Positions 1-64,000 of a stretch of DNA of 64,000 nt are shown here, piece after piece (position 1 is the stretch's first letter; each line of letters begins with the position of its first letter). The notes under the pieces are model-generated. The model did no database searches. It had not been told where the DNA came from and worked only from the letters and a program-made list of their open reading frames with translations. The translations under genes were made by a program, and so were the position numbers. Origin of the DNA: Collimonas fungivorans (GTDB lineage: Bacteria > Pseudomonadota > Gammaproteobacteria > Burkholderiales > Burkholderiaceae_D); NCBI RefSeq assembly GCF_001584145.1, contig NZ_CP013232.1:3038001-3102000 (forward strand), read 5' to 3'.

Positions 1-1161
1 GCGGTAATCGATGTGCACCACAACCGACAACGGCAATTGCGGCTCGAAGGCATCCTTGGTGATCAGGGTGATTTCGCGCAGGTTGTTGTCGAAGTTGGAA
101 CCGCTCTCGCCAGATTTCCACATCAGGACGAAGTTGGTGGTCGGAACCAGTTCGATCTTGCCTGCGTAGGTATTGAAGGCATACTTGCCTGGCATGAGCG
201 GATCACGCCAGACGCCGCGGCAGCCGCTTTCGACCAGTTCGCCATGGCTATATTCCTTGCCGGACAAATCGGAGCCTTTGCGGCCGGTGTAGGAAACCAC
301 CACCCCCACATAACCGACCGGAATGATGGTCTTCTTGATCAACTCGACTGTCGCAAACAGGCGGTTGATGTAATAAGTACCCTCCACCAGCACCCGCTCC
401 TGGCGGCCGCGCAAGCCGCTCGCAGCCAGGAATTTTTCCGGCTCCTGGAACGAGTTGTGGCTGTCGCCTACATCCGGCGCCAGCAATTCGTCTTTCGGCA
501 GCCCTGGACCGTCCTGCACCGTCACGATGGCCAGCTGGTCCGAATCGTGGGTGCCGGCGACTTCCTTGAGCACTACCGGGGTAAAGCCGTTGCGCTCGTC
601 CAGCACGCCGCGCATCTGCTCGTAGTAAGCCTTTTCCTTGGCGTCCAGCGACAGCGAATAGGTCGCCTCTTCCGTCATGACGACAAACAGGGCCGGATTG
701 ATGATGTGCGTGCCTTCACGCAGGATCTTGCGTTGCGGTCCCTTCTGGCCGCCGCCTTCAAGGAAGGAGCGGACGTCGCGGAAATCCTGGACCTTGGCGT
801 TATCAGCCAGCGTCTGCCCGGCAGGCAGGTCGATGCCGTCGCGCGCAAAAACATAGCCGATCTTGCCCTGCGTGACAGAAACCATGGGATGGATATGTAC
901 CCGGAACTGGAACGGCGCAAAAAAATGAAAACCGCCGCGCCTCAGCTCAGGCTGAAGGCCGGCCTCGCCATGCAAGGCCAGCAAACCGGCTTTGACCGAT
1001 CCGCTGGAACTCCACAGTTTCTCGACCACGCCGATCCGGTCGTTTGGAATGTATCGGATGATGCCCGATACCGAAAAAAACACCGCAAGCACAATAGCCA
1101 CTGCAACCAGAATGATAAGCGCCATGGGCAACCAGCCCAGGCTTGAGAATAGATTAGACAT
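1..1161 (-). CDS. SPFH/Band 7 (flotillin-like) membrane protein, 3' end cut by window edge
   Basis: Reading leftward from ATG at 1161, 387 codons stay open to base 1, so the C-terminus lies outside the window. Residues about 10-35 form one hydrophobic segment (LPMALIILVAVAIVLAVFF). It is followed by IPNDRIGVVEKLW, the entry strand of an SPFH domain as in flotillins and YqiK, then a long SPFH-type stretch with the ending VELVPTTNFVLMW. Proteins of this family sit in the inner membrane with a large soluble domain and organise membrane microdomains or scaffold other proteins; a specific role cannot be read here. The start was chosen because the membrane anchor follows it directly; upstream there is only a weak purine-rich ribosome site. 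No partner gene is visible in the window. Confidence 0.85.
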   Translation of the reverse strand, partial: MSNLFSSLGWLPMALIILVAVAIVLAVFFSVSGIIRYIPNDRIGVVEKLWSSSGSVKAGLLALHGEAGLQPELRRGGFHFFAPFQFRVHIHPMVSVTQGKIGYVFARDGIDLPAGQTLADNAKVQDFRDVRSFLEGGGQKGPQRKILREGTHIINPALFVVMTEEATYSLSLDAKEKAYYEQMRGVLDERNGFTPVVLKEVAGTHDSDQLAIVTVQDGPGLPKDELLAPDVGDSHNSFQEPEKFLAASGLRGRQERVLVEGTYYINRLFATVELIKKTIIPVGYVGVVVSYTGRKGSDLSGKEYSHGELVESGCRGVWRDPLMPGKYAFNTYAGKIELVPTTNFVLMWKSGESGSNFDNNLREITLITKDAFEPQLPLSVVVHIDYR

Positions 1162-1757
1162 ACCGTTTCTTTCTTTATTTTTATACGACTGTTTTCCCTG
1201 CCGGCGCAATATCCGCCAGCCATCCTGCCACGGGGATCCATGGCAAAATCATTTTCATTACTCTCTGGGATTGGAGAAGTCAGGAATTTCCGCTGTTGCC
1301 CGCTACGATTGCAGCTGCCGAATAATTCTGTAACGCCGGGCAGGAAATTTCACTCCCGGATAAATTTTTTATTTTAGCCATACGCCTTCCTTTTTATCGT
1401 CAATAAATGTCCAGCGAATCACCCTGAACATCCAGGCAAATGAAGCGAGGACGAATTGATTCTGGACCTTAAAATGGAAGACTGCTACTGATTTCGAGCA
1501 ACGGCGATTCGAATGTTTCTTCAGTCACGGTGGGGTGAATTACTGGTATTCAGACACGATATCTCTGTTTTTCGAGGCAAATGCCGAGAGAAGCTATTCA
1601 ATCGAACGGATTTGGGCCGACATGCGTCCAGATGGCACATGATGACGCCTGCAAGACCGCATTTTAGATATGATGGCGAATGCCGATACGGCAATCCTGC
1701 AACACAGCCGACGCCGGCCGCGCAAAAACAGCAAACCACCTATCGGAGCGGCAAAAC
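1162..1757. other. Intergenic region, no supported gene
   Basis: About 600 bases between the divergent SPFH and MFS genes. Only short open frames without ribosome sites or recognisable products are present. It must contain the promoters of both flanking genes, but I could not identify them. Confidence 0.5.
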
Positions 1758-3047
1758 GTGACCAACCTTAAACTCCCTGCCCACGGACAAGCCCGTACCG
1801 CGGCCATGCCTTTCATCATGCTGACCGTCCTGATCGACATGATCTCGATTGGCCTGATCATCCCGGTGCTGCCGGTGCTGGTCGGCAAATTCACCGGCTC
1901 GCAAGCCGACCAGGCATTCTGGTATGGCGCGGTGGCTTTCGCTTTCGGCATCGCCAATTTTTTCGGTTCGCCTATCCTCGGCGCCCTGTCCGACCAGTAC
2001 GGCCGGCGGCCGGTGCTGCTGCTGGGATTTTGCGGGCTGGCGCTGAATTTTTTTGCCACCGCGTTTTCGACTGCGCTGTGGATGCTGATCGTGGTGCGAC
2101 TGGTCGGCGGCGCCATGCAGTCCAACGCGGCGGTATGCAATGCCTACGTGGCCGACATCACCCCGCCGGAGCAACGCGCCAAGCGCTTCGGCATGATAGG
2201 TGCGATGTTCGGCGTGGGTTTTATAGTCGGCCCGGTGATGGGCGGTTTGCTGGGCGCGGTCAATTTGCGCTTGCCGTTCATCGTCGCCGGCAGCCTGGCC
2301 TTGCTGAACCTGATGTACGGTTATTTCGTGCTGCCGGAATCGCTGCCGCGGGAGCGGCGCCGCAGCTTCGGCTGGCGGGCCGCCAATCCGCTGGCCTCGC
2401 TGCAAGCCTTGTCGCGCCTGAAAGCGGTAGGACCGCTAGTTGCCGTGATTGCCTGCAACGGCCTGGCGCAATTCATGTTGTTTACCACCTGGGTGCTGTA
2501 CACCACCTTCAAGTTCGGCTGGGGGCCGCTGGAGAACGGCCAGTCGCTGGCGGCGGTCGGCATCATGTCGGTGATCGTGCAAGGCGTCTTGCTGGGGCCA
2601 TTGCTGAAACGCTTCAGCCCGCAGCGGCTGGCGGTGATCGGGCTGGTCTCCTCCACCGCTGCCTATATCTTGTGGGGCGCCGCCAGCCAGTCGTGGATGA
2701 TGTATGCGGTGATTTTCGCCAATATATTCGGCGCCACGGTGAACGCCTCGATCCAGAGCATCATTTCCGGCGCGGTGGATTCGCACAGCCAGGGCCAGAC
2801 CCTGGGCGCCGTAAGCTCGCTCAACAGCCTGATGGCGGTGATCGCGCCGGTTATCGGTGCGCCGTTGCTGGGTGCAGTGTCGCACCTGCCCAAGGGAGAC
2901 TGGCGGATTGGCGCGCCGTTCTACTTTTGCGCAGTGCTGCAGCTGGCCGCGCTGGTGCTGGCTTTCCTGCATTTCCGGCGCCAGCGCCGCCAACGCGCAG
3001 AGGCCGAGCCTGCGGGTGCTGCGCTGAAGACCGAGGATGTACTGTAA
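1758..3047 (+). CDS. Tet-type (DHA1) major facilitator exporter
   Basis: Twelve-helix MFS protein. The N-terminal helix carries the IGLIIPVLPVL signature of TetA-like proton-coupled drug exporters, and the helix 2-3 loop has motif A, GALSDQYGRRPVLLLG. This fits the TCR/Tet class of drug:H+ antiporters in the inner membrane, but the substrate cannot be told and tetracycline resistance should not be assumed. The frame is open back to 1680. I prefer the GTG at 1758 because GGAG lies about nine bases upstream and the first helix follows shortly after an acceptable N-terminal tail. The next gene runs toward it, with only three bases between the stop codons. Confidence 0.85.
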   Translation: MTNLKLPAHGQARTAAMPFIMLTVLIDMISIGLIIPVLPVLVGKFTGSQADQAFWYGAVAFAFGIANFFGSPILGALSDQYGRRPVLLLGFCGLALNFFATAFSTALWMLIVVRLVGGAMQSNAAVCNAYVADITPPEQRAKRFGMIGAMFGVGFIVGPVMGGLLGAVNLRLPFIVAGSLALLNLMYGYFVLPESLPRERRRSFGWRAANPLASLQALSRLKAVGPLVAVIACNGLAQFMLFTTWVLYTTFKFGWGPLENGQSLAAVGIMSVIVQGVLLGPLLKRFSPQRLAVIGLVSSTAAYILWGAASQSWMMYAVIFANIFGATVNASIQSIISGAVDSHSQGQTLGAVSSLNSLMAVIAPVIGAPLLGAVSHLPKGDWRIGAPFYFCAVLQLAALVLAFLHFRRQRRQRAEAEPAGAALKTEDVL

Positions 3048-3050
3048 TTT

Positions 3051-4205
3051 TCAGGCGGCGGCGGGAACCCGCAATGACGAACCATGCTCCGGCGCACGTG
3101 CGGAAAGACGGCTGAGCGGGATCTCCACCCAGCGATAGAAAATCGCGCCGGCGGCAAGGCTGGCGGCCCAGGCCAGCACCATGCCGCCCGCCTGCAGCAG
3201 CGGCCGCGCCGGCACGAACTTGGCGAACGCCGCATTCACGACCAGGCAGACCGGGAAATGCACCAGGAAGATCGAGTAGGAAATCCGGCCGAATGACCGT
3301 ATCCAGGCAAAACGCTGGCGTGACAGCAGTACGCCGCGCCGGCTCACCAGCACCAGCGCACAGGCCACCAGCAAGGCGACGGCGATGCGGCTGCGGAAAT
3401 CGATCGCCAATGCATACAAGGTCGGCAACAAAATCGCCGCCAGCAGCAGCGCCACCACAGCTGGCCGCCGGCCCAGGTCGCGCGCCCACCAGGCAATCAC
3501 GCCCAGGCCATAGCTGCCGAAGAAATACGGCGCCCAGGCGTCCCAGGCGGCATCGCGGTTGAAATAGAACAGCGAGGCGCTGACGCCGGCCACCACCAGC
3601 AACGGCGCCAGCCATGGCATGGCGCGCCGTCTGGCCAGGCCTCCGGTCAGCCATAGCAGCATGGTCAGCAACGCATACAGCTGGAAATCGATGGCGACGT
3701 ACCAGGCGCCGGCCGAGATCGATTCGTAACCTAATATGGAGTGCAGCAACAAGGCGTGGGCGGCCAGTTGCATGGCCGTCGGCATGGCGGAAATGGAGTA
3801 ATGTGTCATCCACAGCGCGGCCCAGGCAGAGGCGCCTATCGCCAGCACGGTCGCCACCAGGAACGGCGGCACCAGCTTCATGTAGCGCCGCCACAAGACA
3901 CGCAGCGGATCGGAAACGGTGGAAACGCCCTGCGGCGACAAGGACTTGGCAGCCAGGAAGCCGCCGACCACCAGGAATACCTGCACCGCGATGCGGGCGT
4001 AAGCATCCAGCCAGTCGATCAGAACCGGCGCCACGGGACGCACATGGTCAGCCATCGGCCCGTAGAACGCCAGATGGTGCAAGACAATCAGTTGTGCCGC
4101 AATGACCTTGAGCAGGTCGATAAAGCCGAATTGGAAACTGGAACTACGGTCTGGTGCTTTGGATGAGCTTGATAGCAGCGGTGAAACGCTCATTGTTACA
4201 TCCAT
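3051..4205 (-). CDS. Acyltransferase family 3 membrane protein
   Basis: 384 residues with about ten predicted helices. The opening GFIDLLKVIAAQLIVLHHLAFYG matches the start of the Acyltransferase_3 fold, where the His after the first helix is the expected catalytic residue. Family members (OafA, NodX and relatives) transfer acetyl or other acyl groups to sugars of lipopolysaccharide, exopolysaccharide or peptidoglycan in the inner membrane. The substrate is unknown here because no polysaccharide genes are nearby. Two in-frame ATG codons (4205 and 4193) are possible starts and neither has a good ribosome site. It converges with the MFS exporter. Confidence 0.85.
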   Translation of the reverse strand: MDVTMSVSPLLSSSSKAPDRSSSFQFGFIDLLKVIAAQLIVLHHLAFYGPMADHVRPVAPVLIDWLDAYARIAVQVFLVVGGFLAAKSLSPQGVSTVSDPLRVLWRRYMKLVPPFLVATVLAIGASAWAALWMTHYSISAMPTAMQLAAHALLLHSILGYESISAGAWYVAIDFQLYALLTMLLWLTGGLARRRAMPWLAPLLVVAGVSASLFYFNRDAAWDAWAPYFFGSYGLGVIAWWARDLGRRPAVVALLLAAILLPTLYALAIDFRSRIAVALLVACALVLVSRRGVLLSRQRFAWIRSFGRISYSIFLVHFPVCLVVNAAFAKFVPARPLLQAGGMVLAWAASLAAGAIFYRWVEIPLSRLSARAPEHGSSLRVPAAA

Positions 4206-4307
4206 GTTAAAAAAGATGCCAATGATAAAGATTCAAACGCGCTTGTCCAGCAGAATAATGTTTTGTAACATTTCCCACATTCAACAAAATAATTTGTCGA
4301 AACGATA

Positions 4308-5674
<1,367 letters not shown>

Positions 5675-5675
<1 letters not shown>

Positions 5676-7480
5676 CAAGACTCTACGGTTTCCAGCAAAG
5701 GAATGCGCAATACGAATTCGGCGCCGCCATCGTTATGGTTATTCGCCGTCAGGCGGCCGTTCATCGCCTGTACGATGGAAGATGAAATGGCCAGGCCCAG
5801 GCCCAATCCCTTGCCGGACGGCTTGGTGGTGAAGAACGGCTCGAACAGGTGCAAAGCCACCTGGGCCGGAATGCCGGGCCCGGAGTCCCTGATCCGGATC
5901 ACTGCCTCGCCTCTCTCGCATTCCAGTACCAGGGAGACGGTTTTTTGCTCGGCATTATCCACTGCGTCCAGCGCGTTGCGCAACAGGTTGATCAGCACTT
6001 GCTCGGTACGCACCGAGTCGCCGACTACCCAGGCGGCCTGGCGGATCTCGATCTGCAGGCTGGTTCCGTGGGTCTGGAATTCGTTGTGCAGCAACAAGGC
6101 TGCTGCTTCTATCGATTTCGACAAGTCGATGGCGGCCACCGCTTCATGGCTCTTCCTGGAAAAACCGTTGAGCTGCCCGACGATCTTGCCCATGCGGCCG
6201 CTGGCGTTGCTGATATGGCCGAGGTTTTCCGTGGCCTTGTCGGCCTGCCCGCGCACCAGGAAAGTCATGGCGTTGTCGGCAAACGCCCGGATCGCCGCCA
6301 GCGGCTGGTTCAGTTCATGGGCGATGCCGGCCGCCATTTGTCCCAGCATGGCCAGCTTGCCGGCCTGGATCAGCTTGTTCTGGGTGGAACGCAGCAGATG
6401 TTCGGTTTCTTGCAGCTTGGCGTATTTCGCTTCCAGCGTGTGGTTAGCCACCATCAGTTCCTGCGTTCGTTGGGCGATGGTCCGGTCCAGGTATTCGGCC
6501 GACACCAGCCGTTCTTCCAGGCGGCGCCGGCGCTGATACAGGGCCCACAGGAAAATCCCGGCTATCGCCAGCAGCAGCGCCGCCGCCAGGGTCCACAAGA
6601 TGGCGATGCGGGTGATGCGCGCCTGCGACGGAAACAGCATCAGCTGCCAGCCCAGCGGACCGATACCGCGCGTGACGTGCTGGCCGAACCCTGAACTCTG
6701 CGGCTGCGGCAAAGAACTGACCGGGCTGATCGTCCGGTCGGCATATTGATGGGTACCGGTAAGGTCTTGCTGCACCGCGCCGTTCAGCGGATACAGGCTG
6801 TGATACTTCCATTCCGGCCGGTTGCTCAGAAAAACCACGCCGCTGCTGTCGACCAGCGTAATCGGATCTTCGCTGCTGCGCCAGGTATGCTCGAATTCGG
6901 TCAGGTCTATCTTGACCGCCATCACGCCCAGCACTGCGTTTTCGCCATGGGCGGCGGCGCTGGCGTAAATAGGCTGGGCGATGAAGTAACCTGGCACGTT
7001 GGTGGTGTTGCCTATGCCGTAGAAGCGTCCAGGATTGCCTTTGATCGCCTCCTTGAAGTAAGGACGGAAACCAAAATCCCTGCCGATAAAACTGGTATCC
7101 GAATCCCAATTGCTGGAAGCCAGCGTCAGGCCATTCCGGTCCAGCATGAAGATCGCCACCACCTTGGACTGGCGTTGGATCAACTGCAGCGTCTGGTTCA
7201 GGCGCTGGATGTTGAGCTTGTCGTCCGGTCGCGCCAGCGCTTGCGACACATCCGTCTGGAAGCCGAGGGCAAACGGCAAGGTCTCGAACTTCTGCAGCAC
7301 CGATTCCAGATCGAGCGCGATGATTTGCAGCTGCCGTTCGCTGGCCTCGCCGATGTCGCTGCTGGCTTTCCTGGACGCCACGACATAAGTCGTCAGCACT
7401 ACGCCGACGGCGCAGACAGACGCCAGCACGATTAAAACAAGCGGCTTTCTCGCTCTCAACATCACTAGCAGACTTGTCAT
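5675..7480 (-). CDS. dctB: C4-dicarboxylate-type sensor histidine kinase
   Basis: About 601 residues. Helix 1 near 14-37, then a periplasmic double-Cache-like region of about 240 residues, helix 2 near 294-315, a coiled linker, and a HisKA domain with GIAHELNQPLAAIRAFADN (His about 388). The ATPase domain has LINLLRNALDAV, IRIRDSGPGIP and GKGLGLGLAIS. This is the DctB/MifS architecture, which senses dicarboxylates or 2-oxoglutarate outside the membrane and phosphorylates the DctD-type partner. The frame is open further upstream, but ATG at 7480 precedes helix 1 directly and avoids overlap with the permease. Gene order and the four-base junction with dctD show one transcription unit. Confidence 0.92.
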
Positions 7481-7535
7481 GGCAGCCGCCCGAATAAAAA
7501 AACCGGCGGCAGGCGGTACTGCTGCCTGCCTGTAT

Positions 7536-8882
7536 TCAACGTGATCCTGCTGGTGCGCCAGCGGGCGCATGCGGTTCAAGCGGAACGTCTTTGAGATAAC
7601 CTTCCTTGCTCGGATCGCGCATCTTGTAGGCCACGATGAAAGCCAATGCGCACATGCCCGATACGTACCAGTAGAAAGTCGATTCGCTGCCAGCCTTTTT
7701 CAGCTCCAGGGCGACCAGCTCGGCCGAACCGCCGAAAATCGCATTGCCCACCGCATAAGACAAGCCGACACCCAATGCGCGTACTTCCGGCGGAAACATT
7801 TCGGCCTTGATCAGGCCGCTGATCGAAGTATAAAAACTGACGATCGCCAGCGCCAGGATGACAAAGCCGAACGCCGCATAAGGATTGGTCACATCTTTGA
7901 GCGCATGCAGGATCGGCACGGTAGCCACGGTAGCCAGCGCGCCGAACCAGAGCATCGAAGTGCGGCGGCCGATCTTGTCGGACAAGGCGCCGAACAGCGG
8001 CTGCATCAGCATGTAGACAAACAGCGCCCCGGTCATCACGGTGCTGGCGGTCTTGGCATGCATGCCGGCGGTATTCACCAGGTATTTCTGCATGTAGGTG
8101 GTAAAGGTATAGAAAATCAACGAACCGCCGGCGGTGAAACCAACCACTGTCAGGAATGCCCTCTTGTGTTTCATCAGGCCTGCCAAAGTACCGGCATCCT
8201 TGTTTTTACGGGTTTCCGCGGTCGAGGTTTCGCTCAGCGATTTACGCAGGTAAAGAGCCACCAGCGCGGCGGCGGCTCCCAGCACGAAAGGAATGCGCCA
8301 GCCCCAGGCGTGCAGTTGCTCGGTGGTCAGGACCTGCTGCAAGATCACCAGCGCCAATACTGCCAGCAGCTGGCCGCCGATCAAGGTCACATACTGGAAC
8401 GAAGCAAAAAAACCGCGCCGCCCTTCCAGCGCGACTTCGCTCATGTAGGTGGCGCTGGTGCCGTATTCCCCGCCTACCGACAAGCCCTGGAACAGGCGCG
8501 CCAGCAACAGCAGCAGCGGCGCCGCGATGCCGATGGTCTCGAAAGTCGGCAGGCAGGCAATCATCAGCGAACCGCCGCACATCATCAGCACCGAGATCAT
8601 CATCGCGGTGCGCCGGCCATGCTTGTCGGCGATGCGGCCAAACAGCCAGCCGCCGATAGGCCGCATCAGGAAACCCACCGCAAAGATCGCTGCGGTATTG
8701 GCTAGCTGCGAGGTGGCATTGCCGCTGGGGAAAAATTTCGGCGCAAAATAGATCGCGCAAAACGAATAGATATAAAAATCAAACCACTCGACCAGGTTGC
8801 CGGACGAGGCGCCGACAATGGCGAAGATGCGTTTGCGAGTGTCCGCAGCGGCGGCATGGTCGGACGGATGAAGCGTGGACAT
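7536..8882 (-). CDS. kgtP: MHS-family MFS permease, 2-oxoglutarate/dicarboxylate type
   Basis: 448 residues, twelve helices, metabolite:H+ symporter (MHS) subfamily. The opening [14 protein letters not shown], the loop [14 protein letters not shown] and the segment [13 protein letters not shown] are typical of KgtP and its relatives ProP and ShiA. It imports an organic acid with protons. The likely substrate is 2-oxoglutarate or another dicarboxylate, because a DctB/DctD pair is encoded immediately downstream on the same strand, much as MifSR controls a 2-oxoglutarate permease in Pseudomonas. ATG at 8882 has AGGAGA about eight bases upstream. A palindrome and a sigma-54-like element lie just upstream. 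Confidence 0.88.
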
Positions 8883-8926
8883 GGTTGTCTCCTGGTTTTA
8901 ATGTTTTTGTGCAATCCAAGTACACA

Positions 8927-8948
8927 TGCAGCTTGCGTGCAAGCTACA
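8927..8948 (-). promoter_or_regulatory. Inverted repeat with possible -24/-12 element upstream of kgtP
   Basis: On the minus strand the segment TTGCACG-CAAG-CTGCA resembles the sigma-54 consensus TGGCACG-N4-TTGCA with two mismatches, about 35-45 bases before the kgtP ATG. It coincides with a palindrome: agcttgcgtgcaagct (8930..8945) is perfect with a two-base centre, and the arms extend to ten bases with one mismatch. Either a weak sigma-54 promoter or an operator would fit the DctBD context. The rest of the 8883..9325 gap shows no gene. Confidence 0.4.
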
Positions 8949-9325
8949 TCATGCCACCTGGAAGGCACAACAGGCAAAGGGGATTAGCGAATAGAGTTAA
9001 GGCGAGCTTGGACCGAAGATGGCGAAACTATTGCAACAAGGCAAGATTATCTCATTAGGCATTTATGTCTCCTGTGATTTGTATTTTTATACAAGGTATC
9101 GCAGGCTTCGTGCCAGCTAGAATGAAAAAGCTAAGTGTTTGATTTTCCGGAAAAATTTTTGAAGAAAAACAGATCGCCGGCAATTTTTGTGCGGAAATCC
9201 GGAATTCAGGCCCCATGCAGTCCGGATATCCGCCCAGCCAGTTTCGCTCGGGTAAACATGGCAAGCGACGCCAGGCAGCATTATTGCGCTACCATCTGCG
9301 CTGCCATAAAAAAGGAAACCGCAAC

Positions 9326-9535
9326 ATGAACCAGGAAGACCGCATGGTCGATATCGAAATCAGGCTCGCCCGCCAGGACGACATGCTGGACGAGCTGAAC
9401 AAGCTGGTATATCGGCAGCAACTGAAAATAGACCAGTTGGAAGCGCTATGCACGGCGCTGGCGCGCCGGATCAAGGATGCTGCCGACAACAGCAATGCGG
9501 GCCAGGTTGCCAACGAACGGCCGCCGCACTACTGA
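9326..9535 (+). CDS. slyX: SlyX-family coiled-coil protein
   Basis: 69 residues. The N-terminal two thirds form a heptad-rich coiled coil (MVDIEIRLARQDDMLDELNK and on to about residue 48) and the tail ends in RPPHY, the usual C-terminal signature of SlyX proteins (PPPHY). The molecular role of SlyX is not known. The frame extends upstream, but ATG at 9326 has AGGAAA at good spacing and matches the family's normal length. It converges with the aminopeptidase gene 21 bases downstream. Confidence 0.88.
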   Translation: MNQEDRMVDIEIRLARQDDMLDELNKLVYRQQLKIDQLEALCTALARRIKDAADNSNAGQVANERPPHY

Positions 9536-9556
9536 CTAATGACCTGACCGCGAACC

Positions 9557-11380
9557 TTACAACGGCTGGGTCCGGCTCTCCAGCCATTGCTTGGCGTCGC
9601 CTCTCACGTGCGGCGACAGGCGCGCCCTCACTTCGGCGTGATAAGCATTGAGCCAGTCGATTTCGTCGCTGCGCAGCAAGCTGGCGTCGAGGCAGCGGGT
9701 ATCGATCGGACACAGGGTCAGCGTCTCGAAACGCAGGTATTCGCCAAATTCGCTGGCCGCCGCCGGCTGGTTCAGCACCAGGTTTTCAATCCGCACGCCC
9801 CAGTTGCCGGGCCGGTAAATGCCCGGCTCAATCGATGTGATCATGCCTGGCTCCATCGCGGTATGCGCATCGGGCGCGGCGCTGCCGGAAATGACTTGCG
9901 GGCCTTCATGCACATTCAGGAAATAACCGACGCCGTGGCCGGTGCCATGGCCATAGTCGATGCCGGCGGCCCAGATCGGCGCCCGTGCGATCGCATCCAG
10001 CAGCGGTGATTTGATGGAGCGCGGAAACTGCGCCGACGACAGCGCAATCACGCCCTTCAGCACCAGCGTGCAGTCGCGCTTTTGCGCCGCCGACGGCTGG
10101 CCGATCGGCACCATGCGGGTGATGTCGGTGGTGCCGCCCACATACTGGCCGCCGGAGTCGATCAGCAGCAAACCGTCGCCGCTGATGGTGGCGTGCGATT
10201 CGGCGCTGGCCTTGTAGTGCGGCATGGCGCCGTTGGCGTTGAAGCCGGCGATGGTGGCAAAGCTGGGGCTGACAAAACCCGACCGGCGCGCGCGGGCGGC
10301 AGTGATGTGGGTATCGACCATCAGTTCGGTGACGGTCTCCGTGCCCAAGGCTTGCTCCAGCCAGGCGAAGAATTCGCACAGCGCGGCGCCGTCCTGCTCC
10401 ATGGCGACGCGCACATGCGCTACTTCGTCGGCGCTTTTGCGCGATTTGGCAAAGGTTGTCGGATTGATCGTTTCCACTACCTTGACGGCGGACGGCACCG
10501 CTTGCCGCAATCCCAGCGTGACGCGGCGCGGATCAAGCAACAGGGTCGGCAGCAGCGTGGCATCGGCGGACAAGGCCCCCAGCGCTTCAGCCGCTTCGGC
10601 ATAAGGCGCCAGTGCGACGCCATCCTGGCTGAGCAGCTCGCGCAAGGCCGGCGGAACTTTGCCGTCGGCGACGAACAGCGTGGCGCGTTTTGGACCGATC
10701 AGGGCGTGCGCCAGGAATACCGGGTTGTAATTGACGTCGGCGCCGCGCAGATTGAACAGATAAGCGATATCGTCCAAGGTAGAAATGAAGTGCCATTGCG
10801 CGCCGTGCTGCTGCATGGCCTGGCGCAGCTGTTCCAGCTTGGCCGCGCGCGACAGCGGCGCATGCGATGCCTGGTGCTGGTACACCTCGGCCATCGGCAG
10901 GCCCGGCCGCTCGCTCCAGATCTCGCCCAGTATGTCGAGATCGGTGCGCAGGCTGCTGCCGCCTTTGGCCAGGGCCTGTTCCAGCGCACGTGCAGTGGCC
11001 AGTCCCAGCACCGCGCCGTCGACTGCCAGCGTTTTACCGGCCGGCAGGTTGGCGGACAGCCAGTCGAGGTGCAGCAGGCTGTTGCCCGACGGTGTTTTCA
11101 TCAGCACGATTTCGGTGCCCGCCAATTCCGCTTCCGCCTGCGACCAGTAGCGGCTGTCGGCCCACAGGCCGGCGAAGTCGGCGGTGATGATCAGGTTGGC
11201 GACCGAGCCGGTGAAACCCGACAGCCATTCCCTTCCCTTCCAGCGCCCCGGCAAGTACTCGGACAAATGCGGATCGGCCGATGGAATCAGGCAGGCGTCG
11301 ACATTGTGGCGCTGCATGGCGGCGCGCAGCTGCTCGATGCGCGGTGCGGAAGTATTCTGGGAAAAGGTTCGGGAGTTCAT
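9557..11380 (-). CDS. pepP: M24-family Xaa-Pro aminopeptidase, long eukaryote-like form
   Basis: 607 residues, the length of the cytosolic three-domain aminopeptidase P rather than the about 440-residue E. coli PepP. Two creatinase-like N-terminal domains (first near 17-150) precede a pita-bread catalytic domain. The dinuclear metal ligands are visible: Asp in LLIDSGGQYVGG, Asp in TTDITRM, His in GHGTGHGVGY, Glu in TSIEPGIY and Glu in VRIENL. It removes the N-terminal residue from peptides with proline in position two, in the cytoplasm, using Mn or Zn. It stands alone on the minus strand. Confidence 0.92.
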   Translation of the reverse strand: MNSRTFSQNTSAPRIEQLRAAMQRHNVDACLIPSADPHLSEYLPGRWKGREWLSGFTGSVANLIITADFAGLWADSRYWSQAEAELAGTEIVLMKTPSGNSLLHLDWLSANLPAGKTLAVDGAVLGLATARALEQALAKGGSSLRTDLDILGEIWSERPGLPMAEVYQHQASHAPLSRAAKLEQLRQAMQQHGAQWHFISTLDDIAYLFNLRGADVNYNPVFLAHALIGPKRATLFVADGKVPPALRELLSQDGVALAPYAEAAEALGALSADATLLPTLLLDPRRVTLGLRQAVPSAVKVVETINPTTFAKSRKSADEVAHVRVAMEQDGAALCEFFAWLEQALGTETVTELMVDTHITAARARRSGFVSPSFATIAGFNANGAMPHYKASAESHATISGDGLLLIDSGGQYVGGTTDITRMVPIGQPSAAQKRDCTLVLKGVIALSSAQFPRSIKSPLLDAIARAPIWAAGIDYGHGTGHGVGYFLNVHEGPQVISGSAAPDAHTAMEPGMITSIEPGIYRPGNWGVRIENLVLNQPAAASEFGEYLRFETLTLCPIDTRCLDASLLRSDEIDWLNAYHAEVRARLSPHVRGDAKQWLESRTQPL

Positions 11381-11599
11381 AGAGGGCGGGATGAAATAAG
11401 CGTTTTAGGTGGATGGATTCACTTGCCGTTAAGCCGCCAAGCATACCACCGGGAGGGGAAAAACGGGGTCTTACGACGGGGTCTTGCGACGGCGCCTTCC
11501 ATCGGCGCGCAACTGACAATCGAAAAAACGAGTAAGCTCACACGTCACAGTAGCTGTAAAAAATTCTGATCATCATAATTTCTCCCAGAGGAAATCGTC

Positions 11600-13720
<2,121 letters not shown>

Positions 13721-13725
13721 TGCCT

Positions 13726-13757
13726 GGTTTGGCCGGAGCTGTCGCTCCGGCCAAACC
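13726..13757. terminator. Bidirectional terminator hairpin between fusA and ribA
   Basis: Perfect 14-base stem GGTTTGGCCGGAGC / GCTCCGGCCAAACC with a four-base loop, between two convergent genes. There is no long T-tract on either side, so termination efficiency is uncertain. Confidence 0.75.
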
Positions 13758-13766
13758 ATCGTTTGA

Positions 13767-14441
13767 CTACAGCTCGTTTTCGTCGAGGTCGTGTTCCATG
13801 CCGTCAATCGGCAGCAAGTGGCCCAGTTTCGCCGCCTTGGTGTCGAGGTAGCGGGTATTGAACGGATTGCGGTTGAGAATGAGGGGAATCCGCTCGACCA
13901 CGGTAATGCCGATTTTCTGCAGGGCTGCTACCTTGCGCGGGTTGTTGGTCATCAGCCGCAAGGCTGTAATGTCCAAGTGCTCCAGCATGGTTTCGCAAAT
14001 GGTGTAATCGCGCAGGTCGGCGGCGAATCCGAGTTGCTGGTTAGCTTCCACCGTGTCCGCGCCGCCGTCCTGGATATGGTAGGCGCGCAGCTTGTTGATC
14101 AGGCCGATGCCGCGCCCTTCCTGGCGCAAATACAATATGGCGCCGCGCCCTTCCGCGGCGATCTTCTGCAAAGCCCCTTCCAATTGCGCGCCGCAATCGC
14201 AGCGCTGGCTGAACAAGGCATCGCCGGTCAGGCATTCGGAATGGACGCGCGCCAGCACCGGCGCGCCGTCGTTGACTTCGCCCAGGGTCAGGGCCAGGTG
14301 TTCTTTGCCGGTGGCGTGTTCGATAAAGGCATGCAGCTGGAAGGTTGCCCAAGGCGTCGGCAGCGCGCAGGAAGTCACATACTCCAGTTTTTGGTCGGCT
14401 ACGGCGGCAGCTAGGCTGCTTTTGTTATTAGTGGTGCTCAT
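13767..14441 (-). CDS. ribA: GTP cyclohydrolase II
   Basis: About 224 residues from ATG at 14441. The Zn-binding cysteines are in [16 protein letters not shown], the GTP site in RQEGRGIGL, and the C-terminal half has [17 protein letters not shown] and LMTNNPRKV, as in E. coli RibA. It converts GTP to 2,5-diamino-6-ribosylamino-4-pyrimidinone phosphate, the first step of riboflavin synthesis. The frame continues 40 codons upstream, but that part does not resemble RibA; the family body starts near [16 protein letters not shown]. No other rib gene is adjacent. Confidence 0.93.
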
Positions 14442-14623
14442 CAGATAGATTTGTGGTGAATAAAATGCATGGCATTGTATAAATGACACATGCGTTTCGG
14501 TTTTAACATTGCTTAACATGCCATCGCTAGCCATCCATTTTACGAGCATTCCGAAAAACACGTATGACGCGCCGGTGGCCGTAACCGCCAGGGCCGGCGG
14601 ATAAATTAACTGGATAACAACAA

Positions 14624-14656
14624 AAATCCAGACGGAACCGTAAAACCGACGGATTT
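14624..14656 (-). terminator. Possible terminator of the retron reverse transcriptase gene
   Basis: Read on the minus strand, AAATCC and GGATTT pair around an interrupted GC stem and are followed by further T residues (GGATTTTTG), 11 bases after the RT stop. The stem is imperfect. Confidence 0.5.
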
Positions 14657-14666
14657 GCTAGACAGC

Positions 14667-15992
14667 CTAGGAGCCGGGCCATGAGATTTGTTCAAATAAC
14701 CGATGCAAACGCTTGCCGCGTTGCGGGTTCACCATCTGCGCATACGAGACCCGGCCGGCCAGGAATTGCCGGTAGTTGTCTCGTCCCTCCCGGTTCTGCG
14801 ACGCCGGGCCGTGGCGTATGCAGTTTGTCAGCGCGGCCTTCAGCTTGTCGAATTCCTGGCGCGGGATATTGGGATGGCGGTTAACCACGATGCCGGTCAC
14901 CTGCTGCCGGACGCCGCTGCGCATCATCCTGGTCTTCCTGGCGTTGACAGCAAAACCCTCTTCCAATGCAATTGCCGCCACTTGCACATGGAAACGGTCC
15001 ATCGCCCGTTCCAGCCCGCTCTCTCCGGAAAACACCAGGTCGTCGGCGTAGCGGCTGTAACGGGCATCAAGCGCCGTCGCCAGAGCCTGCAAGCGCATGT
15101 CCAGCCGGTAAGCGCATAAATTGGCAAGCGCCGGCGAGCATGGAGAGCCTTGCGGCAGATGGCGTGTGCGCAAGGCCTGGCGTTCTTGCCAAGGAATTTT
15201 TTGACCCGGCTGATTCAGCACGTTGCCCGGGGTCCGGTATGTGCACAGGCGGGAAAGCAAACCGGCCACTTTAGGCGGATAACCAAGCTTTATAAATAAT
15301 GCGTGGACCCTGGCCGCCGGAATGCTTGGAAAAAAATCCTTCAGGTCCATCCGTATCACCACACGCTTGCCGGCATGCAGCGCCGCGTGCGTCACACATG
15401 AATGGCCGCGGCGGAAGCCGTGCGCCGCCTGGTGCAGCGGGATCCGGTCGAGCAAGCCGCGCAGTACCTGGGTTTGCATGGTGCGCAGGTGCGGCTTGGG
15501 AATTTCGATCAAGCGCAGCCCGCCGCTGCGTTTTGCTATCCAGCGATGGTGGTAATGCTGCAGGGCTGTCGTCGTCGCCTGACTGTTACGCCATTGGTCG
15601 GCGAACCAGTCCAGCTCGGACGGCGTTACTTTCAGCCATTGCGCCAGATCGGCAGCGGTGGCAAGCACGGGCAGCGCCAATGCGGACAACCACGCCGGCG
15701 GCTCAGCGGCAACAGGCGGGTCGAGACAAAAATGCCGGACCTGCGGCGGCTCGCTGTCCAGCCATGCGTCGGCAAACCCCTCGTGGGCCAGGATCAGCGC
15801 AGCCAGCTCGGTGCGGCCATGGCTATGCAGCTGTTCTCCGGTCTGTTTGTGGATGGCCCGGCACAATGAAGGAATCCAGCGCCATTTCTTGCCCAGCGCC
15901 CACCTGGCACCTTGCAGCATGGCGTCAAGACTCGCTTCGCGCGCGAGGAAGGTGTCTGCCAGGGCTAAAGCGACGAAAGTTTTTGGATTCAT
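14667..15992 (-). CDS. Retron-type reverse transcriptase, myxobacterial-like with long N-terminal domain
   Basis: 441 residues from ATG at 15992. Residues 1-140 are an extension ending in LAQWLKVTPSELDWFAD. RT motifs follow: KRSGGLRLIEIPKP (155-167), AAHGFRRGHSCVTHAALH (189-206, the retron-specific region, HAALH where the family has NAxxH), RMDLKDFFPS with catalytic Asp216, LPQGSPCSPALANL (279-292), and YADD at 315-318. VTG at 365-367 is the retron hallmark that recognises its own msr RNA. The long N-terminal region and total length resemble the Mx162/Mx65 RTs of myxobacteria more than Ec86. It should copy the msd part of the adjacent RNA into branched msDNA. The frame is open back to a TTG at 16028, but that stretch is repeat a2 of the RNA. 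No effector gene is adjacent. Confidence 0.92.
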   Translation of the reverse strand: MNPKTFVALALADTFLAREASLDAMLQGARWALGKKWRWIPSLCRAIHKQTGEQLHSHGRTELAALILAHEGFADAWLDSEPPQVRHFCLDPPVAAEPPAWLSALALPVLATAADLAQWLKVTPSELDWFADQWRNSQATTTALQHYHHRWIAKRSGGLRLIEIPKPHLRTMQTQVLRGLLDRIPLHQAAHGFRRGHSCVTHAALHAGKRVVIRMDLKDFFPSIPAARVHALFIKLGYPPKVAGLLSRLCTYRTPGNVLNQPGQKIPWQERQALRTRHLPQGSPCSPALANLCAYRLDMRLQALATALDARYSRYADDLVFSGESGLERAMDRFHVQVAAIALEEGFAVNARKTRMMRSGVRQQVTGIVVNRHPNIPRQEFDKLKAALTNCIRHGPASQNREGRDNYRQFLAGRVSYAQMVNPQRGKRLHRLFEQISWPGS

Positions 15993-16009
15993 CAGGTTAA
16001 GGTAAACGA

Positions 16010-16176
16010 GGCGGCGGAGAGCCTTCAACCAGTCCCGTCATGCGTGAGCATATCTGCACCGTGGTGCAGCGCCGCTCATGCGTTGCATTGCCAAGCCAAA
16101 ATATCCCGCGGGGTAGCCCCGCAGAGGCGTTCCATTACACGAGGTAACAGCGCGCCGGCTTGAAGGGTCCGCCGCC
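16010..16176 (-). ncRNA. Retron msr-msd RNA with a1/a2 repeats
   Basis: Immediately upstream of the RT on the same strand. Repeat a1 (16160..16176, GGCGGCGGACCCTTCAA) pairs with a2 (16010..16028, TTGAAGGCTCTCCGCCGCC): nine pairs, a 1x3 internal loop, then seven pairs. The base just after a1 is G in CAAGCC, matching the AGC context of the branching guanosine in known retrons. Inside, the msr part has a GTTAC/GTAAT hairpin and GCGGGG-CTA-CCCCGC (16108..16122). The msd part has one long hairpin, 16042..16081, GCATGAGC and CTGCACC pairing with GGTGCAG and GCTCACGC. About 167 nt, a normal retron size. Exact msr/msd boundaries are inferred. Confidence 0.85.
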
Positions 16177-16181
16177 CGGCC

Positions 16182-16210
16182 ACACTATGTGAATATAGTA
16201 GAAGTGTCAA
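16182..16210 (-). promoter_or_regulatory. Sigma-70 promoter of the retron
   Basis: Minus strand TTGACA (16205..16210), a 17-base spacer, then TAGTGT (16182..16187). The -35 is perfect and the -10 weak. The expected start, about seven bases downstream, falls on the first G of repeat a1 at 16176, which supports both calls. Confidence 0.7.
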
Positions 16211-16330
16211 CTGGATTTCCCCGCGCCGGCGGCCCGCCATCCTTGCCTGGGCAAGCTATGATTTCAACTATCTGTCGGTGCCGGCGCAGATTATTGTTAG
16301 AATCATACCTACTCAATTTTTTAGCTACTC

Positions 16331-16966
16331 ATGCGCGAAGTCCCCGACCTGATTGCCTGCGAAGGATGCGATGCCCTGTATCGCAAGGTGCAGCTGCACC
16401 GTGGGGAGATTGCCCACTGCCCACGCTGCGGCACCGAACTGGAGCGCGACGCCGGCCGCCAGCGCGAGCGCATCCTGCCGCTGACGGTGGCCAGCCTGAT
16501 CATGTTCGTGATCGCCAACAGCTTTCCCATCGTCGAGATCGAACTGCAAGGCCTGAGCAGCCGCACCACCCTGTTCGGCGCCGTGCTGTCGCTGACCACC
16601 GAAGGCATGTCGCTGGTGGCTTTGCTGGTGCTAGCCACTACTATCCTGTTTCCGCTGCTGCAGCTGCTGTTCCTGTTTTACCTGCTGGTGTCCTTGGCCA
16701 AGCAGCACCGGCCTCCCGGTTTCAGCTGGCTGGTCAGGGCCATGCAGAGCTTGCGGCCCTGGGGCATGGTGGAAGTGTTCCTGCTAGGTGTGCTGGTGGC
16801 GGTAGTGAAATTATCGAACATGGCGACCGTGATCCCGGGCGTGGCTCTGTGGGCGTTCGGCGTGCTGACGGTATTGCTGACCGCGGTGGTTTCTTTCAAT
16901 CCCCGCCATTTCTGGAAAATGGCTTACGCTGAAGAGACAATCGGCAGCCAGGGAGAGATTGCATGA
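16331..16966 (+). CDS. pqiA: Paraquat-inducible protein A, first copy
   Basis: 211 residues. An N-terminal zinc-ribbon pair, CEGCD (10-14) and CPRCG (30-34), is followed by four helices, with ANSFPIVEIELQG after the first. E. coli PqiA is a duplication of this unit; here the two halves are separate genes in tandem. PqiA is an inner-membrane partner of the PqiB tunnel thought to move lipids between the membranes. It overlaps the next gene by four bases. The upstream gap is shared with the divergent retron promoter. Confidence 0.88.
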   Translation: MREVPDLIACEGCDALYRKVQLHRGEIAHCPRCGTELERDAGRQRERILPLTVASLIMFVIANSFPIVEIELQGLSSRTTLFGAVLSLTTEGMSLVALLVLATTILFPLLQLLFLFYLLVSLAKQHRPPGFSWLVRAMQSLRPWGMVEVFLLGVLVAVVKLSNMATVIPGVALWAFGVLTVLLTAVVSFNPRHFWKMAYAEETIGSQGEIA

Positions 16967-17679
16967 GCGCCGACGCCGCCACCGCGAATACAGCCGCCGC
17001 TGCCGCAGACGAAGACCTGGCGGTGCGCACCGCTGCCGGCCTCGGCATGATGTCCTGCCATCACTGCGGCACCGTCTGGCAAGAGGTGCGCGAACACGAA
17101 CACTGCCAGCGCTGCGGCACCGCCCTGCACCTGCGCAAGCCGGACAGCATCAGGCGCAGCTGGGCTTTCCTGATCGCTGCCTGCATCATGTACATCCCGG
17201 CCAACCTGATGCCGGTGATGATCACCAAGACCTTGCTCGGCGTGCAAGAGGATACGATCATGAGCGGCGTGATCTATTTCTGGGTATCCGGCGCCTGGGA
17301 GCTGGCGGCGATCATTTTCATCGCCAGTTTCCTGGTGCCGCTGTTCAAGCTGGCTTCCCTGATCCTGCTGACCTGGACCGCGCAAAAACGCAGCCGCTGG
17401 CGTCGCCTGCAGCGCGCCAAGCTGTACCGGCTGGTGGAAATCATCGGCCGCTGGTCGATGCTGGACGTATTCGTGGTGTCGCTGCTGGCCGGCCTGGTGC
17501 AGATTGAAGGATTCGCCAAGATCACCGCCGGCTTCGGCGTGCTGGCGTTTGCCTCGGTAGTGGTGCTCACCATGCTGGCCGCGCTCAGTTTCGATCCGCG
17601 CCTAAATTGGGACAACAGCGGGGACAGCAGCAATCAAGAGATGGATGAGAATCAAAGAATGAAAGCACAAGATGAGTGA
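16963..17679 (+). CDS. pqiA: Paraquat-inducible protein A, second copy
   Basis: 238 residues. After an alanine-rich start of about 25 residues come CHHCG and CQRCG zinc-ribbon motifs, then four membrane helices with IPANLMPVMITKT, the counterpart of the ANSFP segment in the first copy. Together with the preceding gene it should form the equivalent of one full PqiA. It overlaps the first copy (ATGA) and pqiB (eight bases), so translation is probably coupled throughout the operon. Confidence 0.88.
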   Translation: MSADAATANTAAAAADEDLAVRTAAGLGMMSCHHCGTVWQEVREHEHCQRCGTALHLRKPDSIRRSWAFLIAACIMYIPANLMPVMITKTLLGVQEDTIMSGVIYFWVSGAWELAAIIFIASFLVPLFKLASLILLTWTAQKRSRWRRLQRAKLYRLVEIIGRWSMLDVFVVSLLAGLVQIEGFAKITAGFGVLAFASVVVLTMLAALSFDPRLNWDNSGDSSNQEMDENQRMKAQDE

Positions 17680-19306
17680 TGAAAATACCCCTGACAACGC
17701 ACTGCCGCCTTTGCCGCAACCGAAGCTGAGCCGCAAGCGCGACTGGCTGCCTTCGCTGATCTGGCTGATCCCGATTGTGGCCGCGGTAGTCGGCTTGACG
17801 CTGGTGGTCAAGATCCTGGTCGAACGCGGACCATCGATTACCATCACGTTCCGCACCGCGGAAGGCCTGGAGGCCGGAAAAACCAAGGTCAAGTACAAGG
17901 ATGTCGATATCGGCCTGGTGCAGACCATCACCTTGAGCAAAGACCGTTCCCACGTGCTGGCCAATATCCAGCTGTCGAAAGAAGCCGAAAGCTTCACAGC
18001 CGCCGACACCCGCTTCTGGGTAGTGCGGCCGCGGGTGGCGGCGTCCGGCGTCTCTGGCCTTGGCACCTTGCTGTCGGGCGCTTACATCGGCGCCGACGCC
18101 GGCACCTCGAAGGAAAAGAAAGACGAATTCACCGGACTGGAAGTGCAGCCTATCGTCAGGCTCGACGCCTCAGGCAAGCAGTACATGCTGCACGCGACCG
18201 ACATCGGCTCGTTGGACATCGGTTCGCCGGTTTATTTCCGCCGCATCAAGGTCGGCCAGCTGGCGGCGTTCGACCTCGATGCCGACGGCAAAGGCGTGAC
18301 CTTGCGCATTTTCATCGATGCGCCCTACGATAAGTTCATCGGCATCAACACCCGCTTCTGGCATGCCAGCGGCTTCGACATGCAGATCAACGCCAGCGGC
18401 TTCAAGCTGCGCACGCAATCGCTGGCGACCGTGGTGCTGGGCGGCATAGCGTTCCAGGCGCCGGACGACCAGCTGGGCACGACGGCCAAGGAAAACACAA
18501 CTTTCAACCTGGCTGCGGACGAGGAAGCAGCCCTGAAAGAGCCGGACGGTCCGTCGGAAACCGTGGTGATGTATTTCAACCAGTCGCTGCGCGGCCTGAC
18601 GCCGGGTACTACCGTCGATTTCCGCGGCGTGGTGCTGGGTGAGGTCAAATCGATAGGCATCGAATACGATGCCAAACGCCGCGAATTCAACATGCCGGTG
18701 GTGGTGCAGGTTTATCCCGAGCGGCTGGGGCGCAGGTATGCCGAAGATGAAAAACATTCGAGCTACACCGCCAAACAGCGCCTGCAATACATGGTCAGTC
18801 GCGGCTTGCGGGCGCAGCTGCGCACCGGCAACCTGCTGACCGGCCAGCTCTACATCGCACTCGACTTTTTCCCGAAAGCGGCCCCGGCCACCATCGACAC
18901 TTCGACTGCGATCATCGAGCTGCCGACGATTCCTAACAGCCTGGATGAAATCCAGTCGCAGATCGCCGAGATCGCCAAGAAACTCAGCAAGGTGCCGTTC
19001 GACCAGATCGCCGCCGACCTGCAGAAAACACTGGGCACCTTGAACCGCACCCTGCTCAATGCCGAGCAGCTGACCAAAAGCCTGAACAACGACGTGGCTC
19101 CGGAAATCACGGCGGCCATGAAGGATGTGCGCGTGACGCTGGACAACGCCAACCGCACCCTGTCCGACAACGCGCCGCTGCAGCAGGACATCCGTGCGAC
19201 CCTGCAGGAACTGACGCGCTCGGCGGCGTCGGTGCGGATCCTGACCGACTACCTGGAACGCCATCCGGAAGCACTGATCCGCGGCAAGCAAGAGGAAAAC
19301 AAATAA
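17672..19306 (+). CDS. pqiB: MCE-domain protein PqiB
   Basis: 544 residues, close to the E. coli length of about 546. One N-terminal helix (LPSLIWLIPIVAAVVGLTLVV) anchors it in the inner membrane. Three MCE (MlaD) domains follow, the first beginning ITITFRTAEGLEAGKTKVKYK, the second near residue 155 and the third near TVDFRGVVLGEVKSIG. An Ala/Leu-rich helical C-terminal region (about 420-530) forms the needle in E. coli PqiB. The hexamer spans the periplasm as a lipid conduit. Its stop overlaps the pqiC start by one base. Confidence 0.92.
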   Translation: MSDENTPDNALPPLPQPKLSRKRDWLPSLIWLIPIVAAVVGLTLVVKILVERGPSITITFRTAEGLEAGKTKVKYKDVDIGLVQTITLSKDRSHVLANIQLSKEAESFTAADTRFWVVRPRVAASGVSGLGTLLSGAYIGADAGTSKEKKDEFTGLEVQPIVRLDASGKQYMLHATDIGSLDIGSPVYFRRIKVGQLAAFDLDADGKGVTLRIFIDAPYDKFIGINTRFWHASGFDMQINASGFKLRTQSLATVVLGGIAFQAPDDQLGTTAKENTTFNLAADEEAALKEPDGPSETVVMYFNQSLRGLTPGTTVDFRGVVLGEVKSIGIEYDAKRREFNMPVVVQVYPERLGRRYAEDEKHSSYTAKQRLQYMVSRGLRAQLRTGNLLTGQLYIALDFFPKAAPATIDTSTAIIELPTIPNSLDEIQSQIAEIAKKLSKVPFDQIAADLQKTLGTLNRTLLNAEQLTKSLNNDVAPEITAAMKDVRVTLDNANRTLSDNAPLQQDIRATLQELTRSAASVRILTDYLERHPEALIRGKQEENK

Positions 19307-19938
19307 TGACATCGACCACCCGCATCTGCACCATCGCTATCGTCACTGCGCTGCTGCTGGCCGGCTGCGCTTCCGCTCCGACCCATTTTTACACGCTCGC
19401 AACGCCGACAGCGGCTGCGCCGGCCATCCAGAATTCGAAGCTGTATATCGACGTGGCGCCGGTCTCGCTGCCGGAACGCCTGGCGCGGCCGCAGTTGGTG
19501 GTGCGCAGCGCCGGCAGCGCTTCCAGCACCCGGGTCGACATCCTGGAACAGGAACGCTGGTCGTCGCCGTTCAACAATGAGTTGCGAGATGCCTTGGCGA
19601 GCGGCATCGCCAATCGACTGGGAGCCATCGATGTCAGCCGCAGCGGCCGACCGACGGACCAGCCGGTATATCGGATTGCGGTCGAGTTGCGCGAATTTGA
19701 CGCCGTGCCCGGCGACAAGGTGCAAGCCACTTACGGCTGGACCATCAGCCGCTCCGACAGCGGCCGCAGCAGCGCTTGCCAACTGAGTGTGGCAGCGGCA
19801 GTCAATCCTGGCATTGATGGTTTGGTGCTTGGAGTGCAGCGCACGGTGGCGGATGTGGTCAGCGGCATTGCCGCCAATATCACGGCATTCAAGGCCAATC
19901 CCGCGGCGGCCTGCCAAGGCGACAGGCCGCAAGCCTAA
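19306..19938 (+). CDS. pqiC: PqiC outer-membrane lipoprotein
   Basis: 210 residues. Signal peptide with lipobox LLLAGC, lipidated Cys about 21, then an ABC-transporter-auxiliary (PqiC/YmbA) fold with FYTLATP near the start. It receives the PqiB needle at the outer membrane. AGAGG lies upstream inside the pqiB end and the start overlaps the pqiB stop (TAATG). Last gene of the pqi operon. Confidence 0.88.
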   Translation: MTSTTRICTIAIVTALLLAGCASAPTHFYTLATPTAAAPAIQNSKLYIDVAPVSLPERLARPQLVVRSAGSASSTRVDILEQERWSSPFNNELRDALASGIANRLGAIDVSRSGRPTDQPVYRIAVELREFDAVPGDKVQATYGWTISRSDSGRSSACQLSVAAAVNPGIDGLVLGVQRTVADVVSGIAANITAFKANPAAACQGDRPQA

Positions 19939-19952
19939 ATGTCAAAAAAACG

Positions 19953-20687
19953 TCAGAACCGCTCGTAACCCAGCAGATAACGCCATTCGCCGACCGCCAG
20001 GCCGGCCATCGGCAGGCGGCCGATGCGGATACGCTTGCTGGCCACTACCTGCAGCCCAACCTGTTCGCACATATGCACGACCAGTCCGCGCGGCGGCGCC
20101 TTGAGCGCAAAGCGCAGGCGCTTTTCATTTTGCCAGCTGACCTTGATCGGCGGCAGCGGCTTGCGGTTGAAGCTCAAGCCATGGTTCAGCAATTTCAGTC
20201 CGTCAGGAACGATGTCGCCGGCCACTTCAACGATGTATTCATGCTCGATCTTGGCGGCGTCGTCCACCAGCTTGCGGGTGATCCGCCAGTCCTGGGTAAA
20301 CACCAGCAAGCCGCTGGCCAATGTCTCCAGCGGTTCGATCAGGTTGAGGTTGGCCAGGTGGCGCTTCAGGAAACGCAGTTCGGCGCGGTCGTCGGCCGCC
20401 CGCTTGTCAGGTACGATCAGGTCTGAGGCCAGTTCGCTCAGCGCCGGACCGGCAAACAGGTCGAGGCCGGCCGGCTTGTGGAACAGGATGGTTACCGGGT
20501 CCTGCGGTTCCAGCGTGGCGTCCGCCGCCAGTTCCACCTGCTGCTGCGCGCCGATGCGCAGGCCCGGCTCTTCCACTACCTTGCCATCGACCTTGACCCA
20601 GCCGCCCTCGATATATTGCTCGGCTTCGCGGCGCGAGCAGGAAACCAGTTCAGCCAGATGTTTTGCAAGGCGGATTGATTCTGTCAT
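19953..20687 (-). CDS. RsuA/RluB-family S4-domain protein, catalytic Asp replaced by Glu
   Basis: 244 residues: S4 RNA-binding domain (about 4-50, SRREAEQYIEGGWVKVDGK) and a pseudouridine-synthase body (from about 65, VTILFHKPAGLD). Active members have GRLDxxSxGLLxxT with Asp as nucleophile. The aligned segment here is EPLETLASGLLVFTQD, with Pro for Arg and Glu121 for Asp. The fold calls it an rRNA pseudouridine synthase, but catalysis is doubtful; an RNA-binding role is possible. It may belong to a divergent subfamily with this change. It converges with pqiC, 14 bases apart. Confidence 0.8.
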   Translation of the reverse strand: MTESIRLAKHLAELVSCSRREAEQYIEGGWVKVDGKVVEEPGLRIGAQQQVELAADATLEPQDPVTILFHKPAGLDLFAGPALSELASDLIVPDKRAADDRAELRFLKRHLANLNLIEPLETLASGLLVFTQDWRITRKLVDDAAKIEHEYIVEVAGDIVPDGLKLLNHGLSFNRKPLPPIKVSWQNEKRLRFALKAPPRGLVVHMCEQVGLQVVASKRIRIGRLPMAGLAVGEWRYLLGYERF

Positions 20688-20749
20688 GTATGAGGTCCGG
20701 AGACATAAAAATGATGGGCTGCCATTGTAACCGCCTGCACCCGGCTTAT

Positions 20750-20983
20750 TTACAATACATTTTTACGATACATTTCAGGCCGCGGCTTGTTGCGCTGTTC
20801 GTAAATCGCCTTGGCGTCTTCCCGCGCGCGCTCCAGCGTACGCATGGCGGGATCGTCGTCGTGCAGCGTAAAAAAATCCTCGGCTTGCGCGTTCATCACG
20901 TATTTGATCGCCGCCTTCTCTTTCACGTCGAACAACTCCACCAGCAAGGTGGTGACTTCATCCAGGTATTCTTCGTAGGTCAT
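20750..20983 (-). CDS. Small acidic conserved hypothetical protein
   Basis: 77 residues starting MTYEEYLDEVTTLL, mostly helical and charged, with a tail rich in Arg, Lys and Pro. I do not recognise a named family. ATG at 20983 has GGAGTG about eight bases upstream, better than any earlier start in the same open frame. It follows the broken CYTH-CHAD gene on the same strand. Confidence 0.7.
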   Translation of the reverse strand: MTYEEYLDEVTTLLVELFDVKEKAAIKYVMNAQAEDFFTLHDDDPAMRTLERAREDAKAIYEQRNKPRPEMYRKNVL

Positions 20984-21093
20984 GATTTCACTCCGGTGTT
21001 TCTTGCCGTGCTCACCTTCATCCACGGTGTTACAGGAAGAGCCCGGCGAGCGTATTTTGCACCAAATAGCCCGGCAGGACCAAATTATCAGGT

Positions 21094-22634
21094 TCAATGC
21101 GGCTGCGACGGCGGCTTCAATCCGGCGAATTTTCGCCACAAGCGGCCGATCTTCGACTTATTGTGTTTTTTGCCGGAAGCCAGCAGTTTGACGGCCAGGC
21201 CGCAGGATTGCGCCAGCTCGGGATGCTGTCCGGCGACCTGCAGCAGCAGCTGGGCAGCCACGCTACGATCATTGGCCGCGCCCAAGCCGTCTTGCAGGTC
21301 GCTCAGCGCCGCCACATAAGCATGGCCGCGTTTAGGTGGAAAATACGAGGCAAAAAACTCACTGGCGTAGCGCGCCTTCTTGGCGGCGATCCTTACCATG
21401 TGGCGCTTGGCGGCGTCATGCTGCCCGATGCGGCTGCCGCGCTTCAGCAGTTTCTTTTGCAGGCCGGCCAGTTTCTTGACAGCGAATTTTTTCAGGGGTG
21501 CAGACAATGCGGTCACCTGCGCCGCATCCAGCTCTTCGCGCCAGCGCCGCCCTTCTATCCAGCTTCCCAGCAATAACAGCAAGCGTGTATAGGCACGCGA
21601 GTTGACCGCCGCCGCGACCGCGTGGCGACGCCGGCCGGCTTCGCTGGCAGTCAGCTGCCGCAGGTTTTCCAGCTGCCGCTGATCCGGACAGCGCCTTACT
21701 ACATCGTCCAGCGTCGCCACCGCCAGCACTTCCCAATCGCGCGCCGGACCCAGCGTAGCGGCCAGCCAGTCAAGCCGTTCCGTTATTTCCGGCGGCGTCG
21801 GAATCACTTTCTTGAACAGGCCCAGCGCGGCGCGCAAGCGCCGCAGCCCGACCCGCATCTGATGCAGGTTTTCCGGATCGGCGCCGTGCACCACGCCGTC
21901 TTCATTGCCTTGCATCTGCGCCAGGCAGTTGCCGAGCAAGGCCTGGAATCCTTGCTCCAGCGTCAGTCCGGGCGCCAATTCGACCGGCTGCGCCTTGACT
22001 ACGGCAGGCGCTTGCGGCGCATGCATGGAGTAACCGCGCTCGGCCTTGCTGGCGTTGGCCGCGCGCAGCGGCAGCGTCTGCTGCAAGGCCAAAGCCAGCT
22101 CAAACAAGCTCGCCGCAGCGCCGGATTTGAGTTCCAGTTCGATTTCGCTGATGGCAATGCTTTTGTCGCCATGGAGGATTTCGCCTTGGTCCAGGGCCAG
22201 CTCGACTTCGTCCCCCGCCTGCGATCTCAGCAGCCAGATCGTGCGTTTGAATTGGGTCGTGAATATCGGCCGCAAGCGGTTGGCAAGGTCCGGCGCCGAC
22301 AACAACGCGGCCACCGCTGAACCTGGCTCAAGCAGCCCACGCAGCGCTTGCAGGTCAGGCGCCGCGCCGCTGATGTCAGACTCCACTCGGGCCGCTGATG
22401 CAAACCGGCCGCCGCCTGGCCGCCGCTCTTGCAAGTCTGGACCCAGCGCGCCCCCACTTTGCGCACCCGTAGCGCAGTGTGGCTTTGCTGCAGGTACAGC
22501 TCGGGTGTATCAAAGTAGATGCTAGTCAGCTGCCGCGATTGCGGTTTGCCGGTAGCGTAATGTGATAACAGGGGATGGCGGCGGAAGCTGGCGACATCCC
22601 GCGGCTCCAATAGCAGTTTTAATTCGATTTCCAT
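21094..22634 (-). pseudogene. CYTH-CHAD domain protein, frameshifted
   Basis: The N-terminal frame (ATG 22634) starts MEIELKLLLEP and continues as a CYTH domain (TSIYFDTPELYLQQ, ALRVRKVG, HQRPEW). The CHAD part continues in another frame from ESDISGAAPDLQALRG, with DPENLHQMRVGLRRLRAAL and later His-rich CHAD helices, to 21094. The join is at 22381..22387; one extra G there (TGGGAG instead of TGGAG) would restore a single protein of about 513 residues. CYTH domains bind triphosphates and CHAD domains bind polyphosphate; fused forms occur in many proteobacteria. Either a real loss-of-function mutation or a sequencing error. Confidence 0.85.
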
Positions 22635-23040
22635 GCTTCAAGCATACTTCCAAACCGCTGTTTTCAGTAAGCTATTGTTTTAATGCCATTGATACGGGAC
22701 CAGCCGAAACCGCCCGGGCTTCTAGAATTCGCGGCTGCGGGAACGGCAGGCCCGCTTCATCGCCGGAATCATGCTGTAGCCGCTTTGCCGGTAATAACGA
22801 TAGAAATAGAAGAAGGTTTTCATGTCGGGCACGCAATGATTGGGAGGAATGAGAGTTTCCCACCAAAAACGGAAGGCGCGATGCCGTCGTTGACCAGATG
22901 TCGATGAAATAACAATCTTTAACGTTTGTACTCAGTTTGGACTCATATTGTCCTGCTCTAGCCCGATAGTTCGATATGACTGAACCAATCGGCGTACAGC
23001 GGCGTAATATCATGTTGTCCAGCTCAAGCGACTGTCATCG
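22635..23040. other. Intergenic region, no supported gene
   Basis: Divergent gap between the CYTH-CHAD gene and the DUF1275 gene. Short frames are open on both strands but have no ribosome site or recognisable product. Confidence 0.45.
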
Positions 23041-23796
23041 ATGCCGATTCCGTATTTGAGAAAACTGACTGGCAAGGACCGCAGCCAGCAAGCAAACCGC
23101 CACCTGGCGTTTTTCCTGTCTTTTATCGCCGGCGCGATCAATGCCGGCGGCTTCCTGGCGGTCGGGCAATACACTTCCCACATGTCCGGCATCGTTTCGT
23201 CGATGGCGGACAATCTTGCGCTAGGTTCGCTGGGACTGATGCTGGCAGGCCTGGCTTGCCTGCTGTCGTTCCTGTTCGGCGCCATGACATCCGCATTGCT
23301 GATCAACTGGGGCCGCAGGCAAGACCTGCAGGCGGAGTTCGCGCTGCCTTTGATGCTGGAAGCGGGCCTGCTGCTCGTGTTTGGCCTGCTGGGAGGCAAC
23401 CTGGAGGGTCATAAATGGCTGTTCGTGCCGATGACCGTGATCCTGTTGTGCGCCATCATGGGCTTGCAGAACGCCATCATCACCAAGATTTCCAAAGCCG
23501 AGATCCGCACCACCCACATCACCGGCATGGTCACCGACATCGGCATTGAACTCGGCAAGCTGGTCTACTGGAACCGGCTGGAGCCGGACCGCGGGCGGCC
23601 AGACGTGATCGCCGACCGCGGCAAACTGCGGCTGCTGGCGACCCTGGTCATGCTGTTTTTCAGCGGTGGCCTGGCCGGCGCGCTGGGCTTCAAGCATATC
23701 GGCTTCATCGCGACTGCGGTGCTTGCCGCCACCCTGATGTGCCTGGCGATCGTGCCTATCGTCGATGACTTCCTGAAATTCCGGCGCAACGCATGA
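23041..23796 (+). CDS. DUF1275 (YoaK-type) membrane protein
   Basis: 251 residues, six to seven helices. FLSFIAGAINAGGFLAVGQYTSHMSGI and, in the second half, QNAIITKISKAEIRTTHITGMVTDIGIELG are the two internally repeated motifs of DUF1275/YoaK proteins, whose transport role is not established. Start ATG at 23041 is followed directly by the family's basic N-terminus; the ribosome site is poor. Isolated gene. Confidence 0.85.
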   Translation: MPIPYLRKLTGKDRSQQANRHLAFFLSFIAGAINAGGFLAVGQYTSHMSGIVSSMADNLALGSLGLMLAGLACLLSFLFGAMTSALLINWGRRQDLQAEFALPLMLEAGLLLVFGLLGGNLEGHKWLFVPMTVILLCAIMGLQNAIITKISKAEIRTTHITGMVTDIGIELGKLVYWNRLEPDRGRPDVIADRGKLRLLATLVMLFFSGGLAGALGFKHIGFIATAVLAATLMCLAIVPIVDDFLKFRRNA

Positions 23797-23862
23797 ATCG
23801 GATGCAAGACCTGCCGGTTAATCGGACTTCGATACCGCACAGCCCTTGCATCCCTCATTGTT

Positions 23863-24539
23863 CTATGCAGCTTTCAGAGTGGCGACCTCAGCCAGCGCAG
23901 AGTCAAGCGCGCCCTGCTTTTGTTCAGGCCCCAGGTTGATGCCCTCGGCACGGACAATGGCAAGGTCGGTAACGCCGATGAAAGTGAAGAAGCTCTTCAG
24001 GAACGATTCCTGGTGATCCATGAAAGCCATCGGCGACGCCTCAGAGTAGAACCCGCCGCGCGCCGAAGCGATAATCACCCGCTTGGCGCCGGCCAGGCCT
24101 TCGACGCCTGCCGCGCTGTAGTTGAAGGTCTTGCCGGGAGCCGCCAGGCAATCGATCCATGCTTTCAGCTGGCTTGGAATACCAAAGTTGTACATCGGCG
24201 CACCCACGACAATAATGTCCGCGGCCAGGAATTCATCCAGGGCGACATTGGTCGTGGCGAACTCGGACTGCGCTGAGGCATCCGGCCGGCGCCGCCCTGC
24301 AACGCGGCGGCGATCATGGCGTCGATCTCGCCCGACAGCGCGCCCATTTCATGCAAGCTCGTCAGCTTGGCGAACAGGATGGCTGGCGACTGCTGCGGCA
24401 CAGGCGCCGCCGCCAGGTCGCGGTAAATGAGCTCCAGGCCAGGAGAAGTTTCTTTCAGGCGAGCTACAACGCCGGCTGACAATTGACGGCTGACGGATTG
24501 TGCGCCGGAAATACTGGAATCGATGTGCAAGACTTGCAT
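23863..24539 (-). pseudogene. azoR: FMN-dependent NADH azoreductase, frameshifted
   Basis: ATG at 24539 opens MQVLHIDSSISGAQSVSRQL, the flavodoxin-fold start of AzoR, and runs to about 24290. The rest (SEFATTNVALDEFLAADII, GAPMYNFGIPSQLKAWID, ASARGGFYS) is in the next frame down to 23863. One missing base in the GC-rich stretch 24281..24292 explains the shift; restored, it would be about 226 residues. AzoR reduces quinones and azo compounds with NADH. It is divergent from an HxlR regulator, the usual arrangement for this family. Could be a sequencing error. Confidence 0.85.
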
Positions 24540-24672
24540 GGCTAACCTCGTGATGGAATTTTCAAATGTCGGTACTGGAGCGGCATCAGCCACGCACAGA
24601 TCGACCGTTAGAAACATTTTGTTCGTAGCGCTATGATATGCTGCGTAAAAGATTGCACAAGGAGGCACAATT

Positions 24673-25098
24673 TTGAGCGATACGAACATTCCTGTTCGCG
24701 CTGGGGAGCATCAACACGAGGGATGCCGGGCCGTTGCTGAAACACTTGGCCGCATAGGCGACAAATGGACTGTGATGGTGGTTGGCTCCCTGGCGCAGGG
24801 ACCGATGCGCTACAACCACATCCTGCGTGCGGTGGAAGGCATATCGCAACGCATGCTGACCTTGACCCTGAAAGGCCTGGAGCAGGACGGCCTGGTTACC
24901 CGCACCATGTACCCGACCATACCGCCGCGCGTCGACTATGAACTGACCGAGCTCGGACGCCTGCTGATTGTGCCCTTGCAGTCGCTGTATGACTGGGCAA
25001 CGCAACACCGGCCGGCGATGCTGGCGGCGCGCGAGGCGTTCGCCGAGAAGGAGCGCGAGGCTGCGTCGCAACGAGCCCGCTTCACCGCGCCAAAATAA
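24673..25098 (+). CDS. HxlR-family transcriptional regulator
   Basis: 141 residues, a winged helix-turn-helix. CRAVAETLGRIGDKWTVMVVGSL, RYNHILRAVEGISQRMLTLTLKGLEQDGLV and PPRVDYELTELG are the HxlR/YodB/HypR signatures; Cys near 18 sits where redox-sensing members have their thiol. It probably controls the divergent azoreductase in response to quinones or electrophiles. Start is TTG at 24673 with GGAGG seven bases upstream; no ATG or GTG lies close by in frame. Confidence 0.9.
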   Translation: MSDTNIPVRAGEHQHEGCRAVAETLGRIGDKWTVMVVGSLAQGPMRYNHILRAVEGISQRMLTLTLKGLEQDGLVTRTMYPTIPPRVDYELTELGRLLIVPLQSLYDWATQHRPAMLAAREAFAEKEREAASQRARFTAPK

Positions 25099-25178
25099 AT
25101 CATGAGATGACTGCTGCCTGTCTCGTCCCTACCAGCCGGCAGCAGTCACGGAATCAACCAAACTTTTTAAGGATTGCC

Positions 25179-25679
25179 ATGTTCGCTTCGCTTACCGCCG
25201 AAATTGATGTCGACTACACTCTGCTGGCGCGCCAGGCCGCCAGTCTTCTTGAAGATGAGCGCAACCAGACGGCCAACGCCGCACAGTTTTCCGCATTCAT
25301 CTACCAGTCGCTGGCCGACCTGAACTGGGCCGGCTTCTATTGGGTCAAGCCAGCCAAAAAGGCGAATGGCGAGGAATTGCTGATCGGACCGTTCCAGGGC
25401 AAGGTGGCTTGCGCCAGGATTGCGTTCGGCAAAGGCGTGTGCGGCACCGCAGCCGCGGAACGCCGAGCCATCCTGGTGCCGGACGTGCATGCGTTTGCCG
25501 GCCACATCGCCTGCGATGCGGCATCGAACTCGGAAATTGTCATTCCGGTCATTAAAGACGGGCAGCTATACGGCGTACTCGATATCGACAGCCCCACACT
25601 GAATCGCTTCCGGCCTGAGGACCTGCAGGGGCTGGAGATGCTGCTTGCATTGTTCGTTGCGGCGACCGATTTCGATTAG
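25179..25679 (+). CDS. msrC: Free methionine-(R)-sulfoxide reductase (GAF domain)
   Basis: 166 residues, a single GAF domain. The three cysteines of fRMsr enzymes are present: Cys78 (VACARI), Cys88 (GVCGTAA) and Cys112 (HIACDAAS), plus NWAGFYW near the start. It reduces free L-methionine-(R)-sulfoxide with thioredoxin in the cytoplasm. ATG at 25179 has AAGGA upstream; the open frame before it does not match the family. Confidence 0.92.
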   Translation: MFASLTAEIDVDYTLLARQAASLLEDERNQTANAAQFSAFIYQSLADLNWAGFYWVKPAKKANGEELLIGPFQGKVACARIAFGKGVCGTAAAERRAILVPDVHAFAGHIACDAASNSEIVIPVIKDGQLYGVLDIDSPTLNRFRPEDLQGLEMLLALFVAATDFD

Positions 25680-25681
25680 GT

Positions 25682-27123
25682 TCAGACCGTCTTGATGAAC
25701 AGCGCAACCAGCTTACGCGTCAAGCCGGTGTAGGGTGGATAGAACATCTTGGCCAGCATGATGCGGGTGCGCACCACTGCCCTCTCATGCGAAAACGCCA
25801 GGAAACCATAGTGGCCGTGGGCGCTGCCGATGCCGGAATTGTTGACGCCGCCGAACGGCAGGTTGCCGTGCAAAAACTGCACCACGCAATGGTTGATGCA
25901 GGCGCCGCCCGAGGTCGTCTGCTGCATCACCTTGGCGATATTCGCCTGTTTGCGGCTCCAGATGTACAGCGCCAAGGGCTTGGGTTCGGCATTGATGCGC
26001 GCAATCACCGTATCCACCTGGTCGTAGCCGATCACCGGCAGCAGCGGCCCGAAAATTTCCTCGCTCATGATCTTGGCGTCGTCCGGAATCCCGTCCAGCA
26101 GCGTTGGCGCAATATAACGCTGGGCTTCATCGACTGCGCCGCCGGTAATTACTCGCGCGCCACGCGCGGTGGCGTCGTCCAGCAGAGTCTTGACGCGCGC
26201 AGTGTGGCGCTGGTTGACGATGCGCGCCAGGCTGGCGCTGCCGGCTTGCTCCGCGCCCTTGCCATAGGCGCTCTCCAGCGCCGCTACGCAGTGCCCGAGG
26301 AAAGCTTCCTTGACGCTGGCGTGCACATAGATGTGGTCGGGGCGATGCAGGTCTGGCCGTTGTTGGTGAATTTGGCCCACAGAATATTTTGCGCCGCTGC
26401 CTGCAGGTCGGCCGTCTCATCGACGATGGTGGGCGACTTGCCGCCCAGTTCCAGCGTGACGCTGGTCAGGTGTTTGGCTGCCGCCGCCATGACGATCTTG
26501 CCGACGGCCGGCGAGCCGGTGAAAAAGATATGGTCGAAAGGCAGCTCCAGCAACGCCTGGGCAACCGGCGCATCGCCCTCGAACAGCGCCACTTCGTCTT
26601 CAGCGAATACTTCCCGGATGATCTTGCCTATGACGGCCGAAGCATGCGGCGTCATTTCCGACGGCTTGAGGATCACCGTATTGCCCGCCGCCAGCGCTGA
26701 CACCAGCGGCCCCAGGCTCAGGTTCACCGGATAATTCCAGGGCGCCACGATCAATACCCGTCCCTTGGGCTCGTACTGGGTATACCCGGAAGTGCCGGCC
26801 ATCATGCGCGATGGCCAGACTTTCTTCGGTTTCATCCAGCGCCCCAGCTTGCGGATGGCGTCGTTGGCCTCGGCGATCACAGGCAGGATTTCGCTTAACT
26901 CCACCTCGACCGCCGGTTTCCCGAAATCGGCAAAGCCGGCGGCAATCACTTCATCCTTGTGCGCCAGCAGCGCGCTCTTCAATTTCCTGATTTTCTGCAG
27001 GCGCTCGGCCTTGCCTGACTGACGCAGGCGCAGCGCGGTGCCCCCCTGGGCATCGAATACGCGCCGGATCTCCAGCTGGGTCTGGTCGAATTCGATGCCG
27101 GCCGGAGTTGTCATGGTGTTCAT
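25682..27123 (-). pseudogene. Class 3-type (coniferyl) aldehyde dehydrogenase, frameshifted
   Basis: ATG at 27123 begins a normal NAD(P)-dependent aldehyde dehydrogenase: [42 protein letters not shown], and catalytic Cys in NNGQTCIAP. The frame then shifts at 26338..26343, inside a run of four G on the plus strand. [12 protein letters not shown] to SGIGSAHGHYGFLAFSHER and the end at 25682 lie in another frame. One missing G/C (CCCCG to CCCCGG) would restore about 480 residues. The break comes just after the catalytic Cys, so a truncated product would lack the C-terminal half of the enzyme. Real mutation or sequencing error. Confidence 0.88.
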
Positions 27124-27725
27124 TGCTTGCCTTTGACAAAAGCATTTGTATCCGGCAATTAAAGCACATTGCCTATTCCAAAGGACGATCTTTTACTTGA
27201 GCGCCGCCTCCACTTTATGGGCGTTTTAGTCGTTAGTTTTTACAAAAAATAATGATATTCAATAAAAATATTTAATTCACCAATAATTGCTTATTAGTCC
27301 ATTAAATTTCCCAATGCTCTTTTAAAAACATCTTTCATTAGTATTAATTTGTATCTAATTTGATTTGATTATCAAATAACGCACGACAAATACGAATGAC
27401 AATCAAGGTAACATTTATTGCCTAATAGAAATTTATTTATCATATTTTTCTTCAAAATAGTGCCGATAGGAAAATAAAACAACAAAAAAACCAACGAAAA
27501 AGTTAAATATTTCAAGCGCGTTACATCACGCGACAGATTGATACAAAATGAAATAACAGCACCCCAAGCATGGTCATTATCGGGGTGCTGTTCGTCATCC
27601 GGACATACGCTGTCCGCGCTGACGGCACTGGAAACCCTTGCTTTACAGATGGCTTATCCGGCCACCTGTAACAAAGCATGAAGCGAAATCGATCATTTCC
27701 TTACCAAAGATGGAGACTTTCCCAG
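27124..27725 (+). promoter_or_regulatory. AT-rich leader of the TonB receptor with two hairpins
   Basis: About 27230..27540 is strikingly AT-rich and has no gene. Next, AACAGCACCCC / GGGGTGCTGTT (27555..27565 with 27582..27592) form a perfect 11-base stem with a 16-base loop and no T-tract. A second structure, TGCTTTACAGATGGC with GCCACCTGTAACAAAGCA (27639..27678), is a near-perfect stem ending about 48 bases before the ATG. Together they suggest a structured 5' leader or a terminator and attenuator; no known riboswitch was recognised. Confidence 0.45.
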
Positions 27726-30410
27726 ATGAAGAAAACAGTTTTGGCATCAACCCTCGCAGCAATCGGCCTCATCCACCTGCCCCTCGCCTTCGGCGCTGAC
27801 CAACCCGCCGCTCCCGTTCCCGAGAATCTTGAACGCATTACCATAACCGGCTCAAACATTTCACGCGTCAACAAGGAAGGCCCGACCGCAGTGGAAATCA
27901 TCAAACGCGACGCGATTGAAAAATCCGGCGCCAGCACCGTGGTTGAGCTGCTGAGCAAGATGCCGTCGGTTTCCGTGGAATTGAGCGGCAATGACAATAA
28001 CTCATTCGCCAAGGGAGCTGCTTCGGTGGCTTTGCGCGGCCTGGGCGCCAAATACACCTTGATATTGTTGAACGGCCGCCGCCTGGCCAATTACGGCTTT
28101 GCCAATAACGCAGAAGATACCTTTGTCGACCTCAACAGTTTGCCGCTGGCGGCGATCGAATCGGTCGAAATCCTGCGTGACGGCGCCTCCGCCATTTACG
28201 GCTCCGATGCCGTCGCCGGCGTGATCAACTTCAAAACCAAGCGCAACTACCAAGGCATCGAAACCACAGCAAATCTTGGCACGAATGAAAAAGGCGACGG
28301 CGGCACGGCCGGCGCCAGCATCACCGCAGGCTGGGGCGACCTGGATAAAGATGGACAAAATCTGCTGCTGACAGTCGACGTACTGCGCCGCAATCCCTTA
28401 TCCAGCGACAAACACGACGCTACCGCCAATCGCGACTTCAGTCGTTTTGGGGGTGGCGACAGCCGAAGCATAAACCGCTACCTGGGCAGCCTGAACGACC
28501 TTACCACTGCCGAACCGGGCATCCCGATACCCGGCTGCCGCGGCACCGTTGGCATCAGCGCAGGCACAGGTGATACACGCTGTTTCACTAATCCCGTGGT
28601 GCGTTTGTCGCCAAAAGTGCTGCGCGGCGGTATTTCAGCGATTTTTACCAAACGGCTCAACGGCCGCGACGAATTATTTGGCGAAGCCTCATATAGCCAC
28701 AGCGAAAGCACCACTGAACGAGGCCTCCCGCAATTTGACAGCGCATTCATTGGCAAGACCGCTGGCTCGACCAATCCGGGCCTTGCCAACTTGCCTGGCC
28801 CCAGCGCAGACGGTTCACTGCAAGGCTTTACACCCGGCGACCAGTTGCGCCTGTACCGCGGCATTTACGAAGCTGCCCCACAACAAAGTAAAGTGACCAG
28901 CGACAGTGTGCGCCTGGTAGGTGGTTGGCGTGGCGAAATCGGCCGCTGGGACAGCGAGGCAGCCATCAGCCTCAATCAGAACCGCCTCAAAGAAACCGGC
29001 TCGAATGCCGTCTTGAAAGATGTATCGTCGGCATCGCTGCAAAGCGGCTTGCTCGGCAATGGCGGCTATGATCCCTTTGCTTATTGGAATCCAGCCAGCG
29101 TGGTCAATCCACTGCTGACCACTACCGAGCGGGTGGCAACATCGCGGCTAGGAACCATTGACTGGAAAATGTCGGCGCCAGACTTGTTTTCGTTCAATGG
29201 CGCACCGGTCGGGTTTGCCTGGGGCGCGCAAGCCGGGCATGAATCCATCGACGACCAACCGGATCCGCTGGCTGTCGCGGGACAGATCACCAATCTGGGC
29301 GCCAACAGCAGCAAAGCCAGCCGCTCTGTCTATTCGCTGTATGGCGAGTTCAATGTCCCGCTGATGAAACAGGTCGAAATGCAACTGGCGTTGCGCGGCG
29401 ATCACTATAGCGACTTCGGCAATTCAATCAATCCCAAAATTGCATTAGCGTGGAGACCGTCAGATCAGATCTTGCTGCGCGGTTCGGCCACTACCTCGTT
29501 CAAGGCGCCGACATTGCCAGAGATTGCATCAACCACGACCGCCTATACCACGGTAGCCGACCGTGCCCGTTGCGGTCCGCTCGGGTATGTCGGGGCCAAT
29601 TGCAGCTATAGTCCCAGAGTTTACCTACAAGGCAATCCGGATCTGAAGGCTGAAAAAGCCAACAACTATTCGTTTGGCGTTGTATGGCAGCCAATCAGGG
29701 ACCTGTCGGCATCGCTGGACTGGTATGGAATCAAACAGCGCAACACGATCCAGTCGCTCGATCCGCAATACATCCTGGACAACGAGGACATCATTCCCGG
29801 TTATGCAGCGTTGATTGGCCGCGATCCGCGCAATGCGGCGCTGGAAGCGCGTAATCCGGGACTCAACAAGGGGCGGATCAGCAGCATCACTTCTCCCTAT
29901 ATTAACGTGGGCAGAACAGATCTTCAGGGTCTTGACCTGGATGTGAAATATGATATCGCTCTCGGCAGCTGGGGCAAGCTCAAATTCCGTGAGGTCAACA
30001 ACTATACGCTGAGCTTCAAGCAAAGCACCACGCCGGGAGCCGGTCCGGTGAGCAGGCTGGATTCGCTCAATCATCCAAGGTGGAGCAATTCCTTCCGCAC
30101 GGCATACGAATATGCCGGCAACGAATTGGCATTCACCGCCAGAACTTACGCCAGCACCCGCAATATCGACGACCCGACCCACTCCCAGGATCCTGCCATC
30201 ACGAATGCGCGCGTGCCGTCATACACTGTGTGGGATATGAACTTCAACACCAAGCTGATGAGAAATCTGACATTAAACTTCGGCGTCAACAACCTGTTTG
30301 ACAAGGCCCCGGTATATGCAAATACGGCCTACAAGGATGACTTCGTGCAAAACCAGAACGACCTGGTAGGACGCTACATCTACGCCAACATGCGCTACCA
30401 GTTCCAATAA
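27726..30410 (+). CDS. TonB-dependent outer-membrane receptor
   Basis: 894 residues. Signal peptide MKKTVLASTLAAIGLIHLPLAFGA, then LERITITGSNISR, a TonB-box/plug entry, and a plug domain with VALRGLGAKYTLILLNGRRLA and VEILRDGASAIYGSDAVAGVINFKTKR. A 22-strand barrel follows (NPDLKAEKANNYSFGVVWQP near the end) and the last residue is aromatic-flanked (MRYQFQ). The N-terminus resembles receptors for sugars, peptides or vitamins more than classical siderophore receptors, but the ligand is unknown. GGAGAC lies upstream of this ATG; an earlier in-frame ATG at 27678 would add 16 residues before the signal peptide. Confidence 0.92.
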   Translation: MKKTVLASTLAAIGLIHLPLAFGADQPAAPVPENLERITITGSNISRVNKEGPTAVEIIKRDAIEKSGASTVVELLSKMPSVSVELSGNDNNSFAKGAASVALRGLGAKYTLILLNGRRLANYGFANNAEDTFVDLNSLPLAAIESVEILRDGASAIYGSDAVAGVINFKTKRNYQGIETTANLGTNEKGDGGTAGASITAGWGDLDKDGQNLLLTVDVLRRNPLSSDKHDATANRDFSRFGGGDSRSINRYLGSLNDLTTAEPGIPIPGCRGTVGISAGTGDTRCFTNPVVRLSPKVLRGGISAIFTKRLNGRDELFGEASYSHSESTTERGLPQFDSAFIGKTAGSTNPGLANLPGPSADGSLQGFTPGDQLRLYRGIYEAAPQQSKVTSDSVRLVGGWRGEIGRWDSEAAISLNQNRLKETGSNAVLKDVSSASLQSGLLGNGGYDPFAYWNPASVVNPLLTTTERVATSRLGTIDWKMSAPDLFSFNGAPVGFAWGAQAGHESIDDQPDPLAVAGQITNLGANSSKASRSVYSLYGEFNVPLMKQVEMQLALRGDHYSDFGNSINPKIALAWRPSDQILLRGSATTSFKAPTLPEIASTTTAYTTVADRARCGPLGYVGANCSYSPRVYLQGNPDLKAEKANNYSFGVVWQPIRDLSASLDWYGIKQRNTIQSLDPQYILDNEDIIPGYAALIGRDPRNAALEARNPGLNKGRISSITSPYINVGRTDLQGLDLDVKYDIALGSWGKLKFREVNNYTLSFKQSTTPGAGPVSRLDSLNHPRWSNSFRTAYEYAGNELAFTARTYASTRNIDDPTHSQDPAITNARVPSYTVWDMNFNTKLMRNLTLNFGVNNLFDKAPVYANTAYKDDFVQNQNDLVGRYIYANMRYQFQ

Positions 30411-30426
30411 GCAGCGTTAACAAAAA

Positions 30427-30451
30427 CGGGCTTCACGCAATGTGAAGCCCG
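30427..30451. terminator. Terminator hairpin after the TonB receptor
   Basis: Perfect ten-base stem CGGGCTTCAC / GTGAAGCCCG with a five-base loop, 16 bases after the stop, between convergent genes. No T-tract on the plus strand; on the minus strand TTTTTG follows the stem, so it may serve mainly mgtC. Confidence 0.7.
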
Positions 30452-30479
30452 CCTCAATACTTCAGCCGACAATCCGCAT

Positions 30480-31160
30480 CTACGGCAAACGGATTTCACT
30501 CACTTCATGCACATCCGGCAGCGCTTTCAGCTTGACCAGGATGACATCGAATTCGCTAGGCAGCACACGCAGCAACGCCACGGTGACTTCTTCGATATCG
30601 GCGTCGTTGGCGTTCTGCTCGACGATGAACTGCTCGATCTGCGCCGTGCCCTTGTCGAGCAGCTGGCCGAACATCTGGAAAGTCATGGCGCCGCGCCGCA
30701 CCACCAGCCGCACCTCGCGCCGCTGGCGTGCCACGAAGAAGCGTTTTTCCAGAGGCTTGAGGCCGGCCAGGATGATCAGGATGATCAGCGTCGCCGCCGC
30801 CGCTGCGATGTAAAGACCGCCGCCTACCGCCAGCCCCACTGCCGCCACTGACCACAGGCTGGCGGCAGTCGTCAGGCCACGGATCACCTCGCCGCGCAGC
30901 AGGATCGAGCCGGCGCCGAGGAAACCGATGCCGGACACCACTTGGGCCGCCATCCGCGACGGATCCAGCGCAATCCCCGGCTTGCCCACCACCTCCTGGA
31001 AACCGTAGGCCGAGACGATCATCACCAGCGCAGAGCCGACGCACACCAACATGTGCGTGCGCAGGCCGGCGGCCCAGGATAAACGTTCGCGGTCGAAGCC
31101 GATGACACTGCCCAGGGCCGCGGCTATCAGCAGCCGGATAATCATTTCAACCTGATCCAA
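30480..31160 (-). CDS. MgtC/SapB-family membrane protein
   Basis: 226 residues. LIAAALGSVIGFDRE, GLRTHMLVCVGSALVM, GIGFLGAGSILL and GLTTAASLW are the conserved helices of MgtC. A C-terminal soluble domain (about 150-226) resembles the ACT-like domain of some family members. MgtC proteins influence Mg2+ homeostasis and inhibit F-ATP synthase in Salmonella; in soil bacteria the role is less clear. No magnesium transporter is adjacent. Confidence 0.88.
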   Translation of the reverse strand: MDQVEMIIRLLIAAALGSVIGFDRERLSWAAGLRTHMLVCVGSALVMIVSAYGFQEVVGKPGIALDPSRMAAQVVSGIGFLGAGSILLRGEVIRGLTTAASLWSVAAVGLAVGGGLYIAAAAATLIILIILAGLKPLEKRFFVARQRREVRLVVRRGAMTFQMFGQLLDKGTAQIEQFIVEQNANDADIEEVTVALLRVLPSEFDVILVKLKALPDVHEVSEIRLP

Positions 31161-31195
31161 TTATTCTTCCTCCTGTAAATAGTGTTGGCGGCGGC

Positions 31196-32866
31196 CTATG
31201 CCAGATCCAGGGTATTGGTCAGGTCGCCCAGCGGCGCCAGGCGGTTATCCCGGAACGCCTGGTCGCGCGCCACCAGAGCATCGAGTTTGCGCAAGCCGTG
31301 CAGGCGGGTAATGAAACGCATGATCGAGGTGGTGTCGTACACAGTGTGGTCGACAAACCCTTTTTTTGCATATGGCGAAATGACGGTGGCCGGAATCCGC
31401 GAACCCGGTCCCCAGCGGTCGCCCTTGGGCGGCGCCACATGGTCCCACCAGCCGCCATTCTCATCGTGGGTGACGATCACCACCATGTGCTGCCATTGCG
31501 GCCCGCGCTGCAAGTGGGCGATGACGTTGGCAATATGGCGGTCGCCCGACTCGACATCGGCATAACCCGCATGCAGGTTCAGGTTGCCCTGCGGTTTATA
31601 AAAACTCACTGCCGGCAAACGCCCTGCGTCGATCTCTGCCAGGAATTTGTTGGTGGCCGGATCGTCGCCCAGTCCGGCGTCTTTCAGGTGGGCCTCGCGC
31701 AACGCCGTGCCGGGAGCAAAGCTCTTGAAGTAGTTGAACGGCTGGTGATGGTACTGGAAATTCGGCACGGCATCGTCGTTCGCCTTGCCTTCCAGCGCGG
31801 CCTGCCAGGCGCCGGCATACCAGGCCCAGCTGATATCCTTTTCCGACAGGCGGTCGCCTATGGTTGCATAGGTTTGCGGCGGCAGCACCATCGGATCGTC
31901 GACGTTGGCGTAAGCCGCATCGCCGCCCATGGCCGGTTTCACAAAACTCGGCTGGTATGGCGGCGCCATGGTGTTGACGGCGTAGCCGTCCGGCGTGATG
32001 GCGCGGTCGCGCAGGAATTTCGGCGGGCCATCGATGGCCGAGGCCGGATTCTTGTCATCCAGTTTCAGGCGCGTGCCTTTGGGATCGTCACCCTCCACGG
32101 TCGCCACGTTGTGGCGCGCCGGGCTGTTGTGGACGTCGGGATAAAAAGGCGTCTGCCCGGAAACCAGGAAGATGTGGTTGAGATAGGAACCGCCGAAGGC
32201 TGACATGAAAAAATTGTCGCACAGGGTATATTGCTCGGCCAGCTTCCACAGCCGCAGCTTGCTGGCGGTTTCACCGTAGTGGCCCATGGTCAGGCCGCCG
32301 GAATCGGCCCAGGCGACGAACTGGTCGTTCTTGCCGCCGTTGATCTGCATCTGGTTCTGGTAAAACTTGTGCCACAGATCGCGCGTGATCACGCCCTGCG
32401 GCAGAGGTTTGCCATGGCGGTCGCTCAGTTTGAACGGTGCGTTCGGCAGGCCACTGATCTGGTCTTCGGCAATCATGTAGCGCTGGCCGCCGACTTCCTG
32501 CGCCTGCGGCACCAGGCCGCCCCAGATCTTGGGCAGCTGCGCCAGCGGCGTCTTGCCGTCGCGGTCCAGCTGGGTGTAGCGCGCTTGCATAGTTTGAGAT
32601 AGCGGCCTCTGCACGCCGGGGAAATTGCCGTACAGGTTATTGAAACTGCGGTTCTCGGCGTAGATCACCACTACATGCTTGATGGCCGATTGCAGCTTCT
32701 GGTCCAGCAGTTTTTCCTGGGTTGCAGCGGCGATCTGCTGGTTGCCGTCGCTGGCGCAGTCAGACAGCGCCAGGCTGGCGCCAGCCGCAACCACGGTGCC
32801 GAGGAAACGGCGCCGCGTGAAACCGGCGCCCTCGTCTTCTTCTATCAATTCCGGTTTTTCGTTCAT
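31196..32866 (-). CDS. Tat-exported acid phosphatase / phosphoesterase (AcpA-like)
   Basis: 556 residues. Tat signal TRRRFLGTVVAAGASLAL (17-34) with a Cys soon after, then an alkaline-phosphatase-superfamily phosphoesterase domain: HVVVIYAENRSFNNLYGNFPG (first metal site, ENRSF as in phospholipase C and AcpA), AFGGSYLNHIFLVSG, and VTHDENGGWWDHV (second metal site). Family members hydrolyse phosphomonoesters or phospholipid headgroups in the periplasm. The Francisella AcpA-type acid phosphatase is the closest description from motifs. The twin-arginine signal predicts folded export. Confidence 0.87.
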   Translation of the reverse strand: MNEKPELIEEDEGAGFTRRRFLGTVVAAGASLALSDCASDGNQQIAAATQEKLLDQKLQSAIKHVVVIYAENRSFNNLYGNFPGVQRPLSQTMQARYTQLDRDGKTPLAQLPKIWGGLVPQAQEVGGQRYMIAEDQISGLPNAPFKLSDRHGKPLPQGVITRDLWHKFYQNQMQINGGKNDQFVAWADSGGLTMGHYGETASKLRLWKLAEQYTLCDNFFMSAFGGSYLNHIFLVSGQTPFYPDVHNSPARHNVATVEGDDPKGTRLKLDDKNPASAIDGPPKFLRDRAITPDGYAVNTMAPPYQPSFVKPAMGGDAAYANVDDPMVLPPQTYATIGDRLSEKDISWAWYAGAWQAALEGKANDDAVPNFQYHHQPFNYFKSFAPGTALREAHLKDAGLGDDPATNKFLAEIDAGRLPAVSFYKPQGNLNLHAGYADVESGDRHIANVIAHLQRGPQWQHMVVIVTHDENGGWWDHVAPPKGDRWGPGSRIPATVISPYAKKGFVDHTVYDTTSIMRFITRLHGLRKLDALVARDQAFRDNRLAPLGDLTNTLDLA

Positions 32867-32944
32867 GCGCAGTTTCAGTTTCTTGATGTTGGTTTGCAGC
32901 CTGCCATGTTAGCAGCAGACGTTCATCTTTTGCTCATGAAACCG

Positions 32945-34303
32945 TCAATCCGGCCGCGGTGTCCTCAGCGTGACGAACTCTTCGGCAGAAGTAGGATGGA
33001 TGCCGATGGTGTCGTCGAACACGCGTTTGGTCGCGCCCGCGCGCAAGGCCACGGCAATGCCCTGGATGATTTCGCCGGCGTCCGGCCCCACCATGTGGCA
33101 GCCGAGCACCTTGTCGCTATCGGCGTCGACGATCAGCTTCATCATGGTTTTTTCATGATAGTCGCCAAGGCTCAGCTTCATCGGCCGGAATTTTGTCTCG
33201 AAGATCTTCAGCTTGTGGCCGGCGGCCTGCGCCTGTTCTTCCGTGAGCCCCACCGTGCCGATATTCGGCAAACTGAATACCGCGGTCGGGATCAGGTGAT
33301 AGTCGACCGGACGGTATTCCTCGGGGCGGAACAAGCGCCGCGCGACCGCCATGCCTTCCGCCAGCGCCACCGGCGTCAGCTGCACCTTGCCGATAACGTC
33401 GCCCAAGGCCAGGATGCTGGGTTCCGAGCTGCGGTATTCCTGGTCGACCTTGACAAAACCCTTGGCGTCCAGCGCCACGTCGACATTCTCCAGGCCCAGG
33501 TTGTCCAGCATCGGCCGCCGGCCGGTAGCGTAGAACACGCAGTCGGTATCGAGCACGCGGCCGTCTTTCAAGGTGGCCTGCAAACTGCCGTCGGCACGTT
33601 TCGCGATGCTGGCGATATCGGCCTTGAACTGCAGGTCGACGCCCTTCTTCTTGAATTCGTCGTTCAGGTGCTGGCGCACGCCATGGTCGAATCCGCGCAG
33701 GAACAGGTCGCCGCGGTACAGCAGGCTGGTCTGCGCGCCCAGGCCATGGAAGATGGAAGCGAATTCGACGGCGATGTAGCCGCCGCCGACCACCAGCACG
33801 CGGCGCGGCAATTCCTTGAGGAAGAACGCTTCGTTGGAGGTGGTGGCGAATTCCTTGCCCGGGATATCCGGCACTTGCGGCCAGCTGCCGGTGGCGACCA
33901 GGATGTTGGCGGCGCTGATGTGCTGGCCGTTGATCTCCACCGTGTGTTTGTCCAGCAGCCTGGCATGGCCCTCATGCAAGGCGACGCCGCTGTTGAGCAG
34001 CAGACCGCGATAGACTTCGTTGAGCCGGTGGATCTCGCGGTTCTTGTTGGCGATCAGCGTGTTCCAGTCGAACTGCGGCTTGCCGGCAGTCCAGCCAAAA
34101 CTGGAGGCTTGTTCGAAGTCCTCGCTGAAATGGGCGCCATAGACCAGGAATTTTTTCGGCACGCAGCCGACGTTGACGCAGGTGCCGCCCAGGTAACGAC
34201 TTTCCGCCACCGCTACGCGAGCGCCGAAACCGGCGGCAAAGCGCGCCGCGCGCACACCGCCGGAACCGGCGCCGATGACAAACAGGTCGACATCAAAAGA
34301 CAT
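32945..34303 (-). CDS. gor: Glutathione reductase
   Basis: 452 residues from the second ATG (34303), chosen because GGAG is seven bases upstream. FAD-binding [11 protein letters not shown], redox-active disulfide [13 protein letters not shown] (Cys42 and Cys47), NADPH domain [14 protein letters not shown], and C-terminal HPTSAEE with the active-site His. The spacing equals E. coli Gor. It reduces glutathione disulfide with NADPH in the cytoplasm. Confidence 0.93.
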
Positions 34304-34379
34304 TGGCATTCTCCGCGGCCTCGATCAGGCCAAGACACTCGCCGGTAGCGGCGAGCAATGCCAAATATTACGCTATCGA

Positions 34380-34652
34380 CTAGAGCGCCGCTTGCTCGTA
34401 AGTGAAACTGGATGGTTTCAGGGCGGTGATCACGATGTGCTTGGCGCCGTGCATTTCAACGTCCTTGTTTTCGTTCAGGAAAATATCGCCTTTGAAATTT
34501 TCGGCGGTAATCCACAGCAAGCCGCTCAGACACTTGATCCGTTCGCCTTGTTTCAAGGCTTTCTGGATCGAGATGGTCTGGTCCTCTGCCAGGTAGACAA
34601 TGTCATGCGTATGCGCACGTGTCAGCAGATGGCTGATGTTTTCTGATTTCAT
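34380..34652 (-). CDS. DUF2917-like small protein
   Basis: 90 residues. GERIKCLSGLLWITAENFKGDIFLNENKDVEM has the pattern of DUF2917 proteins, common in Burkholderiales and predicted to form a small beta-structure of unknown role. AGGCAAAAC precedes the ATG. It lies downstream of a gap rich in ATT repeats, with no partner on the same strand. Confidence 0.75.
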   Translation of the reverse strand: MKSENISHLLTRAHTHDIVYLAEDQTISIQKALKQGERIKCLSGLLWITAENFKGDIFLNENKDVEMHGAKHIVITALKPSSFTYEQAAL

Positions 34653-34800
34653 GGTTTTGCCTCGGTATGTTGGCGTCCATTGTTGACAATAAGCGCGTCA
34701 AACATTGACTGCCGGAATGATTATTTATTATTATTTATTCCCGTAGACATAACAATCCAGGAAATCAGAACAACACTTGTGCCATCCAAGCACAAATAAA

Positions 34801-35661
34801 TCAGTCCAGCAAACTCTCGTCCCAGGCGTGCACGGTCTGCTGCTGCTCGCCCAGGCCGTCAATGCCGAGCCGCACCACGTCGCCGTGCTTGAGGTACAGC
34901 GGCGGCTTTTGCCCCATGCCGACGCCAGGCGGCGTACCGGTCGAAATGATGTCGCCCGGGTACAGGGTGGCGAACTGGCTGATGTAGTGGATCAGGAAAG
35001 CGACATTGAAGATCATGGTCCTGGTGCTGCCGTTCTGGAAACGTTTGCCGTTGACCTCCAGCCACATCGACAGGTTTTGCGGATCCGCCACTTCATCGGC
35101 GGTGACCAGCCACGGCCCGACCGGTCCGAAAGTATCGCAGCCCTTGCCCTTGTCCCAGGTGCCGCTGCGTTCGATCTGGTATTCGCGTTCGGAGACATCG
35201 TTGATCACGCAATAACCGGCGACATGCGACAGCGCCTGGTCCAGCGCGACATAACGCGCCTTGCTGCCGATCACCACGCCCAGCTCGACTTCCCAGTCGG
35301 TCTTGACTGAATTTTTCGGCATCACGATAGCATCGTTGGGGCCGCCGAAACAGCTGGTCCACTTATTGAACAGCACCGGCTCCGGCGGCACCGGCAAGCC
35401 CGATTCGGCGGCATGGTCGCTGTAGTTCAGGCCCACGCACATGAATTTCCCGAGGCCGGTAAACGGCGTGCCGATGCGGCCGGGAGCGGCGATTTCCGGC
35501 AGGCTGGCGGGATCGACCGCACGCAGCTTCGCCAGCCCGGCGGGCGTCAGCTGTTGCGCGGTGATATCGCTGACCACGCCCGACAAATCGCGCAGCTTGC
35601 CGCCGCCATCCAGCATGGCCGGTTTTTCCTGGCCTTTGGGACCCACTCGTAACAGCTTCAT
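34801..35661 (-). CDS. Fumarylacetoacetate hydrolase family protein
   Basis: 286 residues from ATG at 35661 (AAGGAAG upstream). The FAH fold is clear: FMCVGLNYSDHAAESG, PVLFNKWTSCFGGPND, DWEVELGVVIG with the metal-binding Glu residues, GYCVINDVSEREYQ, GDIISTGTPPGVGMG. Closest described members are 2,4-diketo-3-deoxy-L-fuconate hydrolase and ureidoglycolate lyase-like proteins; the exact substrate cannot be read. No sugar-acid pathway genes adjoin it. Confidence 0.9.
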   Translation of the reverse strand: MKLLRVGPKGQEKPAMLDGGGKLRDLSGVVSDITAQQLTPAGLAKLRAVDPASLPEIAAPGRIGTPFTGLGKFMCVGLNYSDHAAESGLPVPPEPVLFNKWTSCFGGPNDAIVMPKNSVKTDWEVELGVVIGSKARYVALDQALSHVAGYCVINDVSEREYQIERSGTWDKGKGCDTFGPVGPWLVTADEVADPQNLSMWLEVNGKRFQNGSTRTMIFNVAFLIHYISQFATLYPGDIISTGTPPGVGMGQKPPLYLKHGDVVRLGIDGLGEQQQTVHAWDESLLD

Positions 35662-35781
35662 CTGTTGCTTCCTTTTTTTAAAAACGCCCTGCCTCGAAAT
35701 ACCCATGCGAGCCGGCAAGTTTTAGCTCAAAATACGCAAGCTGGCCCAGACGGGCTTCCTGACAATCCTCTGGAATCGTGT

Positions 35782-36414
35782 ATGCCGAATCTTAATTTAT
35801 TGCTGGGTTTTGCGCTGGTGGCTTTCGGCATGGTGCTGACGCCTGGACCGAACATGATCTACCTGATCTCGCGCTCGATCTGCCAAGGCCCCAAGGCCGG
35901 CTTCGTGTCGCTGGCGGGTGTCGCCACCGGTTTTGTGTTTTACATGCTGTGCGCCGCGTTCGGCATCACCGCCCTGCTGTTTGCCGTGCCGCTGGCCTAC
36001 GACCTGCTGCGTTTCGGCGGCGCCGCCTACCTGCTGTACCTGGCCTGGCAAGCGGTAAAACCCGGCGGCCGCTCGCCGTTCGCAGTGCGTGACCTGCCCG
36101 CCGACAGCAACCGCAAACTGTTCCTGATGGGCCTGTTCACCAACCTGCTCAACCCCAAGGTCGCCTTGCTCTACCTGGCCCTGCTGCCGCAATTCATCGA
36201 CCCCAACGGCGCCAGCATCCTGGTGCAGTCGCTGGTGCTGGGCGTGATCCAGATCGTGGTCAGCATCACCGTCAACTCGATGGTCACGCTGGCCGCCGGT
36301 TCGATCGCCGGCGTGCTGGGCAGCCGGCCCAGCTGGCTGCTGATCCAGCGCTGGCTGATGGGCACGGTGCTGGCCGGCCTGGCGGTGCGGATTGCGCTGC
36401 AGGCAAAAAAATAA
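35782..36414 (+). CDS. LysE/RhtB-family amino acid exporter
   Basis: 210 residues, six helices. LTPGPNMIYLISRSICQGPKAGFVSLAGVATGF is the family's N-terminal signature, and GLFTNLLNPKVALLYLALLPQFI follows in the middle. It exports amino acids or their derivatives, probably homoserine or threonine type. The open frame begins earlier, but the ATG at 35782 places the signature at the normal distance. The stop codon is inside a hairpin. Confidence 0.9.
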   Translation: MPNLNLLLGFALVAFGMVLTPGPNMIYLISRSICQGPKAGFVSLAGVATGFVFYMLCAAFGITALLFAVPLAYDLLRFGGAAYLLYLAWQAVKPGGRSPFAVRDLPADSNRKLFLMGLFTNLLNPKVALLYLALLPQFIDPNGASILVQSLVLGVIQIVVSITVNSMVTLAAGSIAGVLGSRPSWLLIQRWLMGTVLAGLAVRIALQAKK

Positions 36415-36433
36415 GCGGGCGGCCCTGCTTATT
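36410..36433 (+). terminator. Hairpin overlapping the LysE stop codon
   Basis: AATAAGC / GCTTATT with an inner GGGC / GCCC pair. No T-tract follows. It could be a weak terminator or processing site between lysE and the cardiolipin synthase gene. Confidence 0.45.
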
Positions 36434-36486
36434 GACCGATATATTGGCTAATATGCAAGCTGCCCATGAAATTCGGAGCTGTCTGA

Positions 36487-37908
36487 ATGCAGTATTTGCC
36501 GCTTGCCCTGGTTTCCACTCTCGTTCTGCTGCTGCATGCCGCCGGCGTCGTCGCCGCGATCCACGCCCTGATGCACACCCGCACGCCGCAAGGCGCGGTG
36601 GCCTGGGTGTTCGGGCTGGTGCTGCTGCCCTATTTCACGCTGCTGCCTTACCTGTTCCTCGGCAGTAAACGCTTCACAGGCTACGCCGAACTGCATCATT
36701 CACGGCTGGCGCGCCTGCGCCAGCTGGACGATCCGGCCCAGCTGGCGTTAGCTGCGCAATACCCGCCGCATGCCGGCGCCCAGCGCTACCAGGCCATCAG
36801 CAAAATGCTCGGCGTGCCGTTCCTGAGCGGCCACCGCCTGCGTTTGCTGGTTGACGGCAAGGCCAGTTTCGATGCGATCTTCGAAGCCATCGCCAGCGCC
36901 GAGCACTATGTGCTGGTGCAATTTTTCATCATCCACGACGACGAACTGGGCCGCCGGCTGCAAGCGGCGCTGCTGGAACGCGCCGCCGCCGGCGTTCGCG
37001 TCCACGTGCTGTACGACGGCGTCGGCAGCCACGACCTGCCGGCAAGCTACGATGCCATCCTGCGCGCCGGCGGCGTCCAGATCCACCGCTTCGCCACACG
37101 GCGCTGGCGCAACCGCTTCCAGCTCAACTTCCGCAACCATCGCAAAGTAGTAGTGGTGGACGGCTGGCGCGGTTTTGTCGGCGGCCTCAACGTCGGCGAC
37201 GAATACCTCGGCCTCAAGCCGCCGCTGGCGCCGTGGCGCGATACCCACATGGAACTGCAGGGCCCGGCAGTGGCCGACCTGCAGCTGGCCTTCGATGAAA
37301 ATTGGCACTGGATCACCGGCGAACCGCTGGCTTTGCTGCCGCCGCGCGCCGGCGACGGCCAGGCCACCAGCCTGATCGCCGCCACCGGACCGGCCGACGC
37401 GCAAGAAACCTGTTCGCTGTTCTTCGTCCAGGCGATACATGCCGCCCGCCACCGGCTGTGGCTCGCCACGCCCTACCTGGTGCCAGACTCGGCCGTCAAC
37501 GCCGCGCTGCAGCTGGCGGTGTTCCGCGGCGTCGACGTGCGCATCCTGATCCCGGCCATCGCGGATCACCGCACCGTGTTCCTGGCATCGAGCTTGAATG
37601 CACACGAGGCGGTGCGCGCCGGCATCCGCGTGTTCCGCTATCAGCCTGGGTTCACTCATCAGAAGGTGTTGCTGATCGATGACGACACGGCGGCGGTCGG
37701 CAGCATGAACCTGGATAACCGCTCGCTGCGGTTGAATTTCGAGATCTCTGCCTTGAATATCGATACGGTGTTTGCCGGCGAGGTCGAGCAGATGCTGAAG
37801 ACGGATTTTGAGCAGGCGATTGAAATCGATGCAGGCGAATATGCGCGGTTGCATTACCTGTATCGAGTGCTGATCCATGTTGCTCGCTTGTTCAGCCCCG
37901 TGTTGTAA
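36487..37908 (+). CDS. cls: Cardiolipin synthase
   Basis: 473 residues. Two N-terminal helices with HTRTPQGAVAWVFGLVLLPY, then two phospholipase-D HKD motifs: HRKVVVVDGWRGFVGG (about 218) and HQKVLLIDDDTAAVGSMNLDNRS (about 397). This is the ClsA layout; it condenses two phosphatidylglycerols at the inner membrane. Start ATG follows directly before the first helix. Confidence 0.93.
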   Translation: MQYLPLALVSTLVLLLHAAGVVAAIHALMHTRTPQGAVAWVFGLVLLPYFTLLPYLFLGSKRFTGYAELHHSRLARLRQLDDPAQLALAAQYPPHAGAQRYQAISKMLGVPFLSGHRLRLLVDGKASFDAIFEAIASAEHYVLVQFFIIHDDELGRRLQAALLERAAAGVRVHVLYDGVGSHDLPASYDAILRAGGVQIHRFATRRWRNRFQLNFRNHRKVVVVDGWRGFVGGLNVGDEYLGLKPPLAPWRDTHMELQGPAVADLQLAFDENWHWITGEPLALLPPRAGDGQATSLIAATGPADAQETCSLFFVQAIHAARHRLWLATPYLVPDSAVNAALQLAVFRGVDVRILIPAIADHRTVFLASSLNAHEAVRAGIRVFRYQPGFTHQKVLLIDDDTAAVGSMNLDNRSLRLNFEISALNIDTVFAGEVEQMLKTDFEQAIEIDAGEYARLHYLYRVLIHVARLFSPVL

Positions 37909-38000
37909 AGTAGTCGAGACCCGGGGATAACACTGCTTTTTTTCGCCCCTCATCATTCCGTAACAAATATCTCTGTCGAGAATCGACTGTGAGGTTTCAA

Positions 38001-38255
38001 ATGGGAATCACAACTCTTTCAAGCCGCCAGTTCAGTCAAAATCTCGATAAAGCCAAAAAAGCTGCGGCAGCTGGTCCGGTACTTATCATTGATCGCGGGC
38101 AACCGACGCACGTGCTATTGACCATTGATGAATACAAAAGAATCAGCGGCGGCAAAGCGAAGATCGCGGATTTGTTGGCTATGCCAGGAATCGAAGATAT
38201 TGCACTTCAAACCCCACGGCTGGTTGACTTGGCACAGACCACTGATTTGTCCTGA
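38001..38255 (+). CDS. Phd/YefM-type antitoxin without its toxin
   Basis: 84 residues. SSRQFSQNLDKAKKAAAAGPVLIIDRGQPTHVLLTIDEYKRI is the Phd/YefM fold; the tail (ADLLAMPGIED to LS) is the part that normally wraps a VapC or Doc toxin. GAGG precedes ATG at 38001. The expected toxin, which would overlap or follow the stop, is missing: the 175 bases to dinB have no PIN or Doc frame. So it is an orphan, probably a remnant or acting in trans. Confidence 0.8.
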   Translation: MGITTLSSRQFSQNLDKAKKAAAAGPVLIIDRGQPTHVLLTIDEYKRISGGKAKIADLLAMPGIEDIALQTPRLVDLAQTTDLS

Positions 38256-38368
38256 CGCACTTCCAGATAGAAATCCCAGACCTCTATGTTCACGAAGCGA
38301 TCTCAGAACCCACTAGATAAATTTATATTAAAGACAATATTTATCTGGATAAAAATTCATTAAATTAG

Positions 38369-38384
38369 CTGTATTTATATACAG
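38369..38384 (+). promoter_or_regulatory. LexA (SOS) box upstream of dinB
   Basis: CTGTATTTATATACAG matches CTGT-N8-ACAG exactly, with AT-rich flanks, 47 bases before the dinB start. This is the normal site for a DNA polymerase IV gene. Confidence 0.85.
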
Positions 38385-38430
38385 TAGTGATATGCTATCG
38401 CCGTATTAAGCATTCAAACACATTGACTTC

Positions 38431-38841
38431 ATGCCTTCGCCCATTCGTCGTATCGCACACCTGGATATGGACGCTTTCTACGCGTCGGTAGAGCTGCTGC
38501 GCTACCCGGAGCTGCGCGGCCAAGCAGTGGTGATCGGCGGCGGCTCCAGGCACAAGCCCGAGCCTGGGGAAGACGGCAAGCTCCAGTATCACAAGCTGCG
38601 CGATTATGTCGGCCGCGGCGTCGTCACCACCTCCACTTACGAAGCGCGCGCCTTCGGCGTGTTTTCCGCGATGGGCATGATGAAGGCCGCCAAGCTGGCG
38701 CCGGATGCGATCCTGCTGCCAACCGATTTCGAGTCTTACCGCCATTATTCGCGGCTGTTCAAGGCTGCAGTGGCCGAGATCGCGCCGCTGATAGAAGACC
38801 GTGGCATCGACGAAATCGTATGGCGAGAATATAGCCTTTAA
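38431..38841 (+). pseudogene. dinB: DNA polymerase IV, truncated at an island junction
   Basis: N-terminal fragment of a Y-family polymerase: IAHLDMDAFYASVELLRYPEL, TSTYEARAFGVFSAMGMMKA, and PLIEDRGIDEI with the catalytic Asp-Glu. A complete enzyme continues with Y(I/V)xDLT and about 220 more residues. Here the reading changes to VWREYSL and stops at 38841. The break is abrupt (38817..38821) and the sequence beyond is AT-rich and unrelated, so I read it as an insertion junction, not gradual decay. The LexA box and start are intact. The remaining dinB sequence is not in the window. Confidence 0.87.
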
Positions 38842-39300
38842 GTAATAAAACTCCCGCGTTCTCTTAGAGTAATTACGTACTTTGGCGGAAAATGACAATG
38901 CCTTTATGTATTTTTTTATTTGCTGTTTTTGTGCTTTCATATGTTATAGGGGGATGTATTTAATTAGACCCTGCCAATGTCGGAGTGGGGAGGTACCAAA
39001 TAGCGCTTTAAAATTGCACAAATCCGGGTTAATAAATAGAGCCGTTGAGGCTCTGGATACTTCTCTTTTCCATTCACGTTTCAGTGCTAGGTAGAATTCG
39101 GGTGACGGGCGTCGCGCAGCGTAGCCCGCTTCCTCAAGACGTTGTTTTTGTTGTTACTGGTTGATATCTCCCATTACAGTGGTATGACTACGGCCTAGCT
39201 GCGCAGCTGGATCGCCTGGTCAAGTATGAGCGGTGATGCGATTCGTCCGTCCCAGCCCGCTGCGAATGTGCCGGGCTTCGCAACTAGTGTTTCAGGGTAA
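38842..39300. other. Left flank of the island, no supported gene
   Basis: Runs from the dinB junction to the first RES gene and should hold the promoter of that gene. Short frames are present but have no ribosome sites. A shift to lower GC is visible by eye from about 38840. Confidence 0.45.
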
Positions 39301-40584
39301 ATGGAAATGATTAAAACACTTGAGAAAATGCGACAGGAGTTGCGAGAGCGCGAAGATCAGGAGAGAGACTTTGTCTGCTCCAATTGCATTGAAGATCCCT
39401 TTTTACAGCCTTATGCGAGCCATTTGCAATCCCCTCGCATGTGTGTGGGATGCGGGGAGACGGTAAGGCAAGCAATTACGACGAAAAGGCTGGCAGAACT
39501 TGTCAGGCCAGTACTCCCGCGTCACTTTGAGATCGATCAAGGCCACTTCCCAGGTTATGAGTTCACCCTGGCTGTAATAGTAGGCAAAGCACGCATTTGC
39601 AGCAAGCACATGGTGCAGGAATCAGTGGCGAAGTGGCTTGAAGTTCTTGATGATGAGGAAGATGAATCTGAATCGGAGAAGGACCACTTCTATGCGACGG
39701 GCCAAGACTATCAATGGGTAAAAAGCCCGTTTGAAGATGAGGAACATGAGCGATGGTATGTGGTTGGCGATTGGCACCACGCCGCAACGCAGCTTACTCA
39801 CGGTCGCAGGTTTTTTAACGAGAGGGTTCGTGAGCTCTTTGAGGGCATATTACACGAGGCTCTTGCGGCAAAGGGCATCGATGGCGATGGCCTTCGCCCG
39901 ATTGTCAAGGATGTGCCGATCGGCTTTGAATTTTTCCGTGCGCGAGTGGCCAACAATCTCGACGAAGAGCAGGCGTTTTCGACAGATCCTACCGGCCAAT
40001 TAGGGGCACCACCAAAGGAGCGTGCAACGAACGGCAGGATGAATCCCGCTGGAATACCGTTTCTATATATGGCCGACGACCAATGCACTTGCGTTGCGGA
40101 AGTGCGGCCATCCATAGGAGACACGGTGGTAGTTGGACGGTTCAAAGCTACCAAGCCATTGCGGATATTTGATCTGACTGCTCTTTCTGGTCGTTTGTCC
40201 CATCAGCCGCTAAGCTTTTTTGATCCGTCCTACGAAATTAGAAACCAGCGACGGACTTTGCTGAGATACCTGCACGGCGAAATAAGTCGGCCAGCCAAAA
40301 CACATGATACTGATTACCTGATGACACAAGCGTTCGCCGAGTACATTCGTTTTGATTGCAGAGAGACGTTCGATGGCTTGGCATTTCGGTCTGGGCAGCG
40401 CGCTGATGGAATCAATTATGTGCTGTTCGATACCGCGACTGAGGAAGAGCGGACTTGGGTAAAGTGGAAACCACAGTTTGACGTGAAAATCTCTCCAGCC
40501 GACGTTGTCGTCGTTGAGGTGAGCGCCGTGGAATACTCCACGGTCCAGAAAAAGACTTTTGCCCGTCGTGATGACGCTGAATAG
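39301..40584 (+). CDS. RES-domain protein with N-terminal zinc ribbon (HEPN/RES-NTD1 type)
   Basis: 427 residues. Two CxxC pairs (Cys26/29 and Cys48/51) form a zinc ribbon; residues 60-200 are a mostly helical middle region with an acidic patch near 118-127. The RES domain begins at FEFFRARV (Arg213 or 215), then LGAPPKERATNGRMNPAGIPFLY (234-256), Glu267 in CVAEVRPS and Ser364 in FRSGQ, the three residues that name the domain. RES toxins degrade NAD+ by phosphorolysis. No Xre-type antitoxin is adjacent, unlike MbcTA-type pairs. A second RES protein lies 730 bases downstream. Confidence 0.85.
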   Translation: MEMIKTLEKMRQELREREDQERDFVCSNCIEDPFLQPYASHLQSPRMCVGCGETVRQAITTKRLAELVRPVLPRHFEIDQGHFPGYEFTLAVIVGKARICSKHMVQESVAKWLEVLDDEEDESESEKDHFYATGQDYQWVKSPFEDEEHERWYVVGDWHHAATQLTHGRRFFNERVRELFEGILHEALAAKGIDGDGLRPIVKDVPIGFEFFRARVANNLDEEQAFSTDPTGQLGAPPKERATNGRMNPAGIPFLYMADDQCTCVAEVRPSIGDTVVVGRFKATKPLRIFDLTALSGRLSHQPLSFFDPSYEIRNQRRTLLRYLHGEISRPAKTHDTDYLMTQAFAEYIRFDCRETFDGLAFRSGQRADGINYVLFDTATEEERTWVKWKPQFDVKISPADVVVVEVSAVEYSTVQKKTFARRDDAE

Positions 40585-40748
40585 CCAGCATACTGCACGG
40601 CGAGGGATAAATTGATGCTTATCCATATTGACCTCGGTGCTGGACTAAGTGCGCAACTCCAACTGGATTTATTGATCACAACGAATTGGAACGGGTGACT
40701 AAATCAGACTGGCGTATGCAGGGGACTCCCAAAACATGGACGTAACCG

Positions 40749-41036
40749 TCAAGTTACTTTGATCATTGAATCAACGCCTATATCATAGGCCCGACTTGCG
40801 AAAGCACGATGGTGTTCTTTTTCTTGTGCAAGCCCAAGTTCAAATGCCTCGATAAAACGTAATCGATCTAATGTGCCATCATTCAGAGATTGGGCGACCA
40901 TCATTCCTGTACCACAATAACCTTCCAACGTCCCGATCATCGACTCGCCAGGGCACTCTTTTTCAAAAGCGTCCTTTAGTTTTCCCATTTTGGCCGCACG
41001 AGCAATGCTCGCATATGCAGATTTCAAAAAACCCAT
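40749..41036 (-). CDS. Small helical hypothetical protein between the two RES genes
   Basis: 95 residues, opposite strand. A perfect GGAGG six bases before ATG at 41036 makes it credible. The sequence (MGFLKSAYASIARAAKMGKL at the start) is helical and hydrophilic with no recognised family. Its position between two putative NAD+-consuming proteins allows an antitoxin or regulatory role, but nothing in the sequence shows it. Confidence 0.65.
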   Translation of the reverse strand: MGFLKSAYASIARAAKMGKLKDAFEKECPGESMIGTLEGYCGTGMMVAQSLNDGTLDRLRFIEAFELGLAQEKEHHRAFASRAYDIGVDSMIKVT

Positions 41037-41316
41037 ATCATCCCTCCGATCACGACGTGCTTGTTGTTAAAGGTCAGAATCAGCGTCTATGATTAGTTTT
41101 TCTTAAAAACTTCAGCTTGGCGCGGCAAAATATACACGTTTTTCAACATGGTCTGGACGATAACGAAACACTGCTTGCCACCGGCTTGGACACCGAAGCC
41201 AATTTACTTCGAATAAACAAAGTGGTCGACAGAAAGGACCTCTTTACAAAAGACTACGTACTAATCTGCCAGCAACCATAAATAAAATATGATTCAATAA
41301 CCTTCGCGGAGCAAAA

Positions 41317-42510
41317 ATGGGACTGACGAAGACGGCAATTATGGAATCCGAAGCCCAAGGATGGGACGCACCTGATACCTGGGTGTGCACGGAATGCGTT
41401 GGAGATGCCTTTCTCAAAAAACTGATCACGGCGAACCAAAGAGAATGCGAATGTAGTTATTGCAACACATCGATTGCTGCACCCACTGAATGTATCATGC
41501 AGGCAATTGCAGATACTGTTTTCTATTGGTATGCAGCCCCGCAGGACACTGGTGTGCCGTATGAAGATGGAGAATGGGCCATTCAAACATCGGATACTTT
41601 CGAAGTTCTATCGGGACTGGACTTCAGTTGCCAGGCTCAGTTCTTGGACGATGTCATATCTGGATTCCACAATTCCTGCTGGGTAGAAAAGTCTGAAGGC
41701 TTTTGGGGTATAACGCGGGAAAATCAGCTTCTATCCCGCGCGTGGAAGTCGTTTGTAGAAGTAGTAAAGCATCGAACCCGTTTTCACTTCCTCACACAGA
41801 AAGATGGGGAGGCTTACGATAGGAACTACCTTACCCCCGATGAAGTATTGAGTTCCATCGCTGAATATCTTCGAAGATTTGGGATGCTTAGGGAGGTCCA
41901 GGTGGGCACCTCTATTTTCAGATGTCGAGTTAGGGGTAGCCATGACGAGTGGAAGCTAGACGAAGTCCAACTAGGAGCCCCGCCTTCGGAACGCGCCAGT
42001 TCAGGTAGGATGAACCCCGCCGGCATTGCATATTTTTATGGTGCGTTTGAACGTGGAACGGCTATAGCTGAAGTCGTGGCCCACCCTCCTACAGAGGTTG
42101 CAATGGGGGCATTCGAGATAACTGCCCCATTGATAGTGGCGGATTTAACGAAACGTCCACCAATTCCTTCCATATTTGACGGTACTCAGCGCGATGAGCG
42201 TGAGGCCATTCTTTTTCTGTGGGAATTTACCCGTCAGATTTCAAGGCCCATTCAAAAGAACGGAATGGAACACATAGAATATGTTCCATCTCAAGTGGTC
42301 TGCGAATACTTGGCGCAGGTCTTCGAGATCGACGATCGGGGACGGCGCCTCGACGGGCTTATCTATCCGAGCTCCATAAAGCCAGGATACAACAACATTG
42401 TATTGTTCCCTTCGGAACGGTCGTGGAAGAATATTTTTGATAAGCTAGCATTCGTCGACTCTCGCCTTTTTATTCTTGACGATTGGAACAAGCTGATAAG
42501 TGCACTTTGA
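41317..42510 (+). CDS. Second RES-domain protein with zinc ribbon
   Basis: 397 residues. CxxC pairs at Cys24/27 and Cys46/49, helical middle region to about 190, then RES: SIFRCRVRG (Arg202), QLGAPPSERASSGRMNPAGIAYFY (about 218-241), Glu252 in IAEVVAHP, and YPSSIKPGYNNIVLF with the Ser near 353. It keeps the same architecture as the protein at 39301 but is diverged in most positions outside the core motifs, so it is an old paralogue rather than a recent duplication. GGAG lies eight bases upstream of the ATG. Confidence 0.85.
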   Translation: MGLTKTAIMESEAQGWDAPDTWVCTECVGDAFLKKLITANQRECECSYCNTSIAAPTECIMQAIADTVFYWYAAPQDTGVPYEDGEWAIQTSDTFEVLSGLDFSCQAQFLDDVISGFHNSCWVEKSEGFWGITRENQLLSRAWKSFVEVVKHRTRFHFLTQKDGEAYDRNYLTPDEVLSSIAEYLRRFGMLREVQVGTSIFRCRVRGSHDEWKLDEVQLGAPPSERASSGRMNPAGIAYFYGAFERGTAIAEVVAHPPTEVAMGAFEITAPLIVADLTKRPPIPSIFDGTQRDEREAILFLWEFTRQISRPIQKNGMEHIEYVPSQVVCEYLAQVFEIDDRGRRLDGLIYPSSIKPGYNNIVLFPSERSWKNIFDKLAFVDSRLFILDDWNKLISAL

Positions 42511-42831
42511 ATGTCGAAACAAGCCGGAACTAGAGCAAATCAAAAATGCCCCAGCGAGGTATTTTTTGTTCGCGAGACGATCGCGATTCGTCAAAGAATA
42601 TCCCCACGCAACGGGGATAACTGCTCCTCATCCAATTTGGCAAAATCTTCAGGCGATACGCCGTCAGACTGCTGCCGATCTTGTCGCTATCCAGGCCGGC
42701 TTTGACTTCGTGCCGATTTAACGGACGAGATCACTTGCAGAAGATTCGGATGTCTGCTGAAAAATTGCCAGGCCGACACCAATTTCCGGCGTATAGTTGC
42801 TGTTCTGGCAAACTAGAATGGTTTCGTTTAT
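42511..42831. other. Gap with one CRISPR-like palindrome
   Basis: No convincing gene. At about 42596..42624, a segment containing TCCCCACGCAACGGGGATAA resembles a type I-E CRISPR repeat, but it occurs once only. The end of the gap should carry the promoter of the HEPN operon. Confidence 0.45.
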
Positions 42832-43635
42832 ATGTTACAACTCTATTCAGGTAGTGGATCGGGTGAAATTGATCTTCAGGGGCCAGCATTACCAGATAAT
42901 CAATGGCAACGCTTAAGGTCATCAATAGTCAAGCTACTCCGACATAAAGGCAGTTTTGAATCCGCCGACAAGTTGGAGTCCGTGCCCTTCACAGTGGAAG
43001 CCGCGACGAATTCCTTTGGGGACGATTTTTGCGTTTTGCTCGCCACAGTCGGTTTCGAAGACTATGCGCAACTTGGTGAACAGATTGGTGACCGCAATTC
43101 AGAACATACCTATCGGCTGATCGCGAACGCCACCACTGACCTGCTGCCCAGCGGCTATATCCGGTTCATCGCTGTCCGGTTGAATACTGACGATATGCCG
43201 AATGCCGTCGAATCACCCGACCTGAGTATTTTGTCGAGCACGGTGGAACGTGCGCTTGAGGATGCTGACAAGTTGATCGCTTCCGGCCAAGGTGCAACAA
43301 GCGCGTTGGATCGGGTACATACGGCATTGCATGGATATTTGAATGTCCTTTGCCGTGAGGCCGGCATTGCAGTTGATCCCGGCGAAAAAATGACGTCAGT
43401 CTTCAAGAAATTCCGAGAACAGCACCCCAAGCTCTTGTACGACGGACCTCGATCAAATGAGGTTGGGATGGTCTTCAAAGGCGCTGCCACGATCATCGAA
43501 GCCGTTAACACACTAAGAAACAATGCCAGCGTTGCACACCCTAATGAGGAAGTCATGCCTCAAGCCGAAGCGATGTTTCTCATCAATTTGATCCGATCCC
43601 TGCTGCATTTCATCGAAATGAAAGTGCGTGAATAA
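42832..43635 (+). CDS. Abi_C-like HEPN protein, first gene of a three-gene operon
   Basis: 267 residues. The C-terminal half (about 155-265) looks like the abortive-infection C-terminal domain: helices with DRVHTALHGYLNVLCREAG, then TLRNNASVAHPNEE holding an RxxxxxxH motif (Arg229, His236), the HEPN ribonuclease signature, then INLIRSLLHFIE. The N-terminal half is unassigned. HEPN proteins with this motif are often metal-independent RNases in toxin-antitoxin or phage-defence systems. The next gene starts three bases after the stop. Confidence 0.75.
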   Translation: MLQLYSGSGSGEIDLQGPALPDNQWQRLRSSIVKLLRHKGSFESADKLESVPFTVEAATNSFGDDFCVLLATVGFEDYAQLGEQIGDRNSEHTYRLIANATTDLLPSGYIRFIAVRLNTDDMPNAVESPDLSILSSTVERALEDADKLIASGQGATSALDRVHTALHGYLNVLCREAGIAVDPGEKMTSVFKKFREQHPKLLYDGPRSNEVGMVFKGAATIIEAVNTLRNNASVAHPNEEVMPQAEAMFLINLIRSLLHFIEMKVRE

Positions 43636-43637
43636 CT

Positions 43638-44438
43638 ATGGCTAATCTGCCCTGCCTTGCTTCGGCCGAACTTGAGGCAGCTTGCAAAGTGCTTGGTGAT
43701 ACTACAAATGGGCTGTCTGGAAACGAGATCGGGCATCTACTGCTGGAAATTGGTGTGGCCGACACCGCCCCCTCCATGACGAAGTGGAAGCGTCTTTACA
43801 ATGCACTGGTAGAGAAGCAAAACCAAGTCAAAGCTGGAAACTTTGTGATTCAGTTCATCAACAAGGCCATGACCCCAGTTAGGTATGTATCGGCACCGGA
43901 ACTGTTTCGCTGGCGGCGGGACGGTCTTAATGTTGCTCTTGCCTTTGCAGGCTATAGGGTGCGCGAGGATGGACTAGTCGCGCATGCTACGCGAGAATCA
44001 ACTATAGATGGTGCCCGTGCTCGCGCTGGCCGTTTGCGTTCATTACTTGAAAGCCGCGGCATCCACGCCGAGGTATTTAAGTATTGTAAGGCAGAGCTAC
44101 TTGAAGAAAACTACTTTCATGCAGTACTTGAAGCTGTGAAGGGTGTCGCGGAGCGATTGCGACTCATGTCAGGGCTTGGCTCTGATGGTGCTGAACTCGT
44201 GAACGCTGTGTTTTCGGTTAAGTCGCCAATCTTAGCCATTAATTCACTCAAGACTGACACCGAGCTGAGCGAGCAGAAAGGAATCGCTAACATGCTGGTT
44301 GGCATTTTCGGTGCGATTCGGAACCCCGTCGCACATGCGCCGAAGACTACCTGGGCAATGCCGGAACAGGATGCAATCGATGTGTTTGGAATCCTGTCTT
44401 ATGTTCATCGTAAACTAGACGGGGCTACAAAGATATGA
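43638..44438 (+). CDS. TIGR02391/Ymh-like HEPN protein, second gene of the operon
   Basis: 266 residues. The C-terminal domain (about 150-260) ends with NMLVGIFGAIRNPVAHAPK, an RNxxxH HEPN motif (Arg228, His233), typical of TIGR02391 (Ymh) proteins. The N-terminal part resembles a swapped winged-helix segment (GLSGNEIGHLLLEIG, MTKWKRLYNALVEKQ). Function is not established for the family, but the motif predicts RNase activity or nucleotide binding. It overlaps the following gene by four bases (ATGA), so the two are translationally coupled. Confidence 0.78.
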   Translation: MANLPCLASAELEAACKVLGDTTNGLSGNEIGHLLLEIGVADTAPSMTKWKRLYNALVEKQNQVKAGNFVIQFINKAMTPVRYVSAPELFRWRRDGLNVALAFAGYRVREDGLVAHATRESTIDGARARAGRLRSLLESRGIHAEVFKYCKAELLEENYFHAVLEAVKGVAERLRLMSGLGSDGAELVNAVFSVKSPILAINSLKTDTELSEQKGIANMLVGIFGAIRNPVAHAPKTTWAMPEQDAIDVFGILSYVHRKLDGATKI

Positions 44439-45067
44439 AGCGACGAACACTGCTACCGCTATCTGACTACCAACGAATTTATCAGGTCATCTATAGCGTT
44501 CTTGAGGCATCGGGGATTGCCGTCACGCACCGTGCCTGCATTTTCTTTGCTTTGGTTGGAGCGAACATTCTACGAACGCACCACGCCCTTTCAGCGACGA
44601 TCAGTGCTGGCTGTATGGCGCTCATGGTTGACGAGCAGCAAGCGAACGTCGTTGTGTATGGCCGTGACGAAAACGGCATATTTGTGAACAATGAAACGGC
44701 GTTTCATGCATGGGTTGAATGCGATGGCTGGCTGATCGATTTCATGGCCCCTATCATGGGTGTCGCATTGCGCCAAGACGGCATTGATTGGCCAGTTCCT
44801 CGTCGGATGTTGCAAAAGCATTTGGATGATCGAAAAAACAGTCTCGGCGAGATTCAGCAGGTTGGCGAGTTCTTTGTCAACCACGATCACGCCCTTACTG
44901 AGTCGCTCATCGATGGCCAGGGCGTTCAGTTTCTTGATCTTATGAATGCTTGCGTGACTTGGTATCGCAGGCCGCCGAAGCCACTCAGGGAAATTGCATT
45001 GGCAGACAGCCATGGCCCGACGAAGAAACTAACGCTGCGTGCACCCTCGATAGACGGCGTTTGGTAA
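44435..45067 (+). CDS. DUF2026-like cysteine protease / transglutaminase-fold protein
   Basis: 210 residues. RACIFFALVGANIL, then NETAFHAWVECDGWLIDFMAP, gives a Cys35-His91-Asp102 triad in the order seen in transglutaminase, arylamine acetyltransferase and papain-like folds. I believe this is the DUF2026 family, which has no known function. As the third gene of a coupled operon with two HEPN proteins it could process or modify one of them. The family assignment is from memory of motifs; the triad is seen directly. Confidence 0.72.
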   Translation: MKRRTLLPLSDYQRIYQVIYSVLEASGIAVTHRACIFFALVGANILRTHHALSATISAGCMALMVDEQQANVVVYGRDENGIFVNNETAFHAWVECDGWLIDFMAPIMGVALRQDGIDWPVPRRMLQKHLDDRKNSLGEIQQVGEFFVNHDHALTESLIDGQGVQFLDLMNACVTWYRRPPKPLREIALADSHGPTKKLTLRAPSIDGVW

Positions 45068-45512
45068 TCGCGTCGACTCTTGTCCGTGGGATCAACAATG
45101 GCATCGACCCAACATGCAATTATCTGTACTAGTTCAGACTTGACGTGACAGATACTATCGGACCACCGGCAGGTTTCGCCCCAAAGCGGAAGTTCGGCTT
45201 TTAAAGATCTGTGAACGATCAGTAGTTGATGTGTATTAGTTCAAACTCAATCTAACAGGAAGTGCCCGGTCAAGTCTAGATCGATCAGGGGTGCGACTGG
45301 CCGTATTCGGCCGCATCTTCTTGACACTCTTCATATGCGCCATTCACCACATTTTTGGAGAGCATGTAGTCATTAGCGGACAGACGCAAACATTTCAATG
45401 TGCCGCGCATTGAAGCATATGTTGAAACTGATCAGAACTCAGACTCAGTTCAGCGTAGGCCGAATAATGCCATAAGGCAAGCTTTGGGAGATAAACGGAA
45501 CGCGTGCACTGG
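45068..45512. other. Gap between the HEPN operon and the membrane gene, no supported gene
   Basis: 445 bases where the rightward HEPN operon and the leftward T6SS-linked block converge. Only short frames without ribosome sites. No clear terminator hairpin was found. Confidence 0.4.
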
Positions 45513-46382
45513 TCATACCCCCAATGCTGCTTTGAGTCCTGCTTGTGCTCTTCCACATGTATGCCACAATTCAGGAACGATATTGCAAAGAACTTCAACA
45601 TGAAAAAGTAAAATAGTAATCTCTTCGGCTGACAAGGGCAGAAACGCAAGTTCAGTAACCCACTCCCCAACAAATTTACACCAGCCTGGTAGCTCTGGAT
45701 AAGCCGCTGCCGCAGCTATCCACTTGATGGCCGGAGATAATTTCTCGGTTGATGAAATATACAAACCACATCCAAGCAGGGAGAAAGCAAAAATAGCTAG
45801 CGCCCCACAGGAATGACTATTTAGACGAGAAGCACTTCGCTTCCTTCCTTCAATAAGAAAAATCCGCGAAGATGACTCTGCAGGAAAAACCCTTCCAAGC
45901 AACGTAAAAGTTTCGTCAAAAAAAGGGAAAGTAGTCCAATGAACTGCAGCGCCAGTCAGCGTAAAAAATATCACCAATAGTAGTGCGATGAATGACAGCA
46001 CCAACAGCCACATTGCGGGATAAAAGAGTAACGTGCAAATACTGACGGTCACCTCAAAATATTGCGGCGGCAGTTTCATCGCTTGAGCAACAAAGAATCT
46101 AGCGGGGAAAATTGCGAGCAACAGCACTAATGCGTGCAACAACGCCAAGACAGGCCGACCAATAGGGGAGTCCCAACCGGCGCGCAGATAGGGGCTGCAC
46201 CACACTGCAAAACCAGCTGCAAAAGATATGCTCGCTAAAAGTGCACAAATCTCAAAAACAAGAACGAATTTCGCATTTATTAGGAAGATGATGAATCCGA
46301 TAACTGCAAACGTAGTTCCAAGAAAATAACAACGGGAAGTGAACGTTAAATTTTTCCCGTAGTTAATCAGATTAAAGCGCAT
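45513..46382 (-). CDS. Multi-helix membrane protein, unknown function
   Basis: 289 residues with about six hydrophobic segments (for example TTFAVIGFIIFLINAKFVL and LLFYPAMWLLVLSFIALLLV) and a soluble C-terminal third. No family recognised. It is the last gene of the leftward series that begins with vgrG. The C-terminal region is Cys-containing (CKFVGEW, VLCNIVPELWHTC). A role as an immunity or accessory protein is possible but not shown. Confidence 0.6.
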   Translation of the reverse strand: MRFNLINYGKNLTFTSRCYFLGTTFAVIGFIIFLINAKFVLVFEICALLASISFAAGFAVWCSPYLRAGWDSPIGRPVLALLHALVLLLAIFPARFFVAQAMKLPPQYFEVTVSICTLLFYPAMWLLVLSFIALLLVIFFTLTGAAVHWTTFPFFDETFTLLGRVFPAESSSRIFLIEGRKRSASRLNSHSCGALAIFAFSLLGCGLYISSTEKLSPAIKWIAAAAAYPELPGWCKFVGEWVTELAFLPLSAEEITILLFHVEVLCNIVPELWHTCGRAQAGLKAALGV

Positions 46383-46488
46383 ATGAATTTTTGTAATTTT
46401 GTAATTCGGAATAGCAAGTTACTAGAAACGATGTCGGGTAATAGTCAGTATCGGACTAAACATTTGAGTCGACGATGATTCGTCTGGA

Positions 46489-47211
46489 TCACGCCGGACA
46501 TTTCATCTTTCGTAACTGTATGGAGTAAAGCAACTGCGGTTTATCGCCGACAGTCAATACATGGACAGACGCGGCATCCGTGATGGCAGTGAACTTGTCA
46601 GAGCGATCCAGTAGCAGGCCGCTGATTACTGTACCGTCTAGGAGCTTTGCTGTTGTAATCACGGAATTTCCTTTTCTCAAATCACATATTTGCAATGTGA
46701 TGTTGTCGGCCCCAGCTGAATATGCAGCTTTGATCCAGGGAGAAAGAAGAAGTGACAAACAGAGGATCAAAGACCCACTCATAATGATCGTCGCACTGAA
46801 CAGTCCGACGGATTTTTCAACGGTAAATTTCTCAAACCAATTGTCAAATTTCATAGACAATCGTGAACGCTTCCCAATAGTTTGATTCTTTCGCGTCAGA
46901 CTCAGAAAAAAAACATAAACTCCCGCAAGAATGATGATAATTGCTGCCGCTTCCCAATGGGTAAATACCCCCAAAAATCCAACAAATGCCGTCCGTTGCA
47001 GTGAGACTGGTGAAAATGGTCCATCTAACCCAAGCCGCCCCCAATATCCCGAGTAATAAGCCTCTCCCGCAATCCATGCCTGTATCCCCAACAAGGTGAT
47101 AACAAACGCGAGCCATTTGACAAAATCAACCGAAGGCTTTTGTGCGGTTGCCGGCTTTGAAGCGCGATTTTTTCTTAAGGCTGTTTTAGGAATATTTGTC
47201 GTGTTTGCCAT
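46489..47211 (-). CDS. Membrane protein with C-terminal extracytoplasmic domain, unknown function
   Basis: 240 residues. A basic N-terminal tail, three hydrophobic segments (about 32-50, 88-105, 140-160) and a C-terminal soluble part of about 75 residues (DNITLQICDLRKGNSVITTAKLLDG). No family recognised. Its neighbour at 45513 is also a membrane protein on the same strand; the pair may act together. Confidence 0.6.
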   Translation of the reverse strand: MANTTNIPKTALRKNRASKPATAQKPSVDFVKWLAFVITLLGIQAWIAGEAYYSGYWGRLGLDGPFSPVSLQRTAFVGFLGVFTHWEAAAIIIILAGVYVFFLSLTRKNQTIGKRSRLSMKFDNWFEKFTVEKSVGLFSATIIMSGSLILCLSLLLSPWIKAAYSAGADNITLQICDLRKGNSVITTAKLLDGTVISGLLLDRSDKFTAITDAASVHVLTVGDKPQLLYSIQLRKMKCPA

Positions 47212-47384
47212 TCGAATTTTCTGGTAATTTTTTTGAAAGGAAAGCTACGCAAGCAATCTAGCATAAAGTACAACTATCGCAGACCAATTCACATAGACAG
47301 CACCGAGATCCCAGAAAATGGTGGGATTACCGTGACGAAAAGTAACGCACCTTGTATCGTATTTAGGCAGGCCCGGCGCAACAT

Positions 47385-48581
47385 CTAACCGACATCGCGA
47401 TCTTGGTCCGTAATAACCGGCTCAGACATGGCTAGCTGGACGGCAAATAGCATTTGCTTCGCAGCGTGTTTAGGCAAGTGAGGTACATCGGTCAATTCCG
47501 CAACAAACGCTCGTCGGGCCTGGACCGCCAGTGCAAACGCCTGCTTTTCGCCGTATTTGGCAATAGAAAATCCCTTGGTGCGGTTTAGCTTCCCCGCTTG
47601 CTTGGGCGCGTAGGCGACCCAGGCTTCGCGCCTCTTGCCGTCTACCACCTCACGCCGGAGATAAACGCCGGCCACACCGCTGGTATTCGCTGCCGGGATG
47701 CGTGTAACAGCTTGGGCCTTACTAATGGCCGGTAACGCAACAAAAGTCTGATCGCGCCAGATTTTGGCTGCTTCCAATGCAGCCGTCGTGCCACCATAGA
47801 TGCCATCGGCAAAGGATTTTCTGTAGCTGCGACCTTGACGCACGATGCTGACACGAAAACCGCTGCGTTCAGTCGCACCGATGTAGCGGCTGATATAGGG
47901 CTCCCCACTGCTTGTCGCTTTCTGGAGCGCTTGCTCTGCTGCGATCTCTGCCGCCGTTTGTTTCTTTGCTGCCAGTTGCGCAACATGCTGATCTTTGGCG
48001 ATGCGTTTCGCAGCGCGTTGCTTGCGTCGTTCTTCCGGCGCACGCAACTTGGCTTCAAGCTGCTCAATATCCGCTGCGGAGCTAATCGGCTCTGGCTGCT
48101 GCTCTGGTTTGTAGAGTGTATTGCCAAGAGCTGCCAGCCCCTGTTCACGGGCAGCAATAGCGCGTTGCTTGGCGCCAGCTTCACCATAGGTCTGGACTAA
48201 AAAACTTTGAATACGGGTTTTACCATTGCCTAAGGGGATACGGGCAGCCCAGGCGTGCGATTCCGGCTCACCGCGACTATTTTTGCGCTTGGCATGTGTT
48301 TTATGGAAGACGCCAGAAATACCCGAGCTATTGTTGATGCGTACTATTGCGCAAAATTGCGCCATAGACATAGGCGGGTGCGCGGCAATGATAGTGTCAC
48401 GCCAGGCTTGAGCCAGTTTCAACGTCGTCTGTTCGCCGCCACAGCGGTTCTCATAGAATCGCTTTGTGTACGATTTACCGTTGCGCCTAATCATCACCAC
48501 CACGTAATAGCTTTTTACCTGGGAATGAAACATCCGAAAAATACCGATCTGATCAGGTGTATGTCGAACTGCTGAGACCAT
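47385..48581 (-). CDS. AP2-domain-like repeat protein
   Basis: 398 residues with four related units: IGIFRMFHSQVKSYYVVVMI to RDTIIA; SGISGVFHK to GLAALG; SRYIGATERSGFRVSIV to RDQTFVALP; SGVAGVYLRREV to RAFVAEL. Units 1 and 3 resemble each other (RRNGKSYTKRF against RQGRSYRKSF, ending WRD), as do 2 and 4, so it is a duplicated pair separated by an Ala/Lys/Gln-rich helical linker. This is the pattern of bacterial AP2/ERF-like DNA-binding proteins, often linked to mobile elements. AAGGTAACG precedes the ATG. It is 41 bases downstream of the thiolase-fold gene. Confidence 0.7.
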   Translation of the reverse strand: MVSAVRHTPDQIGIFRMFHSQVKSYYVVVMIRRNGKSYTKRFYENRCGGEQTTLKLAQAWRDTIIAAHPPMSMAQFCAIVRINNSSGISGVFHKTHAKRKNSRGEPESHAWAARIPLGNGKTRIQSFLVQTYGEAGAKQRAIAAREQGLAALGNTLYKPEQQPEPISSAADIEQLEAKLRAPEERRKQRAAKRIAKDQHVAQLAAKKQTAAEIAAEQALQKATSSGEPYISRYIGATERSGFRVSIVRQGRSYRKSFADGIYGGTTAALEAAKIWRDQTFVALPAISKAQAVTRIPAANTSGVAGVYLRREVVDGKRREAWVAYAPKQAGKLNRTKGFSIAKYGEKQAFALAVQARRAFVAELTDVPHLPKHAAKQMLFAVQLAMSEPVITDQDRDVG

Positions 48582-48622
48582 CGTTACCTTGGGCTATCGC
48601 CGCTTCATCAGTTGTAAATTTT

Positions 48623-50008
48623 TTATACAGTATCCGGCATAATCACCATTGCTGTAGTTTGTCGCACGTTGGCGACGCTGACAAATAGTGCCGCTTGTTC
48701 TGTTGTCGCGGCCATCTCGGCAGCTAGCGCAATATGAATGAGATCCGAGGCCGCGCCGAAGGACCCGGCAAGTGCCATCGGTGCGATCCGCTGGGACAAC
48801 GGATCCAGGTTGGGTAATACCTTTTCCATGGCATGTATTACTTCCTGGCTGCGCGGCATGCGGTGATCCGTATCACTGATTACGATACCTATCTTGTCTG
48901 CCGTGGTTTGTGCAGCGGCCATCGCTTCGGTGATGCAGGTAACCAACGTGCCGGAATCAAGTTTTCCTTTGGTGCCGCGATCCTCGGTCCGCTGCCCTCG
49001 ATGGACTGTGCCAAGCGTACAACCGTCGACGAGTTCCGAAGCCTGAGCATAAGCAGCATCCACAAGCAACAAGCCGGCCGCACCTTCGGCCGGCACGAAA
49101 CCGTCCGGTGTCCTGTTGGAAAACACCTGGTCCAGTGCCAACGACGTAAGCAATTCGTCAGGGTTCACCAGGCTGTCGGCTGCCAACAGCAACACGTAAG
49201 GCATTTTGCTTGGACTCATATGCTGCTGCAAGGCATTCACGACACCATAAGCACTCTCTGTTGCAGCAGGCAACAATTGCAAGTCGTAATCCACATTGCG
49301 CCAGAGTGAATGCGTCCAGGCTATCGAGAAACTGAGACGCGTTTCATTGTTTAATGGCAGCGCCTCCGGGACCAGCCAATAGACCTTAGCCGGAGCAGTG
49401 GTAGAACGAGCTAAGTCCGCTTGCTGATCGAACAAGGTATTAAGCACGGTCACCAACATCGCTGACACTCGCATAGCGCGAGAGCGAGTCTCTACAGGAT
49501 AATTGAGTATTTCCAAGGGTAACTCTTCGACAACGGCCGCATGAACTGGGTGTCCATCTTCATTTCGTATGATCTTGTCGGGACGAAAAGCCCTCTCTTG
49601 TTTCCGACTACGAGTAACCGTCGCGCTGGCGTCGCCGAAAGGTGTTACTAAACCCCATGCGCCGATGCGCAGCTTCCCAGTCAGCGACGTAGTTGGAGTA
49701 GATTTTGAGAGCGGCGACGATTGGACATTCGCAGCATCCGCTACTGCCGGACTTGACGCTACTGAGGAGGTGAAGACATGCAATCCGATCCAACCAATCA
49801 AGGTCAGTATCGTCGACGGCAGCAGCGTCATCGTTATGACGCTTTGAGTACCGGTCATACCCAGACTTCCGAGATATTGGTATAAATTATTCAGTGAGAA
49901 TAACGGAAGCAACAATATCCAAAACGCAGTCAGCAATAAAAAAGTGACGAGCCACGTGATCCCACGTACAACACCATTGGATGAAACAAAGAACGCTGGC
50001 AGTTTCAA
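48623..50008 (-). CDS. Membrane-anchored thiolase/beta-ketoacyl-synthase-fold protein of the T6SS module
   Basis: 461 residues. Two N-terminal helices (about 15-37 and 57-80) are followed by a soluble domain with ketosynthase-like elements: VLLLAADSLVNP, AEGAAGLLLVDAAYA and LAGSFGAASDLIHIALA. The usual catalytic Cys is not obvious, so it may be a non-enzymatic member. Similar proteins accompany VgrG/PAAR cassettes in Burkholderiales and are annotated as oxoacyl-synthase-like. It begins four bases after the PAAR stop, so both are probably translated from one message. Confidence 0.65.
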   Translation of the reverse strand: MKLPAFFVSSNGVVRGITWLVTFLLLTAFWILLLPLFSLNNLYQYLGSLGMTGTQSVITMTLLPSTILTLIGWIGLHVFTSSVASSPAVADAANVQSSPLSKSTPTTSLTGKLRIGAWGLVTPFGDASATVTRSRKQERAFRPDKIIRNEDGHPVHAAVVEELPLEILNYPVETRSRAMRVSAMLVTVLNTLFDQQADLARSTTAPAKVYWLVPEALPLNNETRLSFSIAWTHSLWRNVDYDLQLLPAATESAYGVVNALQQHMSPSKMPYVLLLAADSLVNPDELLTSLALDQVFSNRTPDGFVPAEGAAGLLLVDAAYAQASELVDGCTLGTVHRGQRTEDRGTKGKLDSGTLVTCITEAMAAAQTTADKIGIVISDTDHRMPRSQEVIHAMEKVLPNLDPLSQRIAPMALAGSFGAASDLIHIALAAEMAATTEQAALFVSVANVRQTTAMVIMPDTV

Positions 50009-50012
50009 AATT

Positions 50013-50279
50013 TTACCCTTGCGAAGCTGTAGGTATACTGGAAATCAAAGCACAACCGCAAGCGCTGTGGTGTCCGTGCAATGCAACCTGGCGACCATCG
50101 ATAGTAAATGTCGGTGAACCCTCAATGATCGGATTTATGCCGTGTCCGGGCATTGGGCAAGTTACCATATCCCCAACGCGGGCAATGCCCAAACCGTGGA
50201 TGAGATGGATCGACGATGCGCTGATGACGACGCCCCCATGTGTGGTTTTGTCGCCCAAGCGAATGATAGAAAGCGCCAT
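50013..50279 (-). CDS. PAAR-domain T6SS spike-tip protein
   Basis: 88 residues. LGDKTTHGGVVISAS, ARVGDMVTCPMPGHG and GRQVALHGHHSACGCALIS carry the conserved metal-binding His and Cys of a single PAAR domain. It sharpens the tip of the VgrG trimer and helps load effectors. It carries no toxin extension, so the effector is the separate upstream gene. Ten bases lie between the immunity gene stop and its ATG. Confidence 0.9.
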   Translation of the reverse strand: MALSIIRLGDKTTHGGVVISASSIHLIHGLGIARVGDMVTCPMPGHGINPIIEGSPTFTIDGRQVALHGHHSACGCALISSIPTASQG

Positions 50280-50288
50280 GTCTTTGGA

Positions 50289-51308
50289 TCAACTACTGAC
50301 AAGCAACCAGATGACATCACGTCCTTGATACTGCGGTAAGCGCTCGCCCTTTTGGAACGCTTGTTTGCCATTGATGTCGTCCAGGACGACCCAATTGCCA
50401 GATTGAGGACACGGCTCACCGGTGGCCGCGCTTGGCTGACTATCTGGGAGAGTTGGTACAACAGCCGGTTTGGCAATTTTGGTTTCAATCGGAAAATATA
50501 ATGACTCTTCTTCCGGTATTGCTCCATCAAAATAGCGAGTGTCTTCCCAGATGAGACGCCAAGTTACAGAAATTGGTTGTCCTACGACATAAGTACCGTC
50601 AGTAACTTCCAATTTCGGCGCGGGCGCCCCCGCCAGCAGGTAATTCATGCAACCATCTTTTACCTGAGGTTCGTATATACCGAAAACCGCCACCTCATCA
50701 TTTGTTTTAATCAATACTTCTGACGTTGGAATCGGAACATCCGGCAGTTGACCAGGTATAGGTAGCTTGGCAAATGTGTCATGCCAAAATGTGGTCCAGC
50801 ATTCTGGTGCAGGAGCATCCGCCATCATAGATTGTATATAACCGGCATCACGTGAGGCTATATCGAACACCTTGATTGCGTCTGTCATTTCATCGACATA
50901 TTTCCCGTCATAGAAATGATCGCCACGTGCTCCGTTATTCACCAATTCGCTGTACCAAGAATTTGCAATGGTTCCCGCATCCCCTAAAATACCTCTGTCG
51001 TTATAGAGCCACACATTCCGGTCACCCTGCAATAGCAGCTCTAATCCTTGTTCATATAGTACTTGGGCTTTAAGAATTTCGGAGTAATACGGTTCCCAAT
51101 AGGTTCCGTCCATTAAACCCTTTGCATGTGGCTCTTCAACTATCTGTTTTTTAAAAATCACTGCAAACGCATCGAAAGCATCGGCGGCTCGTTTCCATGC
51201 CGTGTAACTCGTTCTACGCTTGAGATACCAGAACAATTTTTTGCGGTCGTCAGGCGTCATTTTCCCTGCTGACCACTGAGTTTTAAATATATCGAACAGC
51301 CCCATCAT
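50289..51308 (-). CDS. Imm71/Imm72-like immunity protein
   Basis: 339 residues. DDRKKLFWYLKRRTSYTAWKRAADAF and WEPYYSEILKAQVLYEQGLELLL match what I recall of the Imm71/72 families of polymorphic-toxin immunity proteins. A C-terminal extension (from about 300, CPQSGNWVVLDDINGKQAF to YQGRDVIWLL) resembles the end of other Burkholderiales immunity proteins. Its first ATG overlaps the toxin stop (ATGA); the second ATG at 51305 is better spaced from AAAGGA. Coupling to the toxin gene supports cognate immunity. Confidence 0.72.
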   Translation of the reverse strand: MMGLFDIFKTQWSAGKMTPDDRKKLFWYLKRRTSYTAWKRAADAFDAFAVIFKKQIVEEPHAKGLMDGTYWEPYYSEILKAQVLYEQGLELLLQGDRNVWLYNDRGILGDAGTIANSWYSELVNNGARGDHFYDGKYVDEMTDAIKVFDIASRDAGYIQSMMADAPAPECWTTFWHDTFAKLPIPGQLPDVPIPTSEVLIKTNDEVAVFGIYEPQVKDGCMNYLLAGAPAPKLEVTDGTYVVGQPISVTWRLIWEDTRYFDGAIPEEESLYFPIETKIAKPAVVPTLPDSQPSAATGEPCPQSGNWVVLDDINGKQAFQKGERLPQYQGRDVIWLLVSS

Positions 51309-52900
51309 GTTCCTTTAAGAGTTTTTCTGTTTTCGCTAGCACGCTGCTCTTTGGCGGCACCAGCCGCTGCGCTTTGCTTGACCGACTCTACACTGACTTT
51401 TTCTTGTATCTCGGTCACGCCCAATCGTTCTGTTTTTGCTGCTCCAGGTATCACGGTTTCTCCATAGCCGATTTTGCCGTTGATACCTTTCCAGCCACTC
51501 TGCTTAACCTCGACTATGATGGATTTGCCATCTGCCATCGCGATGGTAGCTTTACCGCCGCCGCGTTTGTACAATTGATCGGTCAGCTCAAGAATTTGCT
51601 TTTCAAAAAAAGCTGTTACAACGGCCTGTTGGCCGCCCCCTTCCAAAAACTGCCCGCCAATTTTTTTACTGAATTGTTCAGAAACCGTACTAGTACACGC
51701 AGGAATTTTTACACCGGGTGGAATATGTACCATGGACAACCAGCCATTACGATTCCATTCATCAATAACGGCATATTTTTTTCGCCATTCTGCCGCTGTT
51801 TTGGGCGGCGCGCCGCGTCCCCAGAAGGGACCGATGGGGTTCGACTTTCCAACTTCGACACCGTGTGTCGAACCCTTCTCGCCAAATGCCCTAAACAATG
51901 TTTCACCTTCAAGCAATTCATTTTTTATTGGCCCCGAGGAAGCTGCAATTTTGGGGTAATAACTCACTCCTCCAACAGTTTCAACCCGATCCTTTAAATC
52001 CGGAAATCCTGCTTTATGCTTATAAACTTCATCAATCGAGCGACCAAATTTGGCATCAGCGTTGGCTGCATTCTGCGCGTATGTTCCGCCATGAACGATT
52101 TTTTTTGCCGCGCCGCTTTCAATCAACCGCGCTTCTTCCGCATAAGTGACTGTCTTTTGTCCAGTTTGCACAGCCAATGTTTTAGCCTTGTCTATCGGCG
52201 GCACTCCACCATTGTGAATGAGCTCCTGAAGATTTTTTAATTTCTCCTGAAATACTTTAAGCCCTTCTGGTAACTTGCTGGCAATTAGCTCTTTTATTTG
52301 CTTGAAGCCGTTCGATATTTGCTCCATCCTCGAGATCATACTTTGCGGGAGAATCGCACTAAAGCGCAGGCCATAGCGATGAATGGAAATGATGATCATG
52401 TCGCAAAAATCACTGAATTTGGTTATCAGCTCTTTTTCATATTTCATCACATCCATCGTCTTGAGCCACAATTGTTCATTACCATGACCAATTCGATTTA
52501 AGAATTCGAGCACTTCATGCGCAATCTTGGCAATCGCTTCGGTATCTCTAGCAACATCAGCACCCACTCTGAGAGCTACTCGTCCAACACCTTTGATCAC
52601 TCCACCTAGAACCGGAATCAGGGCAAACACAAAAATCACCAAAAGCACCCATTCCATGACGTGTTCACGTTTTTCAGGTTTGGTGGCTAAACCTAGACTA
52701 ACTGCCACCAAATCACGAATCGCGGTAACGTCGCCGACAACTGGGATCATGCCAATACCGGCATCGGTAATAATTTGCGGCAAGGTTTGCTTTTCATTGA
52801 ACGCACCTTGAGCCGTACCCCAGAGAAATTTACCAATTTCGACCGCTAGCAGTTCGGCCGCTTTAAGTGAAAGACCGCCCGGTGCGGATGATGAACTCAT
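51305..52900 (-). CDS. T6SS effector with C-terminal toxin domain, possibly NAD-targeting
   Basis: 531 residues. Two hydrophobic stretches (about 45-70 and 84-106) suggest a membrane-crossing N-terminal region, followed by a helical middle. The C-terminal domain starts near 330: GETLFRAFG (Arg337), GPFWGRGAPPKTAAEWR, AVIDEWN, VHIPPGVKIPA, then GGQFLEGGGQQAVV (GGGQQ at 421-425). An Arg early and a GGGxQ late is the layout of TNT-type NAD+ glycohydrolases and related ADP-ribosyl-like folds; this is inference. It sits between vgrG and its immunity gene and overlaps both the mini-ORF and the immunity ORF. Confidence 0.7.
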   Translation of the reverse strand: MSSSSAPGGLSLKAAELLAVEIGKFLWGTAQGAFNEKQTLPQIITDAGIGMIPVVGDVTAIRDLVAVSLGLATKPEKREHVMEWVLLVIFVFALIPVLGGVIKGVGRVALRVGADVARDTEAIAKIAHEVLEFLNRIGHGNEQLWLKTMDVMKYEKELITKFSDFCDMIIISIHRYGLRFSAILPQSMISRMEQISNGFKQIKELIASKLPEGLKVFQEKLKNLQELIHNGGVPPIDKAKTLAVQTGQKTVTYAEEARLIESGAAKKIVHGGTYAQNAANADAKFGRSIDEVYKHKAGFPDLKDRVETVGGVSYYPKIAASSGPIKNELLEGETLFRAFGEKGSTHGVEVGKSNPIGPFWGRGAPPKTAAEWRKKYAVIDEWNRNGWLSMVHIPPGVKIPACTSTVSEQFSKKIGGQFLEGGGQQAVVTAFFEKQILELTDQLYKRGGGKATIAMADGKSIIVEVKQSGWKGINGKIGYGETVIPGAAKTERLGVTEIQEKVSVESVKQSAAAGAAKEQRASENRKTLKGT

Positions 52901-52974
52901 TTCTTCATTCCTGATGAAGCCGACATGCCCTGTTGGACTACATGACGACGTGCCTGTTTAAAAAGAGAAGCCAT
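52897..52974 (-). CDS. 25-residue mini-ORF coupled to vgrG and the effector
   Basis: Starts with ATG that overlaps the vgrG stop (TGATG) and ends with TGA that overlaps the effector ATG (ATGA). The peptide is basic at the start (MASLFKQARRHVVQQG) and ends in Lys-Lys. The perfect fit at both junctions suggests that ribosomes pass through it from vgrG to the effector. It could be a leader for translational coupling or a very small chaperone; it may also be a chance frame. Confidence 0.5.
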   Translation of the reverse strand: MASLFKQARRHVVQQGMSASSGMKK

Positions 52975-55736
52975 CAGACTTCCCCTGAATTTTTGTTGTT
53001 GCTATATTTGTCGATCAATGCATCAATACTATTTTGATTAGGCTTCGCGTTGTAATTCGGCGTAGGACGTAGATCTTTGCGCGCATACTTACTTGGCATA
53101 GAGCCAAAACGCACTTGCCCAGTCCCGGCTGGAACATCTGTCAAGACAGCACGTCCTGCGCCGTCCAATGTGCCTGTACGTGTGATGCCTCCCGGGAAAT
53201 CCACCGCAAAAGGGGCGCCAACAAGTGGTTCTTTGTCGTGATAAAGACGTTCGATTGTCAGCTTATTCGGTGTCATCGATGTTGTGGGTAGTTCCGGAGC
53301 CGCATAAGGCAATGTCTTCGGACCGGTCAGCGAGAAATCAGACTGATGAATAATCCGCTGACCACTCGTTATGTCGGTGATCCCCGATTCATTGATCTTG
53401 ATCGCAGAGCCGCCAGCTCCTATAGTGATTTCCTTCTTTGCCCAGATCTCGATATTGTCGGTGGTCGAAATGAGTCGCAACACTTTCTCGGCAATGATGT
53501 CCAAAGCATCGCTTTGAGCCTGGATCTCGACCTTTCCCTTGGCAGCAAACAGCTTGATGCCTGCGTTTTGAACAAACAGACTGATTTTCTCGGTAACGCT
53601 GGCAACCAGGCTTTTGCCAATCGCCAGATTAGTGTCGGTTCCCGACGAAAGCGTGACGGAGTCGCCGCTATGAAGATGCGTACTCTTCGGAGTCGCGAGA
53701 CCAATACCGGCAGGCGAAGCGATTAGCAACACGGGCTCTTTGAAACGATTCGCTTGTTGCTGCCCTTCGCCTTCATATTTATCTTGCGTCGCTTCGGTGA
53801 ATTTTTTCAGCGATTCTTGGCCATTCAAGGCCTCAGCGTTAGCTTTGCTGCTGGTGTCCGACATGGATTTAGTCAGGTTCTGGCCCGCCTCCAGCTGCTG
53901 GTGCGCTTCCCTGACATCAAGCTGCGACCCTTGCGCGCCAGGACGGCCAAAGGTACTGATATATAAACCTTGATTAGTAGTGATGGCTCCATAAGCGTCG
54001 GAATTCAACGCAAAGCCGGAACCATAGAAAGCCTGGCGGGCATTACCTTGTTGTCCAACCAGATATCCCAGATTCAACTGCGCGTTAGTGTTGCTGCTAT
54101 AGAGCTGAACACGATTTTGATTGGAGTTGTCGTCCATCACCAACTGAGTAAAGCCAGAACCTTTGTATTCCTTGGATTTATATCCCGACAACTTGCCATC
54201 AGTATGCCAGTCTGGTGTCTGTTCCCCGTTGTAAATGCGACCGGTAACAAGTGGACGATCTGGGTCGCCACCGAGGAAGGTAATCACCACTTCCTGATTG
54301 ATGCGCGGAACATTGAGGGCGCCATAACCTTGCCCGGCGTTCGGGTAGCTGACCCGCACCCAACACGAAGCTTTTTCGTCACCTTGATTCAGTCGATTCC
54401 ATGGGAATCTGACCTTGACTCGATTGAGCGAATCCGTGTAAATCTCTTCCCCATCAGGCCCCACGACTGTAGCAATCTGCGCATGCATATCCGGCCTACG
54501 GTGTTCCAGCGGGCTGCGATATTCAACGGTTCGGCGCTGCACCTCAATGCTGTTGACGCAATAACCGCTTTGTTCGTTCACAATTTTGCTACTGGCCGCA
54601 GTCTGATTCTTGACGTCAGCGATCTGCTGTTCCAGGCTGCCAGGGAAATGATTGACCGTGGTCGACAGCGGCAGGTTGTTCTCGATATACCAATGCAGAC
54701 CGATGATAAAAAACTGGCGATCTTCCGCGCTGTCACGATCATGATCAGTATGCTCCGCCAGGCTGAACCAGCGACCAACGCCGGCGGCGAGCCGGGAAAC
54801 GCTCGACCAAGCGAAATAACGCTTTGCTTGTGATTCCCAGGCTTCGACCTTGATCTTTGCCAACTTGTCGCCGCGGTCCCGCTCCAGATAGGTGTAGGTA
54901 CCAGTGTATTCATAAACTTCCAACTGGTTCGGCACCTCACCGTGTCCATCCAAGGTATAGGTGTTGGTTGCCTTGTTATTGCTTGGTGCCTTGTAATCGT
55001 AAGTAACAGTGGACAATTGTCGGCTAAGCAGCGTTCGTTTGCCTCCCCACTGGGTGATCTTGTCGACTTCGTCATTGCTGCCGGCACGATGAAAGCGGAT
55101 GTCTTCCGGCGCCAGCGGTTTTAACTGACGCACGGAATCGGTAATCACCAGCGTGTGGTCGGAACCGTCTTCTTTCTGTTCGTGATAGCTGTACCAGCCC
55201 TCTTCTTCCATCAGCCGCATCACGAAATTCCAGTCGCTTTCGTATTGGGTGCAATACGAACGTGACGGCGCAGCCTGTGTGAGGTCGAAACGGAAGTGGC
55301 CCCGTGCCTGAGTGTGCTGGTTGAATACCTCGCTGATGATGTCTTCCGTGGTCTGGTCCTGCCAGATGCGAGCATCCTGGCGGAATTGCAGGAAATGCAG
55401 CCAGGACGAAAAAGCCAGCTGATACACCGTGAATTGGCCGTCGTGGCCAAGCATGCCTGCCTGGTGCACATAACCATGCACTGGCAAATAGCTGCGCTTG
55501 TCGGCTTGCTGTATCCACAGCGTGACCGGCTGGGCAATCAGCTGCTTGAGTTCGATGTTGTCCTGCAGGGACAACACATCCAGGGTGTAGGTATAACCAC
55601 GGCCTAAACGGTCATGGGCAACAACGCGATGGGGCAGGAGAACGTCGGCACCGAGCGGTGTATCGAGCTTAAGCAGACGGCTTTGCTGGCTCACGCCTGC
55701 CCGTATTGCAGCAAGCGTTGCTTGTGCAGTTTCCAT
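52974..55736 (-). CDS. vgrG: Type VI secretion tip protein VgrG
   Basis: 920 residues. Phage gp27-like domain (about 15-380: LDTPLGADVLLPHRVVAHDRLG, YCTQYESDWNFVMRLMEEEGWY), gp5 OB-fold (YTDSLNRVKVRFPWNR, CWVRVSYPNAGQGYG, INQEVVITFLGGDPDRPLVTGRIYN), then a DUF2345 beta-helix region and a C-terminal extension of about 130 residues (GPKTLPYAAPELPTTS onward, with a transthyretin-like PLVGAPFAVDFPGG segment) that probably docks the effector. It forms the trimeric spike. No tss structural genes are in the window, so the secretion machine must be encoded elsewhere. Confidence 0.95.
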   Translation of the reverse strand: METAQATLAAIRAGVSQQSRLLKLDTPLGADVLLPHRVVAHDRLGRGYTYTLDVLSLQDNIELKQLIAQPVTLWIQQADKRSYLPVHGYVHQAGMLGHDGQFTVYQLAFSSWLHFLQFRQDARIWQDQTTEDIISEVFNQHTQARGHFRFDLTQAAPSRSYCTQYESDWNFVMRLMEEEGWYSYHEQKEDGSDHTLVITDSVRQLKPLAPEDIRFHRAGSNDEVDKITQWGGKRTLLSRQLSTVTYDYKAPSNNKATNTYTLDGHGEVPNQLEVYEYTGTYTYLERDRGDKLAKIKVEAWESQAKRYFAWSSVSRLAAGVGRWFSLAEHTDHDRDSAEDRQFFIIGLHWYIENNLPLSTTVNHFPGSLEQQIADVKNQTAASSKIVNEQSGYCVNSIEVQRRTVEYRSPLEHRRPDMHAQIATVVGPDGEEIYTDSLNRVKVRFPWNRLNQGDEKASCWVRVSYPNAGQGYGALNVPRINQEVVITFLGGDPDRPLVTGRIYNGEQTPDWHTDGKLSGYKSKEYKGSGFTQLVMDDNSNQNRVQLYSSNTNAQLNLGYLVGQQGNARQAFYGSGFALNSDAYGAITTNQGLYISTFGRPGAQGSQLDVREAHQQLEAGQNLTKSMSDTSSKANAEALNGQESLKKFTEATQDKYEGEGQQQANRFKEPVLLIASPAGIGLATPKSTHLHSGDSVTLSSGTDTNLAIGKSLVASVTEKISLFVQNAGIKLFAAKGKVEIQAQSDALDIIAEKVLRLISTTDNIEIWAKKEITIGAGGSAIKINESGITDITSGQRIIHQSDFSLTGPKTLPYAAPELPTTSMTPNKLTIERLYHDKEPLVGAPFAVDFPGGITRTGTLDGAGRAVLTDVPAGTGQVRFGSMPSKYARKDLRPTPNYNAKPNQNSIDALIDKYSNNKNSGEV

Positions 55737-55952
55737 TCATGCCCCCTGTGGCTTTATATTTGGTGGGTTATTTTGCCATAGGATACTGTTGCTCCCAAGA
55801 TAACTACACGAAAATTCGGTACTTTAGAGACAATTTCACCTTCTTTTACCTTTATCCGGCATCTGCATTGTGACAATTACAATTGATAAATAATGTTGCA
55901 ACAAAGCATGTTACTCTGATTGTTTTCAATTTACCAATTCACAAGGAGCAAT

Positions 55953-56240
55953 ATGCGTAAGGTTCTCAGCATCGTGGCATTGGGAATAGCAGTCGGACTT
56001 TCAGGTAGCGTTTATGCTCGTGGAGGACATTCATCATCCCACTCTTCAAACATTTCCCATTCGACTTCAAATTACGGCTCAAACCATACAGTTCATGAGT
56101 ACACACGTAGTAATGGCACGCATGTTCCTTCGTACCGTGCGACCAATCGCAATTCCACGAGAAACGATAATTACAGTACTAAAGGCAATGTAAATCCATA
56201 CACTGGTAAAGCGGGTACGAAACCTCGCGAAGGCCAATAA
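55953..56240 (+). CDS. Small secreted Ser/His/Asn-rich protein
   Basis: 95 residues from ATG at 55953 (AAGGAG seven bases upstream). Signal peptide MRKVLSIVALGIAVGLSGSVYA, then a low-complexity Ser-His-Asn tract (RGGHSSSHSSNISHS) and a tail HEYTRSNGTHVPSYRATNRN to NPYTGKAGTKP. Such tails occur in small exported proteins of unknown role in proteobacteria. His-rich tract may bind metal. Isolated on the plus strand next to vgrG. Confidence 0.75.
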   Translation: MRKVLSIVALGIAVGLSGSVYARGGHSSSHSSNISHSTSNYGSNHTVHEYTRSNGTHVPSYRATNRNSTRNDNYSTKGNVNPYTGKAGTKPREGQ

Positions 56241-56447
56241 TTACCCACAAACATGTAACTGCACTCAAGGTCGCGGCTGCATCTTTAGACTATTGGCTGA
56301 ATGATGTTTGCCCAGTTTGCAGCCGCAAACGTTCCTATGGTGCTTTCTGATACCGTATGTAAGGCATGTAGGGACAGGGAAAACCGTTAGTGCTTGAGTT
56401 GGGGTCACGAGATTACCTGGCTGATATGAATTTCATATACGCGATTG

Positions 56448-56474
56448 AGACCTTCAATCATTGGCTGAAGGTCT
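56448..56474. terminator. Hairpin between the secreted protein and the HigA remnant
   Basis: Perfect nine-base stem AGACCTTCA / TGAAGGTCT with a nine-base loop, ending in TTT on the plus strand. Probably ends transcription from one or both convergent genes. Confidence 0.5.
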
Positions 56475-56481
56475 TTGGGGG

Positions 56482-56697
56482 TTAATCCCTTTTAGCCCAT
56501 ACGAAATTTATTGCATCGACTGGATCAGGCAATTCCATTGGGAAATGTTTTACTTCGAATGCTTCTACCAAGGTAGCCAAAATATCCAGGCGATTACCAT
56601 CCGGCGTATTGAACTCGGATGACATCAATGCGTCAATTTCAATCAGCGCTGCGCGATGATCCTCCATAGTTCGGATCGGTTTAATGTTGATGTTCAT
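56482..56697 (-). pseudogene. higA: HigA-type antitoxin lacking its DNA-binding domain
   Basis: 71 residues from ATG at 56697 (AGGGG upstream). IKPIRTMEDHRAALIEIDALM and DRLDILATLVEAFEVKHFP, then PDPVDAINF, match the N-terminal part of HigA. Full proteins continue with a helix-turn-helix of about 50 residues (RMEQRGLTRKDL and onward). Here the chain ends at VWAKRD. No HigB toxin is adjacent. It is probably a remnant, though the short form could retain toxin-binding ability. Confidence 0.75.
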
Positions 56698-56798
56698 ATT
56701 CAACCCCTTCAGATTGTTTGCGCATCTCCTCCATATGCGTAGAACTTTATCGGAGTAGTCGAAATTGTTCCTGCAGCTGTTTATGAAAAGCACGGAGC

Positions 56799-57275
56799 TT
56801 ATGGTGGCTGAAACGGCAATTCTCGAAAAGAGTAGCGATTCGCCATGGCATCATAAAGCGCATGATGCTCAGGAAGTTTATTTTTCTCGTAAAATTCGCA
56901 GCAAAGCAGTTCGTCAATATTATTACCAACTAACGTTTGCCGACACCACTTTGGCACCTGATATTCCAGGGCATTGATCAATAGATCCCAATCAGTCTGA
57001 GAATCAACACAGATCTCGACATAGTCTCTTTGTGCTTTAACCAGTTCTAACCAGGTTCGCAATCTGACAGATAATTCGTTCTTTGAACATATCGCAGCAG
57101 GAAACCGCCCGAGCAGCGGGATAACGGTTTCTCGCACGAAATCGCTGCATCCGCCATGCGGATACGGAATCTCCGCATAAAACTCTTCGCCGGAATCTGC
57201 GACCATCCCGATGCTGATCAAATGTGGGCGAATAAAGTCTGTGAATTCCGTGTCGAGAAATATTTTTAGAGTCAT
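56799..57275 (-). CDS. DEDD-family 3'-5' exoribonuclease-like protein
   Basis: 158 residues. FLDTEFTDF supplies the first Asp8 and Glu10, DSQTDWDLL the second Asp, and PEHHALYDAMANRY the His and last Asp of a DEDDh RNase. The length and the opening resemble the Rv2179c-type exoribonuclease family. It would trim single-stranded RNA 3' ends. Three bases separate it from the upstream metallophosphoesterase gene on the same strand. Confidence 0.8.
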   Translation of the reverse strand: MTLKIFLDTEFTDFIRPHLISIGMVADSGEEFYAEIPYPHGGCSDFVRETVIPLLGRFPAAICSKNELSVRLRTWLELVKAQRDYVEICVDSQTDWDLLINALEYQVPKWCRQTLVGNNIDELLCCEFYEKNKLPEHHALYDAMANRYSFRELPFQPP

Positions 57276-57277
57276 CT

Positions 57278-58063
57278 TTAGATCTCGATCACCAGCGCTG
57301 GATCAAATGCTTCGTTTTCCCATTCAAGCCGATCGACATGCGGCGCCGTTCTGACATTGACGGGGTAGCCACGTGGATTGGCAATGACGCGCGTAGTGCC
57401 GATCTGGTAATCGAAATTGTCGTGCACATGCCCATGTATCCACAAATTCGCGTTCTCAATCAAAGGCGTCAAGTCGCTCACAAACGCTGCATTCAATAAT
57501 GTACCGGCAAAGCGTGGATGGATGGAATTCGGATGCGGCCCATGATGGGTGACGACCACCGTGCGACCATCAAAATCCTCATTCAGTTTTTCTTCTAACC
57601 ACAGGCGTGATTTTTGATGAATTTTCAATGCATCTTGCGCAGTAAACCGTCCGTGCTTGCCACGAATTACTTTATGATCATTCAGATTCCGTTCCGCTTC
57701 TCGCATGGCACTCAATGGATTCGACGAATCCACCCAGTAATCTGTCCATAGGCAACAACCAAGAAAACGCACGTCGTCGAGAATGTATTCTTTACGTTCA
57801 AGGTAATGCACGTTGCCACTCGCTTCAAAATTATCCAACTCTTCAACCAAATCAAAATATTTTTCCTTGTAGGCTTCGTGGTTGCCGTGCACATAGATCA
57901 CCGGCACCGGCCAATCTGCGAAGGCAGTGATCGCCTTGGTATTGCGGTGGATGTCACCGGCAATAACCAGGACATGCGTATCCGCGCGTTGAATCACGCG
58001 ATAATCGGGGAATCTCTGGTCCAGAAATTCCAAGTGCAAGTCGGAAGCAATTTGGATTTTCAT
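57278..58063 (-). CDS. Calcineurin-like metallophosphoesterase
   Basis: 261 residues. All five metal-site motifs are present: SDLHLEF (Asp8, His10), GDIH, GNHE, THHGPH and HGHVH. The family hydrolyses phosphodiesters or phosphomonoesters, including nucleic-acid ends and cyclic nucleotides. It is flanked by the exoribonuclease (3 bases) and by the HAD gene (25 bases), all on one strand, so a common role in RNA end processing is plausible. Confidence 0.9.
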   Translation of the reverse strand: MKIQIASDLHLEFLDQRFPDYRVIQRADTHVLVIAGDIHRNTKAITAFADWPVPVIYVHGNHEAYKEKYFDLVEELDNFEASGNVHYLERKEYILDDVRFLGCCLWTDYWVDSSNPLSAMREAERNLNDHKVIRGKHGRFTAQDALKIHQKSRLWLEEKLNEDFDGRTVVVTHHGPHPNSIHPRFAGTLLNAAFVSDLTPLIENANLWIHGHVHDNFDYQIGTTRVIANPRGYPVNVRTAPHVDRLEWENEAFDPALVIEI

Positions 58064-58088
58064 GATCTGACAAAGCGGAAACGGTTTT

Positions 58089-58667
58089 TCATGCTTCTAT
58101 ATTAGTCTCCAATTGCACAGGCGCTCTGAAATTGATATTGGTACCCCGACTGGTATGGGCGAGGTAATTCTCGACAAGTCGCGCTTTCAGTTCCGCCAAA
58201 AAGACTTGGCAGGAGAGGCCCTTTTTACGATCTACCTTAACTAGGTGATGCAGCATCTCCTGTGGCCACGCTTGAATATTATGCTCGATGGCTACCCAAT
58301 CTCGACTAGATAGGTTGGTGCGTTTAAGTGATCGTGCAATTTTCTCGTAGCGGGTTGCGGTGTCATACCAATCCTCGCAATCGGATAACACGCCTCCTGA
58401 GTTAGGCATCATCGCAAAATGCCAAGTGCTTCCTATCACGCGTTTTCTCAGCGGCTCAGGAAGCACGGCTTTCGTGCGTGAGAATCCTATATGTTCTACC
58501 CATGGTGTTGATAGCACAATAGATATTTCTGGATATAAACTTAGCAAATCAACGAGTGGCTGCGCCCACATAAAAGTTTTCCCTCCCCTTGCAAGGATGG
58601 GATGTCCGCCAATTAGAAAAACGGCGTCCGGATGTAACACACCGTCAAAATCAAGAAACAAAATCAC
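58089..58667 (-). CDS. HAD-fold phosphatase-like protein (RNA-repair-associated type)
   Basis: 192 residues. FLDFDGVLHP holds the nucleophile Asp6 and acid Asp8; IVLSTPWVEHIGFS has the second-motif Ser/Thr, and DWVAIEHN takes the place of the acidic motif near the end. This resembles the HAD domain described for 'Swiss army knife' RNA repair proteins, where it removes phosphate from RNA ends. First gene of the three-gene cluster. Confidence 0.75.
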   Translation of the reverse strand: MILFLDFDGVLHPDAVFLIGGHPILARGGKTFMWAQPLVDLLSLYPEISIVLSTPWVEHIGFSRTKAVLPEPLRKRVIGSTWHFAMMPNSGGVLSDCEDWYDTATRYEKIARSLKRTNLSSRDWVAIEHNIQAWPQEMLHHLVKVDRKKGLSCQVFLAELKARLVENYLAHTSRGTNINFRAPVQLETNIEA

Positions 58668-58746
58668 GTTTTATATCTGCCTGCTGATCGCTGAAATCCT
58701 GAGATTTCCGTAAAAATGTCTTAAGCTTGTCATCTTCGAATGGGCA

Positions 58747-59091
58747 TTATCCGAAGATGAATGTCCCCACTTTGCCAATTGCAAGGATAAGTAAGCCGCA
58801 AACAATAACTGTTCCCCAAATAATCAACCCGCGTGCCGCCACATATACGGCTCCAATTGCGCCGAAGATCTGCGCCACACGCGATAACCAATTTGCACCA
58901 AAGTCCCAACCAAATGATTGCTGAAGCTCGTGAGGAAGCACCCATCCTGCAAATGCGGCAAATCCCAAGTATGCAAGGAAGAAGTTTTTGCTTATTGAAT
59001 CGAAGCGATCAAATGATGGAAGCGGCGCATAACGCGTCATGAGCACACACAGAGCAAATACTGTGATGATGTAAAGGGTCGAAAGAATCAT
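58747..59091 (-). CDS. Small membrane protein, unknown function
   Basis: 114 residues with three or four hydrophobic segments (LSTLYIITVFALCVLM, FFLAYLGFAAFAGWVL, IFGAIGAVYVAARGLIIWG, and a last segment to the C-terminus). No family recognised. The ribosome site is weak. It lies upstream of the HAD gene on the same strand and could share its transcript. Confidence 0.6.
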   Translation of the reverse strand: MILSTLYIITVFALCVLMTRYAPLPSFDRFDSISKNFFLAYLGFAAFAGWVLPHELQQSFGWDFGANWLSRVAQIFGAIGAVYVAARGLIIWGTVIVCGLLILAIGKVGTFIFG

Positions 59092-59267
59092 AAATTATAA
59101 AATTGTTGGAGCAGCGCTACCGGGCGAATGCGGACCTTGTGACTACGCCGACACGATCATCCAGGGACCGTCATCAGTCGAAATCCGTCCAACCCAATCA
59201 ATCTGCTTTAAGGACGATCCTCAATAGCCCTGATACTTAGGCGCCTTGTCGATTTGGTCAAGATCGA

Positions 59268-59345
59268 ATACTACGATATACGTAGTATCTAGGATAGCAA
59301 ATAATTACGAATCTCGTAGTTCTTATATATTTTGAGAACTACGTA
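59268..59345 (+). promoter_or_regulatory. Operator-like repeats upstream of an Xre regulator
   Basis: ATACTACG and CGTAGTAT (59268..59275 and 59281..59288) form an inverted repeat with a five-base spacer. The half-site recurs as CGTAGT near 59315 and ACTACG near 59338, next to the ATG of the regulator. Regular spacing of one half-site up to a start codon is typical of autoregulation. Confidence 0.6.
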
Positions 59346-59666
59346 ATGAGCAATTCCAATGAAATATGGGGGCGCCGCCTCAAAGAAGCCCGTATTGCCG
59401 CTGGTTTGTCGCAAAAACAGCTTGGAATCCAAGCTGGATTGGATGAATTCGTCGCCAGCCCACGAATTAATCGCTACGAATTAGGAGTTCATAAAGCCGA
59501 CTATAGGATCGTTCAGAATTTATCCAAGATATTGAGCGTGCCAACGGGTTACTTTTATACAGAAGAAGATAATTTGGCTGAGCTGATGCTGACATTTCAT
59601 CGGCTCCCGAGCAGGAAGAAAAATGACGTGATCAAATTTGTTCGGACACTCACCATACCTGAGTGA
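59346..59666 (+). CDS. Xre-family transcriptional regulator
   Basis: 106 residues. RRLKEARIAAGLSQKQLGIQAG, then RINRYELGVHKADYRIVQNLSKILSVPTGYFYTEEDNLAEL, is a standard Cro/CI helix-turn-helix with the PxxYFY ending found in many soil-bacterial island regulators. Probably binds the CGTAGT repeats just upstream and represses itself. Confidence 0.9.
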   Translation: MSNSNEIWGRRLKEARIAAGLSQKQLGIQAGLDEFVASPRINRYELGVHKADYRIVQNLSKILSVPTGYFYTEEDNLAELMLTFHRLPSRKKNDVIKFVRTLTIPE

Positions 59667-59843
59667 TAGCACGTGCTTACCAAGGGCTTGTGCCGACGAT
59701 ATGCTGTCAGCCCGCAACGTACCGCAATCGGCCAGAAACGGTCGTACGCTCTTTGATTCCAAAGCAGCCATTCGTGGCGATTATCTCTGTGTATGATTCG
59801 TTGACACTGTCGGCCAAGGTTTAACATACTTGAAGTCTATAAC

Positions 59844-59993
59844 ATGGAAGACGGTGAAATCACTGCAGAGGAAGAAGCCATACTTGCCCGCGCAATTGTG
59901 ACAAATGAAGAAAGTCTGCTCGTCGATCTCCCGCCAGCTGAGCTTTCAAGCACGACAAGCACAACGCGGCGCGAAAGACAGAGCTGCTCCTGA
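59844..59993 (+). CDS. Possible small acidic ORF
   Basis: 49 codons from ATG at 59844 (MEDGEITAEEEAILARAIVTN at the start, acidic). A TTGACA with 18-base spacing to CATACT lies upstream near 59799. No family recognised and no clear ribosome site. It lies in the 59667..60063 gap, which otherwise shows nothing. Confidence 0.3.
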   Translation: MEDGEITAEEEAILARAIVTNEESLLVDLPPAELSSTTSTTRRERQSCS

Positions 59994-60063
59994 ACTGGAA
60001 TAAGTCCAAGGCTTTATACGGTGGTGTATGCTTTTGTCTTAATAAATTCAACAGGAATTACAA

Positions 60064-60612
60064 GTGACGCTAATTGCATGCCCCGAGTGTGAAGCCAAGA
60101 TTTCCGATCAAGCTCCCAATTGTATTCATTGCGGCTTTCCGTTGGCCAAGAGAAATTTGCAGCATGCTTCGTCCCCTTCTCCTGCAGCGTCCCCCATTCC
60201 TGCACCGGTACGTCTTCTGGACGGCAATCCAAATTACTCCGCCAGACTAGGTGACGAACCTCCTCGCCTTCTTGGTGGTAATCCGAACTATGATCGCCAA
60301 GCAGGCCAAGATGACTACTACAGCCACAAAAACAGAGCGTCATTTCTAAACAGATCCTCATATCAACCCACCAAAAGCAGAAAGAGACGTTGGATCTACA
60401 TTGTCCTTGCATTGCTCATCGGAGCCATAGGTATTCACAATTTCTATGCCGGTTATGTGGGACGCGGCCTTGCACAAATACTAACAACGGTTCTAATGAT
60501 GTTGGCAGCGTTCATTTTCAAATTTCCAGTTTCTTTCGTATTAGTTAGTATTTGGGTTCTAATCGAAATCTTCGCTGTCACCAAGGATTCTGCTGGCGAT
60601 AGATTGACTTAA
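60064..60612 (+). CDS. Zinc-ribbon and TM2-domain membrane protein
   Basis: 182 residues. CPECEAKISDQAPNCIHCGFPL is a zinc ribbon (pairs at Cys6/9 and Cys20/23). A Pro/Asn-rich linker has two imperfect copies of LLDGNPNY / LLGGNPNY. A TM2 domain follows from about 105: WIYIVLALLIGAIGIHNFYAGYVGRG, then a second helix pair. Start is GTG with AGGA upstream. TM2 proteins have no firmly assigned role. The gene overlaps the convergent 60609 gene by four bases. Confidence 0.82.
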   Translation: MTLIACPECEAKISDQAPNCIHCGFPLAKRNLQHASSPSPAASPIPAPVRLLDGNPNYSARLGDEPPRLLGGNPNYDRQAGQDDYYSHKNRASFLNRSSYQPTKSRKRRWIYIVLALLIGAIGIHNFYAGYVGRGLAQILTTVLMMLAAFIFKFPVSFVLVSIWVLIEIFAVTKDSAGDRLT

Positions 60613-61004
60613 GAATCGCCGATACAGAAATAATTCTGACTCAAGCTCATATTGATGGATAGCCGACCAAGCGCGATGGCGACGACGTTGATTTCTTTTT
60701 CCACACCAGGGCTCCAACCAGGAGATTCGGCTGGATGTTGATCGATGGGCCGTGCCATTCGCGGATAATACTCACCCGGCTGAAGAGTAGTTTTTTGAAA
60801 AGGACATTGCCCATTCGGTTCATACCACGGCAACTCACGACGGATCGCGTCCCAAATCGTCTCGCCAGGCGCAGCTTTGAAATAAGCTCCTGGAGTCTGT
60901 TCAGCGTTTGTGACCCCGATCCGAACGGCAACGTCATTCTCGATTTTCCAGATCTGTGAATTTGACCCGTTCAAGGTACTAAAAGTACGAATGTAATAGC
61001 TCAT
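60609..61004 (-). CDS. Hypothetical cytoplasmic protein
   Basis: 131 residues starting MSYYIRTFSTLNGSNSQIWKI. No recognised motif, signal peptide or helix. The stretch PGETIWDAIRRELPWYEPNG resembles no family I can name. It converges with the TM2 gene; the two stop codons overlap. Confidence 0.55.
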   Translation of the reverse strand: MSYYIRTFSTLNGSNSQIWKIENDVAVRIGVTNAEQTPGAYFKAAPGETIWDAIRRELPWYEPNGQCPFQKTTLQPGEYYPRMARPIDQHPAESPGWSPGVEKEINVVAIALGRLSINMSLSQNYFCIGDS

Positions 61005-61100
61005 TCATCATTCCAAAGTAAAGAATTGCAGAGGGCGCCAAAAGATTCTCTACCCGACTTCAATTGATCAAATGCCAGTAAAGGCAGCATCGAGTCGAGA

Positions 61101-61195
61101 ACCGATAAAAATTTGAATATTAAATATTATCGGTATGAATTATTAAACCGAAAATAATAAAAAAAATTACATTTTCGAGATTTCTTCTCGAAAAT
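61101..61195. promoter_or_regulatory. Cluster of inverted repeats in an AT-rich leader
   Basis: ACCGATAA / TTATCGGT (61101..61108 with 61127..61134) and a further ACCG at 61147 are followed by a perfect ten-base inverted repeat ATTTTCGAGA / TCTCGAAAAT with a five-base loop (61171..61195). All lie upstream of the Xre gene at 61323. They could be operators or a recombinase site. The rest of 61005..61322 is AT-rich and has no gene. Confidence 0.55.
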
Positions 61196-61322
61196 TAATA
61201 GAAAAAAAACTTCAAATTAATTCTCATAAGTATTTGATTTAATTGAATATTTTTTCAATTACGCGCTTGAAGTTAACAATCAGATCGGGCATAGTAGTCG
61301 AAACAAAATTTGACAATACATT

Positions 61323-61709
61323 ATGTCCATCCATCCCTTGGGAAATGAAATTCGCGCGCACCGCCTTCGGAGCAAATTGACTCTCAAGGACGTTGCAAAA
61401 AAAACACAATGTAGTGCTCCCTATCTATGCAGAATAGAAACGGGGAAAAGCGCGCCCACAGACAGGAATTTCCTTGAAAGACTTGCATCAGCATTAACGC
61501 TTTCAGGTACTCAAAAAGAACGCCTTATTGAAGCGGCAGACGAATCGCAAAAGGTGCTTCAGCTGCGAGGTGAAATAAGCGTAAAAGCCTATCAAGTCGC
61601 ATACCGCTTTTCGAAATATGTAACCCAGCTCAGAAATGAGGATTTGGTGGAGCTCGACGCCATTCTGGCTCGCGCCCACGAGAAAGGAGACCCTATGCCC
61701 ACAAGTTAA
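61323..61709 (+). CDS. Xre-family transcriptional regulator upstream of the recombinases
   Basis: 128 residues. EIRAHRLRSKLTLKDVAKKTQCSAPYLCRIETGKSAPTDRNFLERLASAL is a Cro/CI helix-turn-helix; a helical tail of about 60 residues follows. Likely regulator of the downstream recombinase genes or of the island. A terminator-like hairpin stands 20 bases after its stop. Confidence 0.88.
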   Translation: MSIHPLGNEIRAHRLRSKLTLKDVAKKTQCSAPYLCRIETGKSAPTDRNFLERLASALTLSGTQKERLIEAADESQKVLQLRGEISVKAYQVAYRFSKYVTQLRNEDLVELDAILARAHEKGDPMPTS

Positions 61710-61729
61710 ATCGATTGGGTAAAGCAAAA

Positions 61730-61753
61730 GCCCTCGTTCGCGAAAACGAGGGC
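61730..61753 (+). terminator. Terminator hairpin after the Xre gene
   Basis: GCCCTCGTT / AACGAGGGC, perfect nine-base stem with a six-base loop. The T-tract after it is poor. Confidence 0.65.
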
Positions 61754-62060
61754 CGGCCTGAGGCTGTTTATCTAATTTGACCTAGATAAACCAACTCTAC
61801 GACCCCCTTCCGGCCTTGTCAAGTGGCCCGATGTGGGGCTGCCTGCTTTCGCCCTTCGCAAAAAAAATCATTTCATCGAATTTCATGTTCGAGGATCGCT
61901 CACGCGGTTTTCGAACCTACCGACACGAGAGAAAAATGGGCAAAAACGATCATATACATAGACTCAGATTTTTGAGGGCGACAGGTCGATTCCGGCTGAG
62001 CTTAACTCTAATGTTCACGACACCATTCGTCTTTCGACCTAACGTTAAGGCGATTTGATT

Positions 62061-63371
62061 ATGAGACAAATTTTTGCCAAAAAAAATTACATGCTCCTGC
62101 ACGAGGACGGGACAATTCACTACCCGTTCTCAAAATTTTTGTCATCCAAGTTCATCAATCCGCACACGCACGGCGCTGTGAGTAAGTCGCTCCGAATCCT
62201 CTATGTGTTCTGTCGCGCTCATCGCATCGAACTCGCGCTTCGAGCCGTCGAAGGGCGATGTCTAAGTTTCGATGAAACTAAGCAACTGGTAGATTTGTGC
62301 TATCGCCCCATCCCCGAAATCGAGGCAATGTCCGATAAAAAAGTGGTCTTTCTCACCGGCGCGAAGGCCGGCAAAGCTCCGATCAACTTACCTGATGCAG
62401 TCGAATCGAACACGGCGTCCAAGCAGGCAAATTATATTTCACAATACCTCAAATTTTTCTTTGAAGTGTTCCTAGATCCTAATATTCGATCCAGCACGCT
62501 ACGCAATGATTTAGACCGTGCATACAATATAACTAGACATCAAATGAATACTACTATCACCGGCACAAAGCAGGGACATCACCATGACATCAAGAGCCTG
62601 CCACATGACAAATTTATCGAGGTAATTCGAGCGATATTTCTCCGGCCTGAAGAACTTTTCCTGAGTGAATCAGGAAAAATCTCACGAAACCTTCTCCGGG
62701 ATCGGGCAATGGCATTATTGGCTTGCGAGGGCTTGCGACCTGGGACGCTTGGCAACGTTACGCGCACGAATTACAGGCCAGAGTCAAGCCATTTGGTTAT
62801 AACCGATAACCGCGTCAAACGCCGCGAAAGGGTCACTGCCAATACTCCTGTGCTGAAACTGGGCGCTAGCACACGCGTCAACAGTGCAAGTGAAACGATG
62901 ATCCAGCTCTGGCCATTCACCATCGAGGCGATTGACGACTACATCAATATCGAGCGAGTTGCCGTTCTATCGAAACGACTAACCAACCAATCCAATGGAT
63001 TTCTCTTTCTGAGTGAAAAAGGTGAACCGTTTAAACACCGCGCCAGCATCACCGACATGTTTAGCCGACTCGGCATACGCCTAGCAGAACTAGGACTATT
63101 GGAAGTGGGCGACGACCCGTACTTCCCGAACGTAAGGAAATACGACTTTTGCGGGTCCGTTCTGCGTCACTCTTCAGCCGCCCTCTTCCTGAAACACAAA
63201 GGTACGGACGATCGGGCCAAGGATCAGATGAAATCACGATTCGGCTGGACGCATAACAGCAACATGCCAGAACGTTATGCGGCCCGAACAATATCGGATC
63301 AAGCAAACATCAATCTGATGGAATTCAGCGAAAACTTGATCGCCGAAGCGCAAGCAAAAAAGCATAAATAG
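62061..63371 (+). CDS. Tyrosine recombinase (site-specific integrase)
   Basis: 436 residues from ATG at 62061 (a TTG at 62055 is also in frame). The catalytic domain is in the C-terminal half: GLRPGTLGNV with Arg226, LRHSSAAL with Arg369 and His370, WTHNSNMPERY with His398 and the Tyr406 nucleophile. The N-terminal half is a large core-binding region. A partner gene follows ten bases downstream with GGAGAA before its ATG. Such paired or tripled recombinases (in the style of Tn554 or recombinase trios) move islands. It probably mobilises the island that begins at dinB. The 61754..62060 gap shows no gene. Confidence 0.88.
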   Translation: MRQIFAKKNYMLLHEDGTIHYPFSKFLSSKFINPHTHGAVSKSLRILYVFCRAHRIELALRAVEGRCLSFDETKQLVDLCYRPIPEIEAMSDKKVVFLTGAKAGKAPINLPDAVESNTASKQANYISQYLKFFFEVFLDPNIRSSTLRNDLDRAYNITRHQMNTTITGTKQGHHHDIKSLPHDKFIEVIRAIFLRPEELFLSESGKISRNLLRDRAMALLACEGLRPGTLGNVTRTNYRPESSHLVITDNRVKRRERVTANTPVLKLGASTRVNSASETMIQLWPFTIEAIDDYINIERVAVLSKRLTNQSNGFLFLSEKGEPFKHRASITDMFSRLGIRLAELGLLEVGDDPYFPNVRKYDFCGSVLRHSSAALFLKHKGTDDRAKDQMKSRFGWTHNSNMPERYAARTISDQANINLMEFSENLIAEAQAKKHK

Positions 63372-63381
63372 GAGAATATTG

Positions 63382-64000
63382 ATGGTCTATAAGACAGTTG
63401 GTAACACAACTGTGGAGTGGAATGATCCGACTCCATTTGTCTTTACCATGCACGAAACTTCCGGTCCTGCTGACGACAGAAGAGAAAAAACTATCACGAT
63501 AGATTTGTCAGACCTTCGACGAGGCTTCGAGGACGATTTTCTGCAACACCTCAAGGAAATACTAATCCGACGGCGCAACAAAGTTATGCTATCGACGATT
63601 AATACCGATGCCGTTTATATATGTTTATTGTTTCGCAAAGTCATTGGATTCAAAATCTTCGATCGAAAGATTTCGATCATTGATGAGTCATTTCTGCTTG
63701 AGCTTCACACCGTCAAAGAAAATTTACCAGTCGGTTGCTTATGCGTTCTAAAAAAAACATTCGCCGCCAACCCTTATTCACAGTTGTTTGCGCCGGGACT
63801 ACACGACAGTGACTTTCCAGAAAAAAGAGATAGTAAGGGAAGACATGGTCGGCAGATCGACAGGATTCTCGCGAAGGCGCTCACCCGCGCCGCATGCGTG
63901 CATATTTTAAGTCAATGTGAGCAAGCCTATGACACTGGCGAAATGGACATTGGGCATTTCTCTTTCGTCAATCTGGCTTTTGCTGTCTTCTGTCGTCCTG
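63382..64000 (+). CDS. Partner gene of the recombinase, cut by window edge
   Basis: Open from ATG at 63382 to the window end, 206 codons, with GGAGAA nine bases upstream. It starts MVYKTVGNTTVEWNDPTPFVF, continues with DLSDLRRGFEDDFLQHLKEIL and ends in GHFSFVNLAFAVFCRP. The visible part would be the N-terminal domain of a large protein, and its place ten bases after the integrase stop suggests a second recombinase subunit. No catalytic motif can be checked because the C-terminus is outside the window. Confidence 0.6.
   Translation, partial: MVYKTVGNTTVEWNDPTPFVFTMHETSGPADDRREKTITIDLSDLRRGFEDDFLQHLKEILIRRRNKVMLSTINTDAVYICLLFRKVIGFKIFDRKISIIDESFLLELHTVKENLPVGCLCVLKKTFAANPYSQLFAPGLHDSDFPEKRDSKGRHGRQIDRILAKALTRAACVHILSQCEQAYDTGEMDIGHFSFVNLAFAVFCRP

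Follow-up and report, generated by a model that had tools for sequence, protein, structure and literature searches.

A retron is a compact element whose reverse transcriptase (RT) makes a very short DNA from the element's own RNA. The window, by which we mean the whole stretch of 64,000 nucleotides that was analysed from the soil bacterium Collimonas fungivorans, very probably carries a genuine retron that makes its own msDNA; this level of confidence covers the retron and the msDNA, and not their function. The complete stand-alone retron in a betaproteobacterium recognized in the initial annotation was confirmed, and the analysis adds a ncRNA family that is shown by covariation, has no match in Rfam 15 and is tied to one group of RTs (Table 1).

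Table 1. Features of the retron unit (positions of the window)
Feature	Position	Strand	Basis or remark
Retron reverse transcriptase, 441 aa	14667..15992	-	ATG at 15992, stop ends at 14667; RVT_1; PADLOC; AlphaFold
All-helical N-terminal region, residues 1-76	15765..15992	-	AlphaFold model
ncRNA (msr-msd), a1 through a2	16010..16176	-	Covariance model R1, covariation
a1 arm	16160..16176	-	9+7 pairs with a2
a2 arm	16010..16028	-	17 nt separate a2 from the RT ATG
Predicted 2'-5' branch guanosine	16159	-	Base directly after a1; putative branching
msr hairpin 1	16126..16156	-	Folding and A1 pairing
msr hairpin 2, GGGG-cTA-CCCC	16105..16125	-	A1 and A4 alignments
msd template region	16029..16104	-	Predicted msDNA of up to ~76 nt, start opposite 16029; putative end point
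msd hairpin, outer and inner stem	16042..16081	-	A4 pairing
-35 box TTGACA of the ncRNA promoter	16205..16210	-	Pattern recurs in homologues
-10 box TAGTGT, 5 nt ahead of a1	16182..16187	-	Pattern recurs; absent from strict scan

Anatomy of the RT gene and of the ncRNA

RVT_1 (residues 152-359, E 6.7e-25) was the only Pfam domain found in the RT, and the YADD, VTG and HGFRRG...HAALH motifs previously claimed for this protein were all read in its translation. Residues Y315, D317, D318, T366 and G367 showed no variation across the 26 rows of RT alignment A3, and LAG replaces VTG in two Burkholderia rows of alignment A2 (28 rows). The AlphaFold model of the RT had a mean pLDDT of 89. Purifying selection acts on both parts of the protein, for which dN/dS values of 0.07 to 0.35 were obtained (nine pairs, one of them close to saturation with a dS of ~1.8). 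The flanking genes encode GTP cyclohydrolase II (ribA) and PqiA according to Pfam, as had been proposed.

The elements described upstream of the RT in the initial annotation were likewise borne out, namely the a1/a2 pairing of nine plus seven, the G after CAA (G16159), two msr hairpins, the msd hairpin and the spacing between a2 and the ATG. The upstream TTGACA promoter was also found, its boxes TTGACA and TAGTGT lying 17 nt apart. A promoter-type pattern, drawn up after the sequences had been seen, was present 3-8 nt before a1 in 22 of 30 homologues (the window counted), versus 0.45% of random stretches from the same loci. A strict consensus promoter scan listed none at the ncRNA, and TAGTGT matches TATAAT at three of six positions. 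The 226-nt leader folded better than 198 of 200 shuffled sequences (z -2.9), and the folding of the predicted msDNA was no better than that of shuffles (z -0.67). The ncRNA had no Rfam 15 match at the gathering threshold, and none was obtained even at E<=1 on 15950..16330. Elsewhere in the window, at 50108..50178 (minus strand), Rfam reported the Pseudomonas sRNA P10 (RF01668) with 38.3 bits, against a gathering threshold of 37.

Covariation in the ncRNA

We took 30 loci of the first RT group (L001, L010-L012, L019-L044), five of which are on the same contigs as loci of the named relatives. The ncRNA was located at most 330 nt upstream of the RT in 29 of the 30 fetched loci, and 3.3 kb upstream in L021, where it was found in the longer stretch L087. 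In L087 (genome G146, 1675..5000), the ncRNA is separated from the RT by genes encoding a P-type ATPase and an AcrB-family fragment. Of the 33 loci offered, all but L021 entered alignment A1 (32 rows), and the structure tested on it was a hand extension of the RNAalifold structure.

In A1, 95.4% of cells paired, versus 88.7% in shuffled alignments and 38.7-48.5% when the partners were slid. Both sides had changed in 24 of the 47 pairs, and none of 500 shuffles equalled the covariation score; four of the five measures were reached by 0/500 shuffles, the exception being the count of further pair types, which 50/500 reached. The two a1/a2 helices paired in 98.7 and 99.6% of cells, and the G directly after a1 was invariant in all 32 rows. 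The weakest parts were helix 4, the inner helix of msr hairpin 1 (85.9%), and helix 7 (87.5%), one pair of which fails in 20 of the 32 rows.

Covariance model R1, built from A1, was run on 19 and then on 13 sources. It gave the window ncRNA 169 bits, the window copy being among the sequences from which the model was built. The wider alignment A4 consisted of 30 loci, all matched by R1 at E<=0.001; 13 of these had not been used in model building (weakest E 6e-4), members outside A1 having been picked because they had shown R1 matches. Here, 41 of 47 pairs had changed on both sides and no measure was reached by 500 shuffles, with a covariation score of 0.540 versus 0.151 +- 0.010 for shuffled and 0.07-0.10 for slid alignments; A4 was fitted to the structure and hence leans toward it, and A1 was not so fitted. 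The a1/a2 helices paired in 97.0 and 98.6% of A4 cells, all six pairs of the msd inner stem had changed on both sides, and the outer stem paired in 88.3% of cells. Loss of a1/a2 covariation among homologues had been named as an observation that would speak against a retron; covariation was instead present in both A1 and A4, above the controls in every measure but the one excepted for A1. The structure of the ncRNA is not due to chance and has been kept by evolution in the relatives of the window retron.

Search for an effector

No effector gene stands beside the unit, as had been stated in the initial annotation. No ORF of at least 90 aa lies wholly inside the gaps to ribA and pqiA, although these gaps do contain frames of 46-60 codons (stop counted), and nine neighbouring proteins in the window matched no PADLOC model. 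Recurrent neighbours were sought among all stop-to-stop frames of 32 loci (L007 and L098 being one contig). Among frames of at least 60 codons within ~5 kb, no non-RT frame recurred in more than three other loci; a smaller, fast-changing or distant effector would escape this search. With RVT_1 as the only domain in the RT and no recurrent neighbour, the adjacent or fused effector of a tripartite retron was not found.

An effector encoded antisense to the RT was considered and rejected. The 232-codon antisense frame of the window is not kept in 25 relatives: their longest stretches of this frame have 75-244 codons, and that of L006 alone (codons 7-221) spans roughly the same region. A different antisense frame runs open from end to end in five of 26 RTs (L024, L026, L030, L006 and L009) but has only 155 codons in the window. 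We read the long open antisense frame as an effect of high G+C. As far as examined, no effector was found at the locus or in its relatives.

The effector might instead act in trans, its gene lying at another chromosomal site and its product being bound by the RT-msDNA particle, and the unit would then belong to a tripartite retron. This arrangement would be consistent with the description of retron defence, in parts of PMC8989520 and PMC12262390, as an RT, an RT-DNA and an accessory protein. However, no non-RT frame recurred widely in the loci compared, and separation of the effector from the RT in every lineage would be unusual. We consider such a distant effector unlikely, at about one chance in a few.

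Distribution and inheritance

The nearest named relative was Collimonas sp. OK412 (80% identity). The search of the family matched 50 of 392 genomes at E<=1e-60; 38 of them had a long match at >=54% identity (one spanning residues 81-439 only), two held C-terminal pieces and ten held a second RT group alone (36-43% identity). Seven genomes of genus g12, of ~7.4-7.8 Mb (G155, G185, G121, G195, G146, G165 and G205), carry both the retron RT and the second RT, the latter as an open frame of ~650 aa with ~42% identity, and six further genomes of the family search also hold both. RTs similar to the second RT elsewhere (L118 and L127) score as PADLOC RT_XIII.

Five of the 15 Collimonas genomes had some match, which was the retron RT in four (G000, G004, G008 and G011) and other RTs in the fifth. 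With 150 candidates scored per genome, the ncRNA was found in the same four genomes as the RT, each with one copy of the unit. The comparison of ribA-pqiA intergenic regions advocated in the initial annotation was carried out: the unit adjoins pqiA in these four of the 15 Collimonas genomes, with ribA on the other flank in the window, L002 and L099, and, judging by its sequence, at L010; in G005 the site is empty and the flanks are 98% (RibA) and 99% (PqiA) identical. By comparison with this empty site, the unit is bounded by GCCnGG motifs at 14587..14592 and 16245..16250, which perhaps served as microhomology in its loss. A mobile element with clear ends was rejected, the comparison revealing GCCnGG only and no clear target duplication.

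On a tree of the pqiA region, the presence of the unit requires three changes, a number equalled by shuffled labels in 143 of 500 cases, and loss or repeated gain must therefore have occurred. In the RT of L010 (G004), 90% identical to that of the window, YADD is followed within a few residues by an in-frame TGA, which represents a genuine inactivation or a sequencing error. Since this copy is interrupted and G005 lacks the unit, the unit is dispensable.

Outside the family, the order search (399 genomes) yielded four near full-length and three shorter matches, the class search three of 369 genomes (one with an in-frame TAG) and the phylum search two of 398. R1 matches were present upstream of the RT in all these order, class and phylum finds. 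The neighbourhoods of the unit differ from genus to genus. Among plasmids, 54 records matched, three of them over 80% of the query, all from Burkholderia (49-55% identity); the matches to 11 phage records all covered 80% of the query or less. On a Tsukamurella plasmid (L109), an RT matching RT_other with 535 bits is accompanied by an a1/a2-like pairing, seen by eye, upstream of 3716; R1 does not match this locus, and an actinobacterial branch of the retron family may exist.

This patchy distribution, with three changes on the Collimonas tree and absence from G005, would fit a selfish or housekeeping element that makes msDNA without any role in defence and is kept at low cost, as would the lack of a PADLOC defence match among the nine surrounding proteins. 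However, the protein is under purifying selection and the RNA structure is conserved, and the four Collimonas genomes hold the unit once each, unlike a proliferating element. We judge an msDNA with no defensive role to be as unlikely as an effector in trans.

Classification of the RT

In the PADLOC library, the best matches of the window RT were RT_other (PDLC02949; 483 bits) and RT_outgroup (PDLC03740; 457 bits), both near full length and including the N-terminal region, followed by RT_XIII (352 bits) and then by other retron types; the likeness to the first two is one of profile alone. All 28 rows of A2 matched RT_other and RT_outgroup, with the same leading models as the window.

The initial annotation had assigned the enzyme to the myxobacterial RT type. 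For the comparison we used, in both the PADLOC scan and the tree, a single provisional sequence that we take to be the Mx162 RT. This sequence matched RT_XIII with 510 bits (residues 48-480 of 485) and RT_other with 295 bits. In the RT tree (42 rows, five of the 45 loci offered having given no usable frame), the window RT fell within a group of 22 rows (support 100/99) and the provisional Mx162 RT within another, of 13 rows (99/96); four rows had long branches and are of unsure placement. RT_XIII led in all three members of the 13-row group scanned with PADLOC (L118, L127 and the provisional Mx162). R1 matched all 22 rows of the window's group (E<=0.001) and none of 12 loci of the sister group at E<=0.01 (L129 reached 0.34).

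An extended RT N-terminus is described for the Mx162 and Sa163 type in part of PMC6868368, and RT_XIII is the third-best model for the window RT. However, the N-terminal regions of the two groups appear unrelated (hhalign probability 0.4%). The extension of the window RT ahead of the retron-RT core was also shorter than the 140 residues first assigned to it, with ~100-105 residues, of which 1-76 form the helical part. Three divergent rows of the 22-row group have N-termini that match this region weakly (28%). The predicted branch context also differs, being AAGC in the window, against the CAGC reported for Mx162 and Sa163 in PMC6868368, and none of the five four-base contexts given in the relevant part of that paper is AAGC.

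With a different PADLOC leader, a separate supported tree group and an unrelated N-terminal region, measured against one provisional myxobacterial sequence, the assignment to the myxobacterial type was not upheld. We place the window RT, by sequence comparison, in the group matching RT_other and RT_outgroup, outside that of Mx162, and the long N-terminus that it shares with myxobacterial RTs appears to be a likeness in length only. The long N-terminus, the VTG motif and the missing effector gene could be taken as signs of a transferred Mx162-type retron, but the two supported groups differ and their N-termini are non-homologous, so transfer from myxobacteria is not indicated and we regard it as very improbable.

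The RT was not of the group II or DGR type, as the initial annotation required of a retron. In addition to the PADLOC scores of up to 483 bits, the NCBIfam retron models gave 184-200 bits, which is below their own curated cut-offs, versus 60 bits for group II. The 18 best solved matches of the AlphaFold model were all retron RTs, followed by group II, DRT and DGR enzymes, and the best solved folds were the RT cores of Retron-Eco1 (Ec86) and Retron-Eco2 (Ec67), with a TM of 0.81-0.84 by target length and a sequence E of 2.7e-30 to the window RT for Ec86. A group II or DGR RT was rejected on the profile scores and solved-fold matches. That the enzyme is an unclassified, group II-like or DGR-like RT behind an unrelated structured leader draws on general RT similarity and nothing further, and is exceedingly improbable given that the NCBIfam retron models, though under their own cut-offs, exceed group II by 123-140 bits and that a1/a2 and the hairpins co-vary.

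Proposed mechanism and function

From this anatomy and the retron mechanism set out in parts of PMC6868368 and PMC8989520, we infer the synthesis, branching, end points and function of the msDNA as follows. A sigma-70-type promoter would drive the ncRNA and then the RT, as a two-part retron. The a1/a2 stem would present G16159 to the RT, which would prime DNA synthesis from the 2'-OH of this residue, opposite base 16029, and copying would run through the msd hairpin until close to msr hairpin 2. The product would be a branched msDNA of ~65-76 nt, remaining bound to the RT. Production of msDNA by the unit is likely.

With regard to function, we tentatively favour a sensing particle that works on its own, the N-terminal helices of the RT replacing a separate effector, probably in phage defence, though we hold this as a possibility well short of an even chance. 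The role given to the N-terminal region is a guess, since no solved structure resembles it: residues 1-80, folded alone (pLDDT 72), had no PDB match below E 2. The corresponding view of the lineage, to which we give slightly less credence, is that these two-part retrons, which occur sporadically in Burkholderiales and in other Pseudomonadota, lost or never had an effector. The RT, the lineage-specific ncRNA and the N-terminal helices would then form the whole unit, and either the RT particle would respond by itself or the msDNA would have a task distinct from the guarding of a toxin.

Among characterized retrons, an accessory protein is present in Eco1 and a fused topoisomerase-primase domain in Eco2, according to the portion of PMC8989520 that covers them; the window retron has neither, and has instead its N-terminal helical region. 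Retron-Bth1 makes RT-DNA and has no obvious effector, as described in part of PMC12548924, and it resembles the window retron in this description rather than in sequence. However, it belongs to an extrachromosomal element of Bacillus thuringiensis and its RT is interrupted by a group II intron. The effector-less trait is not new, because the apparent absence of nearby effectors from other retrons was already remarked on in a passage of PMC8867640. The portions of PMC11953036 and PMC8565338 that were available hold nothing on this retron. No account of it was found in the open-licence PMC literature, and an earlier description of the lineage is possible. The RT is already covered by a PADLOC profile, and retrons of this kind are known; we consider the novelty to be moderate.

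On the current view, retrons guard an effector. A lineage whose ncRNA is strongly conserved, and beside which no effector gene is seen, offers a direct test of this guard model, and also of the purpose of msDNA, a question dating from the myxobacterial retrons. Compact two-part retrons are, in addition, useful for DNA production.
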